A stretch of 64,000 bases of DNA from Ardenticatena maritima (GTDB taxonomy: Bacteria > Chloroflexota > Anaerolineae > Ardenticatenales > Ardenticatenaceae), in contig NZ_LGKN01000003.1 in the NCBI RefSeq assembly GCF_001306175.1, forward strand, positions 682,001-746,000, given 5' to 3'. The notes under the pieces are model-generated. The model was not told the origin of the DNA, searched no databases, and saw only the letters and a list, made by a program, of their open reading frames with translations. Both the position numbers and the translations under genes were made by a program. This document shows positions 1 through 64,000 of this stretch, piece after piece; position 1 is the first letter of the stretch, and the number at the start of each line of letters is the position of its first letter.

Positions 1-29
1 CGAATTTTCCCCAGGTTCAGTGTTCCCAT
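1..29 (-). CDS. 5' fragment of an unidentified gene (runs off the left edge)
   Basis: An ATG at 29-27 on the minus strand is preceded by AAAGGAG with about 6 bases of spacing, and the nine codons left in the window are open. That is all that can be seen. The context supports it: the upstream minus-strand gene ends in a terminator at 59-94, so this would be a separate transcription unit or a start close behind that terminator. No function can be assigned. Confidence 0.4.
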
Positions 30-58
30 GCTCAGCTCCTTTACATTTGGTTGTTGAC

Positions 59-94
59 ACAAAAAAAGCGCCTTGCCCCTGTGGGGAAGGCGCC
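59..94 (-). terminator. Rho-independent terminator of the 150-1767 operon
   Basis: On the minus strand GCGCCTTCCCC pairs with GGGGCAAGGCGC across a 3-base loop with one bulged base, and a run of seven T follows (A61-A67 on the plus strand). It closes the PIG-L operon. Confidence 0.8.
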
Positions 95-149
95 TTTGTC
101 CTCGGAAACAGGCTCGTCGTGTGTGCGCGTTATTTTGTTATTGGTTGGC

Positions 150-557
150 TCAGGCAGGCACTGGTGCGATTTCTTCCAGGTCTTGCACAGCCTCGTCGGC
201 GCGCAATGCGTTCAAGCGTTCAATACGATCTTGCGAGCGAATGACCCACTCAGTCACATATTCCTCGCCGCGGCGGTAGGTTGCCAGTGGCTCGAACGTG
301 ATGAGCAGCGTCAAAATCTTTTCGATTTCAGGCAAGCGCTTTGGCGCGCGCAACGTCAAGCGGCGGGCGCGCTCCCATTCCATCGAAAACTTGGTGTTGT
401 TCCAATACCCCACCGCCTGGTATGGCTCCTCGGCGCGGGTGACCTCTATCCAGAGCGTACCAGCACCGGCAAACCAAAACGCCTGGCGCAGGTGTTCTTG
501 CACGACGAAGCGGCTATTCGGCTCAATGTCGTAGAACCAGCGTGCGTACTGACTCAC
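150..557 (-). CDS. Conserved hypothetical protein, 135 aa
   Basis: I do not recognise the family. I chose the GTG at 557 because AGGAGGAGA lies a few bases upstream; the in-frame ATG at 581 overlaps this site and has no Shine-Dalgarno of its own. The protein is soluble, with no signal peptide or membrane segment, is rich in Trp, Tyr and charged residues, and has a helical, acidic C-terminal third. It lies 47 bp behind the helical gene 605-1021 and just before a terminator, so it is probably the third gene of the PIG-L operon. Function unknown. Confidence 0.65.
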   Translation of the reverse strand: MSQYARWFYDIEPNSRFVVQEHLRQAFWFAGAGTLWIEVTRAEEPYQAVGYWNNTKFSMEWERARRLTLRAPKRLPEIEKILTLLITFEPLATYRRGEEYVTEWVIRSQDRIERLNALRADEAVQDLEEIAPVPA

Positions 558-604
558 CGTCTCTCCTCCTCGTTGTCCCAATCGCTCTTGCGGCCTGTTG
601 GCGC

Positions 605-1021
605 TCAGGCCGTCTGAGTCGTTTGCAAAATCTGCTTGACTTTGTCAATAAAAGCGCTGGCACGTGCAAGCGCCTCTTCGGGAGACCCATGCAACTTTTG
701 AGCCGCACGGAACGCTTCAAAATCAGCCGCTTCTAAACCGTTGCCCAGGTAATGCGCTTCAAGGACAACTTCCATGCAGCGCAGACCGTCGAAGTCGTAG
801 CCGGCAGCGTACACAAGGGCGCGCCCAGCGCGGAACATCGCGCCCCACGCCTGCTTCATACCGGTGGTTGTGTCCTCCGCTTCAAACGAAGCTTTGGCTT
901 GTTCGTACAGTTCGCGAGCAGCGGCCAATTCGGTTCCAATTTCGTGGCGCTTCAACTGGTCTTCGCGCAGGTATGGGCTACGCAAACAACGTTGCAAGTT
1001 GGCACGAATGACTGTGTTCAT
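605..1021 (-). CDS. Small all-helical protein, HEPN-like
   Basis: This 138-residue protein is almost entirely predicted helix (many Ala, Glu and Arg, few Pro or Gly). Its layout of paired long helices resembles HEPN-fold proteins, but I cannot see the R-x4-6-H motif of HEPN ribonucleases, so this is a fold guess, not a nuclease call. The start at 1021 shares an ATGA overlap with the PIG-L stop at 1018-1020, and GGAGG lies 7-8 bases upstream inside that gene. Translation is therefore probably coupled. An alternative is a small partner or stability protein of the deacetylase. Confidence 0.6.
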   Translation of the reverse strand: MNTVIRANLQRCLRSPYLREDQLKRHEIGTELAAARELYEQAKASFEAEDTTTGMKQAWGAMFRAGRALVYAAGYDFDGLRCMEVVLEAHYLGNGLEAADFEAFRAAQKLHGSPEEALARASAFIDKVKQILQTTQTA

Positions 1022-1767
1022 TCGGATTCCTCCGCCAGGAATGTAATCGGTGCTTCTTTGGGTTGCACAGGTAGATTGGTAAACAAATCGTTCCAACGAG
1101 CAGGCGGCGTTTCGTCCACGAGATGAAACCACTCAAATGGACCTTGCGCCTGCTGGTACGCCTCGTAGTAGGCACGGTCGCCTTTTTGGGTGCGATGTGC
1201 GTAAAACGCTGCACGTTTGACGGCAAGGGCGGCGCTTATGTCCACGCGCACATGTGCGTGCGAATACGGGATATCGGATTGCTCTGCCACCGAAGGCGCT
1301 ACTGTAATGTAGGCCAGCCGCGTTTGAGGGGCGTCTTCTCGCCAACGTCGCCATGCGGCTGTCACCAGCGCCGATGCCGCCTGGTGGTCGGGGTGCTGGT
1401 TGCCCCCGCCTTCAGGCCCAAAAGTCGCGATGACGGCGGGACGCTCGGCGCGAAAAAGCGCCAGCAAACGCGCCACCAGGGACTCCGGCGGCACCGTATT
1501 CAACGCACCATCGGGGGCGCCCCACTGCTCTACGTGGCTCACCCCAAGAATCCGTGCAGAATGGTAAAGTTCAGCTTGGCGTCGCGCCGCCAGATTGGCT
1601 TGTGGAACAAGCCCGCCGGTTTGCCCGGCTGCGCCGTCTGTCAACGTCACCAGGACTGTTCGCACACGTTGCCAGCCGTACCGTGCAAGCGTTCCACCAA
1701 AGCCAAACGCTTCGTCATCGGGATGGGCTGTTACGACAATCAAGGTTGGTCGCACATCTCCCCCCAT
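1018..1767 (-). CDS. PIG-L family (LmbE-like) deacetylase
   Basis: This 249-residue protein has the PIG-L signature near the N-terminus (AHPDDEAFGFGGTLARYG, about residues 14-31), which supplies the zinc-binding His, Asp and Asp, and the later HPDH motif with the third ligand. Family members are zinc-dependent N-deacetylases acting on GlcNAc-type conjugates (MshB, BshB, PIG-L, LmbE). Which substrate applies here cannot be read from the sequence: bacillithiol- or mycothiol-type precursors, or a glycolipid, are all possible. No signal peptide, so cytoplasmic. It leads a three-gene operon with an overlap to the next gene. Confidence 0.85.
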   Translation of the reverse strand: MGGDVRPTLIVVTAHPDDEAFGFGGTLARYGWQRVRTVLVTLTDGAAGQTGGLVPQANLAARRQAELYHSARILGVSHVEQWGAPDGALNTVPPESLVARLLALFRAERPAVIATFGPEGGGNQHPDHQAASALVTAAWRRWREDAPQTRLAYITVAPSVAEQSDIPYSHAHVRVDISAALAVKRAAFYAHRTQKGDRAYYEAYQQAQGPFEWFHLVDETPPARWNDLFTNLPVQPKEAPITFLAEESE

Positions 1768-1779
1768 AAAACCCGCGTT

Positions 1780-1808
1780 AGCATATCACAGGTTCAGAGA
1801 CGCGTCAA
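1780..1808 (-). promoter_or_regulatory. Sigma-70 promoter of the PIG-L operon
   Basis: Minus-strand TTGACG (1808-1803), a 17-bp spacer and TATGCT (1785-1780). The transcript would start only about 6 bases before the ATG, so the message may be almost leaderless. Confidence 0.55.
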
Positions 1809-1880
1809 TTGTGATAAGATGCACAGACCTGCGAAGGCGCTTCGGGTGAAGCGCTACACTATGGAATGCGGCGGCAATTA

Positions 1881-1910
1881 TTGCCCCAAACAGTCACTTT
1901 GTGGTACAAT
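1881..1910 (+). promoter_or_regulatory. Promoter of acyP-infA
   Basis: TTGCCC (1881-1886), an 18-bp spacer and TACAAT (1905-1910), 37 bases before the acyP ATG. The -10 box is good; the -35 box is moderate. Confidence 0.5.
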
Positions 1911-1946
1911 GTCGGTTGGTGAACCGACGAGCCAGGGGAGACAAGT

Positions 1947-2240
1947 ATGTCCACGCGGCGGCGTGTCCATGGGTACATTTCCGGACGTGTGCAAGGTGTC
2001 TTCTTTCGCTCAACCATGCAACGCCAGGCGCGCCAACTTGGTGTTGTAGGATGGGTGCGCAATCTCCCTGATGGTCGCGTTGAGTTTGTTGCCGAAGGTG
2101 ACGCTGACGCGGTGGAACGCTTGCTTGCATGGGCTCGTCGAGGACCACCCAACGCGATTGTTGAAACGTTGGAGGTGACGGAAGAAACGCCGTTGCAAAG
2201 TGAAGAGACGTTTGATATTCGCCCGACACCGTGGCACTAA
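1947..2240 (+). CDS. acyP: Acylphosphatase
   Basis: This 97-residue protein has the complete acylphosphatase pattern. GRVQGVFFR (about residues 14-22) forms the phosphate-binding loop with its catalytic Arg, and [13 protein letters not shown] (about 35-47) supplies the catalytic Asn. It hydrolyses carboxyl-phosphate bonds such as acetyl phosphate, carbamoyl phosphate and 1,3-bisphosphoglycerate. It is cytoplasmic and of normal length. AGGGGAG precedes the ATG. The stop is 32 bp before infA, so the two are probably one transcript; pairing with a translation factor has no obvious functional logic. Confidence 0.93.
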
Positions 2241-2272
2241 AAGTTGCAAGGCATTTGCAAGGAGGAGGAAGT

Positions 2273-2506
2273 ATGGCTGACGATAAACTGTATGTGGACG
2301 GCACGATTGTGGAAGCATTGCCCAATGCAATGTTCCGCGTTGAGCTGGACAATGGGCAAACCATTCTAGGGTACTTGTCGGGCAAGATGCGCAAGAACTA
2401 CATTCGCGTCTTGCTTGGCGACCGGGTACGCCTGGAACTTTCGCCCTATGACCTTGAACGTGGTCGCATTGTGTACCGCTACAAAGACGCCAAAAGCGCC
2501 AAGTAA
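2273..2506 (+). CDS. infA: Translation initiation factor IF-1
   Basis: IF-1 binds the 30S A site during initiation. The 77-residue product is a single OB fold and carries the usual family segments: a start resembling [18 protein letters not shown], then [18 protein letters not shown] and [19 protein letters not shown] chose the ATG at 2273 because AGGAGGAGG sits 3-8 bases upstream; the longer in-frame reading from 2231 overlaps acyP and adds non-conserved residues. The short C-terminal extension is lysine-rich. It ends directly at a strong terminator. It lies outside the usual ribosomal-protein operon. Confidence 0.95.
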
Positions 2507-2558
2507 GAGGGTATCGGACTGAAAGCGGCTGAGCCTTCAATCCAATACCCTCTTTTTG
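2505..2558 (+). terminator. Rho-independent terminator after infA
   Basis: AGAGGGTATcGGA (2506-2518) pairs with TCCaATACCCTCT (2541-2553), followed by T5. It points toward the converging minus-strand gene at 2562. Confidence 0.85.
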
Positions 2559-2561
2559 TTG

Positions 2562-3863
2562 CTAGGCGTCGAGCCGCAGCGCCATCCACGGGACGATGGC
2601 TTCATCCGGCCAGAGGCTCCCGTGGCGTCCCACCAGGAAGAACTCGCGTTGGCGGTATTCAAGCGCATAGCCGTCATACGCGAGCAACACAAGGTCGCCC
2701 ATGCGGTGTGGCACTTCCACCATGGGCGTCCCTGGTCCCCACAATCCGGCTTGCAATGCTTCTTGTGCGTCCAACACGTGGAAGGCATGCCCCATCGCGC
2801 TTTCAATGTAGGCGCGCGCTTTTGCTTTCATCCCCTCGCGCACAAAAAGGTAAGGCGCACGTGAGTCGCCTGTCGGCGGAATGCGCAAGCATTCAGCCAG
2901 GTCGGGGTGATCGTTGACGTTGATCACCTTGTCGGGCGTGACAGTGTTGTGCCCATGGTCGGCGGTGATGATAAGCAATGTGCGCCGCCGCGCTGATGGC
3001 GAGAGGGCTTCGACCAGTTGGGTGCGCAGCATGTAGGCGAACATAGCCCACTCGGCGTCCCAATGGCGCGGGGCGGGACCATGGATGTGGCTCAATGTGT
3101 CAAAATCAGGCCAATACACGCCAATGAGAGCGCGATGCCCAGCCGTCTTTTCGGCTATCTCGCGGACGAGCGACACACAATCGCCCAAACTGGCATAACC
3201 GTGCATGCGTTCTTTGGGTAAGCCGTTGAACGTAATCTGGCTGAGGCCGCTGTTGAGAATGTGCGCCCCGATGAGGATGTGCGTTTCGACGCCAAAAGCG
3301 AGCAACGTATGCCCGATGTTGCGCACAGGAATAGCGTTGGCGGGGTCGAGACCTGCGTCAATGAGTGTGCCGTCAAACGCGCCCAGCCAGGGCTTGAGCC
3401 CAATCATGTTGGCGACAATGCCAAACTCGCGCAACCATTGCAAGTAGCCCAGGATGCCATGCTGCGCCGGCGGGACGCCTGTCCAGAGTGAGAGTGTCGT
3501 AGCGGTGGTGGTGCTGGGGAAGAGCGCCGTCATGGGGCGGACAAGTGCGCCTTGTTCATCCAACCAGGCGGCGGTTTGGGTGTCTTCCGCCAGCGCCTGC
3601 TCCATGCGTTGCCAGCCGAGCGCGTCCACTATGAGGAAGATGATGCGGTCCACGCCGTCAGCCAGCAAGGAGTGCCAGTAGGCTGTGTCAAGCGGGGGCA
3701 TAGTGCCGAGTGGTACGCCGAGGATGGCGCCCAAGGTTGCCGTGGCGTTCGCCACGCTGTATCCATCGTACTGGGGTACGACGAACGGTTCGGGAATCAT
3801 CTCGCCAAGCGGCGAAGGGCGGCGGTTGAGTAGGGTGGAAAGCAATGTGTCTCTGTCCGACAT
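2562..3863 (-). CDS. Alkaline phosphatase superfamily enzyme (nucleotide pyrophosphatase/phosphodiesterase type)
   Basis: This 433-residue cytoplasmic-looking protein has the metal sites of the type I phosphodiesterase branch of the alkaline phosphatase superfamily. FLIVDALGW holds the first Asp, FPSTTTATTLS the Thr nucleophile, YWPDFDTLSHIHGP the second Asp/His pair, and ITADHGHN the Asp-His pair. Family members hydrolyse phosphodiesters or pyrophosphates of nucleotides or phospholipids. The substrate cannot be told here. No signal peptide is visible, unlike many family members. It follows gltX on the same strand, but a terminator lies between them, so it may have its own promoter in the 3864-3955 gap. 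Confidence 0.85.
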   Translation of the reverse strand: MSDRDTLLSTLLNRRPSPLGEMIPEPFVVPQYDGYSVANATATLGAILGVPLGTMPPLDTAYWHSLLADGVDRIIFLIVDALGWQRMEQALAEDTQTAAWLDEQGALVRPMTALFPSTTTATTLSLWTGVPPAQHGILGYLQWLREFGIVANMIGLKPWLGAFDGTLIDAGLDPANAIPVRNIGHTLLAFGVETHILIGAHILNSGLSQITFNGLPKERMHGYASLGDCVSLVREIAEKTAGHRALIGVYWPDFDTLSHIHGPAPRHWDAEWAMFAYMLRTQLVEALSPSARRRTLLIITADHGHNTVTPDKVINVNDHPDLAECLRIPPTGDSRAPYLFVREGMKAKARAYIESAMGHAFHVLDAQEALQAGLWGPGTPMVEVPHRMGDLVLLAYDGYALEYRQREFFLVGRHGSLWPDEAIVPWMALRLDA

Positions 3864-3899
3864 TGTGCAGGCTCCTTGTTCAAGGGTTGGTGTGCCGGG

Positions 3900-3937
3900 A
3901 AGAAAGCAAGCGGGGGTTGGTATATCAACCCCCGCTT
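3900..3937 (-). terminator. Terminator of gltX
   Basis: On the minus strand AAGCGGGGGTTG pairs with CAACCCCCGCTT (3926-3937 with 3908-3919) around a 6-base loop, followed by a T-rich stretch interrupted by single C bases. Confidence 0.75.
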
Positions 3938-3955
3938 TTGGTTCTTACAAAACAG

Positions 3956-5434
3956 TTACAAAACAGCAATGGCTCGGTCCAGGCGTTCGAGAACGCGCTC
4001 GCGTCCCAGATGTTCAATCGTGGTGAACAAGGGCGGTGCCACGCGCTTGCCGGTGATGGCGATGCGGATTGGCTGGAACAGTTGCCCCGCCTTCAAGCCA
4101 AGGTCTTTCGCCAGTTGCCGCAAGGCGGCTTCAATCGCGTCATGCGTCCATTCAACTTCGGCGAGCACAGCGCGCGCGGCTTCTAACGCGCGGCGTGTCC
4201 CCTCGGCGTCCAACTTCTTGGGGATGAGCGCTTCGGGCGCCGGTGTTTCGATGTCGCGGAAGAAGAAATCGAGCATATCGGGCGCTTCGGCGAGGGTCTT
4301 GATGCGTTCCTGGATATCCGGCACCAGCGGCACCAACTGCTCAGCGGTGACGTTCAAGCCGGCTTTTTGCATAAAGGGCACAATGCGTTCCGCCAACTCT
4401 TCAGGCGACAATTTGCGGATGTACACGCCGTTCATCCATTCAAGTTTTTCGTAGGAGAACACTGCCGGCGATTTTTTGATGTCCTTCAAATCGAATTTCG
4501 CAATGGCTTGTTCAGGCGTGAAAATCTCTTCATCGCCGCTGTACGCCCAACCAAGCAGAGCGATAAAGTTGAACATGGCTTCGGGCAGGTAGCCCGCTTC
4601 GCGAAACTCGCGGACGAGTGTCATGTTTTCGCTTTCGGTACCGTCGGGATTCTTCTTTTTGCGCTTGCTCAATTTCCCTTTGCCGCTGGGGTCGAGAATG
4701 AGCGGCAAATGCACCCACTGCGGTTGTTCCCACCCAAAGGCTTCGTACAACATGACATGGATGGGGGCGCTGGGAATCCACTCATCGCCGCGCAGCACGT
4801 GGGTGATGTTCATCAAATGGTCGTCCACCACCACGGCGAGGTGGTAGGTGGGGTAGCCGTCGCTTTTGAGCAAGACCACGTCCTCAAGCGTTTTGTTCTC
4901 AAAGCGAATTTCGCCGCGGATGAGGTCATTCACAACGGTTTCGCCTTCCAGCGGCACTTTGAGGCGTACCACGTAGGGCGTCCCTTCGGCTTCCAGTTGG
5001 GCGCGCTCTTCATCGCTCAGGAAGCGGCAATGACGGTCGTAGCCGGGGGCTTTGCCCGCTTTTTGTTGTGCTTCGCGGACTTCGGCAAGTCGCTCAGGCG
5101 TGCAGTAGCAGCGGTACGCCCATCCTTTGGCGATGAGGTCTTCTGCGGCGCGGCGGTAGTGTTCCAGGCGTTCGCTCTGGAAATAAGGACCATAGGGGCC
5201 GCCAACGTCGGGGCCTTCATCCCACTGCAAGCCTAACCAGCGCAAATTTTCTTTGATGTCTTCGAGAGAATCGGGGACATAGCGCTTGCGGTCGGTGTCT
5301 TCAATGCGCAGGATGAACTGACCGCCGGTTTTGCGTGCCAGCAACCAGTCAAACAGAGCGGTGCGCGCCCCGCCAACATGCAAATAGCCGGTTGGGCTGG
5401 GCGCGAAGCGAACACGTGCGGGTTTGGTCGTCAT
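3956..5434 (-). CDS. gltX: Glutamyl-tRNA synthetase
   Basis: A class I aminoacyl-tRNA synthetase that charges tRNA-Glu (and possibly tRNA-Gln in organisms using the amidotransferase route). The 492-residue product starts with VRFAPSPTGYLHVGGARTAL, containing the HIGH-type ATP motif as HVGG, and has KLSKR as the KMSKS loop at about residue 250. The C-terminal half is the helical anticodon-binding domain. I chose the ATG at 5434 with AAGGAG about 6 bases upstream; upstream in-frame sequence to 5569 crosses the promoter and is not conserved-looking. Length is normal. Monocistronic, between its own promoter and terminator. Confidence 0.96.
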   Translation of the reverse strand: MTTKPARVRFAPSPTGYLHVGGARTALFDWLLARKTGGQFILRIEDTDRKRYVPDSLEDIKENLRWLGLQWDEGPDVGGPYGPYFQSERLEHYRRAAEDLIAKGWAYRCYCTPERLAEVREAQQKAGKAPGYDRHCRFLSDEERAQLEAEGTPYVVRLKVPLEGETVVNDLIRGEIRFENKTLEDVVLLKSDGYPTYHLAVVVDDHLMNITHVLRGDEWIPSAPIHVMLYEAFGWEQPQWVHLPLILDPSGKGKLSKRKKKNPDGTESENMTLVREFREAGYLPEAMFNFIALLGWAYSGDEEIFTPEQAIAKFDLKDIKKSPAVFSYEKLEWMNGVYIRKLSPEELAERIVPFMQKAGLNVTAEQLVPLVPDIQERIKTLAEAPDMLDFFFRDIETPAPEALIPKKLDAEGTRRALEAARAVLAEVEWTHDAIEAALRQLAKDLGLKAGQLFQPIRIAITGKRVAPPLFTTIEHLGRERVLERLDRAIAVL

Positions 5435-5492
5435 GGTATTGCTCCTTCGTTGCACCTGGTATGGGTGTTGATTTCCTCTCTTGGGCGGTCCG

Positions 5493-5520
5493 ATTATACG
5501 CACTCTGGCGCTGGCAACAA
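5493..5520 (-). promoter_or_regulatory. Promoter of gltX
   Basis: Minus-strand TTGTTG (5520-5515), a 16-bp spacer and a perfect TATAAT (5498-5493). It is divergent from, and about 15 bp away from, the formate dehydrogenase promoter. Confidence 0.65.
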
Positions 5521-5534
5521 GGTTTGTTCGAGGC

Positions 5535-5563
5535 TTGTCTTTCAAAGTGGCTTTTCGTATACT
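5535..5563 (+). promoter_or_regulatory. Promoter of the formate dehydrogenase operon
   Basis: TTGTCT (5535-5540), a 17-bp spacer and TATACT (5558-5563), 41 bp before the first gene. No operator palindrome was noticed near it. Confidence 0.6.
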
Positions 5564-5604
5564 TGGCACACTCGTCCCCGTTCAAAAGCCGCTGGGAGGC
5601 ATGT

Positions 5605-7323
5605 ATGCTCGAATCTGCGAGAGTGGCACTCGACGATATCCTCGACCGCTGGAAACCGTATGGGCGCGCCGGCTTGCTTCCCTGCCTCATTGAGACACAA
5701 GAGCGTATAGGCTGGTTGCCCCCCGATGCGTGCGCTGCGATTGGTCAGGCGTTGCGTGTTCCGCTGGCGGACGTGTACGGTGTTGTGGAGTTTTACGCGC
5801 TTCTGTACACGACGCCCACTGGCAAACTCGTGCTCCGCGTGTGCGATGATGTCGCGTGTTTTGCGCGTGGGAGCGCCGCTGTGGTGGAGGCGTGCAGCCG
5901 CTTGCTCGGCATTCAGCCGGGCGAAACAACCCCTGATGGACGCTTTACGCTTGAGGTTCACCCCTGCCTGGGACAGTGCGATCGTGCGCCGGCTGCGTTG
6001 CGTGGATTCGTGCCGGTGGGTGAGCTGACGCCCGAAAACGTGCAAGCGGCGTTGCTTGGTGATACGCCTGCTCCCCCGCCGGACGTGGTTAGTGATGCAG
6101 CAAGCCTGTTGCTCCGCCGCGTCGGACGGGTTGACCCCGATGACCTTGCCGCGTATGAGGCGGACGGCGGGTATGCGGCACTGCGCCGCGCCTTGGATGT
6201 GGGGGCGGAAGCCGTCATTGCCGAGGTCAAAGCGTCAGGGTTGTTTGGGCGTGGCGGTGCGGCGTTCCCCACCGGGGTAAAGTGGGAAAGCGCCGCACGT
6301 CAGTCGGAACGCACGCGCTACGTGGTCTGCAACGCTGATGAGAGTGAGCCGGGTACGTTCAAAGACCGTGTGCTGATGGAAGGCGACCCTTTCGCAATTG
6401 TTGAGGGGCTGACCATAGCCGGGTATGCGATTGGGGCGCAAAAAGGGTTCATCTACGTGCGCGGTGAATACCGCGAAGCGTTTGAGCGACTGCAAAACGC
6501 TGTGGCACAGGCGCGTGCGGCCGGTTATTTGGGCGAGAACGTGCTGGGAAGCGGGTTTGCGTTCGATATTGAGGTGCGTCGTGGTGCGGGGGCGTATATT
6601 TGCGGGGAAGAGACGGCGCTTTTTGAAAGTATCGAAGGAAAACGCGGCATGCCTCGCCAGAAGCCACCGTTCCCAACTGAGAAGGGGTTGTTTGGCAAGC
6701 CGACCGTCATCAACAACGTGGAAACGCTTGCCAATGTGCCGCATATTGTCCAGCATGGGGCGGCGTGGTTTCGCCAGATTGGAAATGAGGACGCCCCTGG
6801 TCCAAAATTGTTCTGCGTGAGCGGCAATGTGGCGCGTCCGGGTGTCTATGAAGCCCCCATGACAACAACGCTTCGCGAGTTGCTCACGATGGCGGGGGGC
6901 GTTGCTGACGGGCGCAATGTGCAAGCGATTCTGCTGGGGGGAGCGGCGGGCACGTTTATATCGCCCGACGCGCTGGATACCCCACTCACGCCATCCGCCT
7001 TGCGCGCGATTGGGGCAACACTCGGCTCGGGCGCGGTGATTGTCTTTGATGACCGCGTCCCCATGCTGGATGTGCTGGCACGTATTGGGCGCTTCTTCGC
7101 GCATGAATCGTGTGGGAAGTGCTACCCCTGCCAGTTGGGAACACAGCGCCAATGGGAGATGGTCCAGCGCTGGCAAGCAGCGGGGCGTGTTCTGATGGAA
7201 GACCTTCCCCGCTTCAACGACCTTGCGGCGACAATGCGCGACGCCTCGATTTGCGGTTTGGGACAAACGGCAGCGTCGGCCATTGCGAGTTGGGTGCAGT
7301 TGCGTGGGTATGAGATTGTGTGA
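5605..7323 (+). CDS. fdhB: NuoE-NuoF fusion: NADH-linked diaphorase subunit of formate dehydrogenase
   Basis: This 572-residue protein joins a NuoE-like domain (about 1-155) to a NuoF-like domain (about 165-572). The first has the thioredoxin-like [2Fe-2S] ligands as CDDVAC and CLGQC. The second has GRGGAAFPTGVKW for FMN/NAD, CNADESEPGTFKDR, GAGAYICGEETALFESIEG, and the N3-type [4Fe-4S] ligands CGKCYPC plus a distal Cys in SICGLG. It would pass electrons between formate dehydrogenase and NAD+. The ATG at 5605 follows GGGAGG. Neighbours (ferredoxin subunit, carbonic anhydrase, FdhA) show it is not part of respiratory complex I. Confidence in the family is high; the direction of electron flow is not visible. 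Confidence 0.92.
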   Translation: MLESARVALDDILDRWKPYGRAGLLPCLIETQERIGWLPPDACAAIGQALRVPLADVYGVVEFYALLYTTPTGKLVLRVCDDVACFARGSAAVVEACSRLLGIQPGETTPDGRFTLEVHPCLGQCDRAPAALRGFVPVGELTPENVQAALLGDTPAPPPDVVSDAASLLLRRVGRVDPDDLAAYEADGGYAALRRALDVGAEAVIAEVKASGLFGRGGAAFPTGVKWESAARQSERTRYVVCNADESEPGTFKDRVLMEGDPFAIVEGLTIAGYAIGAQKGFIYVRGEYREAFERLQNAVAQARAAGYLGENVLGSGFAFDIEVRRGAGAYICGEETALFESIEGKRGMPRQKPPFPTEKGLFGKPTVINNVETLANVPHIVQHGAAWFRQIGNEDAPGPKLFCVSGNVARPGVYEAPMTTTLRELLTMAGGVADGRNVQAILLGGAAGTFISPDALDTPLTPSALRAIGATLGSGAVIVFDDRVPMLDVLARIGRFFAHESCGKCYPCQLGTQRQWEMVQRWQAAGRVLMEDLPRFNDLAATMRDASICGLGQTAASAIASWVQLRGYEIV

Positions 7324-7332
7324 GGTGTGTTT

Positions 7333-8031
7333 ATGTCAACAATCACTTTGACGATTGACGGTCAAAGCGTGCAGGTTCCCGCCGGCACAACTGTTTTGCA
7401 GGCGGCGGAGCAACTGGGCATTGAAATCCCACGGCTCTGCTACCACCCACACATGACGCCGCCTACCGTCTGCCGCTTGTGTGTGGTGGAGTGGGAAGGG
7501 GCGCGCACGCTTGTGCCCGCCTGTGTGGCGCAGGTGCGCGAAGGGGCGGTGATTCATACAGCAAGCGAGCGTGTGCAACGGGCGCGGCGTACCATTCTGG
7601 AATTGCTTCACTCGGCGGTTGATCTGAGTGAAACGCCTGAGGTTGTGCGGTATGATGCGCAACTAGGTGTGGATGCACAGCGCTTTGCAGACGGCGCGCG
7701 GCGTGAAGCACCTTTCTACGATGACAACCCCTTCTACGTGCGCGATTACGAGAAGTGCATTCTTTGCTGGCGCTGTGTGCAAGCCTGCGGTGATGATATG
7801 CAATTCACGTATGCGCTTTCGCTTGGTGGGCGTGGTTTTCACACGCATATTGCGACCTTTTTCAACGCGCCTATGCCTGAAACGACGTGTGTGTTTTGCG
7901 GGAACTGCGTGGGGGTTTGTCCCACAGGGGCGTTGAAGGGACTGGATGAGTATTTGCTGGAACAAGGCGTTTCATTTGAAGCGCTTCATCAAGAGAAACG
8001 CAAACGCAAACAACGCCGAAAAGAGGAGTGA
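7333..8031 (+). CDS. NuoG N-terminus-like iron-sulfur subunit of formate dehydrogenase
   Basis: A 232-residue electron-transfer subunit. It starts with a plant-type [2Fe-2S] domain (Cys at CYHPH, CRLC and PAC, about residues 35-65) and ends with two [4Fe-4S] motifs, [11 protein letters not shown] and [12 protein letters not shown]. The His-Cys3 cluster that normally lies between them in NuoG and HoxU (HPLDCxxC type) has no cysteines here: the equivalent stretch around residues 98-125 keeps only a His. It probably wires FdhA to the NuoEF fusion. The ATG at 7333 is used; a GTG at 7327 is possible. It begins 10 bp after the previous stop, in the same operon. Confidence 0.88.
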
Positions 8032-8036
8032 GCCAG

Positions 8037-8645
8037 ATGGATATTCACGCCATTTTGCGCGACTTGAAGCAAGGCAACCGGCGTTTTATGGAAGGCGCAT
8101 TGCGCCACCCCCGCCAGGATGAAGCCACTCGCATGAGGTTGGCGCGTGGGCAATCCCCCAAGGCGGTGGTGCTGGGATGCGCTGACTCGCGTGTGCCGCC
8201 TGAGGTTGTGTTCGACCAGGGGGTAGGCGACCTGTTTGTGGTGCGTAGCGCCGGCAACATTCCCGATACGTATGCGCTGGCGGGTATCGAGTATGCTGTG
8301 CTGGCATTGCAAACGCCGCTGGTGATTGTGCTGGGGCATACACAGTGTGGTGCTGTACAAGCCGCCGTGCAAGGCAATGTGCTTACTCCTGCTTTGGAGG
8401 CGCTGGTGGATGCCATTCAGCCGTCAGTTGAGGCGGCTGAAACGGATTCGGTGGATGAAGTGGTGATGGTGCATGCACGCCGCGTGGTGGCGGAACTTCC
8501 CGCCCGTAGTGAAGCGATTGCTCAGGCAGTGGCGGATGGACGCCTGCACATTTTGCCGGCGCTCTATCATCTGGGGACTGGTGTCGTCGAATGGCTCGAC
8601 GAGGTGCAGGTATCTGCACCGGATGATGAGGTGGCGGCAAAGTAG
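8037..8645 (+). CDS. Beta-class carbonic anhydrase
   Basis: A zinc enzyme interconverting CO2 and bicarbonate. The 202-residue product has CADSRVPPE (first Cys ligand and the Asp-Arg dyad) and HTQCGAVQAA (His and second Cys ligands). No signal peptide, so cytoplasmic. I prefer the ATG at 8037 because AGAGGAG is about 8 bases upstream; the GTG at 8028 would overlap that site. It sits inside the formate dehydrogenase operon, between the iron-sulfur and catalytic subunits. It would supply or remove CO2, the other substrate of the formate dehydrogenase reaction; that link is inference from position. Confidence 0.93.
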   Translation: MDIHAILRDLKQGNRRFMEGALRHPRQDEATRMRLARGQSPKAVVLGCADSRVPPEVVFDQGVGDLFVVRSAGNIPDTYALAGIEYAVLALQTPLVIVLGHTQCGAVQAAVQGNVLTPALEALVDAIQPSVEAAETDSVDEVVMVHARRVVAELPARSEAIAQAVADGRLHILPALYHLGTGVVEWLDEVQVSAPDDEVAAK

Positions 8646-8686
8646 GGAGTGCCTTGTAGCGTCTGGGCGCGAAAGGAGGAAGAGGT

Positions 8687-10786
8687 ATGCTCTCAGCCGA
8701 GCAGATGGTTCGGACAACGTGCCCCTACTGCGGTGTGGGGTGTCAGGTTGATTTGCATGTGCGTCAGGGGCGCATTTTTCGTGTGAGTGCGCCGTTTGAT
8801 ATCGCGCCCAATGAAGGGCGTTTGTGTGTCAAGGGGCGTTTTGGCACTGATTTTGTTCACCATCCCTCGCGGCTTACCACGCCGCTGATTCGCAAAGAGT
8901 TTGGCGTGCTGCCGCGGCATCCTATGGGGCTGGACGGTTTTCGTGAAGCGACGTGGGATGAAGCCCTTGACCTGGCGGCGGAACAGTTCGCGGAGATTGT
9001 ACGCACACGTGGGGGAGATGCGATTGGCACCTTCTGCTCGGCAAAGGCAACCAACGAAGATACGTATGTCTTCCAGAAGTTTGTGCGGGCTGTCTTGGGG
9101 ACGAACAACATTGACCATTGTGCGCGGCTTTGCCATGCGGCGTCGGTGGTGGCGTTGCAAACGGCAATCGGTTCGTCCGCTATGTCGAATTCGATTGCCG
9201 AGATGAAGCACCTCGATGTTTTCATCGTGACAGGTTCCAACACAACCGAAACTCACCCCGTCATCAGCACGTTCATGCGCGAGGCGGTGGTTCACAACGG
9301 CGCGAAGTTGATTGTCGTGGACCCACGCGGCATTGAGATGACGCAGTTTGCTACGTTGTGGCTGCGTCAGCGTCCCGGCACGGATGTGGCGGTCTTTCAG
9401 GCGATGGCGCAGGTGATTGTATCGGAGGGGTTGTATAACCGCGCGTTCATTGAGGCGCGTACAGAAGGCTTTGAGGCATACGCTGAAGCCATTATGGAAT
9501 GTACGCCGGAGTGGGCGGAGCGTATTTCAGGCGTGCCTGCTGAGCATATTCGGGAAGCGGCGCGGCTTTATGCAACCGCCAAGGCAGGGGCGATTTACTG
9601 GGGCATGGGGATTAGCCAAAGCGTCCACGGGACTGAGAATGCGCTGGCGCTTGCCAATCTGGCGTTGCTAACGGGGCATGTTGGACGTCCAGGCACTGGG
9701 CTCAATCCGTTGCGTGGGCAGAACAACGTGCAGGGGTGCTCTGATTCGGGTGGGTTACCCAATGTGTTCCCCGGTTATCAACGGGTTGACGATGATGCTG
9801 TGCGAGAACGGTTTGAGGCGGCGTGGGGGGTGTCGCTCAATCCCCAACCCGGCTTGACGACGATGGAGATGGCGTTTGCCGCTGAGGCGGGCGATATTGT
9901 GGCGTTTTATGTCATGGGTGAAAACCCGATGATGAGTGAGCCGAATTTGCGGCATGCGCGGCATATCATTGAGAATTTACCGTTTTTGTTGGTGCAGGAT
10001 ATTTTCCTGAACGAAACAGGAGCTTACGCCGATATTTTGTTGCCTGCGACCAGTTTTGCTGAAAAGGATGGGACGTTTACGAATTCGGACCGGCGAGTGC
10101 AGCGTGTACGTCGGGCGGTGCCTGCACCGGGGGATGCGCGGGATGATTGGGTGATTTTGTGTGAGTTGGCGCGTCGGGTTGAGCAGAAATTGGGGCGTGC
10201 CAGGAGTGCCGGTTTTGCTTTTGCGTCGCCTGAGGAGATTTGGGATGAGATGGCTCGGCTGACGCCGCCCTTCCAGGGGATTTCGTATGCGCGTATTGCT
10301 CGCGAGGGGGGTGTTCACTGGCCATGCCCAACGCCCGACCATCCCGGTTCACCCTATTTGTTCGCTGAAACATTCCCACGCGGACGGGGGCAGTTTGTGC
10401 CTTTGCAGTATCGCCCCTCAGCTGAGTTGCCTGATGACGAATACCCCTTCATTCTTTCAACAGGGCGTGTGCTCTACCACTGGCATGGCGGCACGCTGAC
10501 ACGGCGCTCCAAGCTTGATGACATTTACCCTGAGGCGACGGTGGAAATTCACCCTGAGGATGCCGCTATGTTGGGGGTCAAGCATGGTGAGCGTGTGCGG
10601 GTGCGCTCGCGGCGTGGCGAGATTGTTGTGCGGGTAGCGGTGACGGCGCGCTCGCCGCGTGGTGTGGTGTTTATCCCGTTCCACTTTGCAGAGGCTGCGG
10701 CGAACGAGTTGACGATTGACGCTCTTGACCCGCAAGCGAAAATTCCGGATTACAAGGTCTGTGCTGTGGCGGTCGAACCGCTGTGA
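8687..10786 (+). CDS. fdhA: Formate dehydrogenase catalytic subunit, molybdopterin type with Cys in the active site
   Basis: This 699-residue member of the DMSO-reductase superfamily oxidises formate to CO2 (or the reverse) at a bis-MGD Mo or W centre. The N-terminal [4Fe-4S] site is CPYCGVGC plus a distal Cys in RLCVKGRFG. The active site reads HCARLCHAAS, with Cys149 followed by His150; Cys replaces the selenocysteine of FdhF-type enzymes. The C-terminal MoCo-dinucleotide binding domain is complete (near STGRVLYHWHGGTLTRRS). No Tat signal, so cytoplasmic. AAGGAGGAAGAGGT precedes the ATG. Last gene of a four-gene operon ending in a terminator. A related oxidoreductase substrate is possible, but the diaphorase partners favour formate. 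Confidence 0.93.
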   Translation: MLSAEQMVRTTCPYCGVGCQVDLHVRQGRIFRVSAPFDIAPNEGRLCVKGRFGTDFVHHPSRLTTPLIRKEFGVLPRHPMGLDGFREATWDEALDLAAEQFAEIVRTRGGDAIGTFCSAKATNEDTYVFQKFVRAVLGTNNIDHCARLCHAASVVALQTAIGSSAMSNSIAEMKHLDVFIVTGSNTTETHPVISTFMREAVVHNGAKLIVVDPRGIEMTQFATLWLRQRPGTDVAVFQAMAQVIVSEGLYNRAFIEARTEGFEAYAEAIMECTPEWAERISGVPAEHIREAARLYATAKAGAIYWGMGISQSVHGTENALALANLALLTGHVGRPGTGLNPLRGQNNVQGCSDSGGLPNVFPGYQRVDDDAVRERFEAAWGVSLNPQPGLTTMEMAFAAEAGDIVAFYVMGENPMMSEPNLRHARHIIENLPFLLVQDIFLNETGAYADILLPATSFAEKDGTFTNSDRRVQRVRRAVPAPGDARDDWVILCELARRVEQKLGRARSAGFAFASPEEIWDEMARLTPPFQGISYARIAREGGVHWPCPTPDHPGSPYLFAETFPRGRGQFVPLQYRPSAELPDDEYPFILSTGRVLYHWHGGTLTRRSKLDDIYPEATVEIHPEDAAMLGVKHGERVRVRSRRGEIVVRVAVTARSPRGVVFIPFHFAEAAANELTIDALDPQAKIPDYKVCAVAVEPL

Positions 10787-10809
10787 GAGCAGGTTTTGCA
10801 ATGCATGGA

Positions 10810-10842
10810 AGTCCCGCTGGGGATACCGGCGGGGCTTTTTTT
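10810..10842 (+). terminator. Terminator of the formate dehydrogenase operon
   Basis: AGtCCCGCtGG pairs with CCgGCGGGgCT around a 5-base loop, followed by T7. It overlaps the last two bases of the converging gene at 10841. Confidence 0.85.
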
Positions 10843-11743
10843 ATTGTTCGAGCGCGTATGGTGCGCCGCGTTCCACCCACGTTTCAATAACGCGTCCGAC
10901 TTTGTGAAGGCTTTCGGCGCTGAGCTGTTCGCAGGTATCGTCCATCGTGTGCCATGCAGGGTAATCGAAGTCAATCAGGTCAACAGCGGGGATGCCACGT
11001 TGAATGAAGGGAAGGTGGTCGTCAATGATGGTCCAGCGGGGTTCGTTGTAGAAGCCGTTGTCGAGATACCCGAGTTCGTCGGCAATGTTGAAGAGTGTAT
11101 CGGTGAGGGTGGGGTCGGAATTGCGTTCGCGGTAGATTTGCAAATCGCGGTCGCCAATCATGTCAAGGATGATGACGGCTTCTGGCTGTGGTGTGGGCGG
11201 GTTTGCGGCAAATTGTTCGGCGCCAACGGAGAAAGGCCAGCCGTCAATGTCGCCGCGGTCTTCAGCGTCGAAAAAAGCGAGCTGTACTTGCAGGTTGTCA
11301 GGAACATCGAGCACTGTTGCGAGTTCGAGCAGAACGGCGACACCGCTGGCGCCGTCGTTCCCTCCTAAAATCCAGCCTTCTGGGTTGGCGGGGTCGCGGT
11401 CGGCGCGGGGGCGGGTGTCGTAGTGCGCACCAATGAGGATAGGCCGTCCTGCGCCTTGTGTGGCAACAAGGTTGACGATTTCGACGCCGCGGAATGTACC
11501 ACGTTGTTCGCGAACGCTCCAGCCTTGCGCTTCAAGGGTCTCACGCAACCAGGCGCGCGTTTTTTGAATAGCGGGTGAACCGGTTGGGCGTGGTCCAAAT
11601 GCGCATTGTTGGTTGGCGTATGCGAGCGCGCGCTCGCTATCGAACGTTTTGGGACGAGGTGGAGAAGATGGTTGAGCCTGGCAGCCAACTGCCAGGCTCA
11701 AGGTCAGTGTCAGAGCGACGAGGAGCGTGCGCCAATCTTGCAT
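10841..11743 (-). CDS. M28-family lipoprotein, glutaminyl-peptide cyclotransferase-like
   Basis: This 300-residue protein begins with a lipoprotein signal peptide (hydrophobic stretch then LAVGC, about residues 7-20), so it would be anchored outside the membrane. The M28 zinc ligands are visible in GAHYDTRP, GGNDGASGVAVLLELA, FFDAEDRGD and WHTMDDT. The last motif and the PFIQRGIPAVDLI segment resemble glutaminyl-peptide cyclotransferases more than aminopeptidases. It may cyclise N-terminal Gln or trim peptides. The ATG at 11743 lies 4 bp after the trmFO stop with GGAG overlapping that stop, so the two are probably cotranscribed. Confidence 0.85.
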   Translation of the reverse strand: MQDWRTLLVALTLTLSLAVGCQAQPSSPPRPKTFDSERALAYANQQCAFGPRPTGSPAIQKTRAWLRETLEAQGWSVREQRGTFRGVEIVNLVATQGAGRPILIGAHYDTRPRADRDPANPEGWILGGNDGASGVAVLLELATVLDVPDNLQVQLAFFDAEDRGDIDGWPFSVGAEQFAANPPTPQPEAVIILDMIGDRDLQIYRERNSDPTLTDTLFNIADELGYLDNGFYNEPRWTIIDDHLPFIQRGIPAVDLIDFDYPAWHTMDDTCEQLSAESLHKVGRVIETWVERGAPYALEQ

Positions 11744-11747
11744 GCAG

Positions 11748-13151
11748 TTACTCCTGCGGGTTGGAGACTTCGCTCCCGGTGATGATGTGGTCTGTCGGTA
11801 CGGGTTGGATTTCGGGCAGGATGGTCTCCAATGTTTCAAGAGCGCGCTTGGCGTAGGCTTCGTTGCGCTTGCGTTTGTTGCGGATGCGCTTGGGAAGTGG
11901 CGGCAGAATGCCAAAATTGGCTTTCATTGGTTGGAACTCTTTGGGGTCGGCGTGTGTGACGTACCAGCAGAGCGCCCCAAGCATTGTTTCCCGTGGGAGC
12001 ACGATGGGCTCTTTACCTTGCACAAGCCGCGCGGCATTGATACCTGCAACTAAACCGGTGCCTGCATTGCCGACGTATCCTTCCACGCCTGTGATTTGCC
12101 CGGCGAAGAAGAGGTCGGGGCGTTTGCGGAACTGCATGGTTGGTTCCAGCAACACGGGCGAGTTGATGAATGTGTTGCGGTGCATTTGCCCCATGCGGAC
12201 AAATTCGGCGTTTTGCAAGCCGGGAATCATGCGGAAAACGCGCGCTTGTTCGCCCCATTTGAGGTTGGTCTGGAAGCCAACCATGTTGTACAGCGTGCCG
12301 GCGATGTTGTCTTGGCGGAGTTGCACGACGGCGTAGGGTTGTTCACCTGTGCGTGGGTCAATGAGCCCTACGGGGCGCATGGGACCAAAGGCAAGCGTTT
12401 GCTCGCCGCGGCGTGCCATTTCCTCAATGGGCAAGCAACGCTCAAAGAATTTTGGGTCTTCGCGTTCAAAGTCACGTAGCTGAATAGTCTCGGCTTCAAG
12501 CAAGGCTTTGACGAAGGCTTTGTATTCTTCCTCTGTCATGGGGCAGTTGATGTAGTCGCCTTCTTCTTGTTCGCCTCGCCCGTAGCGGGAAGCACGAAAG
12601 GCAATGCTCATGTCAATTGAATCAGCTTCGACGATGGGCGCCATAGCGTCGTAAAAGTAAAGGTATTCCTCGCCGGTAATGCGCTTGATGTCTTCAGCCA
12701 GAGCTTCGCTTGTGAGTGGTCCCGTTGCAATGATTGTTGGGCGTTCGGTTGGGATGCGAGTGACTTCCTCGCGTCGAATTTCAATGAGGGGATGTTCGCT
12801 GAGCAAGCGTGTAACGGTTTCGGCGAAGACTTCGCGGTCAACGGCTAATGCACCGCCCGCAGGAACAGCGGCTTTGTTGGCGGCGGCGAGGATAAGTGAG
12901 CCCATGCGGCGCATTTCTTCTTGCAAAAGTCCTGAGGCGCGGTCAATCATTTGTGCGCCTAAGGAGTTGCTGCAAACGAGTTCCGCCAGGCGGTCTGTTA
13001 CGTGGGCGGGAGTTGATTTGACGGGGCGCATTTCGTAGAGTGCCACGCGCACGCCGCGCTGGGCGAGCTGCCAGGCTGCTTCTGAGCCAGCAAGTCCCCC
13101 ACCGACGACAATCACGTCAATGTTTCCGTAAGGGTCTTTTTTCATGTTCAT
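11748..13151 (-). CDS. trmFO: Folate-dependent tRNA (uracil-5-)-methyltransferase TrmFO
   Basis: TrmFO uses methylene-tetrahydrofolate and FADH2 to make m5U54 in the T loop of tRNA. The 467-residue product has the FAD dinucleotide motif [18 protein letters not shown] at the start, followed by [12 protein letters not shown] and [10 protein letters not shown] (family-specific segments). The C-terminal half has [18 protein letters not shown] and [23 protein letters not shown], both typical of the family. I chose the ATG at 13151 (GGTGAG upstream); a GTG at 13160 is also in frame. Length is normal. The downstream M28 gene appears coupled. Confidence 0.95.
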
Positions 13152-13399
13152 ACTGCTCACCGCTTTCTTGGTTTTGTTGGCTTGGAAAAGTATAGCACAG
13201 AATAAGTTTTAGAGGCATAGCAATGTCTTCATAAAATGCCTCTGCAATGCGATGCGATCGCGTGGCGCGACCGGTTGGTTTTTTATGTTAACTTTGGTTG
13301 TTTATTGTTGTTGGGATAGATTTTTGGCTACACGAAATTTTATATACACCATTAGAAACACCAAAAGCACCCCGTGCTCACCACGCCCAACACACCGAC

Positions 13400-13428
13400 T
13401 TGACGCCAACGCCATTCTCAGGCATACT
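13400..13428 (+). promoter_or_regulatory. Promoter of the beta-oxidation operon
   Basis: TTGACG (13400-13405), a 17-bp spacer and CATACT (13423-13428). Transcription would start near 13435, inside the palindrome at 13432-13451, leaving a leader of about 90 bases. Confidence 0.65.
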
Positions 13429-13431
13429 ATC

Positions 13432-13451
13432 AACCAAACGATTGTTTGGTT
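13432..13451 (+). promoter_or_regulatory. Operator-like palindrome over the fad transcription start
   Basis: AACCAAAC (13432-13439), GATT, then GTTTGGTT (13444-13451): a perfect 8-bp inverted repeat beginning 3 bp after the -10 box. Size and position fit a TetR-family repressor such as the acyl-CoA-responsive FadR proteins; the regulator itself is not in the window. Confidence 0.6.
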
Positions 13452-13526
13452 TCCCCTCACATCGCCGAACAACAAACGTCGTTCGTCGTTCAACCGTCAA
13501 CCACAGGGACACAGAGGAGAAGACCT

Positions 13527-15956
<2,430 letters not shown>

Positions 15957-15995
15957 CATTGACAACGAACAGGTGTGAACGAAGGGAGTGAACCT

Positions 15996-17186
15996 ATGAG
16001 CAAACGAGAAGCAGTGATTGTCGCTGGCGTTCGCACCGCAGTGGGCAAAGCGCCCCGCGGTTCGTTGCGCACCAAGCGGCCGGATGATCTCGCCGCCGAC
16101 GTGCTGAAGGGCTTGCTGGAACGCGTGCCCCAGCTCGACCCCGCCGAAATCGAAGACGTTATCATGGGGTGCGCCATGCCCGAAGGCGAACAAGGGTTGA
16201 ACATCGGGCGCGTTGCCGTCATGCGGGCGGGGTTGCCGCACAGCGTGGCCGGCATCACCGTCAACCGCTTCTGCTCCAGCGGGTTGCAAACCATCGCCAT
16301 GGCGGCGCAAGCCATCGAATTCGGGAGCGCCGACGTGGTTATTGCGGGAGGGGTGGAAAGCATGAGCATGGTGCCCATGACAGGGCATTACTTCGCCCCC
16401 AACCCGCACCTGGCGCTGCACTACCCCGAAGCCTTCATCAGCATGGGGTTGACGGCGGAAAAAGTCGCTGAAAAGTACGGCATCAGCCGCGAAGAGCAAG
16501 ACGAATTCGCCTATCGCAGCCACCAGTTGGCGATCAAAGCCATTGACGAAGGCAAGTTCAAAGATGAAATCGTGCCCGTCGAGGTCGAAGAGGTCAGCGT
16601 GACCCCCGACGGCGAGCGCGTGGTGCGCACAAAAGTCTTTGACACCGACGAAGGCCCACGCCGCGATACCAGCCTGGAAGCACTGGCACGCTTGCGCCCC
16701 GTCTTCCGCGCCGACGGCACAGTCACCGCGGGGAACTCCTCGCAAACCAGCGACGGCGCGGCGGCAGTGTTGCTGATGACGCGCGAAAAAGCCGAAGAAC
16801 TGGGGCTGAAGCCGATTGCCCGCGTGGTGAGCTTCTCGGTCGGCGGTGTGCCGCCTGAGATCATGGGGATTGGTCCGGTAGCGGCGGTGCCCAAAGCGCT
16901 CAAACGCGCCGGCCTGACCATGGACGACATTGACCTCATTGAGCTGAACGAAGCCTTTGCCGCTCAATCGCTGGCGGTCATTCGCCAGCTGGAAATGCCG
17001 CTCGAAAAGGTCAACGTCAACGGTGGCGCGATTGCATTGGGGCACCCGTTGGGCTGCACCGGCGCCAAACTGACGGTGCAAATCATCAACGAATTGCGCC
17101 GCCGCAAAGCCCGCTATGGGCTGGTGACCATGTGCATTGGCGGCGGTATGGGCGCCGCCGGGGTGATTGAAAACCTGGACCTGTAA
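15996..17186 (+). CDS. fadA: Acetyl-CoA C-acyltransferase (thiolase)
   Basis: Thiolytic cleavage of 3-ketoacyl-CoA, the last step of beta-oxidation. The 396-residue product has all three thiolase motifs: the nucleophilic Cys in [18 protein letters not shown] (near residue 90), the His in [15 protein letters not shown] (near 350) and the acid/base Cys in [10 protein letters not shown] near the C-terminus. AGGGAG precedes the ATG at 15996. It is the partner of the upstream FadN-type enzyme and ends at a terminator. A biosynthetic thiolase is unlikely given the operon. Confidence 0.95.
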
Positions 17187-17208
17187 AGCAGGCCTCCTTC
17201 CCACGCAA

Positions 17209-17247
17209 AAACCAGCCGGGCGTCAAAACCCGGCTGGTTTGCTTTTC
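17209..17247 (+). terminator. Terminator of the fad operon
   Basis: AACCAGCCGGG (17210-17220) pairs with CCCGGCTGGTT (17229-17239) around an 8-base loop, followed by a T-rich run. Confidence 0.85.
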
Positions 17248-17270
17248 CCCTCACCGCGGCGCGCCCCTTC

Positions 17271-17687
17271 TCAGAAGAAATCCACTGCCGTATCGAAATC
17301 GCTGACAAATGGTTTTATGTCAAGCACAGGCGTTCTATTCAATGCATCCAAACCGCGAACCGTTATCACATTGCCTTCAACGGCGACGACCTGCGCCACC
17401 GTCATCCCAATTGGGTTGGGGCGATACTGCGTGCGCGTCACAAAAACACCGCGCAACGGTTGTTCAGGGTCGTCGCGGGGATGCAGCTGCAAGCGAACTT
17501 CATCAATCTGGTGAAAATGAAAGAGCACCACGATATACATGCCGGGCGCCATGCCGAGCAACCCATCCACAACATCCGGGTTGAGAACAATGCGCATGGT
17601 CGTATTGCGCAAAACATCCACAGGCGTCCACGTCTCAAATTCATTTTCAACGAAGCCAATTGGCGTGTAGCAAATCTCGTTCGGCAT
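17271..17687 (-). CDS. trmO: TrmO/TsaA-family tRNA methyltransferase
   Basis: TrmO methylates t6A37 of some tRNAs to m6t6A using AdoMet. The 138-residue product begins YTPIGFVENEFE and has the family core FHFHQIDEVRLQLHP, RGVFVTRTQYRPNPIGMTV and LDALNRTPVLDIKPF, the last two forming the beta-barrel AdoMet site. The C-terminal lobe of E. coli TrmO is absent, as in many short bacterial and archaeal homologues. I chose the ATG at 17687 with GAGGGG upstream. It follows the OsmC-like gene with a 24-bp gap, probably on the same transcript. Confidence 0.85.
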   Translation of the reverse strand: MPNEICYTPIGFVENEFETWTPVDVLRNTTMRIVLNPDVVDGLLGMAPGMYIVVLFHFHQIDEVRLQLHPRDDPEQPLRGVFVTRTQYRPNPIGMTVAQVVAVEGNVITVRGLDALNRTPVLDIKPFVSDFDTAVDFF

Positions 17688-17711
17688 AGCGCCCCTCACC
17701 CTTCAAGGCTT

Positions 17712-18140
17712 TCAAGCCACTTCGTGAATCTCAACACGGTACACGATTTCAGCTACATGGCGCACTGTGGCAATCGCCGGGCAATAGCGTTCGTAGGAGA
17801 GTGAGACAGCCTTTTCCACCTTCGCCGGATCGAGATTGCGCCCCCACACATGATACACCAATTCGACCTTGACAAAGTGGCGGGGGTGCTCCTCGCGCTG
17901 CTCAGCGTTGATTTCAATTTGCACATCGGTAAAGTCCTGGCGCATTTTACGCAACAACGACACCACATCCATGCCGGTACACCCCCCCATGCTAATCGCC
18001 ATCAACTCCATGGGACGGAAACCGGCGTTTTCGCCACCCAATTTCCCCTCGGCGGCGTCCATCAGCACGGTGTGGCCTGAATTCGCCGTACCTTCAAATT
18101 TCATCCCACCTTTGAAAGAGACGCGTGCGTTGATTGCCAT
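17712..18140 (-). CDS. OsmC/Ohr-family peroxidase-like protein
   Basis: This 142-residue protein has the OsmC fold pattern: N-terminal strands, then MELMAISMGGCTGMDVV with the first redox Cys (near residue 51) and YCPAIATV with the second (near 118). Family members reduce organic hydroperoxides through a dithiol cycle. The subgroup with SMGGCTGMDV is OsmC-like (YhfA type) rather than Ohr; many of these have no proven substrate. Cytoplasmic. The start at 18140 follows AAGGAGG. First gene of a short unit with trmO. Confidence 0.88.
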   Translation of the reverse strand: MAINARVSFKGGMKFEGTANSGHTVLMDAAEGKLGGENAGFRPMELMAISMGGCTGMDVVSLLRKMRQDFTDVQIEINAEQREEHPRHFVKVELVYHVWGRNLDPAKVEKAVSLSYERYCPAIATVRHVAEIVYRVEIHEVA

Positions 18141-18230
18141 GATATGCCTCCTTGCATTTGATTGATACACAGTGGGAGTATACTAGAAGTGTTCAGGTGC
18201 GCCAAACCCTCTCACAATACCTCCAGAAAG

Positions 18231-18260
18231 CAAAAAAGGCGGCAACGCATGGTTGCCGCC
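18231..18260 (-). terminator. Terminator of the TRAP binding-protein gene
   Basis: GGCGGCAAC and GTTGCCGCC form a 9-bp stem with a 5-base loop; on the minus strand T6 follows. Confidence 0.85.
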
Positions 18261-18279
18261 TTTGCTCGTCTCCAGCCGA

Positions 18280-19431
18280 TTAGCCAGTAAACGGCTTGCT
18301 GTAATACTTCGCAAACGAGACTTCGTTGGTGCTGTGCCAGCGGTAAATCCCTTCGCGGAATTGCTTCCACTGCTCGAAAATGCTCTTGAAGTCGGCGTCC
18401 TGTTGCGACAATTCATCATACAACGAGAAGGCCGCTTCTTCAGCCGCTTTCAAAATCTCATCGCTGTACGGGCGCAATTCGACGCCTTCGTTGAGCAAGC
18501 GCTGCAACGCTTCATTGTTGCGGGCATCGTAGCGCGCCAGCATCACCATATTGGCTTCAAAGGCGGCCGTGCGGATGGCGGCTTTATACACATCGGGAAG
18601 TTTGTTCCACTCATCCAGGTTGACTTGCACTTCCAGCGTTGGGCCGGGTTCCCACCAACCGGGGTAGTAGTAGAACTTGGCGGCTTTGTGCAAGCCCAGT
18701 TTTTCGTCGTCGTAAGGACCCACCCACTCGGCGGCGTCAATCGCCCCGGTTTGCAACGCCTGGAAAATTTCGCCACCAGGCAACACCTGCACCGTCACGC
18801 CCAGGCGGTCCATCACCTGCCCGCCCAAGCCGGGAATACGCATCTTCAAACCGCGCATGTCATCAGGCGTGCTAATTTCCTTGCGGAACCAGCCCCCCAT
18901 TTGCACGCCGGTGTTCCCCGCCGGGAATTGAATGACATTGAAGCGTTCGCGATAGAGTTCTTGCAGCAAATCGAGGCCACCACCTTCATACAGCCAGGCG
19001 TTTTGTTGCTGAGCCGTCAACCCAAACGGCACCGACGTACCAAACGCGACCGCCGGCGTCTTGCCGACATAGTAGTACGATGCCGTGTGGCCAATCGGCA
19101 CAGCCCCCTGCGCGACAACGTCAAGCACCTGGAGCCCCGGCGCGAGTTCACCCGCCGCACGCGCCTGAATGCGGAATTTCCCCCCCGTCAATTCAGTCAC
19201 ACGTTCAGCGAAGATAACCGCCCCGCCATAAATCGTGTCCAGCGACGGGGGCCACGACGTTGCCATTTGCCATTCCAATTCCGGCAACGCGTTGTCGTTG
19301 GCTGCTTCCTGCTGGATTTCCTGCGCGTTTTCAGTGCTTCCAGATTGTTGGGCATTACACCCCACCAATCCAAGCGCACCAACGCCAAGGGCGCCTTTCG
19401 CCGCCAGTTCCAGGAATTCGCGCCGTTTCAT
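18280..19431 (-). CDS. TRAP transporter substrate-binding lipoprotein (DctP family)
   Basis: A 383-residue extracytoplasmic solute receptor. The N-terminus has a twin-arginine-like KRREF motif, a hydrophobic stretch and a lipobox ending GLVGC (near residue 26), so it would be exported and lipid-anchored. The DctP core includes ATSWPPS near the mature start, the [20 protein letters not shown] region, [16 protein letters not shown] and [18 protein letters not shown], where the conserved Arg (in KMRIPG) binds a carboxylate. It most resembles the 2-keto-acid/mannitol-chloroaromatic branch (TakP type). GGGAGG precedes the ATG at 19431. No DctQ or DctM membrane gene is adjacent, so it is an orphan here. 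It lies next to 2-oxoacid dehydrogenase genes. Confidence 0.88.
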
Positions 19432-19568
19432 AAGCCTCCCTCTCCTTTCACGTGTTTGTTTGGTAGCCTCGATTGTTTCCGCCGAAGCGGGACATCCCAA
19501 AAGTTTGAAAGGACGGCTGGGTACATGTTGCAGGACTTGCAAATGGGCTGCTGGACGAAGACGGGTGC

Positions 19569-19598
19569 ATTGTATCGTATGCGTAGGGCATTCGTCAA
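19569..19598 (-). promoter_or_regulatory. Promoter of the TRAP binding-protein gene
   Basis: Minus-strand TTGACG (19598-19593), an 18-bp spacer and TACAAT (19574-19569), about 130 bp before the ATG. Confidence 0.6.
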
Positions 19599-19607
19599 AC
19601 AAACGTC

Positions 19608-19650
19608 AAAAACCGACGCCCCCACTCACACCAACACGAGTGGGGGCGTC
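19608..19650 (-). terminator. Terminator of the branched-chain-type 2-oxoacid dehydrogenase operon
   Basis: GACGCCCCCACTC pairs with GAGTGGGGGCGTC (13 bp) across a 10-base loop; on the minus strand GGTTTTTG follows. Confidence 0.85.
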
Positions 19651-19661
19651 GCATGTCACGA

Positions 19662-20975
19662 TTACAGCGGATAGTTTTGCAAGTAGGCGACCAAATCGCG
19701 CATGAAGGCGTCGGCGGCGGCGCCATCGAGAATGCGATGGTCGAAGGTCAAGGTCAGGTAGGCCATGGGGCGAATGGCGATGGCATCCATGCCGTCTTGC
19801 TCCACCACCACAACGCGCTTCTGCATCGCCCCTACGCCCAAAATAGCCGCTTGGGGCTGGTTGATGATGGGCGTGCCAATAATCGCGCCGTTCGTGCCGT
19901 AGTTGGTGATGGTAAAGGTGCCGCCTTGCACATCATCGGGCGTGAGTTTGCCGGAGCGGGCGCGCTCGGTCAGGTCGCCCAAGGCGCGGGCAATCCCTTT
20001 CAGGCTCAGTTCGTCGGCATGTTTGAGCACCGGCACAAGCAAGCCTTTGCCCTCTTGTACGGCGGTTGCCACGCCAATGTTGATGGCGCGTTTGAGCAAA
20101 ATCCCCTGGTCGGTAAACGTCGAGTTGACCATGGGGTGCTTCTTCAACGTCTGCGCCACCGCTTCGACAAAGTACGCCGTGTAGGTCAGGCGCACGCCTT
20201 CGGCGGCAAAGGCGGCTTTGTGTTTGTTGCGGTGCGCCACCACGCGGCTCAAATCCACTTCGTGCACGGTCGTCACGTGCGGGGATGTATGTTTGCTGCG
20301 CACCATGTGCTCGGCAATCGCCTTGCGCATCGGCGTCAACGGCACCAATTCGCCCTCGCCGGACGGCAACGGCACGTCGGCGGCGGTGGTCATAGGCAAG
20401 GGTGCGGGCGGTTCAGGTGCAGGCGCGGGTTTTGGCGGCGGTGGTGCAGCGGGTTGCGGCGCCGCAGGTTGTGCGGGCTGGGCGGCGGCTTTCTCGCGTT
20501 CTTCGAGATAGCGCAACACGTCCTTCTTGGTAATGCGCCCACCGCGCCCACTGCCTTGAATTTGCGAAAGGTCAATGTTGTGTTCAGCGGCAAGGCGCGC
20601 CACAACTGGCGAAATGCGCTGTGCGGCGGACTTGTCAGCCGCAGGTTTGGGCGCCGTCGCAGAAGTTGACGCCGCCGCGGGCTGGGGTGCAGCGGGCGCT
20701 TCGGCAGGCGCGCTGCCATTCTCACCCGGCTTTTCGCCCGGCTCGCCAACCCAGGCCAAAACTGTGCCCACCGGCACGGTTTCACCTTCGGGCACTTCAA
20801 TCGAAAGCACAACACCCGACACGGTGGACGTCACTTCGGTATCCACCTTGTCGGAAATGACTTCCAGCAGCGGCTCATACTTTTCGACATGCTCGCCGAC
20901 TTTTTTCAGCCACTTGCCAACCGTTCCTTCGGTTACGCTTTCGCCCAATTGGGGCATTTTGATTGGTGTTGCCAT
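19662..20975 (-). CDS. bkdC: 2-oxoacid dehydrogenase E2 (dihydrolipoyl acyltransferase), branched-chain type
   Basis: This 437-residue E2 has one lipoyl domain (residues 1-78, lipoylated Lys in SDKVDTEV), an Ala/Pro linker, one E3/E1-binding domain (near 125-160, SPVVARLAAEHNIDLSQI), a second Pro-rich linker and the catalytic acyltransferase domain. Its active site is FDHRILDGA near the C-terminus (His and Asp). The DKVDTEV form of the lipoyl motif and the neighbours point to a branched-chain 2-oxoacid or 2-oxoglutarate complex rather than pyruvate. It begins 24 bp after the E1-beta stop. It ends at a terminator. No E3 gene is in the window. Confidence 0.9.
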   Translation of the reverse strand: MATPIKMPQLGESVTEGTVGKWLKKVGEHVEKYEPLLEVISDKVDTEVTSTVSGVVLSIEVPEGETVPVGTVLAWVGEPGEKPGENGSAPAEAPAAPQPAAASTSATAPKPAADKSAAQRISPVVARLAAEHNIDLSQIQGSGRGGRITKKDVLRYLEEREKAAAQPAQPAAPQPAAPPPPKPAPAPEPPAPLPMTTAADVPLPSGEGELVPLTPMRKAIAEHMVRSKHTSPHVTTVHEVDLSRVVAHRNKHKAAFAAEGVRLTYTAYFVEAVAQTLKKHPMVNSTFTDQGILLKRAINIGVATAVQEGKGLLVPVLKHADELSLKGIARALGDLTERARSGKLTPDDVQGGTFTITNYGTNGAIIGTPIINQPQAAILGVGAMQKRVVVVEQDGMDAIAIRPMAYLTLTFDHRILDGAAADAFMRDLVAYLQNYPL

Positions 20976-20999
20976 CGTTCTTCCCCCATCATTGCAGGA

Positions 21000-21983
21000 T
21001 TAGTAGGCTGCCAAATCGCGAATGGCGGCTTCAATTTTGTCCGGGTTGGGCAAGAACCAGTGTTCTTGTGGGTCGTTGTAGGGCATGGCGGGCACTTCGG
21101 GACCACACAGCCGCTTGATCGGGCCATCCAGCCACTCAAACGCCTGGTCGGCAATCAGGGCGGCGATTTCCGCGCCAAAGCCCATGAAGCCGTTATCTTC
21201 GTGAACAATGAGCACTTTGCTGGTCTTCTTGACCGACGAGAGGATGAGGTCTTCATCCAGCGGGCGCAACGTGCGCGGGTCCACCACTTCGACACTGATA
21301 CCGTCTTTTGCCACGCGCTCGGCGGCTTCCAGCGTGTGGTGGAGCATCATCCCGTAGGAAATCACGGTGATATCTTCCCCTTCGCGCACAATCTGGCCTT
21401 TGCCAATGGGAATGCTGAATAAACCATCGGGCACTTCGCCCTTGATGAGGCGGTAGGTCTTCTTGTGTTCGAGGAAGAGCACCGGGTCGCGGTCCTGAAT
21501 GGACGACCAGAGCAAGCCGGCGGCATCGTAAGGAGTGCTGGGCGCGACAACTTTCAAGCCCGGCACGTGTGTGAAAAAGCCTTCAACTGATTGGCTGTGA
21601 TAGAGCGCCCCGTGAATCCCTCCACCGTAGGGCGCACGAATGACCATGGGGCATTCCCAATTGCCGTTGGAGCGGTAGCGAATGCGGGCGGCTTCGTTCA
21701 CAATCTGGTCAAAGGCAGGGTGAATGAAGTCGGCAAACTGGATTTCGGCAACGGGCAACAACCCGTTCAACGCCATGCCAATCGCCACACCGACAATCCC
21801 CAACTCGGCGAGCGGCGTATCAATGACACGCTCTTCACCAAAGTGTTCCAGAAAACCGGCGGTGACGCGAAAGACCCCGCCTTTCGCGCCCACGTCTTCG
21901 CCCATGACAAGCACGCGCTCGTCGGCTTCCATGGCGTTCCAAAGCGTGTCGTGAATCGCTTCAAGCACACTTTTCACTGGCAT
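21000..21983 (-). CDS. bkdB: 2-oxoacid dehydrogenase E1 beta subunit, branched-chain type
   Basis: The 327-residue beta subunit of the thiamine-diphosphate E1 component. It has the family pattern VLVMGEDVGAKGGVFRVTAG, DTPLAELGIVGVAIGMALNG and the EIQFADFIHPAFDQIVNEAA segment lining the cofactor site, then the C-terminal transketolase domain with VVDPRTLRPLDEDLI. I chose the ATG at 21983, with GGAGGAG 5-7 bases upstream, over the GTG at 21989. Partner of the E1 alpha gene 71 bp upstream. The fit to BkdAB or BfmBAB is better than to PdhB, but substrate specificity is inference. Confidence 0.92.
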   Translation of the reverse strand: MPVKSVLEAIHDTLWNAMEADERVLVMGEDVGAKGGVFRVTAGFLEHFGEERVIDTPLAELGIVGVAIGMALNGLLPVAEIQFADFIHPAFDQIVNEAARIRYRSNGNWECPMVIRAPYGGGIHGALYHSQSVEGFFTHVPGLKVVAPSTPYDAAGLLWSSIQDRDPVLFLEHKKTYRLIKGEVPDGLFSIPIGKGQIVREGEDITVISYGMMLHHTLEAAERVAKDGISVEVVDPRTLRPLDEDLILSSVKKTSKVLIVHEDNGFMGFGAEIAALIADQAFEWLDGPIKRLCGPEVPAMPYNDPQEHWFLPNPDKIEAAIRDLAAY

Positions 21984-22054
21984 TCTCACTCCTCCAATCT
22001 CTCATCCGCGAGCCTCATTGCTCGCCTTCATTTGGTTGCCAAATCATCGTGGGC

Positions 22055-23089
22055 TTAGCGGTCCCAGTAGACGTGTTTCATCGCATCTTCGGGACGCGGG
22101 AGTGGCTGGGCTTCAGCCCAATCGGTGGCATCGTTGACGATATCCATGACTTTCTTTTCGATTTCCTCGAACCAGGCGTCATCAGCCAGCCCTTGCTCCA
22201 GCAAATAGGCGCGGGCGCGCACCAGGGGGTCTTTTTCCTGGCGCAGGCGTTCGATTTCTTCACGGGAGCGGTAGAGGCGGTCGTCGTCATCCGAGGAGTG
22301 GGCTTTGAGGCGGACAGTCTTGCATTCAACGAGCGTGGGACCTTCTCCACGGCGAGCACGATCCACCGCTTCTTTCATGACTTTGTAAACCGCCAGCATA
22401 TCCTGCCCGTCCACCACCACACCGGGCATACCATAGCCGGCGGCGCGATCCGCCACGTTTTCAATCGCCATCTGCTTGTTCGCGGAAACGGAGATGGCAT
22501 AGCCGTTGTTCATGCAGACAAAGACCACAGGCACTTTGTGGATGGCGGCGAAGTTGAGTCCTTCGTGGAAATCACCCTTGCTCGAACCGCCTTCACCAAA
22601 ACTGACGTAGGTCACGGCATCTTCGCCACGCAGTTTGTGGGCGTAGGCAATCCCAGCGGCTTGTGGGATTTGCGTCGAAACAGGGCTAGACGCCGTCACA
22701 ACGTTGAGCGGGCGATAGCCCCAGTGCGCCGGCATCTGGCGGCCGCCACTGGCGGGGTCGTTTGCACGGGCAAACCAGCCCAGCATCAATTCGCGGGGCG
22801 GCACGCCGATGGCAAGCAGCAGCGCCAGATCGCGGTAGTAGGGGTGGAACCAGTCTTTGCCGGGGATGAACGCCATCGCGGCGCCAATTTGGGCGGCTTC
22901 TTGCCCTTGCCCCGAAATGTGGAAGTGGGCTTTCCCCTGGCGTTGCAGAATCTCACAGCGTTCATCAAAACGGCGACCGAGCAACATCAGTTCGTACATG
23001 CGGCGGACATCATCATCAGAGAGGCCAAGTTCGCGGTGGTCAAACGCGAGGCTTTTGGTTTGGGCATCAAGAGCCACGTATTCAGTCAT
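22055..23089 (-). CDS. bkdA: 2-oxoacid dehydrogenase E1 alpha subunit, branched-chain type
   Basis: This 344-residue subunit binds thiamine diphosphate through GEGGSSKGDFHEGLNFA and the closing NN of VVFVCMNN (about residues 167-200; the first motif has GEG instead of the usual GDG). RAHSSDDD-type phosphorylation-loop residues (KAHSSDDDDRLY) and the FHISGQGQEAAQIGAA segment place it with the BCKDH alpha family. AAGGAGGTTTG precedes the ATG. It leads the operon bkdA-bkdB-bkdC behind its own promoter. Confidence 0.92.
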   Translation of the reverse strand: MTEYVALDAQTKSLAFDHRELGLSDDDVRRMYELMLLGRRFDERCEILQRQGKAHFHISGQGQEAAQIGAAMAFIPGKDWFHPYYRDLALLLAIGVPPRELMLGWFARANDPASGGRQMPAHWGYRPLNVVTASSPVSTQIPQAAGIAYAHKLRGEDAVTYVSFGEGGSSKGDFHEGLNFAAIHKVPVVFVCMNNGYAISVSANKQMAIENVADRAAGYGMPGVVVDGQDMLAVYKVMKEAVDRARRGEGPTLVECKTVRLKAHSSDDDDRLYRSREEIERLRQEKDPLVRARAYLLEQGLADDAWFEEIEKKVMDIVNDATDWAEAQPLPRPEDAMKHVYWDR

Positions 23090-23142
23090 TCAAACCTCCT
23101 TGTCTGAATTTCACACCAAGCGCCGTTGCTTGTGCGGCGCTT

Positions 23143-23171
23143 ATTGTACAGAAGTCGGGGGATTCTCGCAA
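23143..23171 (-). promoter_or_regulatory. Promoter of bkdABC
   Basis: Minus-strand TTGCGA (23171-23166), a 17-bp spacer and TACAAT (23148-23143), 54 bp before the ATG. Confidence 0.6.
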
Positions 23172-23220
23172 TCGCCCCACCTATCAAAACGCCGAAAGGC
23201 GCTCAAAGCAACGCCGGCAT

Positions 23221-23254
23221 AAAAAAGGCGGGGTCTTGTGAACGACCCCGCCTT
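23221..23254 (-). terminator. Terminator of pdhC
   Basis: AAGGCGGGGTC and GACCCCGCCTT form an 11-bp stem with an 8-base loop; T6 follows on the minus strand. Confidence 0.88.
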
Positions 23255-23265
23255 GGCTTCAACGG

Positions 23266-24663
23266 TTAGAGCATCAAGCGCATTGGGTTTTCAAGCAAGC
23301 GCTTGAATTCCACAAGAAACTCGGCGGCTTCCGCGCCATCGGTCACGCGGTGGTCGGCGGAGAGAGTAACTTTGAGCACCTGCCCCACCACGATTTCGTC
23401 GTTGCGCACCACAGGCACTTTCTGCACACCGCCCACGGCGAGGATTGCGGCTTCGGGCGGCGTGATGACCGCCACGAACGAATCCACCCCGTACATGCCG
23501 AGATTGCTCACGGTGAAGGTGCTCCCGCCGATATCGTCAGGCTGGACTTTGCCCTCGCGGGCGCGTTGCACCTTGGCGCGCGCTTCGGCGGCAATCTGGC
23601 TCAGCGATTTTTGGTCGGCGTTGCGCACTACCACTGTCAGCAAGCCGCTTTCGACGGCGACGGCAATCCCCACGTTGACATCCCCATGCCGGATGATTTT
23701 GTCGCCTGCAAAACTGGCGTTGATGTTGGGGAATTTGCGCAACGCCAGCGCAGCGGCTTTCACAATCATATCGTTGACACTGACCTTGATACCTTCGTCG
23801 GCGAGTGTGGCATTGATTTGCTGACGCAGCGCCATCGCCGCATCCATGTCAATGCTCATCGTGACGTAGAAGTGCGGCACGGGTGCTTTGCTCGCCGTCA
23901 TAACTTCGGCAATCCGCTGGCGCATGCGCGTCAAGGGGATTTCTTCCGCCGCGCCAATGGGCTGAACAGGCACTACCGGTGCGGTGGGCGCAGTCGGCGC
24001 AGGCGTCGGGGCTGGGGCGGGTGTTTCCACCACAGCCGCAGCGCGTTCGGCAAAGGCTTCCACATCGCGGATGACGATACGCCCGTCAGGGCCGCTTCCC
24101 GGCACCTGGCGAATATCCACACCCAACTCGCGGGCGCGACGACGCGCGGCGGGGCTGGCTTTGACGCCATCCGGCGGTGGCGGTTCATCAGCCTGTTCCA
24201 GGTGCGCCTGCACGTCTTCCTTGGTGATACGGCCGCCGGGTCCGGTGCCCTGCACGCGGCTCAAATCCACGCCGTGTTCTTCGGCAAGGCGGCGGGCGAC
24301 CGGGGTGGCTTTGACCTCTTCAGCAGGTGCAACCGCCGGTGCAGAAGCGGGCGCCGGCTCAGGAGTTGGCGCGGTTTCTTCGGCAACAGCAGGCGTGGGG
24401 GCAGCCGCGGTCTCAACGGCTTCACCCGGTTCGCCAATCAGCGCCACCGGCGTATTGACAGGCACCACCTGACCAGCGGGAACGAGAATCTTCAAAAGAA
24501 CACCATCAGCAGGGGCTTCCATTTCCACAGTGGCTTTGTCAGTCTCAACTTCGGCGACCACTTCGCCCTTTTTGACGGGGTCGCCTTCGTTTTTCAGCCA
24601 CGCGGCAATGGCGCCTTCTTCCATATCAAAGCCCAATTTCGGCAACGTAAGTTCGACTGCCAA
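23266..24663 (-). CDS. pdhC: Pyruvate dehydrogenase-type E2 with two peripheral-subunit-binding domains
   Basis: This 465-residue E2 has one lipoyl domain (residues 1-78; Lys in ETDKATVEM, the pyruvate-type motif), an Ala/Pro/Glu linker, and then two E3/E1-binding domains in tandem: ATPVARRLAEEHGVDLSRV at about 120 and ASPAARRRARELGVDIRQV at about 165. The catalytic domain follows, with SADHRVTDGA near the C-terminus. Most E2 proteins have one binding domain. It is separated from pdhA-pdhB-fdx by a gene on the other strand and has its own promoter and terminator. The pairing with PdhAB is by position and motif. Confidence 0.9.
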   Translation of the reverse strand: MAVELTLPKLGFDMEEGAIAAWLKNEGDPVKKGEVVAEVETDKATVEMEAPADGVLLKILVPAGQVVPVNTPVALIGEPGEAVETAAAPTPAVAEETAPTPEPAPASAPAVAPAEEVKATPVARRLAEEHGVDLSRVQGTGPGGRITKEDVQAHLEQADEPPPPDGVKASPAARRRARELGVDIRQVPGSGPDGRIVIRDVEAFAERAAAVVETPAPAPTPAPTAPTAPVVPVQPIGAAEEIPLTRMRQRIAEVMTASKAPVPHFYVTMSIDMDAAMALRQQINATLADEGIKVSVNDMIVKAAALALRKFPNINASFAGDKIIRHGDVNVGIAVAVESGLLTVVVRNADQKSLSQIAAEARAKVQRAREGKVQPDDIGGSTFTVSNLGMYGVDSFVAVITPPEAAILAVGGVQKVPVVRNDEIVVGQVLKVTLSADHRVTDGAEAAEFLVEFKRLLENPMRLML

Positions 24664-24755
24664 GGGTTTTCCTCCTTCCTGTTTTGGATTTTGGATACTT
24701 CAAGAGGGGGAGCGCCATTGCTCCAAAAGTGGGCTGCGTCAGCATCCAGACGAGC

Positions 24756-24783
24756 ATTATATCGCCTTGAAGATGGAGGACAA
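24756..24783 (-). promoter_or_regulatory. Promoter of pdhC
   Basis: Minus-strand TTGTCC (24783-24778), a 16-bp spacer and perfect TATAAT (24761-24756), about 90 bp before the ATG. Confidence 0.55.
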
Positions 24784-24822
24784 GCCATGCGATATCGATT
24801 TTGCGAGCCATCGTCTGTGGCA

Positions 24823-24835
24823 GTAAACTGTTTAC
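24823..24835. repeat. Short palindrome upstream of the AT-rich gene
   Basis: GTAAAC-T-GTTTAC, a perfect 6-bp inverted repeat about 107 bp before the gene at 24943. It could be an operator; a shorter CACAT-T-ATGTG palindrome lies about 35 bp further on. Both lie in the 280-bp gap between pdhC and that gene, where a TACAAT -10 box (24917-24922) is visible without a clear -35 partner. Confidence 0.35.
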
Positions 24836-24942
24836 GTCCTCCAGCAACCAACAAACACTTCGAACGTAAACACATTATGTGCGAGATTGCTCTCTCGATT
24901 TCCCCAAACAATGCTTTACAATGAATTTTCAAGGAGGTTTTT

Positions 24943-25473
24943 ATGAACTTCGAATTTTGGAAAAGTGTTGTAGAATTTTTAGCCAACGCAACAGTCTTTT
25001 TGGGGTTTCCAATCGCTATTTTGCAATACAAACGAGCGATTCAAAAAGAGCAACGAGACCGCGAGTACGGCACCTATGACGCATTAGACAACAAATATCT
25101 GGAATTTCTGTACCTTTGTTTGCAACACCCTGAATTGGATATATTTGACGTTCCAGATGAAAAAATTCACCAATTCACAGATGTGTCTCCATCAAATAAC
25201 TCATCCCCTAATTTTGAAACACAAAAAAAAGAACTAATCGCGTTCTCGATTCTCATTTCTATTCTTGAACGTGCCTATCTTTTGTATGCAGATCAATCCA
25301 CAGAGATAAAACAACGTCAATGGGAGGGGTGGCGCCAATACATGGAAGACTATGCAAAAAGAGAGAACTTTCAACGTGCATGGCAAATCTGCGGAGAGCA
25401 ATTTGATCAAGAATTTGTAAGATTTATGGATGAGATTATCAAGAAGCACCTTCCGTCCACTTCAACTTCATAA
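24943..25473 (+). CDS. AT-rich hypothetical membrane-anchored protein
   Basis: A 176-residue protein with one N-terminal membrane segment (about residues 8-26, ending in a positively charged KRAIQKEQRDRE stretch) and a helical cytoplasmic part. This layout recalls small DUF4760-like proteins, but I cannot name the family with confidence. A strong AAGGAGG precedes the ATG. It stands on the opposite strand from everything around it, is clearly AT-richer (many AAA, AAT, TTT and ATT codons) than its neighbours, and splits the pyruvate dehydrogenase genes. It is probably a recent acquisition. No toxin, nuclease or defence motif is visible. Confidence 0.75.
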   Translation: MNFEFWKSVVEFLANATVFLGFPIAILQYKRAIQKEQRDREYGTYDALDNKYLEFLYLCLQHPELDIFDVPDEKIHQFTDVSPSNNSSPNFETQKKELIAFSILISILERAYLLYADQSTEIKQRQWEGWRQYMEDYAKRENFQRAWQICGEQFDQEFVRFMDEIIKKHLPSTSTS

Positions 25474-25509
25474 TTTTTTGAGATCCCCCTATTCGTCAGA
25501 TGAAAGGGT

Positions 25510-25551
25510 AAAAAAAACAGCGCCGCACTTCCTTATGTGAAGTGCGGCGCT
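25510..25551 (-). terminator. Terminator of lipA-pdhA-pdhB-fdxA
   Basis: AGCGCCGCACTTC pairs with GAAGTGCGGCGCT (13 bp) with a 7-base loop; G then T8 follows on the minus strand. It lies back-to-back with the end of the AT-rich gene. Confidence 0.88.
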
Positions 25552-25564
25552 TGGTATGGCAATC

Positions 25565-25813
25565 CTACCGCCCCGTTATCTCGCTGGCTAAGCGTCGGTT
25601 CTTCTCGATGAAATCGTGCCACTCTTCGGGCACATCATCCTTGAAGAAAATGGCCTGCACAGGGCAAACCGGCTCGCAGGCGCCACAGTCAATACACTCG
25701 TCCGGGTGGATGACGTACTGGTCTTCGGCTTCGTAAATGCAGTCCACCGGGCAGACATCCACACAGGCGGCATCTTTGACGCCTATGCACGGTTCGCAAA
25801 TTACATAGGCCAT
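25565..25813 (-). CDS. fdxA: 7Fe-type ferredoxin
   Basis: An 82-residue small electron carrier. The cysteine layout is that of Thermus or mycobacterial Fdx[20 protein letters not shown] near the start, then [12 protein letters not shown]. In that family one [3Fe-4S] and one [4Fe-4S] cluster are bound; an extra Cys at position 6 is unusual. Its ATG overlaps the pdhB stop by one base (TAATG), so translation is coupled. It might accept electrons from a pyruvate-linked reaction, but PDH itself does not use ferredoxin; the coupling may only be regulatory. Confidence 0.9.
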
Positions 25814-26784
25814 TAGCGCAAAACCTCCAATACCGCTCGCTTGATATCCTCTTTATCCGGCATCGCCGCCAACTCAAGGTTTTTGTTGTAGGGCAACGGG
25901 ACAGGCGGCGCAGTCACGCGCTTGATGGGCGCGTCCAGGTAATCGAAAGCGTGTTCGTAAATCTGGGCGGCAATTTCTGCATCCACACCATACCCCAACC
26001 ATTGCTCGGTTGCCAGGACGGCGCGGTACGTCTTCTTGAAACTTTCGATAACCGGACGCAAATCCAGCGGGCGCAGCGTGGGAATATCCACCACTTCGCA
26101 CTCGATACCTTCTTTCGCCAATTCGTCGGCGGCTTTGAGCGCTTCGTGCAACATGCGCGAGTAGGCTACGATGGTCACATCGCGCCCCTCGCGTTTGACT
26201 TCACTACGCCCAATCGGCAACACCACTTCCTCATCAGGCACTTCGCCACGCACGCGGTAGAGGTGGGTGTGTTCGATGAAAATCACCGGGTCGGGGTCGC
26301 GGATGGCGGCTTTGAGCAACCCGTAGGCGTCGGCGGGGGTGCCGGGCATGATGACTTTGAGGCCGGGCACATGCGCGACGTAGTTTTCAAACGTTTGCGA
26401 GTGGGTCGCCGAGAGTTGCCCCCACCCGGACGTTGTGCGCAAGACCATGGGGCAATCGAATTGCCCGCCAAACATGTAGCGCACTTTTGCCGCGTGGTTG
26501 ATGATGGCGTCCAGACTCAACAAGGCAAAGTTGAAGGTCATGATTTCGGCGACGGGGCGCAACCCGTTCATCGCCGCGCCCACAGCCGCACCGGCAATCA
26601 CCAATTCGCTAATGGGCGTGTCGCGCACGCGCTTTTCGCCAAACATGTCATACATGCCACGTGTGACGGCGAACGTACCGCCCCACACGCCAACCTCTTC
26701 GCCCATGATGAAAACGCGCTCATCGCGCTCCATTTCTTCGATCAACGCGCGACGCACAGCGTCACGATAAGTCATTTGTGCCAT
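25813..26784 (-). CDS. pdhB: Pyruvate dehydrogenase E1 beta subunit
   Basis: This 323-residue subunit matches the pyruvate/acetoin branch: [44 protein letters not shown], then [15 protein letters not shown] and the C-terminal [12 protein letters not shown]. It pairs with PdhA to decarboxylate pyruvate. AGGGAGAGAC precedes the ATG. Acetoin dehydrogenase (AcoB) is an alternative; the adjacent lipA and pyruvate-type E2 favour pyruvate. It is followed by the overlapping ferredoxin gene. Confidence 0.9.
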
Positions 26785-26832
26785 TGTCTCTCCCTCTCAA
26801 ATCCACAGGTGGTCTTGGTTGTCAGGCTGGAC

Positions 26833-27858
26833 TTACAGGATGAACGGGTCGCCCGCCGGTGGGTTGGCATAGACATCCTCATAAAGCACTTCCAGCGGCG
26901 GCTCCGGACTTTCTTCAGCGAAGCGCACAGCGTCTTGCACTTCTTCTTCCACTTCGGCATGAATAGCGTCGAGGCGCTCCTGTTCGACACCCAGCGAAAG
27001 CAGAATGTTCGCAAAGCGCCGAATGGGGTCGTTCTTCAACCACTCTTCGACTTCTTCCTTGCTGCGGTAGCGTTCGGGGTCGCCCATGGAGTGCCCACGA
27101 TAACGGTAGGTGCGGGCTTCGATGAAGTAGGGACCGTTGCCGCTGCGCACATGTTCGGCGGCGCGTTGCGTCACCTCGAACACATCCAACACATTCTGCC
27201 CGTCCACCTGTTCGGCGGGAATATCGTAAGCGCAGGCTTTGCGGTACATTTCGGTGACGGCCGACGCACGGTCAACGCGCGTGCCCATGCCGTAATTGTT
27301 GTTTTCGCAAACCCAAATCACCGGCAATTTCCAGACCGCCGAAAGGTTGAGCGATTCGTGGAAATAGCCGTTGTTCGTCGCGCCGTCGCCAAAATAGCAG
27401 ATGGTCACGCGGTCTTCGCCGGCGTATTGGTCGGCGAGAGCGATACCTGCCGCGAGGCTCAATTGGGCGGCGACAATGGCGTAGCCCCCCCACAAACGGC
27501 GTTCGCGTTTGGCCATGTGCATTGAGCCGCCTTTGCCCTTGGAAAGGCCGGTGACTTTCCCCATCAGTTCCGCCATCACTTCGCGGGCGGTGCAGCCACG
27601 CGCGAGCGCGTGTCCGTGGTCGCGGTAGTGCACGACGATGTTGTCGTCATCACGCAGGGCGTTGATTGAACCAACGGCGGTGGCTTCCTCGCCAATGTAG
27701 AGGTGCAAAAACCCACCAATCAAACCACGCTGATAGGCTTCGGCGGCTTCTTCTTCAATACGGCGGATGAGCACCATCTGGCGATACATCGCCAGCAAAC
27801 GGGCTTCGTCGAGCGAAGCGGGGACAACAACTTCCTGTTTTTTGGTCTTTCGAGGCAT
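26833..27858 (-). CDS. pdhA: Pyruvate dehydrogenase E1 alpha subunit
   Basis: The 341-residue thiamine-diphosphate-binding subunit, with CYFGDGATNNGYFHESLN and ending at VCENNNYGMGT (about residues 165-205), plus RYRGHSMGDPERYRS near the phosphorylation loop. It decarboxylates pyruvate with PdhB and passes the hydroxyethyl group to lipoyl-E2. I chose the ATG at 27858 with GGAAGGAG upstream, over the GTG at 27864. The N-terminus is short and basic. It begins 55 bp after lipA and 48 bp before pdhB, so all are probably one transcript. Confidence 0.92.
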   Translation of the reverse strand: MPRKTKKQEVVVPASLDEARLLAMYRQMVLIRRIEEEAAEAYQRGLIGGFLHLYIGEEATAVGSINALRDDDNIVVHYRDHGHALARGCTAREVMAELMGKVTGLSKGKGGSMHMAKRERRLWGGYAIVAAQLSLAAGIALADQYAGEDRVTICYFGDGATNNGYFHESLNLSAVWKLPVIWVCENNNYGMGTRVDRASAVTEMYRKACAYDIPAEQVDGQNVLDVFEVTQRAAEHVRSGNGPYFIEARTYRYRGHSMGDPERYRSKEEVEEWLKNDPIRRFANILLSLGVEQERLDAIHAEVEEEVQDAVRFAEESPEPPLEVLYEDVYANPPAGDPFIL

Positions 27859-27913
27859 GGTCACTCCTTCCTGTTCTCAAAATTTTCCCGGCACCTCTTC
27901 TGATGGCTGAAGG

Positions 27914-28846
27914 TTATGCACTCGTGCGGCAGACGGCGGCGGCACTCTGTTCATGGGCATGATAACTGCTGCGCACCAATGGGCCGCTTTCGACATGTTT
28001 GAAGCCCATTTCTAAGCCAATGCGCTTCAATTCGGCAAACTCCTCAGGGCGCACATAGCGCTTAATCGGCAAGTGCCAATTGCTGGGGCGCAGGTATTGC
28101 CCAATCGTCACAATGTCAACACCGCTGTCGCGCAGGTCAGCCATGACCTGGATGACTTCTTCAATTGTTTCGCCCAACCCGACCATGAGGCCGCTTTTGG
28201 TAAGCATACCCGACGGTCCCCACGCCTTGGCCCATTCGAGCGTTTGCAGGCTCTGGCGGTACTTGGCTTTGGGGCGCACACGCGGGTACAGACGCGGCAC
28301 GGTTTCGATGTTGTGGTTGTAGATGTCGGGCGCGGCTTCAACGACGGTACGCACAGCCTCAGGGTTGCCCTCAAAATCCGGGACGAGCACTTCAATGCCA
28401 CAACCGGGTTGCGCCTTGCGAATTTCGCGAATGGTGAGCGCGAAGATGATGGCGCCGCCATCGGGCAAATCATCCCGGTTGACGCTGGTCACCACGGCGT
28501 GGCGCAACCCCAACGTCTTGACGGCTTCGGCGACACGAAACGGCTCTTCCCAATCGAGGGTTTGCGGGCGCCCTTTGGTGACGGCGCAGAAACGACACGC
28601 TCGCGTACACACATCACCCAAGAGCATAAACGTGGCTGTACGATTCTCCCAACATTCGCCGATGTTGGGGCAACGTGCTTCTTCGCACACCGTATGCAGT
28701 TTGTGCTGGCGCATGAGCGCCGCTACATCACGGTAGTTTGTGCCGCCCGGCGCACGCACCTTCAACCAGGGAGGCTTGCGCGTTCGTTTGCCGGGTTCAG
28801 GGACGATGGGAGGCAGTTCCTCAAAGAACTTCACATTGATATCCAT
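27914..28846 (-). CDS. lipA: Lipoyl synthase
   Basis: A radical SAM enzyme that inserts two sulfurs into octanoyl groups on E2 or GcvH. The 310-residue product has the auxiliary cluster Cys motif CEEARCPNIGEC (about residues 53-64), the radical SAM CTRACRFC (near 79-86) and the C-terminal VRSSYHA, whose Ser ligates the auxiliary cluster. I chose the ATG at 28846 with AAAGGAG upstream; longer in-frame sequence covers the promoter. It is the first gene of the pyruvate dehydrogenase operon, which makes sense because PDH needs lipoylated E2. Confidence 0.96.
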   Translation of the reverse strand: MDINVKFFEELPPIVPEPGKRTRKPPWLKVRAPGGTNYRDVAALMRQHKLHTVCEEARCPNIGECWENRTATFMLLGDVCTRACRFCAVTKGRPQTLDWEEPFRVAEAVKTLGLRHAVVTSVNRDDLPDGGAIIFALTIREIRKAQPGCGIEVLVPDFEGNPEAVRTVVEAAPDIYNHNIETVPRLYPRVRPKAKYRQSLQTLEWAKAWGPSGMLTKSGLMVGLGETIEEVIQVMADLRDSGVDIVTIGQYLRPSNWHLPIKRYVRPEEFAELKRIGLEMGFKHVESGPLVRSSYHAHEQSAAAVCRTSA

Positions 28847-28913
28847 GTGGGTCTCCTTTCTATCGTGCGCCATTGCACGGGGTGAGCGCGTTCGTTCAAA
28901 AGCACCAGCGGGG

Positions 28914-28941
28914 ATTATATCAGCAGCGAACGGCATATCAA
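28914..28941 (-). promoter_or_regulatory. Promoter of lipA-pdhA-pdhB-fdxA
   Basis: Minus-strand TTGATA (28941-28936), a 16-bp spacer and perfect TATAAT (28919-28914), about 60 bp before the lipA ATG. Confidence 0.7.
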
Positions 28942-29029
28942 ATTGGCGCGGTGCATTTCGGTTTTGACGACTTTTTTGCATACTAGACTAAGACGGTTTT
29001 GATGTGAACGAAAAGACAAGGAGGTCTCT

Positions 29030-30352
29030 ATGCGAGCGGTGGATATCATCGCCAAAAAACGTGATGGGCATGAATTGACGGACGCCGAAATTGAATGGTT
29101 CATCCAGCACTACACGGACGACACTATCCCCGACTATCAGGCTGCGGCATGGGCGATGGCGGTTTTCTTCCGTGGCATGACGCCGCGCGAAACAGCCACG
29201 CTGACGCGCGCCATGGCACACAGCGGGGCAGTGCTCGATTTGCACCATATCGCACCGCGCACGGTGGACAAGCATTCGTCTGGCGGGGTGGGCGATAAAA
29301 CCACGCTCGTGGTTGGGCCGCTGGTGGCGGCATCGGGGTTGCCGGTGGCCAAGATGAGCGGGCGCGGGTTGAGTTTCACAGGCGGCACGCTCGACAAGTT
29401 GGAAAGCATCCCCGGTTTCCGCGTGGGGTTGACACATGAGGAATTCATGCGCCAGGTGGCGGAGATTGGGCTGGTTGTTGCCGGGCAAACCGCCGACCTC
29501 GCTCCCGCCGACGGCAAACTCTACGCTCTGCGCGACGCAACCGCCACGGTGGACAGCATTCCTCTGATTGCCAGCAGTATCATGTCGAAAAAGTTGGCCG
29601 GCGGGGCGGACGCGATTGTGCTGGATGTGAAGGTCGGCAATGGGGCGTTCATGCAAACGCTGGAAGCCGCGCGCGAACTGGCAACGCTGATGGTGGAGAT
29701 TGGGGTACGCAATGGGCGCGATATGACCGCCCTCATCAGCGATATGAACCAGCCGCTGGGCGCAGCCGTCGGCAACGCGGTTGAAGTGCAGGAAGCCATC
29801 GAAACGCTGCAAGGCAACGGACCCCGCGATTTTACCGAACACTGTCTCACCGTTGCCGCTCACATGCTCCTGCTGGGCGAGAAAGCGGAGACGTTTGACG
29901 CCGCCTATGCGCTGGCGGAAGACTTTTTGCGCACAGGCAAAGCCCTGGAAAAGTTCAAGCAGATGGTTGCCGCGCAGGGCGGTGATGTGCGCGTTGTCGA
30001 AACGCCCGCGACCATTCTCCCACAAGCCCCCATCAAGGCGGTGGTGCAAGCGCCCCAAGCGGGCTATATCGCCGGCATCAAGGCGCGTGATGTTGGCATG
30101 GCGGTTGTGTTGCTGGGCGGGGGGCGCGAGAAGAAAGGCGACCCCATTGACCACGCCGTCGGCGTGTTGGTCCACCACAAAGTCGGCGATTTCGTTGAGC
30201 GTGGTGAGCCGCTCTTCACCATTCTGGCGCGTACAGAGGAGCAGATTGCTCCAACTCAAGAGCGCCTGCTGGCGACGCTCTCTTGGTCAGATACGCCGGT
30301 GGAACCATTGCCGCTTTTCTACGATACCATTCAAGCACGCGCATCTGCCTAG
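29030..30352 (+). CDS. deoA: Pyrimidine-nucleoside (thymidine) phosphorylase
   Basis: This 440-residue enzyme cleaves pyrimidine nucleosides with phosphate to base and pentose-1-phosphate. It has the phosphate and substrate motifs KHSSGGVGDKTTLVVGP, AKMSGRGLSFTGGTLDKLE and ASSIMSKKLAGGADAIVLD, in the normal order. The C-terminal alpha/beta domain carries a typical HHKVGDFVERGEPL. Whether it prefers thymidine or also uridine (Pdp type) cannot be told by eye. AAGGAGG precedes the ATG. Monocistronic, closed by a terminator. Confidence 0.94.
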   Translation: MRAVDIIAKKRDGHELTDAEIEWFIQHYTDDTIPDYQAAAWAMAVFFRGMTPRETATLTRAMAHSGAVLDLHHIAPRTVDKHSSGGVGDKTTLVVGPLVAASGLPVAKMSGRGLSFTGGTLDKLESIPGFRVGLTHEEFMRQVAEIGLVVAGQTADLAPADGKLYALRDATATVDSIPLIASSIMSKKLAGGADAIVLDVKVGNGAFMQTLEAARELATLMVEIGVRNGRDMTALISDMNQPLGAAVGNAVEVQEAIETLQGNGPRDFTEHCLTVAAHMLLLGEKAETFDAAYALAEDFLRTGKALEKFKQMVAAQGGDVRVVETPATILPQAPIKAVVQAPQAGYIAGIKARDVGMAVVLLGGGREKKGDPIDHAVGVLVHHKVGDFVERGEPLFTILARTEEQIAPTQERLLATLSWSDTPVEPLPLFYDTIQARASA

Positions 30353-30668
30353 AATCGGCGCCGTACTCTCAAAACCTGCCAGGAGCGACCTGGCAGGTTT
30401 TTTGTTTTCGCGGCGGGGTCTTGCACGAAACCCACACCGCCTGATTTGCCATAGCACTTTCCGCCTATTTTGCTCTCCTTGTTCGATAGTGTTTTGTTGG
30501 ATGTCATTGAAACAACTCCCTGCAAAATAAGCCCACTTTTTCGCCCAAAATGTCTGGCGTTTTTTCTATGACACTTTGTCGGCTTAGCCGATGAAAAAAG
30601 CGGCTCAGTCTGATAGGCTAAGGGCATCCTTCATTTTGGAAATCATACTCTGACAAGGAGCCTGACTC
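30353..30668. other. Gene-free gap between deoA and the secreted protein
   Basis: About 315 bp. It contains the deoA terminator, then roughly 260 bp without an open reading frame I believe in. One perfect hairpin, TCGGCT-T-AGCCGA (30579-30591), sits about 78 bp before the next ATG, and a downstream CGGCTCAG...TAGGCTAAGG stretch could pair weakly. I do not recognise a riboswitch here. Confidence 0.5.
30371..30408 (+). terminator. Terminator of deoA
   Basis: AACCTGCCAGG and CCTGGCAGGTT (11 bp, 5-base loop) followed by a T-rich run. Confidence 0.9.
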
Positions 30669-31400
30669 ATGAAACGCATTCCGTTTATCAGCCTGTTCTT
30701 GATCACCATTCTTTTCTTCATCGGCGCGACGGCCTACGCCACCCCCATCACGCTGAAAGAGTACGAAGTGCAACTCGTTGAATTTATCCCCAACGGCTCA
30801 CAAGGGACATGGGTCTATGCCATTACCCGTCCATCCGCCCCCACCGACAGCATCGAAGCCGTGGAAAAGAACGAAATCAGCCATTGGGTGCTGGAATATT
30901 GTGCAGCGGCTTACAAACTTGTTTCCCCTACCGATGGTGCCACCATCACGACGCCCACAACCTACATGATCGGGACAGATGACCAATGCGATGGGTCGCC
31001 CTTTGTTTGCCGTGCACGCGACTACGAAGTCAGCGAAGGCTATGACGGCTCCACCGGGGCGATTGGCATCAAGTGGGATGTGTTGCAACGTGGACCCAGC
31101 ACAGGGCAAACGCACCTGTTCATCTTCACACTGGAACGCACAGATGGCGGTATAGTGCAAAACGGCACAGCCTCGGCGCTGGTGAAAGCCGGACGCACGT
31201 TTGAACGTGGTCCTATTGATGGTCCTGTCGCGCCGGATAACGCCTCGTGCAACCCAACCGCTGTGCAACTGGATTCGTTCGAGAGCACAAGCGTAGAAGC
31301 GACAACCACCGCGCCCCCCAGCCGCTCAACAGCCATCGCGCTGGTTCTGCTTCTGGCAAGCGGCACGCTTCTGGCCTATCGTCGCCGCCTCACATCGTAA
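30669..31400 (+). CDS. Secreted, C-terminally membrane-anchored protein of unknown function
   Basis: A 243-residue protein with a Sec signal peptide (residues 1-24, cleavage after AYA) and a C-terminal hydrophobic helix followed by YRRRLTS, separated by a Ser/Thr/Pro-rich stretch. This is the layout of a surface protein held by a C-terminal anchor; no LPXTG or PEP motif is visible. The middle part holds four Cys, two close together around DQCDGSPFVCRARDY, and looks like a beta-sandwich. I do not recognise the family. AAGGAG precedes the ATG. Single-gene unit with a shared terminator downstream. Confidence 0.75.
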   Translation: MKRIPFISLFLITILFFIGATAYATPITLKEYEVQLVEFIPNGSQGTWVYAITRPSAPTDSIEAVEKNEISHWVLEYCAAAYKLVSPTDGATITTPTTYMIGTDDQCDGSPFVCRARDYEVSEGYDGSTGAIGIKWDVLQRGPSTGQTHLFIFTLERTDGGIVQNGTASALVKAGRTFERGPIDGPVAPDNASCNPTAVQLDSFESTSVEATTTAPPSRSTAIALVLLLASGTLLAYRRRLTS

Positions 31401-31415
31401 GCCATTCTCCCCCTC

Positions 31416-31449
31416 AAAAGCCCCGCTCTTGAACAGAGCGGGGCTTTTT
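31416..31449. terminator. Bidirectional terminator
   Basis: AAAAGCCCCGCTCT pairs with AGAGCGGGGCTTTT with a 5-base loop. It serves the secreted protein on the plus strand and the propeller-glycosidase gene on the minus strand. Confidence 0.9.
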
Positions 31450-31468
31450 GGCGTGTGCAACCCGGGCG

Positions 31469-33430
31469 TCATTCTCGCATGCAGCGCCGAATGGCGCTAT
31501 ACGCCGGGCGCGGCGAACGGTCGGGGTTGAGCAAGGCGTACCAACGCATCTGTTCCCCCGCGGGATACCAGGGAACAACGCTAAAATCCAGGTTGAAGAG
31601 GAAAGCCGCCTCAGCCCAAGGCCATGCGCGGTCAATGAAAGCAATCGCATCGCACCAGTAGCGCGCTTGCACATCACGCGGCACAACCCCATGCTCATGT
31701 TCGCCCAAATCCCAGGCGGGCGCATCCAGCACCCACCCCATCTCGGTCAGCCACATGGGGGTTTCCGCATCTCCCATGGCTTCCATCAAGGCGCGCGCCT
31801 CTTCCGCCCGCCGAAGCCCCAACCCCATCTCAGGCGGCAACTGTGGCGGCTGCCCAAAGCCGTAGGGGTGCGTGCTCAGCCGGTCGAATGTGCCACGCGC
31901 CCCAGCCGCGTAAAACGCCCGCAGAAAGTCCAAATCGCCCACCGCAAGGTCGCTTCCATCGCCGCTCACCGCAACCGCCCCCGCGACCAGCAGCGCATCG
32001 CTTTGCGCCCGCTGCAAGCCTTGTTGCGCCTGCCGCACCATGTCGGCGTAGCGTGCCGGTTCAGGCCATTGATTGCCCCACTCAAACGCCAAATTGGGCT
32101 CATTCCAGATTTCGTATGCCGCCACCCGCACCCCATAGCGCGTTGCCAGCGTCGTCATGAAGTCGGCGACGTGCGCCATGTCAGTCGGGGGCGTATTGGG
32201 CGGCGTTTCCGCCGGGCGCGCCCACTCTGGCGTATTGTGCACACGCAATAACAACCGCAAGCCCGCCCGTTCAGCCGCCTGCACCGTGTTTTCGATATCC
32301 CGCCAGACAAACACGCCCTGCTCCGGCTCGGCGCGGTTCCAGTCGGCAAACCCTTTGACCCACGTAAAGCCCAAATCGTGCAGGAGATAGGCGTTGCTCA
32401 GGTCGGCAACGTTTGCCCCCCACATCACGCGGCGCGTGGGCGGCGGCAACGGTTCCGCAGAGCGTTCAACGGGGATGGCGATTCCCCCCGAAACCGCCAC
32501 GGGCGTATCATCCCACGCCCAGGCGGTTGTCAACTGTTGGGGAACGCCCCCCTCGCGCGGCAGCAGGTAAATGTCATGGCTCGCACCGTTCCACATGGTG
32601 AAGAGCACCGCCCGACCGTCCGGCGTCCAGGCGGGAGCGCCCAACCACGCCGCCGACGTGAAGAGCAGGCGCGGCGTCCCCCCCTCAGGTGGGATGAGCG
32701 CCAACGAGTAGGTGGGCGCTTCTTGCCAGACAATTGCGGCGATGGTGCCATCGGACGCCACCGCCGGTTGCGAGGCTTTGAACGGCCATGCGGTCAACGG
32801 CGTCATCGCTCCTGTGGCGACATCCAGGCGATAGAGTTCTTCCAGTCCGTCGTGCCCCAAGCCGGCAAAAACGAGCGTTCCATCGGGCGACCACGCGGGA
32901 TAGCGGTGCCGCCACAACGGGCTGTCGGCGGTCAACCGTTGCGGGCGGCACGCCCCGCCCAGGCAAGCCGGCACATCAAGCAGGTAGAGGTCTTGCCCAT
33001 CGTCACGCTCGGAAACAAACGCCACCCATCGCCCATCAGGCGACCACGCCGGCCAATACTCATCAGCGGGGTGCGTCGTCAAGCGGCTTATCAAAAGCCC
33101 CTCGCGCGTCATGAGCACCAAATCGCCGTTCTCACGGCTGTAATCGGTGAGAATGAGACGGCGACCATCAGGCGACGGCGTGGGATCCCATACCCCCGCC
33201 GCATCCGTAAAAATGAGGCGCGGTTCTCCATTGGCGGCATCAAGTGCATAAACACCACCAGCGCCATCGCGGTCGGACGAAAAAAGTAGCGTAAACGGTG
33301 CAGGCGGGGATGGCGTAGGGGATGGGCTCGCCGTCGGTGGGAGCACGGTGGGCGGGGATGACGCCACTTCGCTACGGCATGCGCTCATCAGCAGCGCCAG
33401 AAGAACAACCAAAAATCGAATTCGAGCCAT
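31469..33430 (-). CDS. Lipoprotein with TolB-like beta-propeller and glycoside hydrolase-like domain
   Basis: A 653-residue lipoprotein: the signal peptide ends LLMSAC (Cys at about 18), followed by a Pro/Ser/Thr linker. Residues about 45-300 carry repeated PD40/TolB-type propeller blades (WDPTPSPDGRRLILT, YWPAWSPDGRWVAFVSERDD, YPAWSPDGTLVFAG, GAPAWTPDGRAVLFT). Residues about 330-650 resemble a clan GH-A (GH39/GH5-like) TIM barrel. YEIWNEPNLAF has the acid/base Glu after Asn, and WLTEMGW a plausible nucleophile Glu. It could be a surface glycosidase with a binding propeller. The substrate is unknown. The start at 33430 is supported by AGAAAGAG upstream. Confidence 0.8.
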   Translation of the reverse strand: MARIRFLVVLLALLMSACRSEVASSPPTVLPPTASPSPTPSPPAPFTLLFSSDRDGAGGVYALDAANGEPRLIFTDAAGVWDPTPSPDGRRLILTDYSRENGDLVLMTREGLLISRLTTHPADEYWPAWSPDGRWVAFVSERDDGQDLYLLDVPACLGGACRPQRLTADSPLWRHRYPAWSPDGTLVFAGLGHDGLEELYRLDVATGAMTPLTAWPFKASQPAVASDGTIAAIVWQEAPTYSLALIPPEGGTPRLLFTSAAWLGAPAWTPDGRAVLFTMWNGASHDIYLLPREGGVPQQLTTAWAWDDTPVAVSGGIAIPVERSAEPLPPPTRRVMWGANVADLSNAYLLHDLGFTWVKGFADWNRAEPEQGVFVWRDIENTVQAAERAGLRLLLRVHNTPEWARPAETPPNTPPTDMAHVADFMTTLATRYGVRVAAYEIWNEPNLAFEWGNQWPEPARYADMVRQAQQGLQRAQSDALLVAGAVAVSGDGSDLAVGDLDFLRAFYAAGARGTFDRLSTHPYGFGQPPQLPPEMGLGLRRAEEARALMEAMGDAETPMWLTEMGWVLDAPAWDLGEHEHGVVPRDVQARYWCDAIAFIDRAWPWAEAAFLFNLDFSVVPWYPAGEQMRWYALLNPDRSPRPAYSAIRRCMRE

Positions 33431-33546
33431 ACTTCTCTTTCTGTGATTATTTTGATATGACAGAAATCATACTGTATCGATGACACTCCCTCTTGCCAAA
33501 CACGTGGTTCACTTTTACACTGTTTTCTTGTGCCAATTCTCACAAT

Positions 33547-33564
33547 CTTTGCGCCAGCGCAAAG
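33547..33564. promoter_or_regulatory. Palindrome upstream of the cytochrome c gene
   Basis: CTTTGCGC-CA-GCGCAAAG, a perfect 8-bp inverted repeat 65 bp before the ATG at 33629. It is too tight for a good hairpin loop, so an operator is more likely than a terminator. No T run follows. Confidence 0.4.
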
Positions 33565-33628
33565 AACCACGAGGCCCGTGCGCGTACACTGACAACGCAA
33601 CACAAACTCGATTCAGGAGGAGAATCTC

Positions 33629-34096
33629 ATGCGTATTCGACAGACTCTTTTGTTCACCATGCTGCTTCTGTTGATGCTCGCTCTGGCCGCTTGCGGCGGT
33701 GGCAGTAGTACATCTTCAACAAGTGAAAGCCAATCCACGACGGAAGAAACAACCTCCCAAGAAGCGACATCCGAAGAAAGCACAACGCAAAACGAAAGCG
33801 CCGGCGCCATGCAAGGCGACCCCAAGAAGGGTGAAGAATTGTTTGCGCAATCGTGCGCGGCATGCCACGGCCCTGATGCGCGCGGGATTCAAGGATTGGG
33901 TAAGAACCTGCGCTCCAGCGAATTCGTGAAAGGGCTGAGCGATGACGAACTGGTCGAATTCATCAAGAAAGGGCGTGACACGAGCGACCCCGCCAACACG
34001 ACCGGTGTCGCCATGCCGCCCAAAGGCGGCAACCCGTCGCTCACCGACCAGGATTTGTACGATATCGTCGCCTACATTCGCTCCATCGAAGAATAA
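33629..34096 (+). CDS. Lipid-anchored class I cytochrome c
   Basis: A 155-residue lipoprotein (signal peptide ending LALAAC, Cys near 22) with a Ser/Thr/Glu-rich tether of about 40 residues and a C-terminal mono-haem domain. CAACH binds the haem (near residue 76), and VAMPPKGG supplies the distal Met. It would be a small electron carrier on the outer face of the membrane. GGAGGAG precedes the ATG. The partner oxidase or reductase is not in the window. Single-gene unit with its own terminator. Confidence 0.92.
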   Translation: MRIRQTLLFTMLLLLMLALAACGGGSSTSSTSESQSTTEETTSQEATSEESTTQNESAGAMQGDPKKGEELFAQSCAACHGPDARGIQGLGKNLRSSEFVKGLSDDELVEFIKKGRDTSDPANTTGVAMPPKGGNPSLTDQDLYDIVAYIRSIEE

Positions 34097-34120
34097 TCAC
34101 TTCTTCTTTTGTCTCTTCAC

Positions 34121-34151
34121 ATGGCAGGCTTTGAAAGCCTGCCATTTTTTT
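34121..34151 (+). terminator. Terminator of the cytochrome c gene
   Basis: ATGGCAGGCTT and AAGCCTGCCAT form an 11-bp stem with a 3-base loop; T7 follows. Confidence 0.9.
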
Positions 34152-34249
34152 GTCTTGCTTTTCGGCGCACGCCCCCCATAATTGAAAACAAGGCGAGAGA
34201 GTTTTTCGCCGTTTGTTTCTGAAATTAGCCAACGAAAGGAGTACCATCC

Positions 34250-35170
34250 ATGCGTATCCTGATTACGGGTGGCACAGGTTTGATTGGTCGCGCACTCGCC
34301 GCCGACCTGGCGCGCGATGGGCACGACGTCATCATCCTCTCACGCACGCCGGAACGCTACACCGGACGCCTGCCCCAGGGGGTGCGAGCCGAGCGGTGGG
34401 ATGGACGCACCGCCGAAGGATGGGGGGCGCTCGCCGACGGTGCAGACGCCATTGTCAACCTGGCGGGTGAAAACATCGCCGGCGGACGCTGGACGGCGGA
34501 ACGCAAGCGGCGCATTCGCCAAAGCCGTCTCGATGCGGGGCACGCTGTGGTGCAAGCGGTGGAAGCCGCCGCACGCAAACCACGCGTGGTGGTACAGGCG
34601 TCTGCTGTGGGCTACTACGGTCCCTGCGGCGATGACATCATCACCGAAGACCACCCGCCCGGCAATGACTTTCTTGCCGACGTCTGCGTCGCATGGGAGC
34701 AATCAACCGCTGCGGTAGAAGCGCACGGCGTGCGTCGCCCCATTCTGCGCACAGGGGTTGTGCTGAGCACCGAAGGCGGGGCACTGCCGCGCATGTTGCC
34801 GCCTTTCAAATTCGGGTTGGGTGGACCGCTTGGGAGTGGGCGTCAGTGGTTCCCGTGGATTCACATCCGCGATGAAGTGCGCGCCATCCGCTTCCTCATC
34901 GAGCACGAGGATGCCCACGGTCCCTATAACCTGACAGCCCCCAACCCCGTGACCAACGCCGAATTTACCAAAGCCTTAGGGCGCGTCCTGCGCCGTCCTG
35001 CATTTATGCCTGTTCCCACTTTGGCGCTGAAACTGCTCTTTGGCGAAATGGCGACGGTTTTGCTGGATGGGCAACGCGCTGTGCCGCAACGCCTGCTCGA
35101 CGCCGGCTTTTCGTTCACATTTGAAGAGGTGGAACAGGCTTTGCGCGATTTGCTCTCCAAGCAGGCGTGA
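34250..35170 (+). CDS. TIGR01777-type SDR epimerase-like protein
   Basis: This 306-residue extended SDR protein starts with the NAD(P) motif [18 protein letters not shown] and has [14 protein letters not shown] and RKRRIRQSR, typical of the TIGR01777/YfcH family. QASAVGYYG holds the catalytic Tyr region, and [14 protein letters not shown] follows. Family members are NAD(P)-dependent epimerases or reductases of unproven substrate. It is the first gene of a tight five-gene run (34250-39051); the next reading frame begins at its stop. AAAGGAG precedes the ATG. Confidence 0.88.
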
Positions 35171-35178
35171 GGGGCTGC

Positions 35179-35718
35179 ATGACACACCGTTTTGAACACA
35201 CATTCATCGTTCATGCGCCACTCGAACAGGTGGCGGCGTTCCACTACGCCCCCGACGCCTTCCGCCGCCTGACGCCGCCGCTGTTGCCTGTGCAAGTTCA
35301 CCACGCCGAACCGCTTGCCGACGGCTCCACCACGGAATTTACGCTCTGGCTAGGTCCCTTGCCAGTGCGCTGGGTCGCGCGCCACCGCCATGTTGGGCCG
35401 CGGGGATTCACCGACGAACAAGTGCGTGGACCTTTTCGGCAATGGATACACCGCCACACCTTCGAGCCGATTGACGCCCACACCACGCGCGTCCGCGACA
35501 CCATCGAGGCGGCGTTCCACAGCCATCCTTTTTGGGCGCTTGTGGGGCGGCTCATCTGGTGGGGGCAACCGCTGCTCTTCCAGTATCGCGCCTGGGCGAC
35601 GCAACAGGCGCTCGCAGCGAACCCCTTGCCCGCACGCACCATCTTCGCCACGCTCTTTGGGGTGAGCCTGCTCAGCGCCGCCATACTGAGCATACTCCTG
35701 AGGAAGGTGCGCTCATGA
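35179..35718 (+). CDS. SRPBCC-fold ligand-binding protein
   Basis: A 179-residue START/SRPBCC protein: FEHTFIVHAPLEQVAAFHY at the start and RDTIEAAFHSHPFW near residue 115 are typical of this lipid- or polyketide-binding fold. A C-terminal hydrophobic helix (about 150-172) may anchor it to the membrane. In many genomes such proteins follow a TIGR01777 SDR, sometimes as one polypeptide. I chose the ATG at 35179 because AGGGG lies just upstream; a GTG at 35167 overlaps the previous stop. Its stop overlaps the next start (ATGA). Confidence 0.8.
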   Translation: MTHRFEHTFIVHAPLEQVAAFHYAPDAFRRLTPPLLPVQVHHAEPLADGSTTEFTLWLGPLPVRWVARHRHVGPRGFTDEQVRGPFRQWIHRHTFEPIDAHTTRVRDTIEAAFHSHPFWALVGRLIWWGQPLLFQYRAWATQQALAANPLPARTIFATLFGVSLLSAAILSILLRKVRS

Positions 35719-37247
35719 ATGACACGTACGACGTGGTGGTGGTAGGCGGCGGCGTTGGCGGCTTGACGACCGCCGCACTGCTGGCGCAAGCCGGGCTGCG
35801 TGTGGCGCTGCTGGAAGCGCATGTGTACGTCGGTGGGTGTGCGGGCACGTTCTACCATCGCGGCTACCGCTTCGACGCGGGCGCAACGCTCGTGGGCGGG
35901 TTTGCGCCGGGCGCTCCGCTCGATATGCTGGGCAAACGCCTGGGTATCACGTGGCCTGTGCATCTGGATACCGCCGCCATGGCGGTTCATCTGCCACAGC
36001 GCCCCCCGCTCCTACGCTGGAACGCCCCCGACGCCTGGCTGGATGAACTCACGCACCACTTCGGCGATGCGGTACGCCCGTTTTGGGAATGGCAAACCGC
36101 CACCGCCGATACCGTCTGGGCGCTGGCGCAGTATCATCCACCATGGCCGCCCGCAACACCGCACGAATGGGCGCGTTTGGCGCAGATAGCGCCCAAGTGG
36201 GTGCAGACAATACCGCCTGCACGATGGCGCACACTGCTTCAAGATGCGTTCGGCACGGTCGCCGCACGTCTGCATGGTTCGCCCGCTTTGCACCGCTTGC
36301 TGGTGGATGCGCAACTCCTGATTAGCGCACAAACCACATCAAGGCACGCCAACGCGCTCTTTGGCGCCGCCGCCCTCGACCTGGCGCGAATTGGAACCGG
36401 GCACCTGCCACGCGGCGTAGGCACGGTCGCCGAAACATTGGCGAACGCCTTGCGCCAATTCGGCGGCGAACTCTCCACGCGCCACACGGTGGAACACGTC
36501 CACAGAACGCCACGCGGCTGGCATGTTCGCACACATCGGGGTATGGTAGTGCGCGCCAGGCATGTTGTGTTCAACGTGCCACCGTGGAACGTGCGGCGCA
36601 TGCTTGCAGAGGAAGAAATGCCGCACCGGTTGCGCCGCTTGCCGCCACAACCGCGCGACGGCTGGGGGGCGTTCATGCTCTACGTAGGGGTGGACGAAGC
36701 GGTCATCCCCCCACTGGAAACCCTGCACCATCAAATAGTGAGTGGCGAACCGTTGGGCGAAGGGCGCTCGATGTTTCTTTCCATCAGCCCCGCGTGGGAC
36801 ACGACACGCGCCCCCGCAGGCAAACGGGCGATCACCATCAGCACCCACACGGCGCTTGAACCCTGGTGGCAACTCGCCCAACGTGACGAAACCGCGTATG
36901 AGGCGCGCAAAGCCGCGTACACCGAACGCTTGCTCAACACCGCCAATCGGCTCATCCCGGGTCTACGCGACGCCATCGAGATTCTGTTGCCCGGCACGCC
37001 CATCACGTTCCAGCGCTTCACGCGGCGCTTTCACGGGTGGGTTGGCGGGTGGCCGCAAACGAATCTGTGGCGCGGCTGGCGTCCCAAACTGGCGGCGGGG
37101 CTTTGGCTGGTGGGCGACAGCATCTTTCCGGGGCAATCCGTTCCGGCTGTGGCGCTTGGTGGGTGGCGCGTCGCCGAAACCATTCTGGCGGAATGCGGTA
37201 TCACAGTGCACACACACATGCTGCTCTCATCACAACCAACGAGGTGA
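35715..37247 (+). CDS. FAD-dependent carotenoid desaturase-like protein (CrtI/CrtD family)
   Basis: A 510-residue amine-oxidase-fold flavoprotein. The FAD motif is VVVVGGGVGGLTTAALLAQAG, followed by YVGGCAGTFYHRGYRFDAGA, which resembles the cyanobacterial C-3',4'-desaturase CrtD. The C-terminal FAD motif GLWLVGDSIFPGQSVPAVAL is also of that type. Family members desaturate or isomerise carotenoid chains. No phytoene synthase or other crt gene is in the window, so another isoprenoid or lipid substrate is possible. ATGA overlap with the SRPBCC gene means coupled translation. Confidence 0.82.
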   Translation: MNDTYDVVVVGGGVGGLTTAALLAQAGLRVALLEAHVYVGGCAGTFYHRGYRFDAGATLVGGFAPGAPLDMLGKRLGITWPVHLDTAAMAVHLPQRPPLLRWNAPDAWLDELTHHFGDAVRPFWEWQTATADTVWALAQYHPPWPPATPHEWARLAQIAPKWVQTIPPARWRTLLQDAFGTVAARLHGSPALHRLLVDAQLLISAQTTSRHANALFGAAALDLARIGTGHLPRGVGTVAETLANALRQFGGELSTRHTVEHVHRTPRGWHVRTHRGMVVRARHVVFNVPPWNVRRMLAEEEMPHRLRRLPPQPRDGWGAFMLYVGVDEAVIPPLETLHHQIVSGEPLGEGRSMFLSISPAWDTTRAPAGKRAITISTHTALEPWWQLAQRDETAYEARKAAYTERLLNTANRLIPGLRDAIEILLPGTPITFQRFTRRFHGWVGGWPQTNLWRGWRPKLAAGLWLVGDSIFPGQSVPAVALGGWRVAETILAECGITVHTHMLLSSQPTR

Positions 37248-37252
37248 ATCAT

Positions 37253-38017
37253 ATGCGAACATGGGGAAAACGGCTTTTGTTGCTGCTTATCGCTGGGCTT
37301 CTCATTGCCGTTGCCGGCTTCTTCTACTGGGCGCTCAATCCCCTGCCCGCTATGCCGGAAGCCGAAGCCGCTTTGCAAAGCGATACGAACGTGCACGTGG
37401 AAACCACGCCATGGTTCACGTTCATTCCTCAAACGTCGCAACCCCGCCTGGGCTTCATTCTCTACCCCGGCGGGCACGTTGACCCGCGCGCCTATGCACC
37501 GCCGGCGCGGCGACTTGCCGAAGAAGGCTGGCTGGTGGTCATTCCGCCAATGCCGCTCAATCTGGCGTTCTTCGCCCCCAACAAAGCCGAGGAAATCATC
37601 GCCGCCCATCCCGAAATTGAAGTGTGGGTGATTGGCGGGCATTCGCTGGGGGGCGCCATGGCGGTGCGGTTCGCGCGCACCCACCCACAGCAAGTGGCCG
37701 GCCTGGTTTTGTGGGCATCGTACCCCGCTGAAAGCGACGCCATCGCCGACTGGACGGACTTCCCGGTGCTTTCGATTTACGGCACCGAAGACGGGGGGCG
37801 TGAAGGCATCGAAGCCTCTGCCCAACTGCTTCCGCCGGAGACCGAGTGGGTGGTCATTGAGGGGGGCAATCACGCTCAATTTGGCTGGTATGGACCGCAA
37901 CCGGGCGACGGCGTCGCGCGCATTTCGCGGGAAGAACAGCAAGCCATCATCCTCGAAGCGACGGCACGCTTTCTGCACGCTGTTGCCGCACAACATGGGG
38001 TAGAAACCGCACCATGA
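37253..38017 (+). CDS. Membrane-anchored alpha/beta hydrolase
   Basis: A 254-residue protein with an N-terminal membrane helix (about residues 6-28) and an alpha/beta hydrolase fold outside. GHSLGGAMAV is the nucleophile elbow (Ser near residue 128). FPVLSIYGTEDG supplies the Asp, and EGGNHAQFGWYG the His. It belongs to the carboxylesterase-like group with GFILYPGGHVDPRAYAP as the oxyanion region. The natural substrate is unknown. It follows the desaturase by 5 bp and overlaps the next gene by 4 bp. Confidence 0.85.
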   Translation: MRTWGKRLLLLLIAGLLIAVAGFFYWALNPLPAMPEAEAALQSDTNVHVETTPWFTFIPQTSQPRLGFILYPGGHVDPRAYAPPARRLAEEGWLVVIPPMPLNLAFFAPNKAEEIIAAHPEIEVWVIGGHSLGGAMAVRFARTHPQQVAGLVLWASYPAESDAIADWTDFPVLSIYGTEDGGREGIEASAQLLPPETEWVVIEGGNHAQFGWYGPQPGDGVARISREEQQAIILEATARFLHAVAAQHGVETAP

Positions 38018-39051
38018 CAACGCAAGCAGGGCCGCTTCTGCTTTTTGGTTCTGGCGAAACCGCCCCCGGAAACCGTGCCGCGTGGGCGGCTCTTTTCGCG
38101 CACTTGGGGCGGCGCGCGCGCGTCGCGATTCTCGAAACACCCGCCGGCTTTGAACCCAACAGCCGCCACGTCGCGCAGCGCGTCGCCGACTACCTCGACC
38201 ATCGGCTCGCCGATTTCATCGCCGACATTGACATCATCCCCGCCCGCCAACGCGAAGGGGATTTCAGCACCAACGACCCCGCCCATGCCCAACGCATCGC
38301 CAACGCCGACCTCATCTACGCCGGCGCCGGAAGCCCCACCTACGCGGTGCGCCATCTGGTTGGCTCGCTCGCCTGGCGGACGGTGCTTGCCGCACACACA
38401 CGCGGGGCGGCGCTGGTTGCCGCCAGTGCCGCCGCCATCGCGCTGGGGACGTTCGCGCTTCCTGTGTACGAAATTTTCAAGGCGGGGCATCCGCTCCACT
38501 GGCACATCGGGCTTGACTTGTTCGCGCTCTATGGCGGGCGAACAGTCGTTGTTCCGCACTGGAACAACCGCGAAGGCGGCCACACGCTCGACACAAGCCA
38601 CTGTTTCATGGGGCGCGCCCGCTTCGCCAGACTCCGCCGCATGCTTTCGCCTCCAACAACCATTCTGGGACTTGATGAACACACCGCCCTGTTCATCACG
38701 CCCCGCGACAGGCAGGCACACGTGCTGGGAAAAGGGTCTGCCTGCTTCATCGAACCGCACAGCGCCACCTATCTCCCTTCGGGAAGCACGATTGCTCTGC
38801 ATCGTTTGGGCTGGCATCCACCCGCCGCGCCGCTTCCCTGGCCGCAAGGCATTCTTCCACCAACACCCGCCGCCGCACCGCCAACACCACCTGCGCATGT
38901 GCTGGCGCTTGTGGAAGAACGCCAGGCAGCGCGTGCTCGCAAAGATTGGGCGCAAGCCGACCGCCTGCGTGATGAGATTGCCGCCCACGGCTGGCGCGTG
39001 CTTGATACTCCGGACGGTCCCCGACTGGAACCCCTGAACCCGTCGCCCTGA
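38014..39051 (+). CDS. Peptidase S51-like protein with a cysteinyl-tRNA synthetase-like tail
   Basis: A 345-residue protein in two parts. Residues 1-260 match the S51/cyanophycinase-like fold: LLLFGSGETAPG at the start, YAGAGSPTYAVRHL, and a region around LVAASAAAIALG where the Ser nucleophile of S51 enzymes would lie. Residues about 290-345 (HVLALVEERQAARARKDW, then AQADRLRDEIAAHGWRVLDT) closely resemble the short C-terminal region of cysteinyl-tRNA synthetase. This combination is unusual. It may be a hydrolase with a tRNA-binding or adaptor tail. ATGA overlap with the upstream hydrolase. Confidence 0.75.
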   Translation: MTTQAGPLLLFGSGETAPGNRAAWAALFAHLGRRARVAILETPAGFEPNSRHVAQRVADYLDHRLADFIADIDIIPARQREGDFSTNDPAHAQRIANADLIYAGAGSPTYAVRHLVGSLAWRTVLAAHTRGAALVAASAAAIALGTFALPVYEIFKAGHPLHWHIGLDLFALYGGRTVVVPHWNNREGGHTLDTSHCFMGRARFARLRRMLSPPTTILGLDEHTALFITPRDRQAHVLGKGSACFIEPHSATYLPSGSTIALHRLGWHPPAAPLPWPQGILPPTPAAAPPTPPAHVLALVEERQAARARKDWAQADRLRDEIAAHGWRVLDTPDGPRLEPLNPSP

Positions 39052-39174
39052 ACGACTTTTCCAGCCCCCCGCAACCAAACACGGCTCGTTGCGTATCCAT
39101 GCCATGCCTGCTTTCATATCCTTCCATTCAGCGATACAATCTTGCCAACATATTCGCGGAACAGAGGTGCGTTT

Positions 39175-40914
39175 ATGCCAACTTTGCGTCGCTTTATCTG
39201 GTTGTTTGTTGCACTCGTGGCGCTTCTCCTGATGGGCACGCCGACGCACGCCCAAAGCAAAACCCTCATCTGGGAACGGTTCGACGTAGACATCGAAGTG
39301 CTCCCCTCCGGCGATTTCATCGTCACCGAAACCAACGTTGTGTGGTTCCAGAATGATACTTTTTCATATGGCTACCGTGACATCCCCACCAATCGCCTTG
39401 AAAGCATCGAAGACGTGGCTGTCACCGTTGATGGAAAGCCTCTGGATGAGAGCGCTGTTGATACGGAGTTCAAAGACAACACATTCCACATTGAATACCA
39501 CTTCGATGAGCCACTCATTGGCAAACACACCATCGTGCTCCGTTATCGCGTCATCGGCGGCTTGCGCTACTACGAAGAGGGCGACCAACTCTGGTGGAAA
39601 GCCGTCTATTCCGACCGCAGTGCACCCATGCTGGAAAGTCGCATCACGGTTCGCCTCCCCGCAGGCGCAACCCCTGGCCCTATTGCCAGTTATGGACACC
39701 CCGCCACCTACACCGTCGAAGGGAACACGGTGCGCTTTGAAGCCTCCAACATTCCTGGCGGTCAAGAAGTTGAAGTGCGCGTGCAGTTTCCGCATGGCAT
39801 TGTCGCCGGCGAAGCGGCGGCATGGCAACGCAATGAAGACCGCTGGCGCACCCTTGCGCCCATCATCAACGTCGGCTCGATTGTGCTGGCGTTGCTGATT
39901 CTGGCGGGTGGCACCGTGCTTTCCATCGTATGGTGGTACACCAAAGGGCGCGACCCCGAAGTGGGAGAATTCGCCGAATACATCACCGAGCCGCCCGACG
40001 ATCTTCCCCCTGGTATCGTGGGCACACTTCTGGATGAAAAGGCGGACATCAAAGACGTCATTGCCACCATTTTCGACCTGGCGCGGCGCGGCATCATCTC
40101 CATCGAAGAAAACCAAACGTCACATTTGGGTGGGTTGCTTACATCCACAGACGTCACGTTCCACCTCGTTGATGAAAGCAAACCAATGTACCCATTCGAG
40201 CAACAACTGGTGCGCCGTCTGTTCAAAGACCAAACGAGCGTTCAACTCTCATCGCTCCGCAACCGCTTTTACAAAGAGTTGCCCCAAATTTACAAGGCGT
40301 TTTATGAGGAAGTCGTCAACCTGGGCTTTTTTCCCCAGACGCCTGAAAAAACCCGTATAAAAGCATTTTGGGTCATCATGCTCATTATGCTGGCAATGTG
40401 TGGTATCTCAAGCGCCATTCTTGTGGCTGCTGGAGACAGAAGCCCACAGTTGCCTACGCTCTTCTGTATTCCAATGGCTCTGTTTCCCACAGCGTTTGTC
40501 AGTCTTTTCATCTTGCCTCACCTTGTTCGCAAAACGACCAAGGGCGCCGAAACAGCCGCCCGTTGGCGAGCCTTCCAGCGCTACCTCCAAAATATCGAAC
40601 AGTATGGTGATACATTCCAACTTGCTGACAAATGGGAAACGTTCTTGCCCTATGCAATTGCTTTCGGAATTGACAGGCGATTTCTCAAGCAGATTTCCAC
40701 CATTGAGGCTCCCCCGCCCCGCTGGTGGGCTCGTCGGAGACGACACCGAGATCGTCTTGACACCGAGGGCGATTTTTGGTCAACACGTTCTTCCCGCAGC
40801 GGTTCATCGGGCTCCTTTTCGATGCAACAGGCGAGCGACAGCATGGGAAGCGGCTTGCAATCGCTGAGCAGAAGCATCACTTCGATGATACAAGGCTTCG
40901 ATGATACAAGATAG
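39175..40914 (+). CDS. DUF2207-type membrane protein, copy 1 (C-terminus frameshifted)
   Basis: A 579-residue protein: signal peptide (about 1-22, ending THA), an extracytoplasmic beta-rich domain (RFDVDIEVLPSGDFIVTE through VRVQFPHGI), a membrane helix near residue 240, a cytoplasmic domain (TEPPDDLPPGIVGTLLDEKA), a second pair of helices near 405-450 and a low-complexity C-terminus. This is the DUF2207 layout; the function is unknown. A 16-bp tandem duplication at 40880-40911 shifts the frame, so it ends at 40914; without it the reading continues to 40999 with a Gly-rich tail like copy 2. Confidence 0.85.
   Translation: MPTLRRFIWLFVALVALLLMGTPTHAQSKTLIWERFDVDIEVLPSGDFIVTETNVVWFQNDTFSYGYRDIPTNRLESIEDVAVTVDGKPLDESAVDTEFKDNTFHIEYHFDEPLIGKHTIVLRYRVIGGLRYYEEGDQLWWKAVYSDRSAPMLESRITVRLPAGATPGPIASYGHPATYTVEGNTVRFEASNIPGGQEVEVRVQFPHGIVAGEAAAWQRNEDRWRTLAPIINVGSIVLALLILAGGTVLSIVWWYTKGRDPEVGEFAEYITEPPDDLPPGIVGTLLDEKADIKDVIATIFDLARRGIISIEENQTSHLGGLLTSTDVTFHLVDESKPMYPFEQQLVRRLFKDQTSVQLSSLRNRFYKELPQIYKAFYEEVVNLGFFPQTPEKTRIKAFWVIMLIMLAMCGISSAILVAAGDRSPQLPTLFCIPMALFPTAFVSLFILPHLVRKTTKGAETAARWRAFQRYLQNIEQYGDTFQLADKWETFLPYAIAFGIDRRFLKQISTIEAPPPRWWARRRRHRDRLDTEGDFWSTRSSRSGSSGSFSMQQASDSMGSGLQSLSRSITSMIQGFDDTR
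40880..40911 (+). repeat. 16-bp tandem duplication that frameshifts DUF2207 copy 1
   Basis: CTTCGATGATACAAGG (40880-40895) is followed by CTTCGATGATACAAGA (40896-40911), 15 of 16 bases identical. Removing one unit restores the reading frame through to TGA at 40997-40999. Confidence 0.9.
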
Positions 40915-41162
40915 CGCCAGCGCCTTGACCTCGTCGCCCGGCGGCAAGAGTGGCGGCTTTTCGGGCGGCGGCGGCGGTGGTGGCGGCGGCTTTGGCTGAG
41001 CCGCCACCCCGGCTAGCCCTCTGAACCCGTCGCCCTGAGCGGATTTTCCAGCACGCTGCAACCAGACACGGCTCGTTGCGTATCCATATCAGCGCCCGTT
41101 TTCATATCCTTCCATTCAGCGATACAATCTTGCCATAGCATTCGCAGAACAGGGGTCTTTTT

Positions 41163-43004
41163 ATGTCAATTGCACGCCGCTTTGTCTTGTTGTTTGTTGC
41201 GCTCGTGGTGCTTCTCCTGATGGGCACGCCGGCGCACGCCCAAAGCAAAAGCGTCATCTGGGAACGGTTCGACGTGGACATTGAAGTGCTCCCCTCCGGC
41301 GATTTCATCGTCACCGAAACCAACGTTGTGTGGTTCCAGAACGGCACTTTCACATACGGCTATCGCGACATTCCGACCAATCGCCTTGAAAGCATCGAAG
41401 ACGTAGCCGTCAGCGTTGATGGAAAGCCCCTGGATGATTTTGATATTGACGCACTCTACACAGACAGCAACAATTTCCACATTGAATACCACTTCGATGA
41501 GCCACTCATTGGCAAACACACCATCGTGCTCCGCTATCGCGTCATCGGCGGCTTGCGCTACTACGAAGAGGGTGACCAACTCTGGTGGAAAGCCGTCTAT
41601 TCCGACCGCAAGGCGCCCATGCTGGAAAGTCGCATCACGGTTCGCCTCCCCGCAGGCGCAACCCCTGGCCCTATTGCCAGTTATGGACACCCCGCCACCT
41701 ACACCGTCGAAGGGAACACGGTGCGCTTTGAAGCCTCCAACATTCCTGGCGGTCAAGAAGTTGAAGTGCGCGTGCAGTTTCCGCATGGCATTGTCGCCGG
41801 CGAAGCGGCGGCATGGCAACGCAATGAAGACCGCTGGCGCACCCTTGCGCCCATCATCAACGTCGGCTCGATTGTGCTGGCGTTGCTGATTCTGGCGGGT
41901 GGCACCGTGCTTTCCATCGTATGGTGGTACACCAAAGGGCGCGACCCCGAAGTGGGAGAATTCGCCGAATACATCACCGAGCCGCCCGACGATCTTCCCC
42001 CTGGTATCGTGGGCACACTTCTGGATGAAAAGGCGGACATCAAAGACGTCATTGCCACCATTTTCGACCTGGCGCGGCGCGGCATCATCTCCATCGAAGA
42101 AAACCAAACGTCACGTTTGGGTGGGTTGCTCACATCCACAGACGTCACATTCCACCTCGTTGATGGAAGCAAACCAATGTACCCATTCGAGCAACAACTG
42201 GTGCGCCGCCTCTTCAAGGGCAAAACCATTAGCCATCTCTCCACGTTGCGCAACCGCTTCTACAAATCTTTACCATCCATCTACGACGCCATGTATAAGG
42301 AAACCGTCAAGCAAGGCCTTTTTCCAGAATCTCCCCAAAAAGTTCGCTCACGGAAAAGCACCCTTTTCTTGGCTATTACGTTTCCCGCAATGATGATCAG
42401 CACGTTGCTGGCTCTCATAGGCAATACGATGATGGTTGTGAGCATGCCCGCACTTTTCTGTATTCCAGCCGCCCTCTTTTTTACATTGATTGTCGGCGCG
42501 TTCGCATCCTCCAACATCGTGCGGAAAACGCCCAAAGGTGCGGAAACAGCCGCCCGTTGGCGAGCCTTCCAACGCTATCTCGCAAACATCAAACGGTATA
42601 GTGATACAGCCCAACTTGCCCAAAAGTGGGAAGATTTTCTCCCCTATGCGATTGCCTTTGGTCTTGACAAGCAATTTCTCAGACATATCGCTACACTCGA
42701 CGCGCCCCCGCCCCGCTGGTGGGTTGCGCATGGACACCATCACCACCGTCACGATTGGGGCACCGAGAGCGATTTTTCGCCAGCAGATTCTTCTCTCGGC
42801 GGCTCGCCGGGGTCCTTTTCGCCGCAGCGCACAAGCGAGAGCATGGGGCGCGGTCTGCAATCGCTGAGCACGAGCATCGCTTCGATGATTCAATCCAGCA
42901 CCAGCGCCTTGACGTCGTCGCCCAGCAGCAGCGGCAGCGGCGGCTTTTCGGGCGGCGGTGGTGGCGGCGGCGGTGGCGGTGGTGGCGGCGGCGGCTTTGG
43001 CTAA
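41163..43004 (+). CDS. DUF2207-type membrane protein, copy 2 (intact)
   Basis: The 613-residue intact paralogue of the gene at 39175: signal peptide ending AHA, DUF2207 extracytoplasmic domain, a membrane helix near 240, a cytoplasmic domain, a second helix pair near 410-450, a His-rich segment (HGHHHHRHD near 530) and a Ser/Gly-rich tail ending in a long poly-Gly run and FG. Its first third and last third differ from copy 1, but the middle is nearly identical. The His-rich segment is absent from copy 1, which has an Arg-rich one instead. It is followed 43 bp later by the zinc-ribbon gene, probably in one operon. Confidence 0.88.
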   Translation: MSIARRFVLLFVALVVLLLMGTPAHAQSKSVIWERFDVDIEVLPSGDFIVTETNVVWFQNGTFTYGYRDIPTNRLESIEDVAVSVDGKPLDDFDIDALYTDSNNFHIEYHFDEPLIGKHTIVLRYRVIGGLRYYEEGDQLWWKAVYSDRKAPMLESRITVRLPAGATPGPIASYGHPATYTVEGNTVRFEASNIPGGQEVEVRVQFPHGIVAGEAAAWQRNEDRWRTLAPIINVGSIVLALLILAGGTVLSIVWWYTKGRDPEVGEFAEYITEPPDDLPPGIVGTLLDEKADIKDVIATIFDLARRGIISIEENQTSRLGGLLTSTDVTFHLVDGSKPMYPFEQQLVRRLFKGKTISHLSTLRNRFYKSLPSIYDAMYKETVKQGLFPESPQKVRSRKSTLFLAITFPAMMISTLLALIGNTMMVVSMPALFCIPAALFFTLIVGAFASSNIVRKTPKGAETAARWRAFQRYLANIKRYSDTAQLAQKWEDFLPYAIAFGLDKQFLRHIATLDAPPPRWWVAHGHHHHRHDWGTESDFSPADSSLGGSPGSFSPQRTSESMGRGLQSLSTSIASMIQSSTSALTSSPSSSGSGGFSGGGGGGGGGGGGGGGFG

Positions 43005-43047
43005 GCCGCTCCATCCTCATCACAACGAACACAAGGAGCAAGCATCC

Positions 43048-43581
43048 ATGCGTTCATCAAACACAACCGGCCTGATTTTGGGGTCCACGCTCATCGCTCT
43101 GGGCGTTCTGTTCTTTGGCTGTGCGCTCCTGTGGGGCATCGCCAACATGCAAGAAGGCCATTTGCGCCTTTCGGGGCTTTTGTTCATGCTCATCCTCATC
43201 ACCCCAGTCGCGCTGATTTTCATCGGCGGCGGTGGTTTCATTCTCATGCGCGCACGGCGGGAAGGCGCTGAGATGGCGAACGTTGCCCGCCAGCGCGCGT
43301 TGCTCAACATGGTGGAAACAGCGGGCAAAGTCTCCTTGCGCGAGGCGGCGCTCGAACTGAACGCCCCGCTTGCCACCATCCGCCAAGACGTGCGCGACCT
43401 GGTTGGCAAGCGGCTCTTCAGCGGCTATATTGATTGGGACGAAGGTGTGCTTTACGCCCGCGAAGCCGCCGATTTACTGACGAACAGCACTTGCCCCAAC
43501 TGCGGCGCACGCCTGGAACTGGCGGGACGCGGCGTTGTGGAATGCCCATACTGCGGGACAACCGTTTTCACGAGCCAATAA
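43048..43581 (+). CDS. Two-helix membrane protein with a C-terminal zinc ribbon
   Basis: A 177-residue protein with two membrane helices (about 8-30 and 45-67), a helical winged-helix-like segment (LREAALELNAPLATIRQDVRDL, read in pieces around residues 100-122) and a zinc ribbon at the end (CPNCGARLEL and CPYCGTTVF). It would sit in the membrane with the ribbon in the cytoplasm. I do not recognise a named family. AAGGAG precedes the ATG. It lies between DUF2207 copy 2 and the helical and SPFH genes; zinc-ribbon proteins also accompany SPFH proteins in the B. subtilis pspA-ydjGHI operon. Confidence 0.78.
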   Translation: MRSSNTTGLILGSTLIALGVLFFGCALLWGIANMQEGHLRLSGLLFMLILITPVALIFIGGGGFILMRARREGAEMANVARQRALLNMVETAGKVSLREAALELNAPLATIRQDVRDLVGKRLFSGYIDWDEGVLYAREAADLLTNSTCPNCGARLELAGRGVVECPYCGTTVFTSQ

Positions 43582-43594
43582 AAGGAGGAATTGA

Positions 43595-44158
43595 ATGAGC
43601 GATTTTCGCCAGCAATTAGAAGACCTGATGGAAAAAATACCCGGCTACAAAGGCTACGCCCAACGCGAGTATCGTCGTGACGCCGACCGTGAATTGCGCC
43701 AGGCGATTGCCGAAGCGTTCAGTAGCCAGGTCGAACGGCTTTCGCGTGTGCAAGACCGCTTGCTCAGCCAGGGCGATTTTGCCACCATGGAAGTGCTCGA
43801 CAAGGTCATCACCCGCTTGCAACACCTGAGCGACCGCCTGCGCACAGCGACCTACGGCTACACGGGCTTTTTCGACCGCGTCAAGCAGTTCGACGACGCC
43901 GAGTTGCGGCGTCTGTACGAATTCGACCTGCAATTGGCGAAAGGGGTTGAAAAATTGGGCGACCTGATTGCGCAGTTTGGGCTGGGCGCACAAGCCCGTG
44001 AACGCGCCCATGCGTTGCTGAACACGATTGACGAGTTGCACCACATCTTCGACCGGCGGAGCCACCTGGTGGAGACGTTAGGCGAAGGCGAAGGCGCTGA
44101 AGAAGAACCCAACGAGACGCCACCACCGCATCACCCCACACCATCCGACGAGGCCTAA
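43595..44158 (+). CDS. Helical cytoplasmic protein of unknown function
   Basis: A 187-residue, highly charged, mostly helical protein without signal or membrane segment. Long heptad-like stretches (around residues 25-85 and 95-150) suggest a coiled coil or helical bundle; the C-terminus is acidic and then Pro/His-rich. A strong AAAGGAGGAATTG precedes the ATG, 13 bp after the zinc-ribbon gene. It could play the role that PspA plays next to SPFH proteins elsewhere, but no PspA sequence signature is visible, so that is only a positional idea. Confidence 0.75.
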   Translation: MSDFRQQLEDLMEKIPGYKGYAQREYRRDADRELRQAIAEAFSSQVERLSRVQDRLLSQGDFATMEVLDKVITRLQHLSDRLRTATYGYTGFFDRVKQFDDAELRRLYEFDLQLAKGVEKLGDLIAQFGLGAQARERAHALLNTIDELHHIFDRRSHLVETLGEGEGAEEEPNETPPPHHPTPSDEA

Positions 44159-44239
44159 GGAGAAAACCAACTGTTGAACATGTTGTGCCGCTCTGAGGTC
44201 TGCACAACACCGTGCATCTCAAATTGAAAGGAGTTTCAC

Positions 44240-45436
44240 ATGGCTTTGAGTGTCATCGAATGGTTTGACCCCACAGGGAAAGACATCGTCCAACGCATTC
44301 CCGAAGATGGTTCGGGCGAATTTCGCCTCGGCTCGCAGTTGATTGTGCGTGAAAGCCAGGCGGCTGTCTTCTTCCGCGATGGGAAAGCCCTCGACGTTTT
44401 TGGGCCGGGGCGGCACACGCTCACCACCGCCAACCTGCCCCTGCTGACCACTCTCATCGGGCTGCCTTTTGGGGGCACATCGCCCTTCCGCGCCGAAGTC
44501 GTCTTCGTCAACCTGAAGCAGTTTACCGACATGAAATGGGGCACGCCCCAACCCATCCCCATGCGCGATAGCGAATTTGGCATGGTGCAGTTGCGCGCCT
44601 TCGGGCGCTACGCCATGCGCGTCGCCGACCCGCAACTCTTTGTGAACGCGATTGTCGGCACGCAGGGGCTTTACACCACACGCGACATTGAGCAGTATCT
44701 GCGCAGCGTCATCGTCTCACGCTTTACCGACCTTATCGCCAGCATCACCAACAGCATCCTTTCGATTGCCCGCCAATTTGATGAAATCAACGCCGCCATG
44801 CGCGCCAAACTACGCGACGATTTCAGCGCCGTGGGGCTTGATTTGCGCGGCTTCTTCCTCGAAAGCATCACGCCGACCGAAGAAACCCAGAAAGCCATGG
44901 ATGAACGCGCCGCGATGGGCGCCATTGGCGACATGCAAGCCTACCTGCAATTCAAAGCCGCCCGCGCCCTCGGCGACGCAGCGCTGGGTGGCGGCGGCGG
45001 TGAAGGCGGCGAAGGCGGCTTGGGCGCCGGGCTGGCGGGTGCCGGTTTCGGCTTGGGCGCTGGGGCGGGGTTGGGCGCCATGATGGCGCAATTGCTCGGA
45101 CAATCCTTCCAGGGCGGTGCGCAACAACAGCAACAACCCGCCGCCCAACAGGGTCCCCAAACCGTCGAACAAGCCTTCACACCGCTTGAAATGCTTGTTC
45201 AACAGCAACTCGCCATCCCGCAGGATGAACGCAACACCATTCTTCAACGGCTCGCCGCGCTGGAAGTTGAATTGAGCAAGCCGGATGCTAACCTCGCGAC
45301 GATCAAGCAATTACGCAAAGAGATTACCGAGACCTATCCCTGGCTTGCCGAACCACTCAAAACCGTCTTTGCCCAACCACCCGTCGAAAAGGCAATGGCG
45401 GCGGCCGCCCAGCGCTTTCTGGATGAATCCGAGTAA
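44240..45436 (+). CDS. SPFH/band-7 domain protein (YdjI-like)
   Basis: A 398-residue protein with the N-terminal WFDPTGKDIVQRIPEDGSGEF and RLGSQLIVRESQAAVFFRDG of the YdjI ('virion core protein') subgroup of SPFH proteins, followed by the band-7 core and a helix (around 175-245). Then comes a Gly/Ala-rich hydrophobic segment (about 250-290), a Gln-rich linker and a C-terminal helical segment. SPFH proteins form large membrane-associated assemblies. The zinc ribbon found at the end of many YdjI homologues is absent here, but the gene two places upstream has one. AAAGGAG precedes the ATG. Confidence 0.85.
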   Translation: MALSVIEWFDPTGKDIVQRIPEDGSGEFRLGSQLIVRESQAAVFFRDGKALDVFGPGRHTLTTANLPLLTTLIGLPFGGTSPFRAEVVFVNLKQFTDMKWGTPQPIPMRDSEFGMVQLRAFGRYAMRVADPQLFVNAIVGTQGLYTTRDIEQYLRSVIVSRFTDLIASITNSILSIARQFDEINAAMRAKLRDDFSAVGLDLRGFFLESITPTEETQKAMDERAAMGAIGDMQAYLQFKAARALGDAALGGGGGEGGEGGLGAGLAGAGFGLGAGAGLGAMMAQLLGQSFQGGAQQQQQPAAQQGPQTVEQAFTPLEMLVQQQLAIPQDERNTILQRLAALEVELSKPDANLATIKQLRKEITETYPWLAEPLKTVFAQPPVEKAMAAAAQRFLDESE

Positions 45437-45461
45437 ACAGCACACACACCCCAAACGCCAC

Positions 45462-45491
45462 AAACGCCACACCTCATCGTGTGGCGTTTTT
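45462..45491 (+). terminator. Terminator after the SPFH gene
   Basis: ACGCCACAC and GTGTGGCGT form a 9-bp stem with a 6-base loop, then T5. It ends only 20 bp before the cyclase ATG, so read-through may still link the genes. Confidence 0.75.
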
Positions 45492-45510
45492 GATGAAGGA
45501 AGAGGAACAC

Positions 45511-47397
45511 ATGGCTTTCACCTACACCTGGCAATGGCATCTGCAATCGTCACCTGAACGGCTCTGGCCGCTGGTGAGCGATACCGACCGCTTCAACGCC
45601 CTGGCGGGGGTGCCGGCGGTTGAAATTGCAGATGATGAGAGTGTTGAAGCGCCCACGCATCTTTTGCGCATGCGCATTTTTGGGCAAACAATTGAATGGG
45701 AAGAACCCCCCTTCGAGTGGGTAAGCCCGCACTGGTTTCGGATCGTGCGAACCTATCGGCGCGGACCCGTCGCGCGCATGGTGGTGACCCTGCGGCTTGC
45801 GCCAACCCAGGAAGGGGGGAGCCTGCTGACCTACACTGTTGAAGCCGAACCGGCGAACCCTCTGGGCTACCTGGCTATTCCCATCCAAATCGGGCTGATC
45901 AGCCGCGTGCGCTTTGAGCGCGCCTTTCGCCTGCTGGACGACCTGGCACAACGCGCCGCCGAGACGCCCCAACGCGCGCCACTTCCAGCACGCACGAAAG
46001 TGCGCGCCCCCGACCTGCTCGACACACTCGCCGCCCGCCTTGTCGAACTTGGCTTCGACGCCGCGCTGGTCGAACGCCTGAAAACACTCATCCGCACCGG
46101 TACCGACGCCGAACTTGCCCACATGCATCCCATTCTGTACGCCCGCCGCTGGCAAGCAGACGAGCAAAGCGTCATCAACCTCTTCTTCCACGCTTCACGT
46201 GTCGGCTTGCTCGAACTGCAATGGGACGTCGCCTGTCCGGCTTGCCACGGCACACCTGTGAGCCTCAATGAACTGCGCCAGTTGGAAGAACACGCCCACT
46301 GCCCCTACTGCCGCATTGTGTACGAAGCCGACTTTGAGCATGCTGTGCAAGTCACCTTCCGCCCACACCCCACCGTGCGTGAGGTGGTTGTGCCCGTCTA
46401 CTGCGTAGGGGGACCACGCAACACGCCCCACTTGCTGGCGCAACAATGGCTTGCCCCCGGCGAAACGCGCACAATTGAGATTGACCTTGAAGCGGGCGAA
46501 TACCGCTTGCGTTGGCCCACACACCCCGACTGGCGCGAAGCCATCCATTCATTTGAAGAATGGCAAACACCGCGCCCCTGGCAATCCCGCCTGATTGTCA
46601 GCCCGCCCGACGAACACGCCCCCTCACCACGCACGCAGGCAAACTTTGTCCTCGCCGCCGCGCTCAACCCCGCGCATATTCACCTGGACGAAGGGCGTGT
46701 CACACTGACTATCACCAACCGCGACACGCAACCGCACCTCATCGGCATTGAGCGCCTGCATTGGGCGGATTACACGCTCACCGCCGCACGCGCACTCACC
46801 TTGCAATCCTTCCGCGACCTCTTTCCGTTTGAATCGCTGCGCAAAGGCATGCAAATCCATGTTTCATCAGTCGCGCTCCTCTTTACCGACTTGCGCGGCT
46901 CAACGGCCTATTATCGCCAGGTGGGCGATGGTCCCGCATTTGACCGCGTGGCGGCACACTTCGACATTCTGCGGCGCAACGTTGAAGCCGTTGGCGGCGC
47001 GGTGGTAAAAACTATTGGCGATGCGATTATGGGCGCTTTCCCCAATCTCGAAATGGGGCTACAAGCCGCCTTGGGTATCCTGCAAGACATTGAAGCCTAC
47101 AACGCCAGCCATACCGACTGGCCGCTCCGCCTGCGCTTGGGATTGAACAGCGGCCCCGCCCTGGTGGTGACGCTCAACGGTCAACTCGACTACTTTGGGA
47201 GCACGGTCAACCTGGCCGCCAAATTGGAACGCCAGAGCCGTGGGAATGAAATCGTCTTGCCGCACGCCTTGTTTGACACGCTGGAAACGCCCCTCGACGG
47301 CTGGTGTACCGAGAACGATATGGTTGCCATCCCAGGCGAGGAGAAACCTTTCCCCATTGTCAGAATCTGGAAGCCGACGAACGCTGAACTAAGGTGA
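45511..47397 (+). CDS. SRPBCC - DUF5939 - class III nucleotide cyclase
   Basis: A 628-residue soluble protein. An SRPBCC/START-like domain (about 1-150) is followed by a middle region with two CxxC pairs (CPACHG, CPYC near 248-272), as in DUF5939 proteins. The class III cyclase domain fills about 450-615. Metal-binding Asp460 (in FTDLRGS) and Asp504 (in KTIGDAIMGAF) are present, as is the adenine-selecting Lys/Asp pair (KTIG and LDYFG). Catalytic Asn567 is present, but the transition-state Arg four residues later is Lys571. It likely makes cAMP, with activity uncertain because of Lys571. The ATG at 45511 follows AAGGAAGAGGA. Confidence 0.85.
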   Translation: MAFTYTWQWHLQSSPERLWPLVSDTDRFNALAGVPAVEIADDESVEAPTHLLRMRIFGQTIEWEEPPFEWVSPHWFRIVRTYRRGPVARMVVTLRLAPTQEGGSLLTYTVEAEPANPLGYLAIPIQIGLISRVRFERAFRLLDDLAQRAAETPQRAPLPARTKVRAPDLLDTLAARLVELGFDAALVERLKTLIRTGTDAELAHMHPILYARRWQADEQSVINLFFHASRVGLLELQWDVACPACHGTPVSLNELRQLEEHAHCPYCRIVYEADFEHAVQVTFRPHPTVREVVVPVYCVGGPRNTPHLLAQQWLAPGETRTIEIDLEAGEYRLRWPTHPDWREAIHSFEEWQTPRPWQSRLIVSPPDEHAPSPRTQANFVLAAALNPAHIHLDEGRVTLTITNRDTQPHLIGIERLHWADYTLTAARALTLQSFRDLFPFESLRKGMQIHVSSVALLFTDLRGSTAYYRQVGDGPAFDRVAAHFDILRRNVEAVGGAVVKTIGDAIMGAFPNLEMGLQAALGILQDIEAYNASHTDWPLRLRLGLNSGPALVVTLNGQLDYFGSTVNLAAKLERQSRGNEIVLPHALFDTLETPLDGWCTENDMVAIPGEEKPFPIVRIWKPTNAELR

Positions 47398-47416
47398 TGC
47401 CCTTCTTCTGCCAAAC

Positions 47417-47453
47417 AAAAAGCGCCTCGGGAAATAACCCCCGAGGCGCTTTT
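47417..47453. terminator. Bidirectional terminator
   Basis: AAAAGCGCCTCGGG pairs with CCCGAGGCGCTTTT around an 8-base loop. It separates the cyclase gene from the converging cox operon. Confidence 0.88.
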
Positions 47454-47468
47454 GCGTGCGCGGATGCT

Positions 47469-48341
47469 TTACGCCAACCCCGCCGCACGGAGCAATGCGC
47501 GCTTGGTGTACACCTTCAACAAGTGGGCGCGATACTCCGACGAAGCGAAAAGGTCAGCCATGAAGTCGTCCGTGCTGAACCCGTCGGCGGCTTTCTCGGC
47601 GGCGGCGCTGAGCGTCTCAGCCGACAGCGTCGCCCCCGTCAATGCGTCTTCAACCGCCGTCAAGCGGGTGGCGTGGTCAAACGCGCCGTTGGCGGCAACG
47701 CGGGCGGTGGTAATCGTCTCACCGTCCATTTCAAGGCAAGCGGCCACCCCCACCACGGCATACCCCGAAGCGGGGTGCGGGAATTTCACGTAGGCGCTGC
47801 GCACCTGCTTGAACCCAATGTTGGGAAAGCCAATGTTGGTGATGATTTCGTTCGGTTCCAGCGCGGTGGTGAACAGCCCCAGGAAGAACTCATCCGCCGG
47901 AATGGTGCGGCTTCCGTTGGGTCCCGTCACGTGGATTTCACCCCCCAGCGCCAGCACCGCCGCGGGCAAGTCCGAAGCGGGGTCAGCGTGGGCCAGGTTG
48001 CCGCCAATCGTGCCGCGGTTGCGCACCTGCACATCCCCCACAACCGAGGCGGCTTCCGCCAGGGCGGCGGCAAGTTGGCGCACCTCGTCGCTGCTGGCAA
48101 TCGCATGGTGGGTAGCCAGCGCCCCCACACGCAAACCGTAGCCGCGGTCCACCATGATGGTATCCAGCCCCAGGCGGCTAATGTCAATGAGGACCGCCGG
48201 CGCCATCAGGCGCAATTTCATGGCGGGAATCAGGCTGTGCCCTCCGGCGATGAGTTTGGCGTTGTCGCCATGTTCTTGCAAGAGTTGGACGGCTTCTTCC
48301 ACGCTGTTCGCGCGGACGTAGTCAAAGGTTGGTGGATACAT
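47469..48341 (-). CDS. coxM: CoxM-like FAD-binding subunit
   Basis: The 290-residue medium subunit of a molybdenum hydroxylase. IAGGHSLIPAMKLRL (about residues 31-45) and TIGGNLAHADPASD (about 110-123) bind FAD. It passes electrons from the iron-sulfur subunit to an acceptor. AAGGAGG precedes the start at 48341, 15 bp after coxL. Last gene of coxG-coxS-coxL-coxM, ending at a bidirectional terminator. Confidence 0.92.
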   Translation of the reverse strand: MYPPTFDYVRANSVEEAVQLLQEHGDNAKLIAGGHSLIPAMKLRLMAPAVLIDISRLGLDTIMVDRGYGLRVGALATHHAIASSDEVRQLAAALAEAASVVGDVQVRNRGTIGGNLAHADPASDLPAAVLALGGEIHVTGPNGSRTIPADEFFLGLFTTALEPNEIITNIGFPNIGFKQVRSAYVKFPHPASGYAVVGVAACLEMDGETITTARVAANGAFDHATRLTAVEDALTGATLSAETLSAAAEKAADGFSTDDFMADLFASSEYRAHLLKVYTKRALLRAAGLA

Positions 48342-48356
48342 GGTGCCCCTCCTTGC

Positions 48357-50726
48357 TTAGTTCCCATTGCCCTGCGCGGCTTGAATAGCACGCCAGACTT
48401 TTTCGGCGGTCAACGGTGGGTCAATATGCTCGATACCGAAGGGCGCCAGTGCGTCCATCACGGCGTTGACCACAGCCGCCGTCGAAGCAATTGTGCCTGC
48501 CTCGCCGACGCCTTTCACGCCCAACGGGTTGTGCGGGCAGGGCGTGACAGTGCGGTCAAGTTCGTAGGAGGGCAGTTGGCTCGCCTTGGGCAAGGCGTAG
48601 TCCATCAATGAGCCGGTGAGCAGATTGGCGTTTTCATCGTACACAACGCCCTCGAACAGCGCTTGCCCCACACCTTGCGCGATGCCACCGTGGATTTGCC
48701 CCTCGACAATCATCGGGTTGATGACGTTGCCCACATCGTCCACCGCGACGTAGCGTAGGAGTTTCACCTGCCCGGTATCGGTATCCACTTCGACGACGGC
48801 AATGTGTGTACCAAATGGATACACGAAGTTGGCGGGGTCATAGAAGGTGGTGGCTTCGAGCGCCGGCTCGATACCGGGCGGCAAGTTGTGCGCCAGATAG
48901 GCTTGCAACGCCACATCCTGAATGGTGACCGACTTGTCGGGCGCGCCCTTCACAAAGTAGGCTCCCGCGTCAAATTCAATGTCATCTTCGGCGGCTTCCA
49001 GCAGGTGGGCGGCAATCTTCTTACCTTTTTCAACCACTTTTTGGGCGCTGACGGCAATGGCGCTCCCACCCACAGCGGCGCTACGGCTCCCATACGTGCC
49101 CCAACCATACTGCACCGTGTCCGTATCGCCTTCGACGATTTCCACATCCTCGTAGTTCACGCCCAGAATTTCGGCGGCAATTTGGGCAAACGTGGTTTTG
49201 TGCCCCTGCCCATGCGCCGAAGAACCGCTGTAGACCGTCACCTTCCCGGTGGGGTGGACGCGCACCACGGCGCTTTCCCACTGCCCGGCTTGTGCGCCCA
49301 ACGAACCGACAACAGCCGACGGCGCTAGCCCGCAGGCTTCAATGTAGCAGGAAAAACCGATGCCAATGTAGCGCCCTTGCTCGCGGGCTTTGGCTTGTTC
49401 GGCGCGCAGGTTCTCGTAGTCCACCAGTTCAAGCGCCTTCTTCAACGCCCCTTCGTAGTTGCCGCTGTCATACTGCAACGCAACGGGCGTCTGGTACGGG
49501 AACTTGTCAGGCGGGATGAAGTTGCGGCGGCGGAATTCGGCGGGGTCCATGCCGATTTTGCGCGCGCCCAGCGCCATCAACCGCTCGACAACGAAGGTGG
49601 CTTCGGGGCGACCAGCGCCGCGGTAGGCGTCCACCGGCGTGGTGTGGGTGAAGACGCCCACAACATGCGCGTAGATGTTGGGGATTTCGTATTCACCCGA
49701 CAGAAGCGTGCCGTAGAGGTAGGTGGGCACCGCAGGCGCAAACGTCGAAAGGTACGCGCCAAGGTTGGCGTAGGTCTCGACCCGCAAGCCGATGACTTTG
49801 CCGTCGGCGTCAATAGCGAGTTCGGCGTGGGTCACATGGTCGCGACCGTGGGCGTCCGTCATGAAGGCTTCGGAGCGGGTGGCTTGCCATTTGACGGGGC
49901 GCCCCAACTGCATGGAAGCCCACGAGATGATGGCTTCTTCCGGGTAGTGGTGAATTTTGCTGCCAAACCCGCCCCCCACTTCGGGCGCGATGACACGGAT
50001 TTTGTGTTCGGGCAACCCCAGGGAAGCCAGCGACATGAGCAAGCGGTGAATGTGGGGGTTCTGGCTGGTCATGTAGAGCGTGAGTTTCTCGTTCGCTGGG
50101 TCGAAATCGGCGAGTGCGCCGCGCGTTTCCATCGCATTGGGCGCGAGGCGGTTGTTGCGCAAATCGAGCGAGACCACGTGGGCGGCTTGGGCAAAAGCGG
50201 CGTCGGTTGCGGCTTTGTCGCCAATCTCCCAGTCAAAGGCAACGTTGTCGGGGGCTTCGTCGTGCACGGCGGGCGCGCCCGGCTGGACGGCTTTGTAGGG
50301 GTCGGCTACGGCGGGAAGCGGCTCATACTCCACTTCAATCAGTTCGAGCGCGTCGTGGGCGGTGTAGCGGTCGTTGGCGATGACGACGGCAACGGCTTCC
50401 CCCACGTGGCGCACTTTGCCTTGCGCCAAAATGGGATGCGCGGGCGTTTTCAGGTTGGGTAAGAGCCACCCCACCGGCACAACGCCGGGGATGCCGCTTG
50501 CGGCGACATCTTCGCCAGTGAAAACGGCGACAACACCGTCAAGGGCTTTGGCTTTGCTGGTATCAATGGACTTGATGCGAGCGTGAGCATAGGGGCTGCG
50601 CAAAATGGCGGCGTACACCATGTTGGGCAAGCGCAGGTCGTCGGTGTATTTGCCGCGTCCGGTCACCAGCGCGGGGTCTTCACGGCGACGGATGGCTTTA
50701 CCAAGAATACGGGTTGTGGTTGTCAT
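48357..50726 (-). CDS. coxL: CoxL-like molybdopterin subunit, form II (AYRGAGR)
   Basis: The 789-residue large subunit of a xanthine dehydrogenase/CO dehydrogenase family enzyme. The active-site loop reads AYRGAGR (residues 367-373), the form II signature; true CO dehydrogenases (form I) have AYxCSFR with a Cys-bound Mo-Cu site, which is missing here. The molybdopterin segments (PEVGGGFGSKIH, CYIEACGLAPSAVVG, GQGHKTTFAQIAA) and the C-terminal Glu in GVKGVGEAGTIAS are present. Its substrate is uncertain: CO oxidation by form II enzymes is disputed, and aldehyde or purine-type hydroxylation is possible. Operon coxGSLM. Confidence 0.93.
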   Translation of the reverse strand: MTTTTRILGKAIRRREDPALVTGRGKYTDDLRLPNMVYAAILRSPYAHARIKSIDTSKAKALDGVVAVFTGEDVAASGIPGVVPVGWLLPNLKTPAHPILAQGKVRHVGEAVAVVIANDRYTAHDALELIEVEYEPLPAVADPYKAVQPGAPAVHDEAPDNVAFDWEIGDKAATDAAFAQAAHVVSLDLRNNRLAPNAMETRGALADFDPANEKLTLYMTSQNPHIHRLLMSLASLGLPEHKIRVIAPEVGGGFGSKIHHYPEEAIISWASMQLGRPVKWQATRSEAFMTDAHGRDHVTHAELAIDADGKVIGLRVETYANLGAYLSTFAPAVPTYLYGTLLSGEYEIPNIYAHVVGVFTHTTPVDAYRGAGRPEATFVVERLMALGARKIGMDPAEFRRRNFIPPDKFPYQTPVALQYDSGNYEGALKKALELVDYENLRAEQAKAREQGRYIGIGFSCYIEACGLAPSAVVGSLGAQAGQWESAVVRVHPTGKVTVYSGSSAHGQGHKTTFAQIAAEILGVNYEDVEIVEGDTDTVQYGWGTYGSRSAAVGGSAIAVSAQKVVEKGKKIAAHLLEAAEDDIEFDAGAYFVKGAPDKSVTIQDVALQAYLAHNLPPGIEPALEATTFYDPANFVYPFGTHIAVVEVDTDTGQVKLLRYVAVDDVGNVINPMIVEGQIHGGIAQGVGQALFEGVVYDENANLLTGSLMDYALPKASQLPSYELDRTVTPCPHNPLGVKGVGEAGTIASTAAVVNAVMDALAPFGIEHIDPPLTAEKVWRAIQAAQGNGN

Positions 50727-50742
50727 GAGGGGGCCTCCTTTC

Positions 50743-51201
50743 TCACATCTCTTGGGCGGCGCGCAACACGGCTTTCACAATGTTGTGATAGCCTGTGCAA
50801 CGGCAAATGTTGCCTTCCAACCCGTGGCGCACGTCCTCCTCTGTGGGGGATGGGTTCTTTTGGAGCAAATCGTAGGCGGTCATAATCATGCCGGGCGTGC
50901 AGAAACCGCATTGGAGCCCGTGCTCTTCCCAAAAGGCTTTTTGCAAGGGGTGCAATTCCCCATTCTGGCTCAAGCCTTCGATGGTCAGCACCTCTGCACC
51001 GTCAGCCTGCACCGCCAAGACCGTACACGATTTGACGGCGTTGCCATTCAGCAAGACGGTACACGCGCCGCATTGGCTGGTATCACATCCAATGTTGGTA
51101 CCCGTCAGTCCGAGCACGTCGCGGAGCAAGTGCACAAGCAGCATGCGAGGGGGGACATCTACGGTGTGGCTCTGCCCATTGACGGTGAGTGTAATTTGCA
51201 T
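50743..51201 (-). CDS. coxS: CoxS-like [2Fe-2S] subunit
   Basis: The 152-residue small subunit with the plant-type cluster ([15 protein letters not shown] and a later Cys in VKSCTVLA, residues about 42-65) and the second cluster ([10 protein letters not shown] and CRCTGYHN, about 102-140). It transfers electrons from molybdenum to FAD. I chose the ATG at 51201 with AAAGGAGG upstream; the longer in-frame reading starts in non-conserved sequence. It precedes coxL by 16 bp. Confidence 0.93.
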
Positions 51202-51310
51202 GGCCGCAACCTCCTTTGGTTGATTTGGGGAACAAACGGCACAACGAACAAGACAGCGGTATGGGAAAGTTCTTCCGACTCTCACCCCCTTTCACCTGCT
51301 TTTGTCATGT

Positions 51311-51754
51311 TCAGGCACTTTGCACAGCTTCATCCAGTTTTTTCAAGCCGTCACTAATCATTTTGCGGGCAACACTCTGGATGAGACGCTGCCCAACCTG
51401 CGCAATACGCCCGCCGGCTTCGCTTTCGCCTTCATAGACCAGCCGCGTGCCTTCGGGGACTTCTTCCAGCGTGATGCGCCCCACGCCCTTGACAAACCCT
51501 ACCGAACCTTGCCCTTCCAGATGCAGGCTAAACGATTCAGGCGGGTTTTGGTCGGCAAGGCGCACACGCCCTTGAAAAGTTCCGCGAATAGGTCCGACGC
51601 CCAACGTGAGTTCGGCTTCGTAGGTGGTATCATCCACGCGCTGCAAGTTCTTGACGCCGGGAATCGCCTGCGCGAGAAAATCGGGGTCTTGCAAAAGGGC
51701 GTACACCCGTTCGCGCGGACCGGGAACGATATGCTCTCCATTGATGCGAATCAT
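51311..51754 (-). CDS. coxG: CoxG-like SRPBCC protein
   Basis: A 147-residue START/SRPBCC protein with the CoxG pattern (INGEHIVPGPRERVYALLQDPDFLAQAIPGV, read over the first 35 residues; later GVGRITLEEVPEGTRLVYEGE). CoxG is reported to tether CO dehydrogenases to the membrane or carry quinone in aerobic CO oxidisers; the usual C-terminal membrane extension is absent here. It is the first gene of the operon, with GGAGAG upstream of the ATG at 51754. Confidence 0.88.
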   Translation of the reverse strand: MIRINGEHIVPGPRERVYALLQDPDFLAQAIPGVKNLQRVDDTTYEAELTLGVGPIRGTFQGRVRLADQNPPESFSLHLEGQGSVGFVKGVGRITLEEVPEGTRLVYEGESEAGGRIAQVGQRLIQSVARKMISDGLKKLDEAVQSA

Positions 51755-51863
51755 AGAACGCTCTCCATTGCTGTGATATGTGGTTGTTTTCGACGGCCAT
51801 TGGGTTGTGGAAACAGAGGGAACGGGTACAAAAGAAAAGATGCACGGGCGCAACGGTATAGCG

Positions 51864-51892
51864 ATTATACGTGGGCGCTCTTTGGGTGTCAA
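51864..51892 (-). promoter_or_regulatory. Consensus sigma-70 promoter of coxGSLM
   Basis: Minus-strand TTGACA (51892-51887), 17-bp spacer, TATAAT (51869-51864): both boxes match the consensus exactly. The leader is about 100 bases. Confidence 0.85.
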
Positions 51893-51940
51893 TCGGCGAA
51901 AAGAGGCTTTACAGAGCACTACTTGTATCCCTGCCTCAAC

Positions 51941-51967
51941 AAAAAAAGCCCCTGGCGGGGCTTTTTT
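51941..51967 (-). terminator. Terminator directly after the selenoprotein gene
   Basis: AAAAAAGCCCC pairs with GGGGCTTTTTT around a 4-base loop. On the minus strand its 5' arm begins within the TAA stop at 51968-51966, which supports that TAA, not the TGA at 52010, as the real end of the gene. Confidence 0.9.
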
Positions 51968-53429
51968 ACTGCTCTTGCGAACCCTCCGGGTCCGCGAGGG
52001 GTTCCGCTCAGCAATACCAGGCTTCGGTCAAGCCGGGAACGACCGGAAAGCGCTGGTGGGTTTCGGGGTCGTCTTCTTCCAGCGGGCGCCCGGCGGTTTC
52101 GTATGCCAGGGCGCGAATACGCGCAAAGGTGGCTTCCGCCGGTTCGCCTGCCTGCGCGGCTTGCTGCACCACCGCCGACACCCGCTCCGCCAGGGCGTCC
52201 ATACGCGGGTCGGGATGTGTCCAGCGGTAGGTGAAGGCGTCGGCGTCCAGTTCGCCCAGCCACAAAGAGGCGTCCGGTGCATGGATGAGCGGCGACCCCG
52301 GCGGAATGAGCAGGCGAATGCTCAACTGCACAGGGTCCACATGGGGCACCAGCCCGCGCCGATGAATGAATTCAACCAATTCAATGTAATCATCTAATGA
52401 AGCCCAGGGCGTAAAGGGCAGGAAGGAGGGGCGCAAGGGGATACCCACTTCTTCCATAAGGTCGAAAACCGCGAAGACATCGGCGCGTGTGTGTCCTTTC
52501 TGCAAACGCGCCAGCACCACATCGCTCAATGATTCGACCGCCGAGACGATAAACGCACACCCCGCGGCACGCAATTCCGGGAGAAGCGCGGCATGTTTGA
52601 GCAAATGCTCAACCTTGATCGTCGCATCGAACGTCACATCAGGGAAGGCGGCATGCAAGGCGCGCACAATGCGCAAGGCATGCGTGGGACCATTGAAGAA
52701 ATCGGGGTCGCCAAAGGTGATATGGCGCGCACCAGCCGCCACTTGCTGCTCGATGTCGGCGAGCACCACATCCACCGGCAGAGCGAAAAAGCGCCCGCCA
52801 TACACCGGCGTAATGGGGCAGTGCGTGCAGGTATGCTTGCAGCCCCGCGTGGCTTCGGTGTAGCCCGCCGGCACCAGGCGGTCGCCAACGCGCAAATGGG
52901 CGTAGCGCGTCAACGGCGACAGGGAGGTGCGCTCGGGGCGCAGGAATGGCTGGCGGACAAGGTGCGCCTGAGGCGTTGTGCGCACCGCAGCGGGCGGCGT
53001 CTCGCCGGCTTCCAGCGCCTGGACAAGCGCCACCAGAGGCGTCTCGTACTCACCGCCAATCACGCTATCCGCGCAAGTTGCCAGCAAATGCTCGGCATTG
53101 AGCAGGGCGTAGTGCCCAAAGAAGCAAATATGCGCCTGCGGATTGACCGCGCGAACGCGCCGCGCCAGGGAGACGCCCAGCCGCATGGCGGTATGCATGG
53201 GCACCGAAATCGCCACGAACAACGCCTCTTCGATGTACGCATCTGGCAGCGGCTCCACGGCTGTATCCACGGCACGCGGGGCATACCCTGCGGCACGCAG
53301 CCACGCCAACGGCGACGCCAGCGCAAAGGGCTGGTGTCCCAATTCGTAGCACGAAAGCAACAAAACGGCGCCCGGCGCACGCCAGTTTTGCGAGAGCCGG
53401 GCTGGGGACGAAACAGGATTGGTGGACAT
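51966..53429 (-). CDS. CUAEP-tail radical SAM selenoprotein (TGA at 52010-52008 read as Sec)
   Basis: A 487-residue protein. Residues 1-150 resemble a B12-binding-like domain (VLLLSCYELGHQPFALASP; FVAISVPMHTAMRLG). The radical SAM cluster motif is CKHTCTHC near residue 230, and a Rossmann-like GDPDFF near 285. The frame meets TGA after WYC; the next codons read AEP and continue ten more to TAA at 51968-51966, giving WYC-U-AEP, the tail that defines the CUAEP/CCAEP radical SAM (seleno)protein family. A stem-loop directly after the TGA could be the SECIS, and a terminator follows the TAA. Sec would be residue 474. The ATG at 53429 is 2 bp after the upstream stop. Confidence 0.88.
51970..52007 (-). 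promoter_or_regulatory. Candidate bacterial SECIS stem-loop
   Basis: Immediately 3' of the TGA, GCGGAACCCCTC pairs with GAGGGTTCGC with two single-base bulges and a GCGGACCCG loop. Bacterial SECIS elements lie in this position; the loop sequence is not otherwise diagnostic. Confidence 0.6.
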
Positions 53430-53431
53430 GG

Positions 53432-53869
53432 CTACTTCTTGCGTGGAGCCGCACCCTTCACAGGAGGCGCCGCCGTACCGCGTTGGTCTTCGGGAATCCA
53501 CTCTTCGGGCATGATTTGGACATCGTGGAAGAGAAAGTATTCCATTTGTTCGCGCAAAAATTCGCGCGCCATGGGGTCGCCAAGGTTCAACCCATAATGG
53601 TTGATGAGAATGGTTTGATGTTCGCGCCACATATCAAACGCGGCTTGGGAGACCTGTTCATAAATTCGCTGGCCCAATTCACCAGGAAACGGTGGCCGCG
53701 CCAAGCCCGGCAATTCGCGGCGCAGTTTGGCGCAAAAGACAATGCGCCGACCCTGTTCATCAACACGCACAAAGCCGGGTTCGCGCTCCTCAGCCTGCGG
53801 TGTTTCGCTGCTTTGCGATGGCTTTTGTTCGTCTTCATCGCGATTGAAGAATTTTCCAAGTGGTGGCAT
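53432..53869 (-). CDS. YggX-like Fe(2+)-trafficking protein with an acidic N-terminal extension
   Basis: A 145-residue protein. Residues about 44-112 match YggX: RIVFCAKLRRELPGLARPPF with the conserved Cys, PGELGQRIYEQVSQAAFDMW, HQTILINHYGLNL and the C-terminal MEYFLF. YggX proteins are linked to iron handling and protection of iron-sulfur clusters from oxidation. The N-terminal 40 residues (charged, Gln/Ser/Glu-rich) and the basic Pro-rich C-terminus are extra. It stops 2 bp before the radical SAM selenoprotein, so the two are coupled; iron-sulfur protection would suit a radical SAM enzyme. ATG at 53869. Confidence 0.85.
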   Translation of the reverse strand: MPPLGKFFNRDEDEQKPSQSSETPQAEEREPGFVRVDEQGRRIVFCAKLRRELPGLARPPFPGELGQRIYEQVSQAAFDMWREHQTILINHYGLNLGDPMAREFLREQMEYFLFHDVQIMPEEWIPEDQRGTAAPPVKGAAPRKK

Positions 53870-53943
53870 AGTACATCCTCGCTTTCTTGAAATCAACATT
53901 TGGGCGTAGGGGCATTATAGAGGCGAACAGGAGGGCAACCAAA

Positions 53944-54846
53944 TTGGGATGGCAACCGCCGCGTGTCGTGTTCATGGGATTGCGTGGAACGTTTTCATAC
54001 GAGGTGCTGCGCGGGTTACTGCACGCCGGCATTCACGTGGTGGGCGTTTTTGTCGGGCACGCCACGCCTGAAGCGACGCCGTTTATCCCACTCTCCCCTC
54101 CGCCCCCCGTCGGCGACCTTCCGCTCCTCACCAGCCCCGTTACGCCCAGCATCATCACGCTGGCTTGGGAACATGGCATCCCCGTTTGGCAAGTGCACCA
54201 AAGCACCGCGCCCGCCGTTGCCGAACAGATTGCCGCCCTCCATCCCGACTTTCTCTGCGTCGCCTGCTTTGACCAACGACTTCCACGCGCCCTGCTGGCG
54301 CTTCCCGCCGGCGCGGCGCTCAACGTTCACCCCTCCCTGTTGCCCCGCCATCGAGGACCAGCGCCGCTGTTCTGGACGTTTCGGGCGAACGAACGTTTGA
54401 CGGGCGTCAGTGTTCATGTGATGACTGAACATCTTGACGCCGGCGCGCTTGTCGCGCAACAAGCCATTGCCATCGTAGAAGGGCAGCGCGCTTCCATAAT
54501 AGAACGCACATGCGCCCGCGTCGGGGGGCGGCTTTTGGCGCATGTTGTACGCACATGGCCGCACTTGACGCCAACACCCCAAGACGAAAGCCTTGCCACA
54601 TACGAAGCATGGCCACAGCCAGACCACTTTCACATTCCGCACACATGGAGCGCCGCACACGCTTTCTTTTTCATGCGCGGCGTCGCTGAATGGGGCGTTC
54701 CCTTCACCATTGAAACACCGCACGGTCCCGTACACGCGCATGACGCCACAGGCTACCGCCTCTCTCAGTCTCAGCACCCCTCTGGTCGCTCGCCCGCCAA
54801 TACACGCGCCATCCCTCTGGCCGACGGCGTCCTTTTCATAGCGTGA
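53944..54846 (+). CDS. Formyltransferase-family protein (Fmt-like)
   Basis: A 300-residue protein of the 10-formyl-THF transferase fold. RVVFMGLRGTFSYEVLRGLL starts the Rossmann-like domain; LNVHPSLLPRHRGPAP holds the catalytic Asn and His, and HLDAGALVAQQ the Asp. I chose the TTG at 53944 because AGGAGGG lies 8 bases upstream and the first beta strand must be included; the ATG at 53974 would cut it. The C-terminal domain differs from true methionyl-tRNA formyltransferase, so the acceptor may be another amine. It is divergent from the YggX-like gene. Confidence 0.82.
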   Translation: MGWQPPRVVFMGLRGTFSYEVLRGLLHAGIHVVGVFVGHATPEATPFIPLSPPPPVGDLPLLTSPVTPSIITLAWEHGIPVWQVHQSTAPAVAEQIAALHPDFLCVACFDQRLPRALLALPAGAALNVHPSLLPRHRGPAPLFWTFRANERLTGVSVHVMTEHLDAGALVAQQAIAIVEGQRASIIERTCARVGGRLLAHVVRTWPHLTPTPQDESLATYEAWPQPDHFHIPHTWSAAHAFFFMRGVAEWGVPFTIETPHGPVHAHDATGYRLSQSQHPSGRSPANTRAIPLADGVLFIA

Positions 54847-54883
54847 GGCGCGTTTGTTTCCCCAAATAGTACTCGGGTACCAT

Positions 54884-54911
54884 TTGGCATATTTCAAATA
54901 ACCTGTATACT
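54884..54911 (+). promoter_or_regulatory. Promoter of the riboswitch-subtilase unit
   Basis: TTGGCA (54884-54889), a 16-bp spacer and TATACT (54906-54911): ten of twelve bases match the consensus. The transcript starts near 54918, about 20 bases before the aptamer. Confidence 0.75.
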
Positions 54912-54935
54912 GCAAGTGCCGTGAATTGATCCCCG

Positions 54936-55021
54936 AAAAGGCAAATCCGCCGAAAGGTGGAGGCGCAAAGTCTCGGGCCTACGGCGCAAACATGCGCTAT
55001 GGCGGCCGGGCTGCCGAAGGG
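54936..55021 (+). ncRNA. Cyclic-di-GMP-I (GEMM) riboswitch
   Basis: The aptamer landmarks appear in order: GGCAAA at 54940, a hairpin CCGCC-GAAA-GGTGG (54947-54960) with the GNRA tetraloop, the joining segment CGCAAAG (54964-54970), then CGGGCCTACG, a second hairpin with GCGC arms, TATGGCGGCCGGGCTGCC closing near 55015. The CCTACG and TATGG segments form the 11-nt-type tetraloop receptor that the GAAA loop docks into. This is the class I cyclic-di-GMP aptamer of Vc2 type. The expression platform to the ATG at 55176 (about 155 bp) is not resolved: a 9-bp AACACAACA/TGTTGTGTT stem (55045-55098) may belong to it. Confidence 0.9.
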
Positions 55022-55175
55022 AGACAAAGGATGAAACGCCGTATAACACAACACATTTTCCAAGCGCATACGCATCATAACAATCTACCTGTTGTGTTGC
55101 AAGCCGTTTTTGGTCGTTCCCCCCCATTTGTCGTTTCTTTCCACGTCGTTTACACAACTAAATAGGAGGTCTTCA

Positions 55176-57353
55176 ATGAAGCGTCTCAGGCTATCACTAC
55201 TTTTTGCATTGGCGTTGTTGCTCTTCCTCGCACCAACGCGCTTTCCTGCACCGTCGGTCACTGCGACCGAACCCGTCGAGGTTATTGTCCAGGCCGGAAG
55301 CGCGGATGAAGCCGCTACCTTGGCCGCTCTGGCAGGGGGTGATATTGTCCGCGAACTTGGCATTATTGATGCGGTCGTTGTGCGTATTGCGCCTGACCGC
55401 GTAGAGGCCTTGCGTCAAACGCCGGGCATCACATCGGTTTGGGAAAACACCACTGTGCGCATTGCCGCCCGCCCTGCCGACAAGGATGACGATGACGACG
55501 ATGATGAAAAGGGCGAGACGTTGCACACGCCATCCGATACGTTGGTGGTGCATCCCTTGCACCAGGCGGGTATCACGGGGCGTGGTGTCACTGTCGCCAT
55601 TGTGGACTCCGGGTTGGCGGAATTCCCCAAACTGAAACCATCCATGAAAGGCCGCCCCGAAGGCGCGCCGAACGATGGCAGTCTCTTCTATCAAAACAAG
55701 AAGACCGGGCAATTCGTCCTCTACAAAGACTTTGTTGACCCCGACGCCAAAAAGAGCCAGGACCCCGTCGGTCACGGGACGCATGTCGCCGGCATCATTG
55801 CCAACGCCGACGTGCTGGACGATGACGTGGCGGATGAAAAGTTTGCCGGTATCGCGCCGGAAGCCAACTTGGTGATTGCACGCGCCATTGGGGCGGACGG
55901 CGCCGGCACGTATGCTGACGTCATCGCCGCCATTGACTGGATCGTCTCCATGAAGGACGTGTACGGCATTGACGTCCTCAACCTTTCGATTACCAGTGAC
56001 GTCAAAGGGCCTTACTGGATTGACCCGCTGAACCAGGCCGTCATGCGTGCTTGGGCGGCTGGCATTGTGGTTGTCGCCGCGGCGGGGAACAACGGCCCCG
56101 AGCCACTGAGCGTTACCGCTCCCGGCAACGTGCCTTACGTCATTACCGTTGGGGCGTACCGTGAAGGCATCCACGCGGCTGGTGGGCGCGCTGAATTGAC
56201 CGACTACTCAGGGCGCGGCCCGACGGAATCGCGCTTTGTGAAGCCCGACGTCATCGCGCCCGGTGTGAAAATTTACGCGCCGATGCCTGTTGACGCCTCG
56301 CTCACCGAGACCGAATCCGGGCAATATGCTGTCAAGGGGCATTTCCGCCTCGCCGGGAAAAAAGTGCCGCATGTGAAGTACTACCCGCTTTCGGGGACTT
56401 CAATGGCAACGGCTGAGGTCAGCGGTGTTGTGGCGCTCATTTTGCAACAGCACCCCGAACTGACCAACGACCAGGTGAAAGGGCGCTTGATGCGCACCGC
56501 CGAACGTGCAATTCGCATTGATGGCCAACACCTGTACAGTGTTTGGGAACAAGGCGCTGGCCGCGTGAATGCGTTGCTCGCCGTCCTCGCACCCGACGTT
56601 CCCTTCGTAGCCAACCAAGGCATGGATGCAGCTGCTGACGCTGTCATTGACGGCACACACTACTTGGGCCCGACAGCGTACACGCCGGAACAAGGCTACT
56701 TCATCGTTGGGAAAACTGAATATCCGTATCTGGCCTGGGATGGAACCATCTCGACCTATAATGGTGAATATACGTGGCTTGGCGATTACTCTTTCGTGAG
56801 TGAATGGGCATTTCTCGGTGAATGGGCGTTCTTGGGAGATTACGATTTTCTCCACGATGAAGCATTTTTGAACGATTACTCGCTTCTGAGTGAATGGGCA
56901 TTCCTCGGTGAATGGGCGTTCTTAGGCGATGAAGTCAATCTGAATGAATGGGCATTCTTGGGAGAATGGGCATTCCTCGGCGAATGGGCGTTCTTAGGCA
57001 ATCAAATCAATCCGAGCGAATGGGCATTCTTAGGTGAGTGGGCATTCCTTGGTGAATGGGCGTTCTTGGGAGAATGGGCATTCCTTGGACAATATGCTTA
57101 CAATAGTGAGTGGGCATTCTTAGGCGATTATGTTGACTTAAGTGAGTGGGCATTCCTCGGTGAATGGGCATTTTTAGGTGATACCACGTTGCTAGGAGAT
57201 GCAGCACTTCTAAGCGAATGGGCATTCTTGGGAGAATGGGCATTTCTCGGCGAATGGGCGTTCTTAGGCAATCAAATCAATCCGAGCGAATGGGCATTCT
57301 TAGGTGAGTGGGCATTCCTCGGCGTCACCATTGGCGTCTTGCCATCGCCCTAA
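55176..57353 (+). CDS. Secreted subtilisin-like protease with a C-terminal EWAFLG repeat array
   Basis: A 725-residue exported serine protease. Signal peptide (about 1-30), an inhibitor-I9-like propeptide (about 32-100), then an Asp/Glu-rich stretch and the S8 domain: Asp144 (VAIVDSG), His200 (GHGTHVAG) and Ser409 (SGTSMATAEV), with the oxyanion Asn in AAAGNNGPE. Residues about 542-717 are a hexad array in which WAFLG occurs 19 times, with polar spacers such as DEVNLN and NQINPS. The array is probably a beta-structured surface module. It sits directly behind a cyclic-di-GMP riboswitch. TAGGAGGT precedes the ATG at 55176. Single-gene unit. Confidence 0.92.
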   Translation: MKRLRLSLLFALALLLFLAPTRFPAPSVTATEPVEVIVQAGSADEAATLAALAGGDIVRELGIIDAVVVRIAPDRVEALRQTPGITSVWENTTVRIAARPADKDDDDDDDEKGETLHTPSDTLVVHPLHQAGITGRGVTVAIVDSGLAEFPKLKPSMKGRPEGAPNDGSLFYQNKKTGQFVLYKDFVDPDAKKSQDPVGHGTHVAGIIANADVLDDDVADEKFAGIAPEANLVIARAIGADGAGTYADVIAAIDWIVSMKDVYGIDVLNLSITSDVKGPYWIDPLNQAVMRAWAAGIVVVAAAGNNGPEPLSVTAPGNVPYVITVGAYREGIHAAGGRAELTDYSGRGPTESRFVKPDVIAPGVKIYAPMPVDASLTETESGQYAVKGHFRLAGKKVPHVKYYPLSGTSMATAEVSGVVALILQQHPELTNDQVKGRLMRTAERAIRIDGQHLYSVWEQGAGRVNALLAVLAPDVPFVANQGMDAAADAVIDGTHYLGPTAYTPEQGYFIVGKTEYPYLAWDGTISTYNGEYTWLGDYSFVSEWAFLGEWAFLGDYDFLHDEAFLNDYSLLSEWAFLGEWAFLGDEVNLNEWAFLGEWAFLGEWAFLGNQINPSEWAFLGEWAFLGEWAFLGEWAFLGQYAYNSEWAFLGDYVDLSEWAFLGEWAFLGDTTLLGDAALLSEWAFLGEWAFLGEWAFLGNQINPSEWAFLGEWAFLGVTIGVLPSP
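56799..57326 (+). repeat. Coding EWAFLG hexad repeat array
   Basis: An 18-base unit (consensus GAATGGGCATTCTTAGGT-like) encodes EWAFLG. The array includes a longer internal duplication: the ~100 bp at about 56946-57046 recur at 57219-57319 almost unchanged, including the NQINPS spacer. This points to expansion by unequal recombination. Confidence 0.9.
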
Positions 57354-57369
57354 TTTTAGCGAGAAGCAC

Positions 57370-57407
57370 GAAGGCCACCTTTGGTAAGGTGGCCTTCTCT
57401 TTTTTCC
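57370..57407 (+). terminator. Terminator of the subtilase gene
   Basis: AAGGCCACCTT and AAGGTGGCCTT form an 11-bp stem with a 4-base loop, followed by CTCTTTTTT. Confidence 0.88.
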
Positions 57408-57446
57408 TGTGGCCCAATAGGACTAATGGCTTATAGACTTTTCTTC

Positions 57447-57474
57447 TTGCTCTTTTTATTGTAAAAGATATGAT
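57447..57474 (+). promoter_or_regulatory. Promoter of the ATPase-TPR gene
   Basis: TTGCTC (57447-57452), a 16-bp spacer and TATGAT (57469-57474), 60 bp before the ATG. Confidence 0.55.
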
Positions 57475-57534
57475 AGCCTTTACTGAGCCCAGTTGCGGGG
57501 CGAGCAAACGGCCAACACCTGTGATTGAGCAAAT

Positions 57535-60153
57535 ATGAACCAGCAAAAAGCAACCTTGTATCGCGCAAACGAAAAGGCACGCATTCAATCCTTTCTCCAG
57601 CCAACCAATCAGGCTCATGAGGTGCGCGGCCTTTTCCTTGTTGGCGAAGAAGGAATTGGCAAATCGGCCCTGGTTGACGTCGCCGTCTCCGAAAATGCAG
57701 CGGCTTTTGCGACCATCGTTCGCGGGAGCGCATTTCCCATCACCCAAAATATACCTTTGGGGCTGATTTCAGCTTTACTGCGTTCATTCCTGAAAATTCC
57801 AACTCCATCCCTCTCACAGCACTCTACAGAGGGTATTGAGAAACGTCTTGCTCCATTGCTGGGTGATCAATGGGAATCTGTACGTCCTGCGCTGTTTTAT
57901 CTCCTCCATAGTCCCGACCAAAAAACGTACACCCATCTTTTTACACTTCCATCAGACCAACTCAAACATCAACTCTTTTGGGCGCTTCGCCAGATTGTCA
58001 AAGCTATTACGCAACAGGGGCCATTGCTCATTATTGTAGAGAATTTGCAATGGGCCGATGACGTCTCATTGGATTTTCTAAGCGCTTCATTATCACTTGA
58101 ACCTCTTGCGCCTGTCCGTTTCCTCGGCACAACATGGCCAGAAGGCTGGGAACGTCTTGTGACATTGGCAGAGGGACATCATACAAAAGCAAATATCCAA
58201 GAGATTGTCCTGGCACCTTTTTCAGAACAAGAGGCGCTTGCCTTCATCCAGACACTCGTCCCATCTATCTCACCTGCGTACATCACAGCACTTCTTACCC
58301 AATCGCAAGGCAACCCTCTCTACATTCAATCTATCGCTGAAGATTTTCAGCTCGGTATCCGTGAGATAGAGACGCCTTTACCGGCCACTATTGGCGAGAT
58401 TTTCCTTCACCGACTACCCCATCTCCCCCCGTCAGTGCGTACCCTTGTCGAGGTCGCCAGCATTATTGGTTCACCCATAGATATCGCGGTGCTGGAAAAA
58501 ATCATCGAACGCAAAGGACTCGCCGTCAATGATCTTCGCCAAGAGCTGGAAACGGCGCAAGCATGGGGGTTCCTGCAACCTGTTGAAAATACATGGGTCT
58601 TTCGCGCACACGCCATCGAAAAAGCTATTTATACGTCACTCGCCCCCGCTATTCGCAGTGAATGGCACTTGCTCATCGCCCAAACGATTGAACATCTCTG
58701 GCCTATCGAACATCCCTGGCGTTTGGCCTATCTGGCAACGCATTACCAGCAAGGTGCGCATGCTCAACAGGCCGTTCAGTATTTACTGAAAGCCGGGACA
58801 GAAGCAACACAACAACACGCCAAACGAGAAGCCATTACCCTTCTCTCGCAAGCCCACACACTGGCACAATCATCCGATATTGACCTGCTTACTCAGCGAT
58901 ATTTGGCAATCACTCTGGGCGACGCCTTCTTCGCCACAGGACAATATGAACAAGCCGCCTCGCTGTATGAAGAAGCTCTCCACATTACAGAGCAAATGCC
59001 GGAAGCACCGCCGCGCCTCAAAGCTGAGGTTCTTCGTCTGCAAGGCCGTATCGCAGAAGTGCGCGGCAAATATAGTGAAGCCATCGAATGGTTCAAACAA
59101 GCCTACGCTCTTCTCGAAGAGCGCGAACGTGACAATGCAGAACGGCTCGAAAAAGCACGCATTTGCAGTGATTTGGGGTTGACGTACCACCGCCAGGGGC
59201 TTTTCAAAGAAGCGGAACAATGGTTGCAATCGGCATTGGCTTTGGCTATGACGGCAGAAGATGATTTGCTTTCTTCCGAAATATTGCGTCGTTTGGGACC
59301 TCTTGTCTTTTCCAAAGGCGATATCGCTTTAGCCGCACATTATCTCGAACAAGCCCTCCAAATACAGCAACATTTGAACGCTAAATACACCGTGGCACGA
59401 ACACTTGTAAACCTCGGTGCGTGCTACAATGCTCTAGGAAATTGGCAAAAAGCGCTTACCGTCTCTGAAGAAGCGCTTCAAATCCTGCTTGAATTTGGTG
59501 ATTTGGAAGGTGTAACGGCTGTTAAAATCAATTTGGGGCAAATGTGGTATCGCTTGGGAGAGATTGAAAAAGCTCAAACTCTCCTCGCGCAAGCCATTCA
59601 ACTTGCGCAACGCATCAACCACCAACACTTTCTCGCCATTGCTTTACTCAACAAAACTCAATTGCACTTGTACTGCAATGAAATTCCAGAGGCGGTTGAA
59701 GCATCAGCCGATATTCCCGAAATTACCCCAACATTGGTATGCCGAAAACATCATGTGCTCAGCGAAATTGCCCTGCGAAACGGATGGATCGATGAAGCCC
59801 AACATCTTTTTGAGCAAGCTGAAAAAATACTCCAGGCAGAACCAAGTGTCGGCGGCTCCAAACTCCCGCGCATGTACCATCATCGCCTGAAAGGCTTGCT
59901 CGCCGCCGCTCAAGGCAAATACCACCACGCACTGGCAGAGCTGCAAATGGCGATAGACCTCGCACCCGACGACTACGAAAAAGCCCTCTTCCTCACCGAG
60001 GCGGCAGAGATTGCGCATCACATGGGCGACACCAAATTTACCAACCTCTATCTTTCCCAAGCGCGCCCCTTGGCCGAAAAACTGGACGCCCAATTCCTGC
60101 TCAACCGGCTTGACAACATCCAAAACGATTTGTCATCCCACACCATCTCTTGA
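57535..60153 (+). CDS. AAA-type ATPase with TPR repeats (signal-transduction ATPase-like)
   Basis: An 872-residue cytoplasmic protein. The N-terminal AAA_16/STAND-like ATPase (about 1-290) has Walker A VGEEGIGKSAL near residue 38 and a Walker B-like LLIIVENLQWADD near 162, where the usual first Asp is Asn. A helical linker follows. The last ~500 residues are TPR-like repeats (LAITLGDAFFATGQYEQAAS, LGACYNALGNWQKALT and others). Such proteins often carry a cyclase or HTH domain at one end; none is here. It would be a sensor-scaffold with no visible output domain. It is a little AT-richer than most neighbours. Upstream Shine-Dalgarno is weak. Confidence 0.85.
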   Translation: MNQQKATLYRANEKARIQSFLQPTNQAHEVRGLFLVGEEGIGKSALVDVAVSENAAAFATIVRGSAFPITQNIPLGLISALLRSFLKIPTPSLSQHSTEGIEKRLAPLLGDQWESVRPALFYLLHSPDQKTYTHLFTLPSDQLKHQLFWALRQIVKAITQQGPLLIIVENLQWADDVSLDFLSASLSLEPLAPVRFLGTTWPEGWERLVTLAEGHHTKANIQEIVLAPFSEQEALAFIQTLVPSISPAYITALLTQSQGNPLYIQSIAEDFQLGIREIETPLPATIGEIFLHRLPHLPPSVRTLVEVASIIGSPIDIAVLEKIIERKGLAVNDLRQELETAQAWGFLQPVENTWVFRAHAIEKAIYTSLAPAIRSEWHLLIAQTIEHLWPIEHPWRLAYLATHYQQGAHAQQAVQYLLKAGTEATQQHAKREAITLLSQAHTLAQSSDIDLLTQRYLAITLGDAFFATGQYEQAASLYEEALHITEQMPEAPPRLKAEVLRLQGRIAEVRGKYSEAIEWFKQAYALLEERERDNAERLEKARICSDLGLTYHRQGLFKEAEQWLQSALALAMTAEDDLLSSEILRRLGPLVFSKGDIALAAHYLEQALQIQQHLNAKYTVARTLVNLGACYNALGNWQKALTVSEEALQILLEFGDLEGVTAVKINLGQMWYRLGEIEKAQTLLAQAIQLAQRINHQHFLAIALLNKTQLHLYCNEIPEAVEASADIPEITPTLVCRKHHVLSEIALRNGWIDEAQHLFEQAEKILQAEPSVGGSKLPRMYHHRLKGLLAAAQGKYHHALAELQMAIDLAPDDYEKALFLTEAAEIAHHMGDTKFTNLYLSQARPLAEKLDAQFLLNRLDNIQNDLSSHTIS

Positions 60154-60213
60154 GACGCAAAATGGGGCGCTACACAAGCGCCCCGTTCGCCTTGTCTGCC
60201 AGAGCGTCATGGC

Positions 60214-60678
60214 TTAGATGAAAATGATTTGCGCCCCTTCCGCCATTTCCAGGAACTCCATCGCCCCGACAATGTCATCCACCTGCGGCACCAAATCCTC
60301 CTTCGTCAAGCCCATCATGTCCGCCGCCATCCGGCAGGCGTAAATTTCCGCCCCGGCATCATGCACCATTTCCAGGAACTCGCGCACCGGCGGGAAGTCG
60401 AGCTTCTCCATCTGCTTCTTCATCATCGTTGTGGCCAGGTCTGTCGCACCAGGCAACACCCCCGCCAGCTGCGGCATGTGCATCGCCGGGTTGCCGACCG
60501 GCGCCACCTTCAAGTGGTCAACGGTCTTCTTGTTAATGACATCCATCCCCCAAAAGGTGAAGAACAACTTGACCTCAATCCCCAGCATGCGGGCGGCGTT
60601 TGCCAACACCAACCCCGGATACGCCATGTCCAACGTCCCTTTGGAGACGATAATCGCCATCTTGCGGTCTTCACTCAT
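60214..60678 (-). CDS. DsrE-like sulfur-carrier family protein
   Basis: A 154-residue protein of the DsrE/DsrE2 family. MAIIVSKGTLDMAYPGLVLANAA at the start and VKLFFTFWGMDVIN are typical of DsrE2-type proteins, and the Cys in AEIYACRMAADMMG (near residue 113) is the position of the persulfide-carrying Cys. Such proteins move sulfane sulfur between rhodaneses, TusA and DsrC. Last gene of the sqr operon; GGAGGG precedes its ATG. Confidence 0.88.
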   Translation of the reverse strand: MSEDRKMAIIVSKGTLDMAYPGLVLANAARMLGIEVKLFFTFWGMDVINKKTVDHLKVAPVGNPAMHMPQLAGVLPGATDLATTMMKKQMEKLDFPPVREFLEMVHDAGAEIYACRMAADMMGLTKEDLVPQVDDIVGAMEFLEMAEGAQIIFI

Positions 60679-60711
60679 GGTATCCCTCCTGTTCTGCGTC
60701 TCAACGAGTGC

Positions 60712-61026
60712 CTAGATGCAGCCTTTCGGTTTGCCCAGCCCCGCAATGCGCGCCACTTTCTTGGCGGGACCTTTCGGGAACAGCTGATAGAGCTCCTTGG
60801 TGGGGACACCCGATTGCTTCGTAATGGCGCGCAGAGTGGGCGGTTCCCCATGCTCTTCGTAATACTTGCGCACGAAGTTGATCACTTCCCAATGGCGGTC
60901 GGTCAATTCAATGCCTTCCTCGCGCGCCAGCACCTCGGCAATTTCCGGCGTCCAATCGTTGGGGTTCACCAGGAACCCTTCCGCATCCAACTGCACATTC
61001 AAGTCGGCCAATGTCTTGGTTGTCAT
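60712..61026 (-). CDS. DsrC/TusE-like protein with a single terminal Cys
   Basis: A 104-residue DsrC/TusE protein: LDAEGFLVNPNDWTPEIAEV, ELTDRHWEVINFVRKYYEEHG and the C-terminal arm KVARIAGLGKPKGCI. The penultimate Cys (CysA) is present, but the second Cys of true DsrC, 11 residues before it, is Ala. It should bind sulfur at one Cys only, as TusE-like relay proteins do, and cannot make the DsrC trisulfide. The ATG at 61026 has AGGAGG upstream. It lies between DUF1641 and DsrE genes. Confidence 0.9.
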   Translation of the reverse strand: MTTKTLADLNVQLDAEGFLVNPNDWTPEIAEVLAREEGIELTDRHWEVINFVRKYYEEHGEPPTLRAITKQSGVPTKELYQLFPKGPAKKVARIAGLGKPKGCI

Positions 61027-61052
61027 GGTTCTTCCTCCTGTTTGATTCGGTT

Positions 61053-61793
61053 TCACTTGCCAGTACTGCCGTTGTCATCCTGCGGCGCCATGCCACGCAA
61101 TGCAGCCAGCGCCACCGCCAACCCGCGCCGCACTTGCGGGTCGCGCATCATGCGCAACAGCGAACGCAAATCGGTTGGCATCTCCGACACTTGTTGCTCA
61201 GCTTCCTGCAAACTGCTCGTCAACTGCGACAACAAACGCATCATCTGCGGTTGCGTCAACTGCTTGACGGTGTTCAAAATCAACACCACATGGTCGCCCA
61301 ACTGGCGTACATCTTCCGGCGTAAAGCCGGTGATAATCCGATCGACCACATACCCCATTTCGAGCAGGAACGGCACATAGCCGCGCTTGTCCGCCTCCTC
61401 AGCGTACCGCGCTATCTCGCCATACGCATCATGCACAATCGGTCCCATCGCATCCGCCAGGTCGGCCATGCTTTCCAGCGCATCCAACGCGCGGTTCAGA
61501 TTGCGCACATTCCACGCCAGGCGCCGCACCAGTGTGATGAGTTCCTCCTGTGTGAGCACCTGCTCCATATCGCTCAGCTCATCCACCAGCACCGCATAGG
61601 CATCGTGCATCACCGGCTGCAACGCCCGCGCCAAATCCTGCCGCTCCAGCGCCGCGGCGTGTTGCCGCTCGGCCATCTCCACCACCACATCCAACCGCTC
61701 GGCAACCCTCTCGAACTGCTCACTCAGGCGCTCCAGGCGGGTTTCCAGGCGCTCCAACCGTTCCTCAACCGTTGTCGGCGGTTGCACTGTCAT
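61053..61793 (-). CDS. DUF1641 protein associated with sulfide:quinone oxidoreductase
   Basis: A 246-residue helical protein. The first 60 residues form a coiled coil (EERLERLETRLERLSEQFER), and the DUF1641 core follows (about 120-200, with RGYVPFLLEMGYVVDRIITG and TPEDVRQLGDHVVLILNTVKQ, read in pieces). DUF1641 genes frequently sit next to sqr or formate dehydrogenase genes, and their role is unknown. It starts 13 bp after the sqr stop with AAAGGAGG upstream, so it is part of that operon. Confidence 0.88.
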   Translation of the reverse strand: MTVQPPTTVEERLERLETRLERLSEQFERVAERLDVVVEMAERQHAAALERQDLARALQPVMHDAYAVLVDELSDMEQVLTQEELITLVRRLAWNVRNLNRALDALESMADLADAMGPIVHDAYGEIARYAEEADKRGYVPFLLEMGYVVDRIITGFTPEDVRQLGDHVVLILNTVKQLTQPQMMRLLSQLTSSLQEAEQQVSEMPTDLRSLLRMMRDPQVRRGLAVALAALRGMAPQDDNGSTGK

Positions 61794-61806
61794 CGTCTGC
61801 CTCCTT

Positions 61807-63036
61807 TCACAACCGCTTGCCGGCCATGCTCATGCGCGCCGGAATGGGCAACTCACGCCCTTTCAGCAAAATGTTCCAGTACATCCAGTGGAACATCAGC
61901 TTGCCCCAATGGTTGACGCGCGATTCTTTGAGCAACGGCATCGGTCCCACACCCGGCAACGGGAACATGCCCGGCAACGGCTCCACGTCATAGTTGAAAT
62001 CAATCAGCACACCCTTGCCATAGCCGGTCTCGATGAAGCAGTTGGAATGCCCATCGAACAAAGGCAACAGCTCCAGCCCATCCAGATACCGGCGGAAGTT
62101 CTCCATGAAGACATCCACCTCGAAATGCGCCACCGACCCCGCCTTGGACGCCGGCAAATCGGTCGCATCACCGAGCACGAAAATGTCATCGTAGCCCTTC
62201 GCCAACAACGTATGGCGGTCCGTGGGCACGAAATTCAACTCATCGCCCATCTCCGAACGCGCAATGGCGTCCGCCCCCATGTGCACCGGAATGGAAACCA
62301 ACAAGTCGTATTCCACTTCTTGCTCGTCATACGAGCGCAAAATCCGCGCATCCGGGTCAACTTCCATCACGTTGAACTCAGGCACAACACGAATACCGCG
62401 CTCCTCAAGCATCGTCCCCAGCATCTCGGTCGCCTTCGGCTTTGTGAACGCCCCCGGAAGCGGCGTTGTGTACACAATCTCTACACGGTCGCGCAAACCG
62501 CGGTGCGTAAAGTACCAATCCGCCAGGAAGACAAATTCGAGCGGCGCCACCGGGCACTTGATGGGCATTTCAGCCACGTTCAACACCAGGCGACCTTCCT
62601 TGAAATGGCGCAGGGCGTCCGCCAACGCCACCGCTCCTTCAAAATCGTAAAAGGTGTGAATCGTCTTGTGCCACTCATGCTCCATCAGCCCCGGCGTCTC
62701 TTCGGGGTGAATGTGCGAACCGGTGGCAATCACCAGCACGTCATACGCCACTTTGCGCCCATCCATCAACTCCACCACCTTTTGATCGGGGCGAATGCGG
62801 TCCACCTCGGCAAAAATCAGTTCCGCACCCGCCGGCAGGTAGTAGCGTTTGGGGCGCACAACATCGTCCTTTCCGTACACCCCAAAGGGCAACAGCAGAA
62901 AGCCCGGCTGATAGTAGTGCTCGCGTGTGGCATCAACCACAGTAATGCGCCAATCGTCCATCTCGGGCATCCGCGCCAGCCGATTCGCCAGCATCGTGCC
63001 CGCTGTTCCCGCCCCCAAAATCACAATGCGTTTCAT
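61807..63036 (-). CDS. sqr: Sulfide:quinone oxidoreductase-type flavoprotein
   Basis: A 409-residue FAD enzyme. The first FAD motif is IVILGAGTAGTMLANRLARM; VIATGSHIHPEETPGL and FVLGDATDLPASKAGSVAHF are the middle and C-terminal FAD segments. Cysteines in MPIKCPVAPLEF (near 160) and HSNCFIETGYGKG (near 332) are at the positions of the sulfide-active Cys pair in SQR enzymes. A C-terminal amphipathic segment (VNHWGKLMFHWMYWNILLKG) would bind the membrane. It would oxidise sulfide to sulfane sulfur and reduce quinone. First gene of the operon, with AAGGAG upstream. Confidence 0.92.
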   Translation of the reverse strand: MKRIVILGAGTAGTMLANRLARMPEMDDWRITVVDATREHYYQPGFLLLPFGVYGKDDVVRPKRYYLPAGAELIFAEVDRIRPDQKVVELMDGRKVAYDVLVIATGSHIHPEETPGLMEHEWHKTIHTFYDFEGAVALADALRHFKEGRLVLNVAEMPIKCPVAPLEFVFLADWYFTHRGLRDRVEIVYTTPLPGAFTKPKATEMLGTMLEERGIRVVPEFNVMEVDPDARILRSYDEQEVEYDLLVSIPVHMGADAIARSEMGDELNFVPTDRHTLLAKGYDDIFVLGDATDLPASKAGSVAHFEVDVFMENFRRYLDGLELLPLFDGHSNCFIETGYGKGVLIDFNYDVEPLPGMFPLPGVGPMPLLKESRVNHWGKLMFHWMYWNILLKGRELPIPARMSMAGKRL

Positions 63037-63063
63037 CGTCGCTCACTCCTTCCGTTGCTTGCG

Positions 63064-63111
63064 GTTATACTCTACTCAAGTATTGCAACCATATTGTGCA
63101 ATACTTCACAA
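63064..63111 (-). promoter_or_regulatory. sqr promoter with overlapping inverted repeats
   Basis: A -10 box TATAAC is at 63069-63064 on the minus strand without a good -35 box. AAGTATTGCA (63078-63087) and TGCAATACTT (63097-63106) form a perfect 10-bp inverted repeat across the -35 region. Overlapping it, TTGTG-N8-CACAA (63094-63111) resembles a CRP/FNR-type site near position -45. Activator control seems likely. Confidence 0.6.
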
Positions 63112-63195
63112 GCAAAGACCAGTGCCAGGCAACACATCCCGCGCATGATACTTGTCATGAGTATCACACCGCCACGCAACGCCCCATCAAAAACC

Positions 63196-63239
63196 CTTAA
63201 AACAACGCTAACCTTGCCTTAACCAAGTGGCTGTATGGT
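63196..63239 (+). promoter_or_regulatory. Pho box and promoter of pstS
   Basis: Three 8-bp direct repeats, CTTAAAAC (63196-63203), GCTAACCT (63207-63214) and CTTAACCA (63218-63225), are each separated by 3 bp, the 11-bp period of PhoB-type sites and close to the cyanobacterial CTTAACCT box. TATGGT (63234-63239) is a plausible -10, with the repeats replacing the -35 box. Confidence 0.75.
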
Positions 63240-63281
63240 GCTGTTTGGTATCGTGTAAGACCAAGCAGAGGAGCAGCCACC

Positions 63282-64000
63282 ATGCCATACGGTCTTCGCC
63301 TTCTTGCAATCTGCATGTTGTTGCTTGTCATCGGGTGTACAGCGCCCAACACCTCGCGCCCCTCGCCTTCTCCAACCAGTGCCTTGCAGGGCAGTATCCT
63401 CATTGACGGTTCAAGCACAGTCGCCCCTATCAGCCAGGCGATTGCCGACCAATTCAAAGCCCGCCACCCCGCGGTCAAGGTGGACGTCCACATTTCAGGA
63501 ACGGGGGGCGGCTTCAAAAAATTTTGCGCGGGTGCCACCGACATTTCGGACGCATCGCGCCCCATTGACGCCCACGAATGGCAAATGTGCCGCGAAAACG
63601 GGGTGACGTTCATCGAGTTGCCTGTGGCGTTCGACGGGCTTTCGGTGGTGGTACACCCCAGCAACGATTGGGCTATCTGCCTCACGGTGGCAGAATTGCG
63701 GCGCATCTGGGCGCCCGAGGCGGAAGGCGTCATTACCAACTGGAAGCACATACGCGACACCTTCCCCAACCGCCCGCTCTCGCTATATGGGGCTGGACTT
63801 GACTCAGGAACGTACGATTACTTCACGCAAGCCATCGTGGGCGTTGAAGGGGAAAGCCGCCTGGACTACTTTGGGAGCGAAGACGACACCAAATTGGTGC
63901 AAGGCGTCGCGCAAGACCCCAACGCGCTGGGCTTCTTTGGATACGCCTACTACGACCAGAACCGCGACAAACTCAAACTGCTCTCGATTGACAACGGGCA
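63282..64000 (+). CDS. pstS: Phosphate-binding lipoprotein PstS (3' end outside the window)
   Basis: The first 239 residues of a periplasmic-type phosphate receptor for the Pst ABC transporter. The signal peptide ends LLVIGC (Cys near 19), so it is a lipoprotein. The phosphate site is visible in [17 protein letters not shown], the [24 protein letters not shown] region and [19 protein letters not shown] precedes the ATG at 63282. The Pho box upstream suggests induction by phosphate starvation; pstCAB would be expected just beyond the right edge. Confidence 0.93.

Follow-up and report, generated by a model that had tools for sequence, protein, structure and literature searches.

An In-Frame TGA Predicted to Encode Selenocysteine in a CUAEP-Tail Radical SAM Gene of Ardenticatena maritima, and the Genes That Recur beside It

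Introduction

ArsL, a radical SAM enzyme of arsinothricin biosynthesis, has been proposed to move the 3-amino-3-carboxypropyl (ACP) group of SAM to arsenite (PMC8552651). A further family is covered by the NCBIfam model NF040546, "CUAEP/CCAEP-tail radical SAM (seleno)protein", which carries a curated cut-off of 500 bits and names no function. The 2026 inventory, which counts 119 selenoprotein families (PMC13188914), does not list it, and no mention of CUAEP or CCAEP was found in the literature searched. The gene described here lies in a window of 64,000 nucleotides (the whole stretch of DNA that was analysed) from Ardenticatena maritima and, judged from its sequence, is a new member of this family already modelled by NCBI.

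Reading Frame and Family Membership

The CUAEP gene occupies positions 51966..53429 of the minus strand. Translation from 53429 to 51966 meets a sole in-frame TGA, codon 474 (52008..52010, minus strand), which adjoins Cys473. Ordinary gene calling of 51966-53429 stops at this codon, so that the protein would end at WYC, exactly as the sequence-only reading had described. With TGA taken as Sec, the product has 487 residues and the C-terminus ...LTEAWYC-U-AEPLADPEGSQEQ; the read-through continues with AEP and ten more codons to the TAA at 51966-51968, and this claim of the same reading is likewise borne out by the translation. The full protein matches NF040546 with 773.5 bits (E 7e-233) over residues 22-482 and model positions 1-466 of 468, a match that spans the TGA. 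The Pfam Radical_SAM match (46.9 bits) is above its cut-off, and the CxxxCxxC cluster motif is CKHTCTHC (residues 197-204), with C197, C201 and C204 invariant in 46 aligned homologues; Cys27, which is extra with respect to ArsL, is invariant as well. The closest relative outside the source genome belongs to Ardenticatena sp. (86% identity), and the same sequence is also present in a genome from the genus of the source. The AlphaFold model has a pLDDT of 91.7, with the CU tail located in its weak end (mean of 53 for block 471-480).

Ordinary annotation truncates the CUAEP gene. In Thermomicrobium roseum (NC_011961.1, L133:7956-9392), the listed CUAEP coding sequence ends 27 nt before the protein match does, which is consistent with truncation at the TGA.

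Evidence for Selenocysteine

Homologous loci were collected from one scan of a genome collection and a scan of 100 relatives, and the tail is visible in 86 of them, that of the window included. In all 86, from about eleven phyla, it reads [WF][YF]C-(TGA or TGC/TGT)-AEP. The codon aligned with 474 is TGA in 70 loci and a Cys codon (TGC/TGT) in 16, and a tree for which that column was left out requires seven changes between Sec and Cys. It had been claimed that CUAEP is the tail of a radical SAM family with Cys or Sec at this position, and an alignment with CCAEP-tail homologues had been proposed; such homologues exist, they align, and they uphold the claim. Among 46 aligned sequences, L467, E469, W471, C473, C/U474, A475, E476 and P477 are invariant, and the AEP codons past the TGA vary in their third positions (GCG/GCA/GCC, GAG/GAA, CCN). 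The family is spread over many phyla and Sec is kept in most members found, yet it is absent from the inventory. The Cys forms of Thermogemmatispora (L059, L060, L066, L067, L068) have longer tails with an extra CC pair near the end, for example ...SDCCGVGH and ...SGCCSVGH.

The stem-loop that had been noticed 3' of the TGA corresponds to a SECIS-like hairpin at 51977..51995 (minus strand), in which 51995-51989 pair with 51983-51977 around the loop 51988-51984 (CGGAG). It has 7-8 bp with a CGGAG or GGA loop, starts 12 nt past the TGA, and places the loop 19 nt from the TGA. Folded as a single sequence, it is modestly better than its shuffles (z -1.91). Covariation was tested on 43 distinct sequences for the stem 15-21/27-33, counting the T of TGA as 0. 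Standard pairs fill 87.4% of the cells, compared with 21.9-52.8% in slid registers; 56 cells are double-changed, versus 21.9 +/- 5.9 in shuffles (0/500), and the covariation score is 0.49 versus 0.26. Changes on both sides are found in six of the seven pairs. The loop reads AGUUN in most homologues and CGGAG in the window, with a G within the first two positions. In the Cys forms, pairing at this site is 56%, and the hairpin energy is -6.6 kcal/mol versus -12.6 kcal/mol in the Sec forms, in a comparison that ignores kinship. The 43-sequence comparison is decisive, and the post-TGA hairpin is real and conserved; the earlier proposal to check this element is in this way answered by covariation.

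The source genome (98.6% complete) contains the selenocysteine machinery that the sequence-only reading had implied: a tRNA-Sec (selC; 70 bits, anticodon TCA) and profile matches to SelA (561 bits), SelB (355 bits) and SelD (367 bits). As also stated there, the formate dehydrogenase gene of the window (8714-10774) lacks an in-frame TGA and uses Cys, reading ARLCHAAS. SelD of the source genome (L139, G000 C5:535771-536703) is itself a selenoprotein, with an in-frame TGA in the context ACAG-TGA-ASKVG. The machinery was further surveyed in 50 genomes with a CUAEP gene, 34 with TGA and 16 with Cys. SelA is above its cut-off in 31 of the 34 TGA genomes and in 12 of the 16 Cys genomes. Two of the three remaining TGA genomes have SelB, and in the third, a MAG, the sole match is a SelA fragment at the edge of a contig. 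Among the four remaining Cys genomes, SelB is present in one, and both proteins are missing from the other three (two Nitrospirota, one Ignavibacteriota). Except for the MAG with the SelA fragment, genomes with neither SelA nor SelB at cut-off are of the Cys form only, taking into account that absence from a MAG can reflect incompleteness. The presence of SelA was considered as a divider of the Sec and Cys forms and rejected, because 12 of the 16 Cys genomes retain it.

Two other readings of TGA474 have to be weighed against these data. If it were an ordinary stop, the protein would end at WYC and the rest would be non-coding up to the terminator; this agrees with standard gene calling, with the shortness of the tail (13 codons) and with the modest single-sequence fold, but it leaves unexplained the AEP that is invariant in 46 sequences with third positions varying like coding DNA, the 16 homologues with a Cys codon at the site, and the covarying hairpin, and is very improbable. 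Decoding as Trp, for which there is precedent since some bacteria read TGA in this way, or low-level readthrough, is more improbable still: the non-TGA homologues all carry Cys at this codon and never Trp, tRNA-Sec, SelA, SelB and SelD are present, and the hairpin has bacterial SECIS geometry. Owing to the exchange of TGA and Cys at one codon, the coding conservation past the TGA, the covarying SECIS and the complete Sec machinery, TGA474 is assigned to selenocysteine. It is therefore predicted, with near certainty, that 51966-53429 encodes an NF040546 radical SAM selenoprotein with Sec474. The central claim of the sequence-only reading is confirmed in this sense: selB and selC are both found in the genome, and homologues run on past WYC.

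Gene Neighborhood and Recurrent Partners

Directly 3' of the gene, and abutting the TAA (51966-51968) as had been noted, a strong intrinsic-terminator-like hairpin is located at 51940..51967 of the minus strand (fold of 51942-51967: -17.6 kcal/mol, z -4.0), with a stem that ends in a U run. It is likely the terminator of the CUAEP gene. The hairpin was not picked up by a consensus terminator scan, in our opinion because part of the U run is taken up by the stem. On the upstream side, a gene for a YggX-family Fe(2+)-trafficking/oxidative damage protection protein (53432..53899, minus strand; Pfam Iron_traffic 113 bits, NF003817 122 bits) ends with a TAG 2 nt before the CUAEP ATG, and this proximity suggests that the two genes are translationally coupled in an operon. 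Next to it is a divergent formyltransferase-like gene (53887..54846, plus strand; Pfam Formyl_trans_N 93.7 bits), which scores 114 bits against Fmt, below the cut-off of 201.5; the TTG annotated as its start probably lies too far upstream. Beyond it, a subtilisin-like gene (55092-57353, plus strand) has a C-terminus that consists of many degenerate EWAFLGEWAFLG repeats in a row. On the other side of the CUAEP gene, a perfect 12/12 sigma-70-type promoter, TTGACA-17-TATAAT (51892-51864, minus strand), precedes a CoxG-like gene. A functional tie to this adjacent CoxG/CoxSML-like operon was set aside, since the terminator and the 12/12 promoter lie between them; the operon is also absent from the recurrent neighbors at other loci.

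Three kinds of gene co-occur with CUAEP in the fetched loci, namely those for a formyltransferase, for an ATP-grasp amino-acid ligase and for an iron or Fe-S protein, either YggX or Nfu; this is a new observation. The recurrent neighbors are formyltransferase-like (35 loci), YggX-family (29, directly upstream of CUAEP), ATP-grasp (24) and Nfu-type Fe-S carrier genes (13). The Nfu-type carriers are found in Rokubacteria, Acidobacteria, Poribacteria, Nitrospinota, Ignavibacteriota and others (L077, L091, L096, L099, L110; L109, L116-L118, L120, L121, L127, L131), as if Nfu replaced YggX, the Chloroflexota partner, as iron helper in other phyla. The ATP-grasp partner has LAL_C2, the C-terminal domain of L-amino-acid ligases, and shows a weak similarity to dipeptide ligases. 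Among 100 relatives, 7 have CUAEP, 8 have YggX and 9 have ATP-grasp (counted from matches below 1e-80). CUAEP and ATP-grasp are shared by 6 of them (Fisher p 5e-7), CUAEP and YggX by 5 (p 1.5e-5), and ATP-grasp and YggX by 7 (p 2e-8), p-values that are optimistic because the genomes are treated as independent. The pathway genes are adjacent to one another in some lineages only; in the source genome itself, the ATP-grasp gene is located at C3:829509-830786, about 80 kb past the end of the window. ArsB-like transporters flank the CUAEP cluster in 8 Ktedonobacterial loci only, which may be lineage synteny and nothing further. These co-occurring genes make an orphan database model a testable pathway.

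In one genome of the same class as that of the window (G017), the ATP-grasp L-amino-acid-ligase-like gene (L149:6930-8201, minus strand; G017 C20:40914-42185) has an in-frame TGA of its own, at codon 305, a position held by an otherwise invariant Cys (GG[LRY]C) in the rest of the family as found here. The TGA is followed by a perfect 9-bp hairpin with a GUU loop, and the TGA-to-loop distance of 19 nt is equal to the CUAEP spacing; no such hairpin was observed in the Cys-form ATP-grasp genes examined. G017 has SelB, and genes for YggX and a formyltransferase lie near the ATP-grasp gene; no CUAEP above cut-off was found among the candidates scored in this genome. Among 21 relatives with the gene, only G017 has the TGA. 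The gene is therefore put forward as a candidate new selenoprotein, on the sequence of one genome. We know of no other ATP-grasp selenoprotein; if the assignment is true, this second, apparently unlisted candidate would be the first known to us. An ATP-grasp entry is absent from the 119 families of the 2026 inventory (PMC13188914).

Possible Function

In all likelihood, SelB and Sec-tRNA(Sec) decode UGA474 as selenocysteine under the control of the hairpin that begins 12 nt further on, giving a protein with the invariant Cys-Sec-Ala-Glu-Pro and ten further residues at its end. For the chemistry, a tentative scheme can be outlined. The enzyme, acting like ArsL, would use SAM as the donor and transfer its ACP group to an acceptor that the Cys-Sec pair holds or activates; this acceptor may be a soft element, for instance arsenic. 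The amino acid formed in this way would be a substrate both for the co-occurring ATP-grasp enzyme, which ligates it, and for the formyltransferase, which adds an N-formyl group. YggX or Nfu would provide iron or Fe-S clusters, or protect them. ACP transfer is considered because the Cys-Cys of ArsL aligns with CU, because of the chemistry proposed for ArsL, and because of the ATP-grasp gene in Alicyclobacillus and the ArsB-like neighbors. On this kinship to ArsL, the CUAEP enzyme may be an aminocarboxypropyl-transferring radical SAM enzyme, an assignment that we hold with less than even confidence. The ArsL model (NF040542) is the next-best family, with 312.3 bits over residues 22-415, below its cut-off of 450.

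It is comparably conceivable, and again short of probable, that the protein is a selenoprotein but acts as a cobalamin-type radical SAM methyltransferase or as a dehydratase/isomerase rather than as an ACP transferase. The fold resembles B12-dependent methyltransferases and AprD4, the best structural matches being AprD4, OxsB, MgmA and TsrM (Z 24-27), and a weak match to a B12-binding domain is found; however, the latter (23.7 bits) is under the Pfam cut-off of 32.1, and by sequence the protein matches ArsL far better than it matches any of these families (312 bits versus at most 51.5). A sequence search of the PDB returns weak matches only (MgmA-type 9ccb, AprD4 6fd2). Alternatively, the tail and the iron-protein partner could serve the repair of iron or Fe-S stress instead of biosynthesis, in line with the YggX-family gene directly upstream in 29 loci and with the 13 loci from other phyla in which an Nfu-type carrier adjoins CUAEP. 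This is rather unlikely, as the ATP-grasp amino-acid-ligase and formyltransferase partners better fit small-molecule synthesis. Returning to biosynthesis by ACP transfer, we would suggest with due reserve that CUAEP could be the core of an undescribed pathway, present in about eleven phyla, whose product would be peptide-like, formylated and built on an aminocarboxypropyl unit, and possibly organo-metalloid. Sec would serve at two or more points of this pathway, one being CUAEP and another, in some lineages, the ATP-grasp ligase; this full picture is more doubtful than the ACP assignment.

Comparison with Known Systems

Compared with NF040546 members, the CUAEP protein is the same in full-length match, CUAEP tail and radical SAM motif, with no difference of note; it is a plain Sec-form member. 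GxxU (TIGR04167) and TrsS (NF045646) are also radical SAM proteins with Sec (PMC13188914), but they belong to different families and have different Sec positions. SaoL, SaoC, HgcA and MbdU, which are associated with metal or organometal chemistry (PMC13188914), have a vicinal Cys-Sec like that of CUAEP; the families differ and the motif alone is common.

ArsL (NF040542, arsinothricin biosynthesis; PMC8552651) is homologous, and the CxxxCxxC motif is common to both proteins. The identity is 32-33%, and the CUAEP protein is longer by about 45 residues ahead of its CU. Of the tail, only one pair aligns, namely the C-terminal Cys-Cys of ArsL with the Cys-Sec of CUAEP; the RCCLKC ending of ArsL is replaced by CUAEP and 10 residues, with AEP in place of LKC. 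No arsM/arsN genes and no genes for arsinothricin resistance or export are adjacent in the window or occur among the recurrent neighbor clusters. An ATP-grasp gene is likewise part of an ArsL-type cluster in Alicyclobacillus, and it is related to the CUAEP partner (23% identity, E 2e-18). Through its kinship to ArsL, CUAEP would link selenium to ArsL-type radical SAM chemistry.
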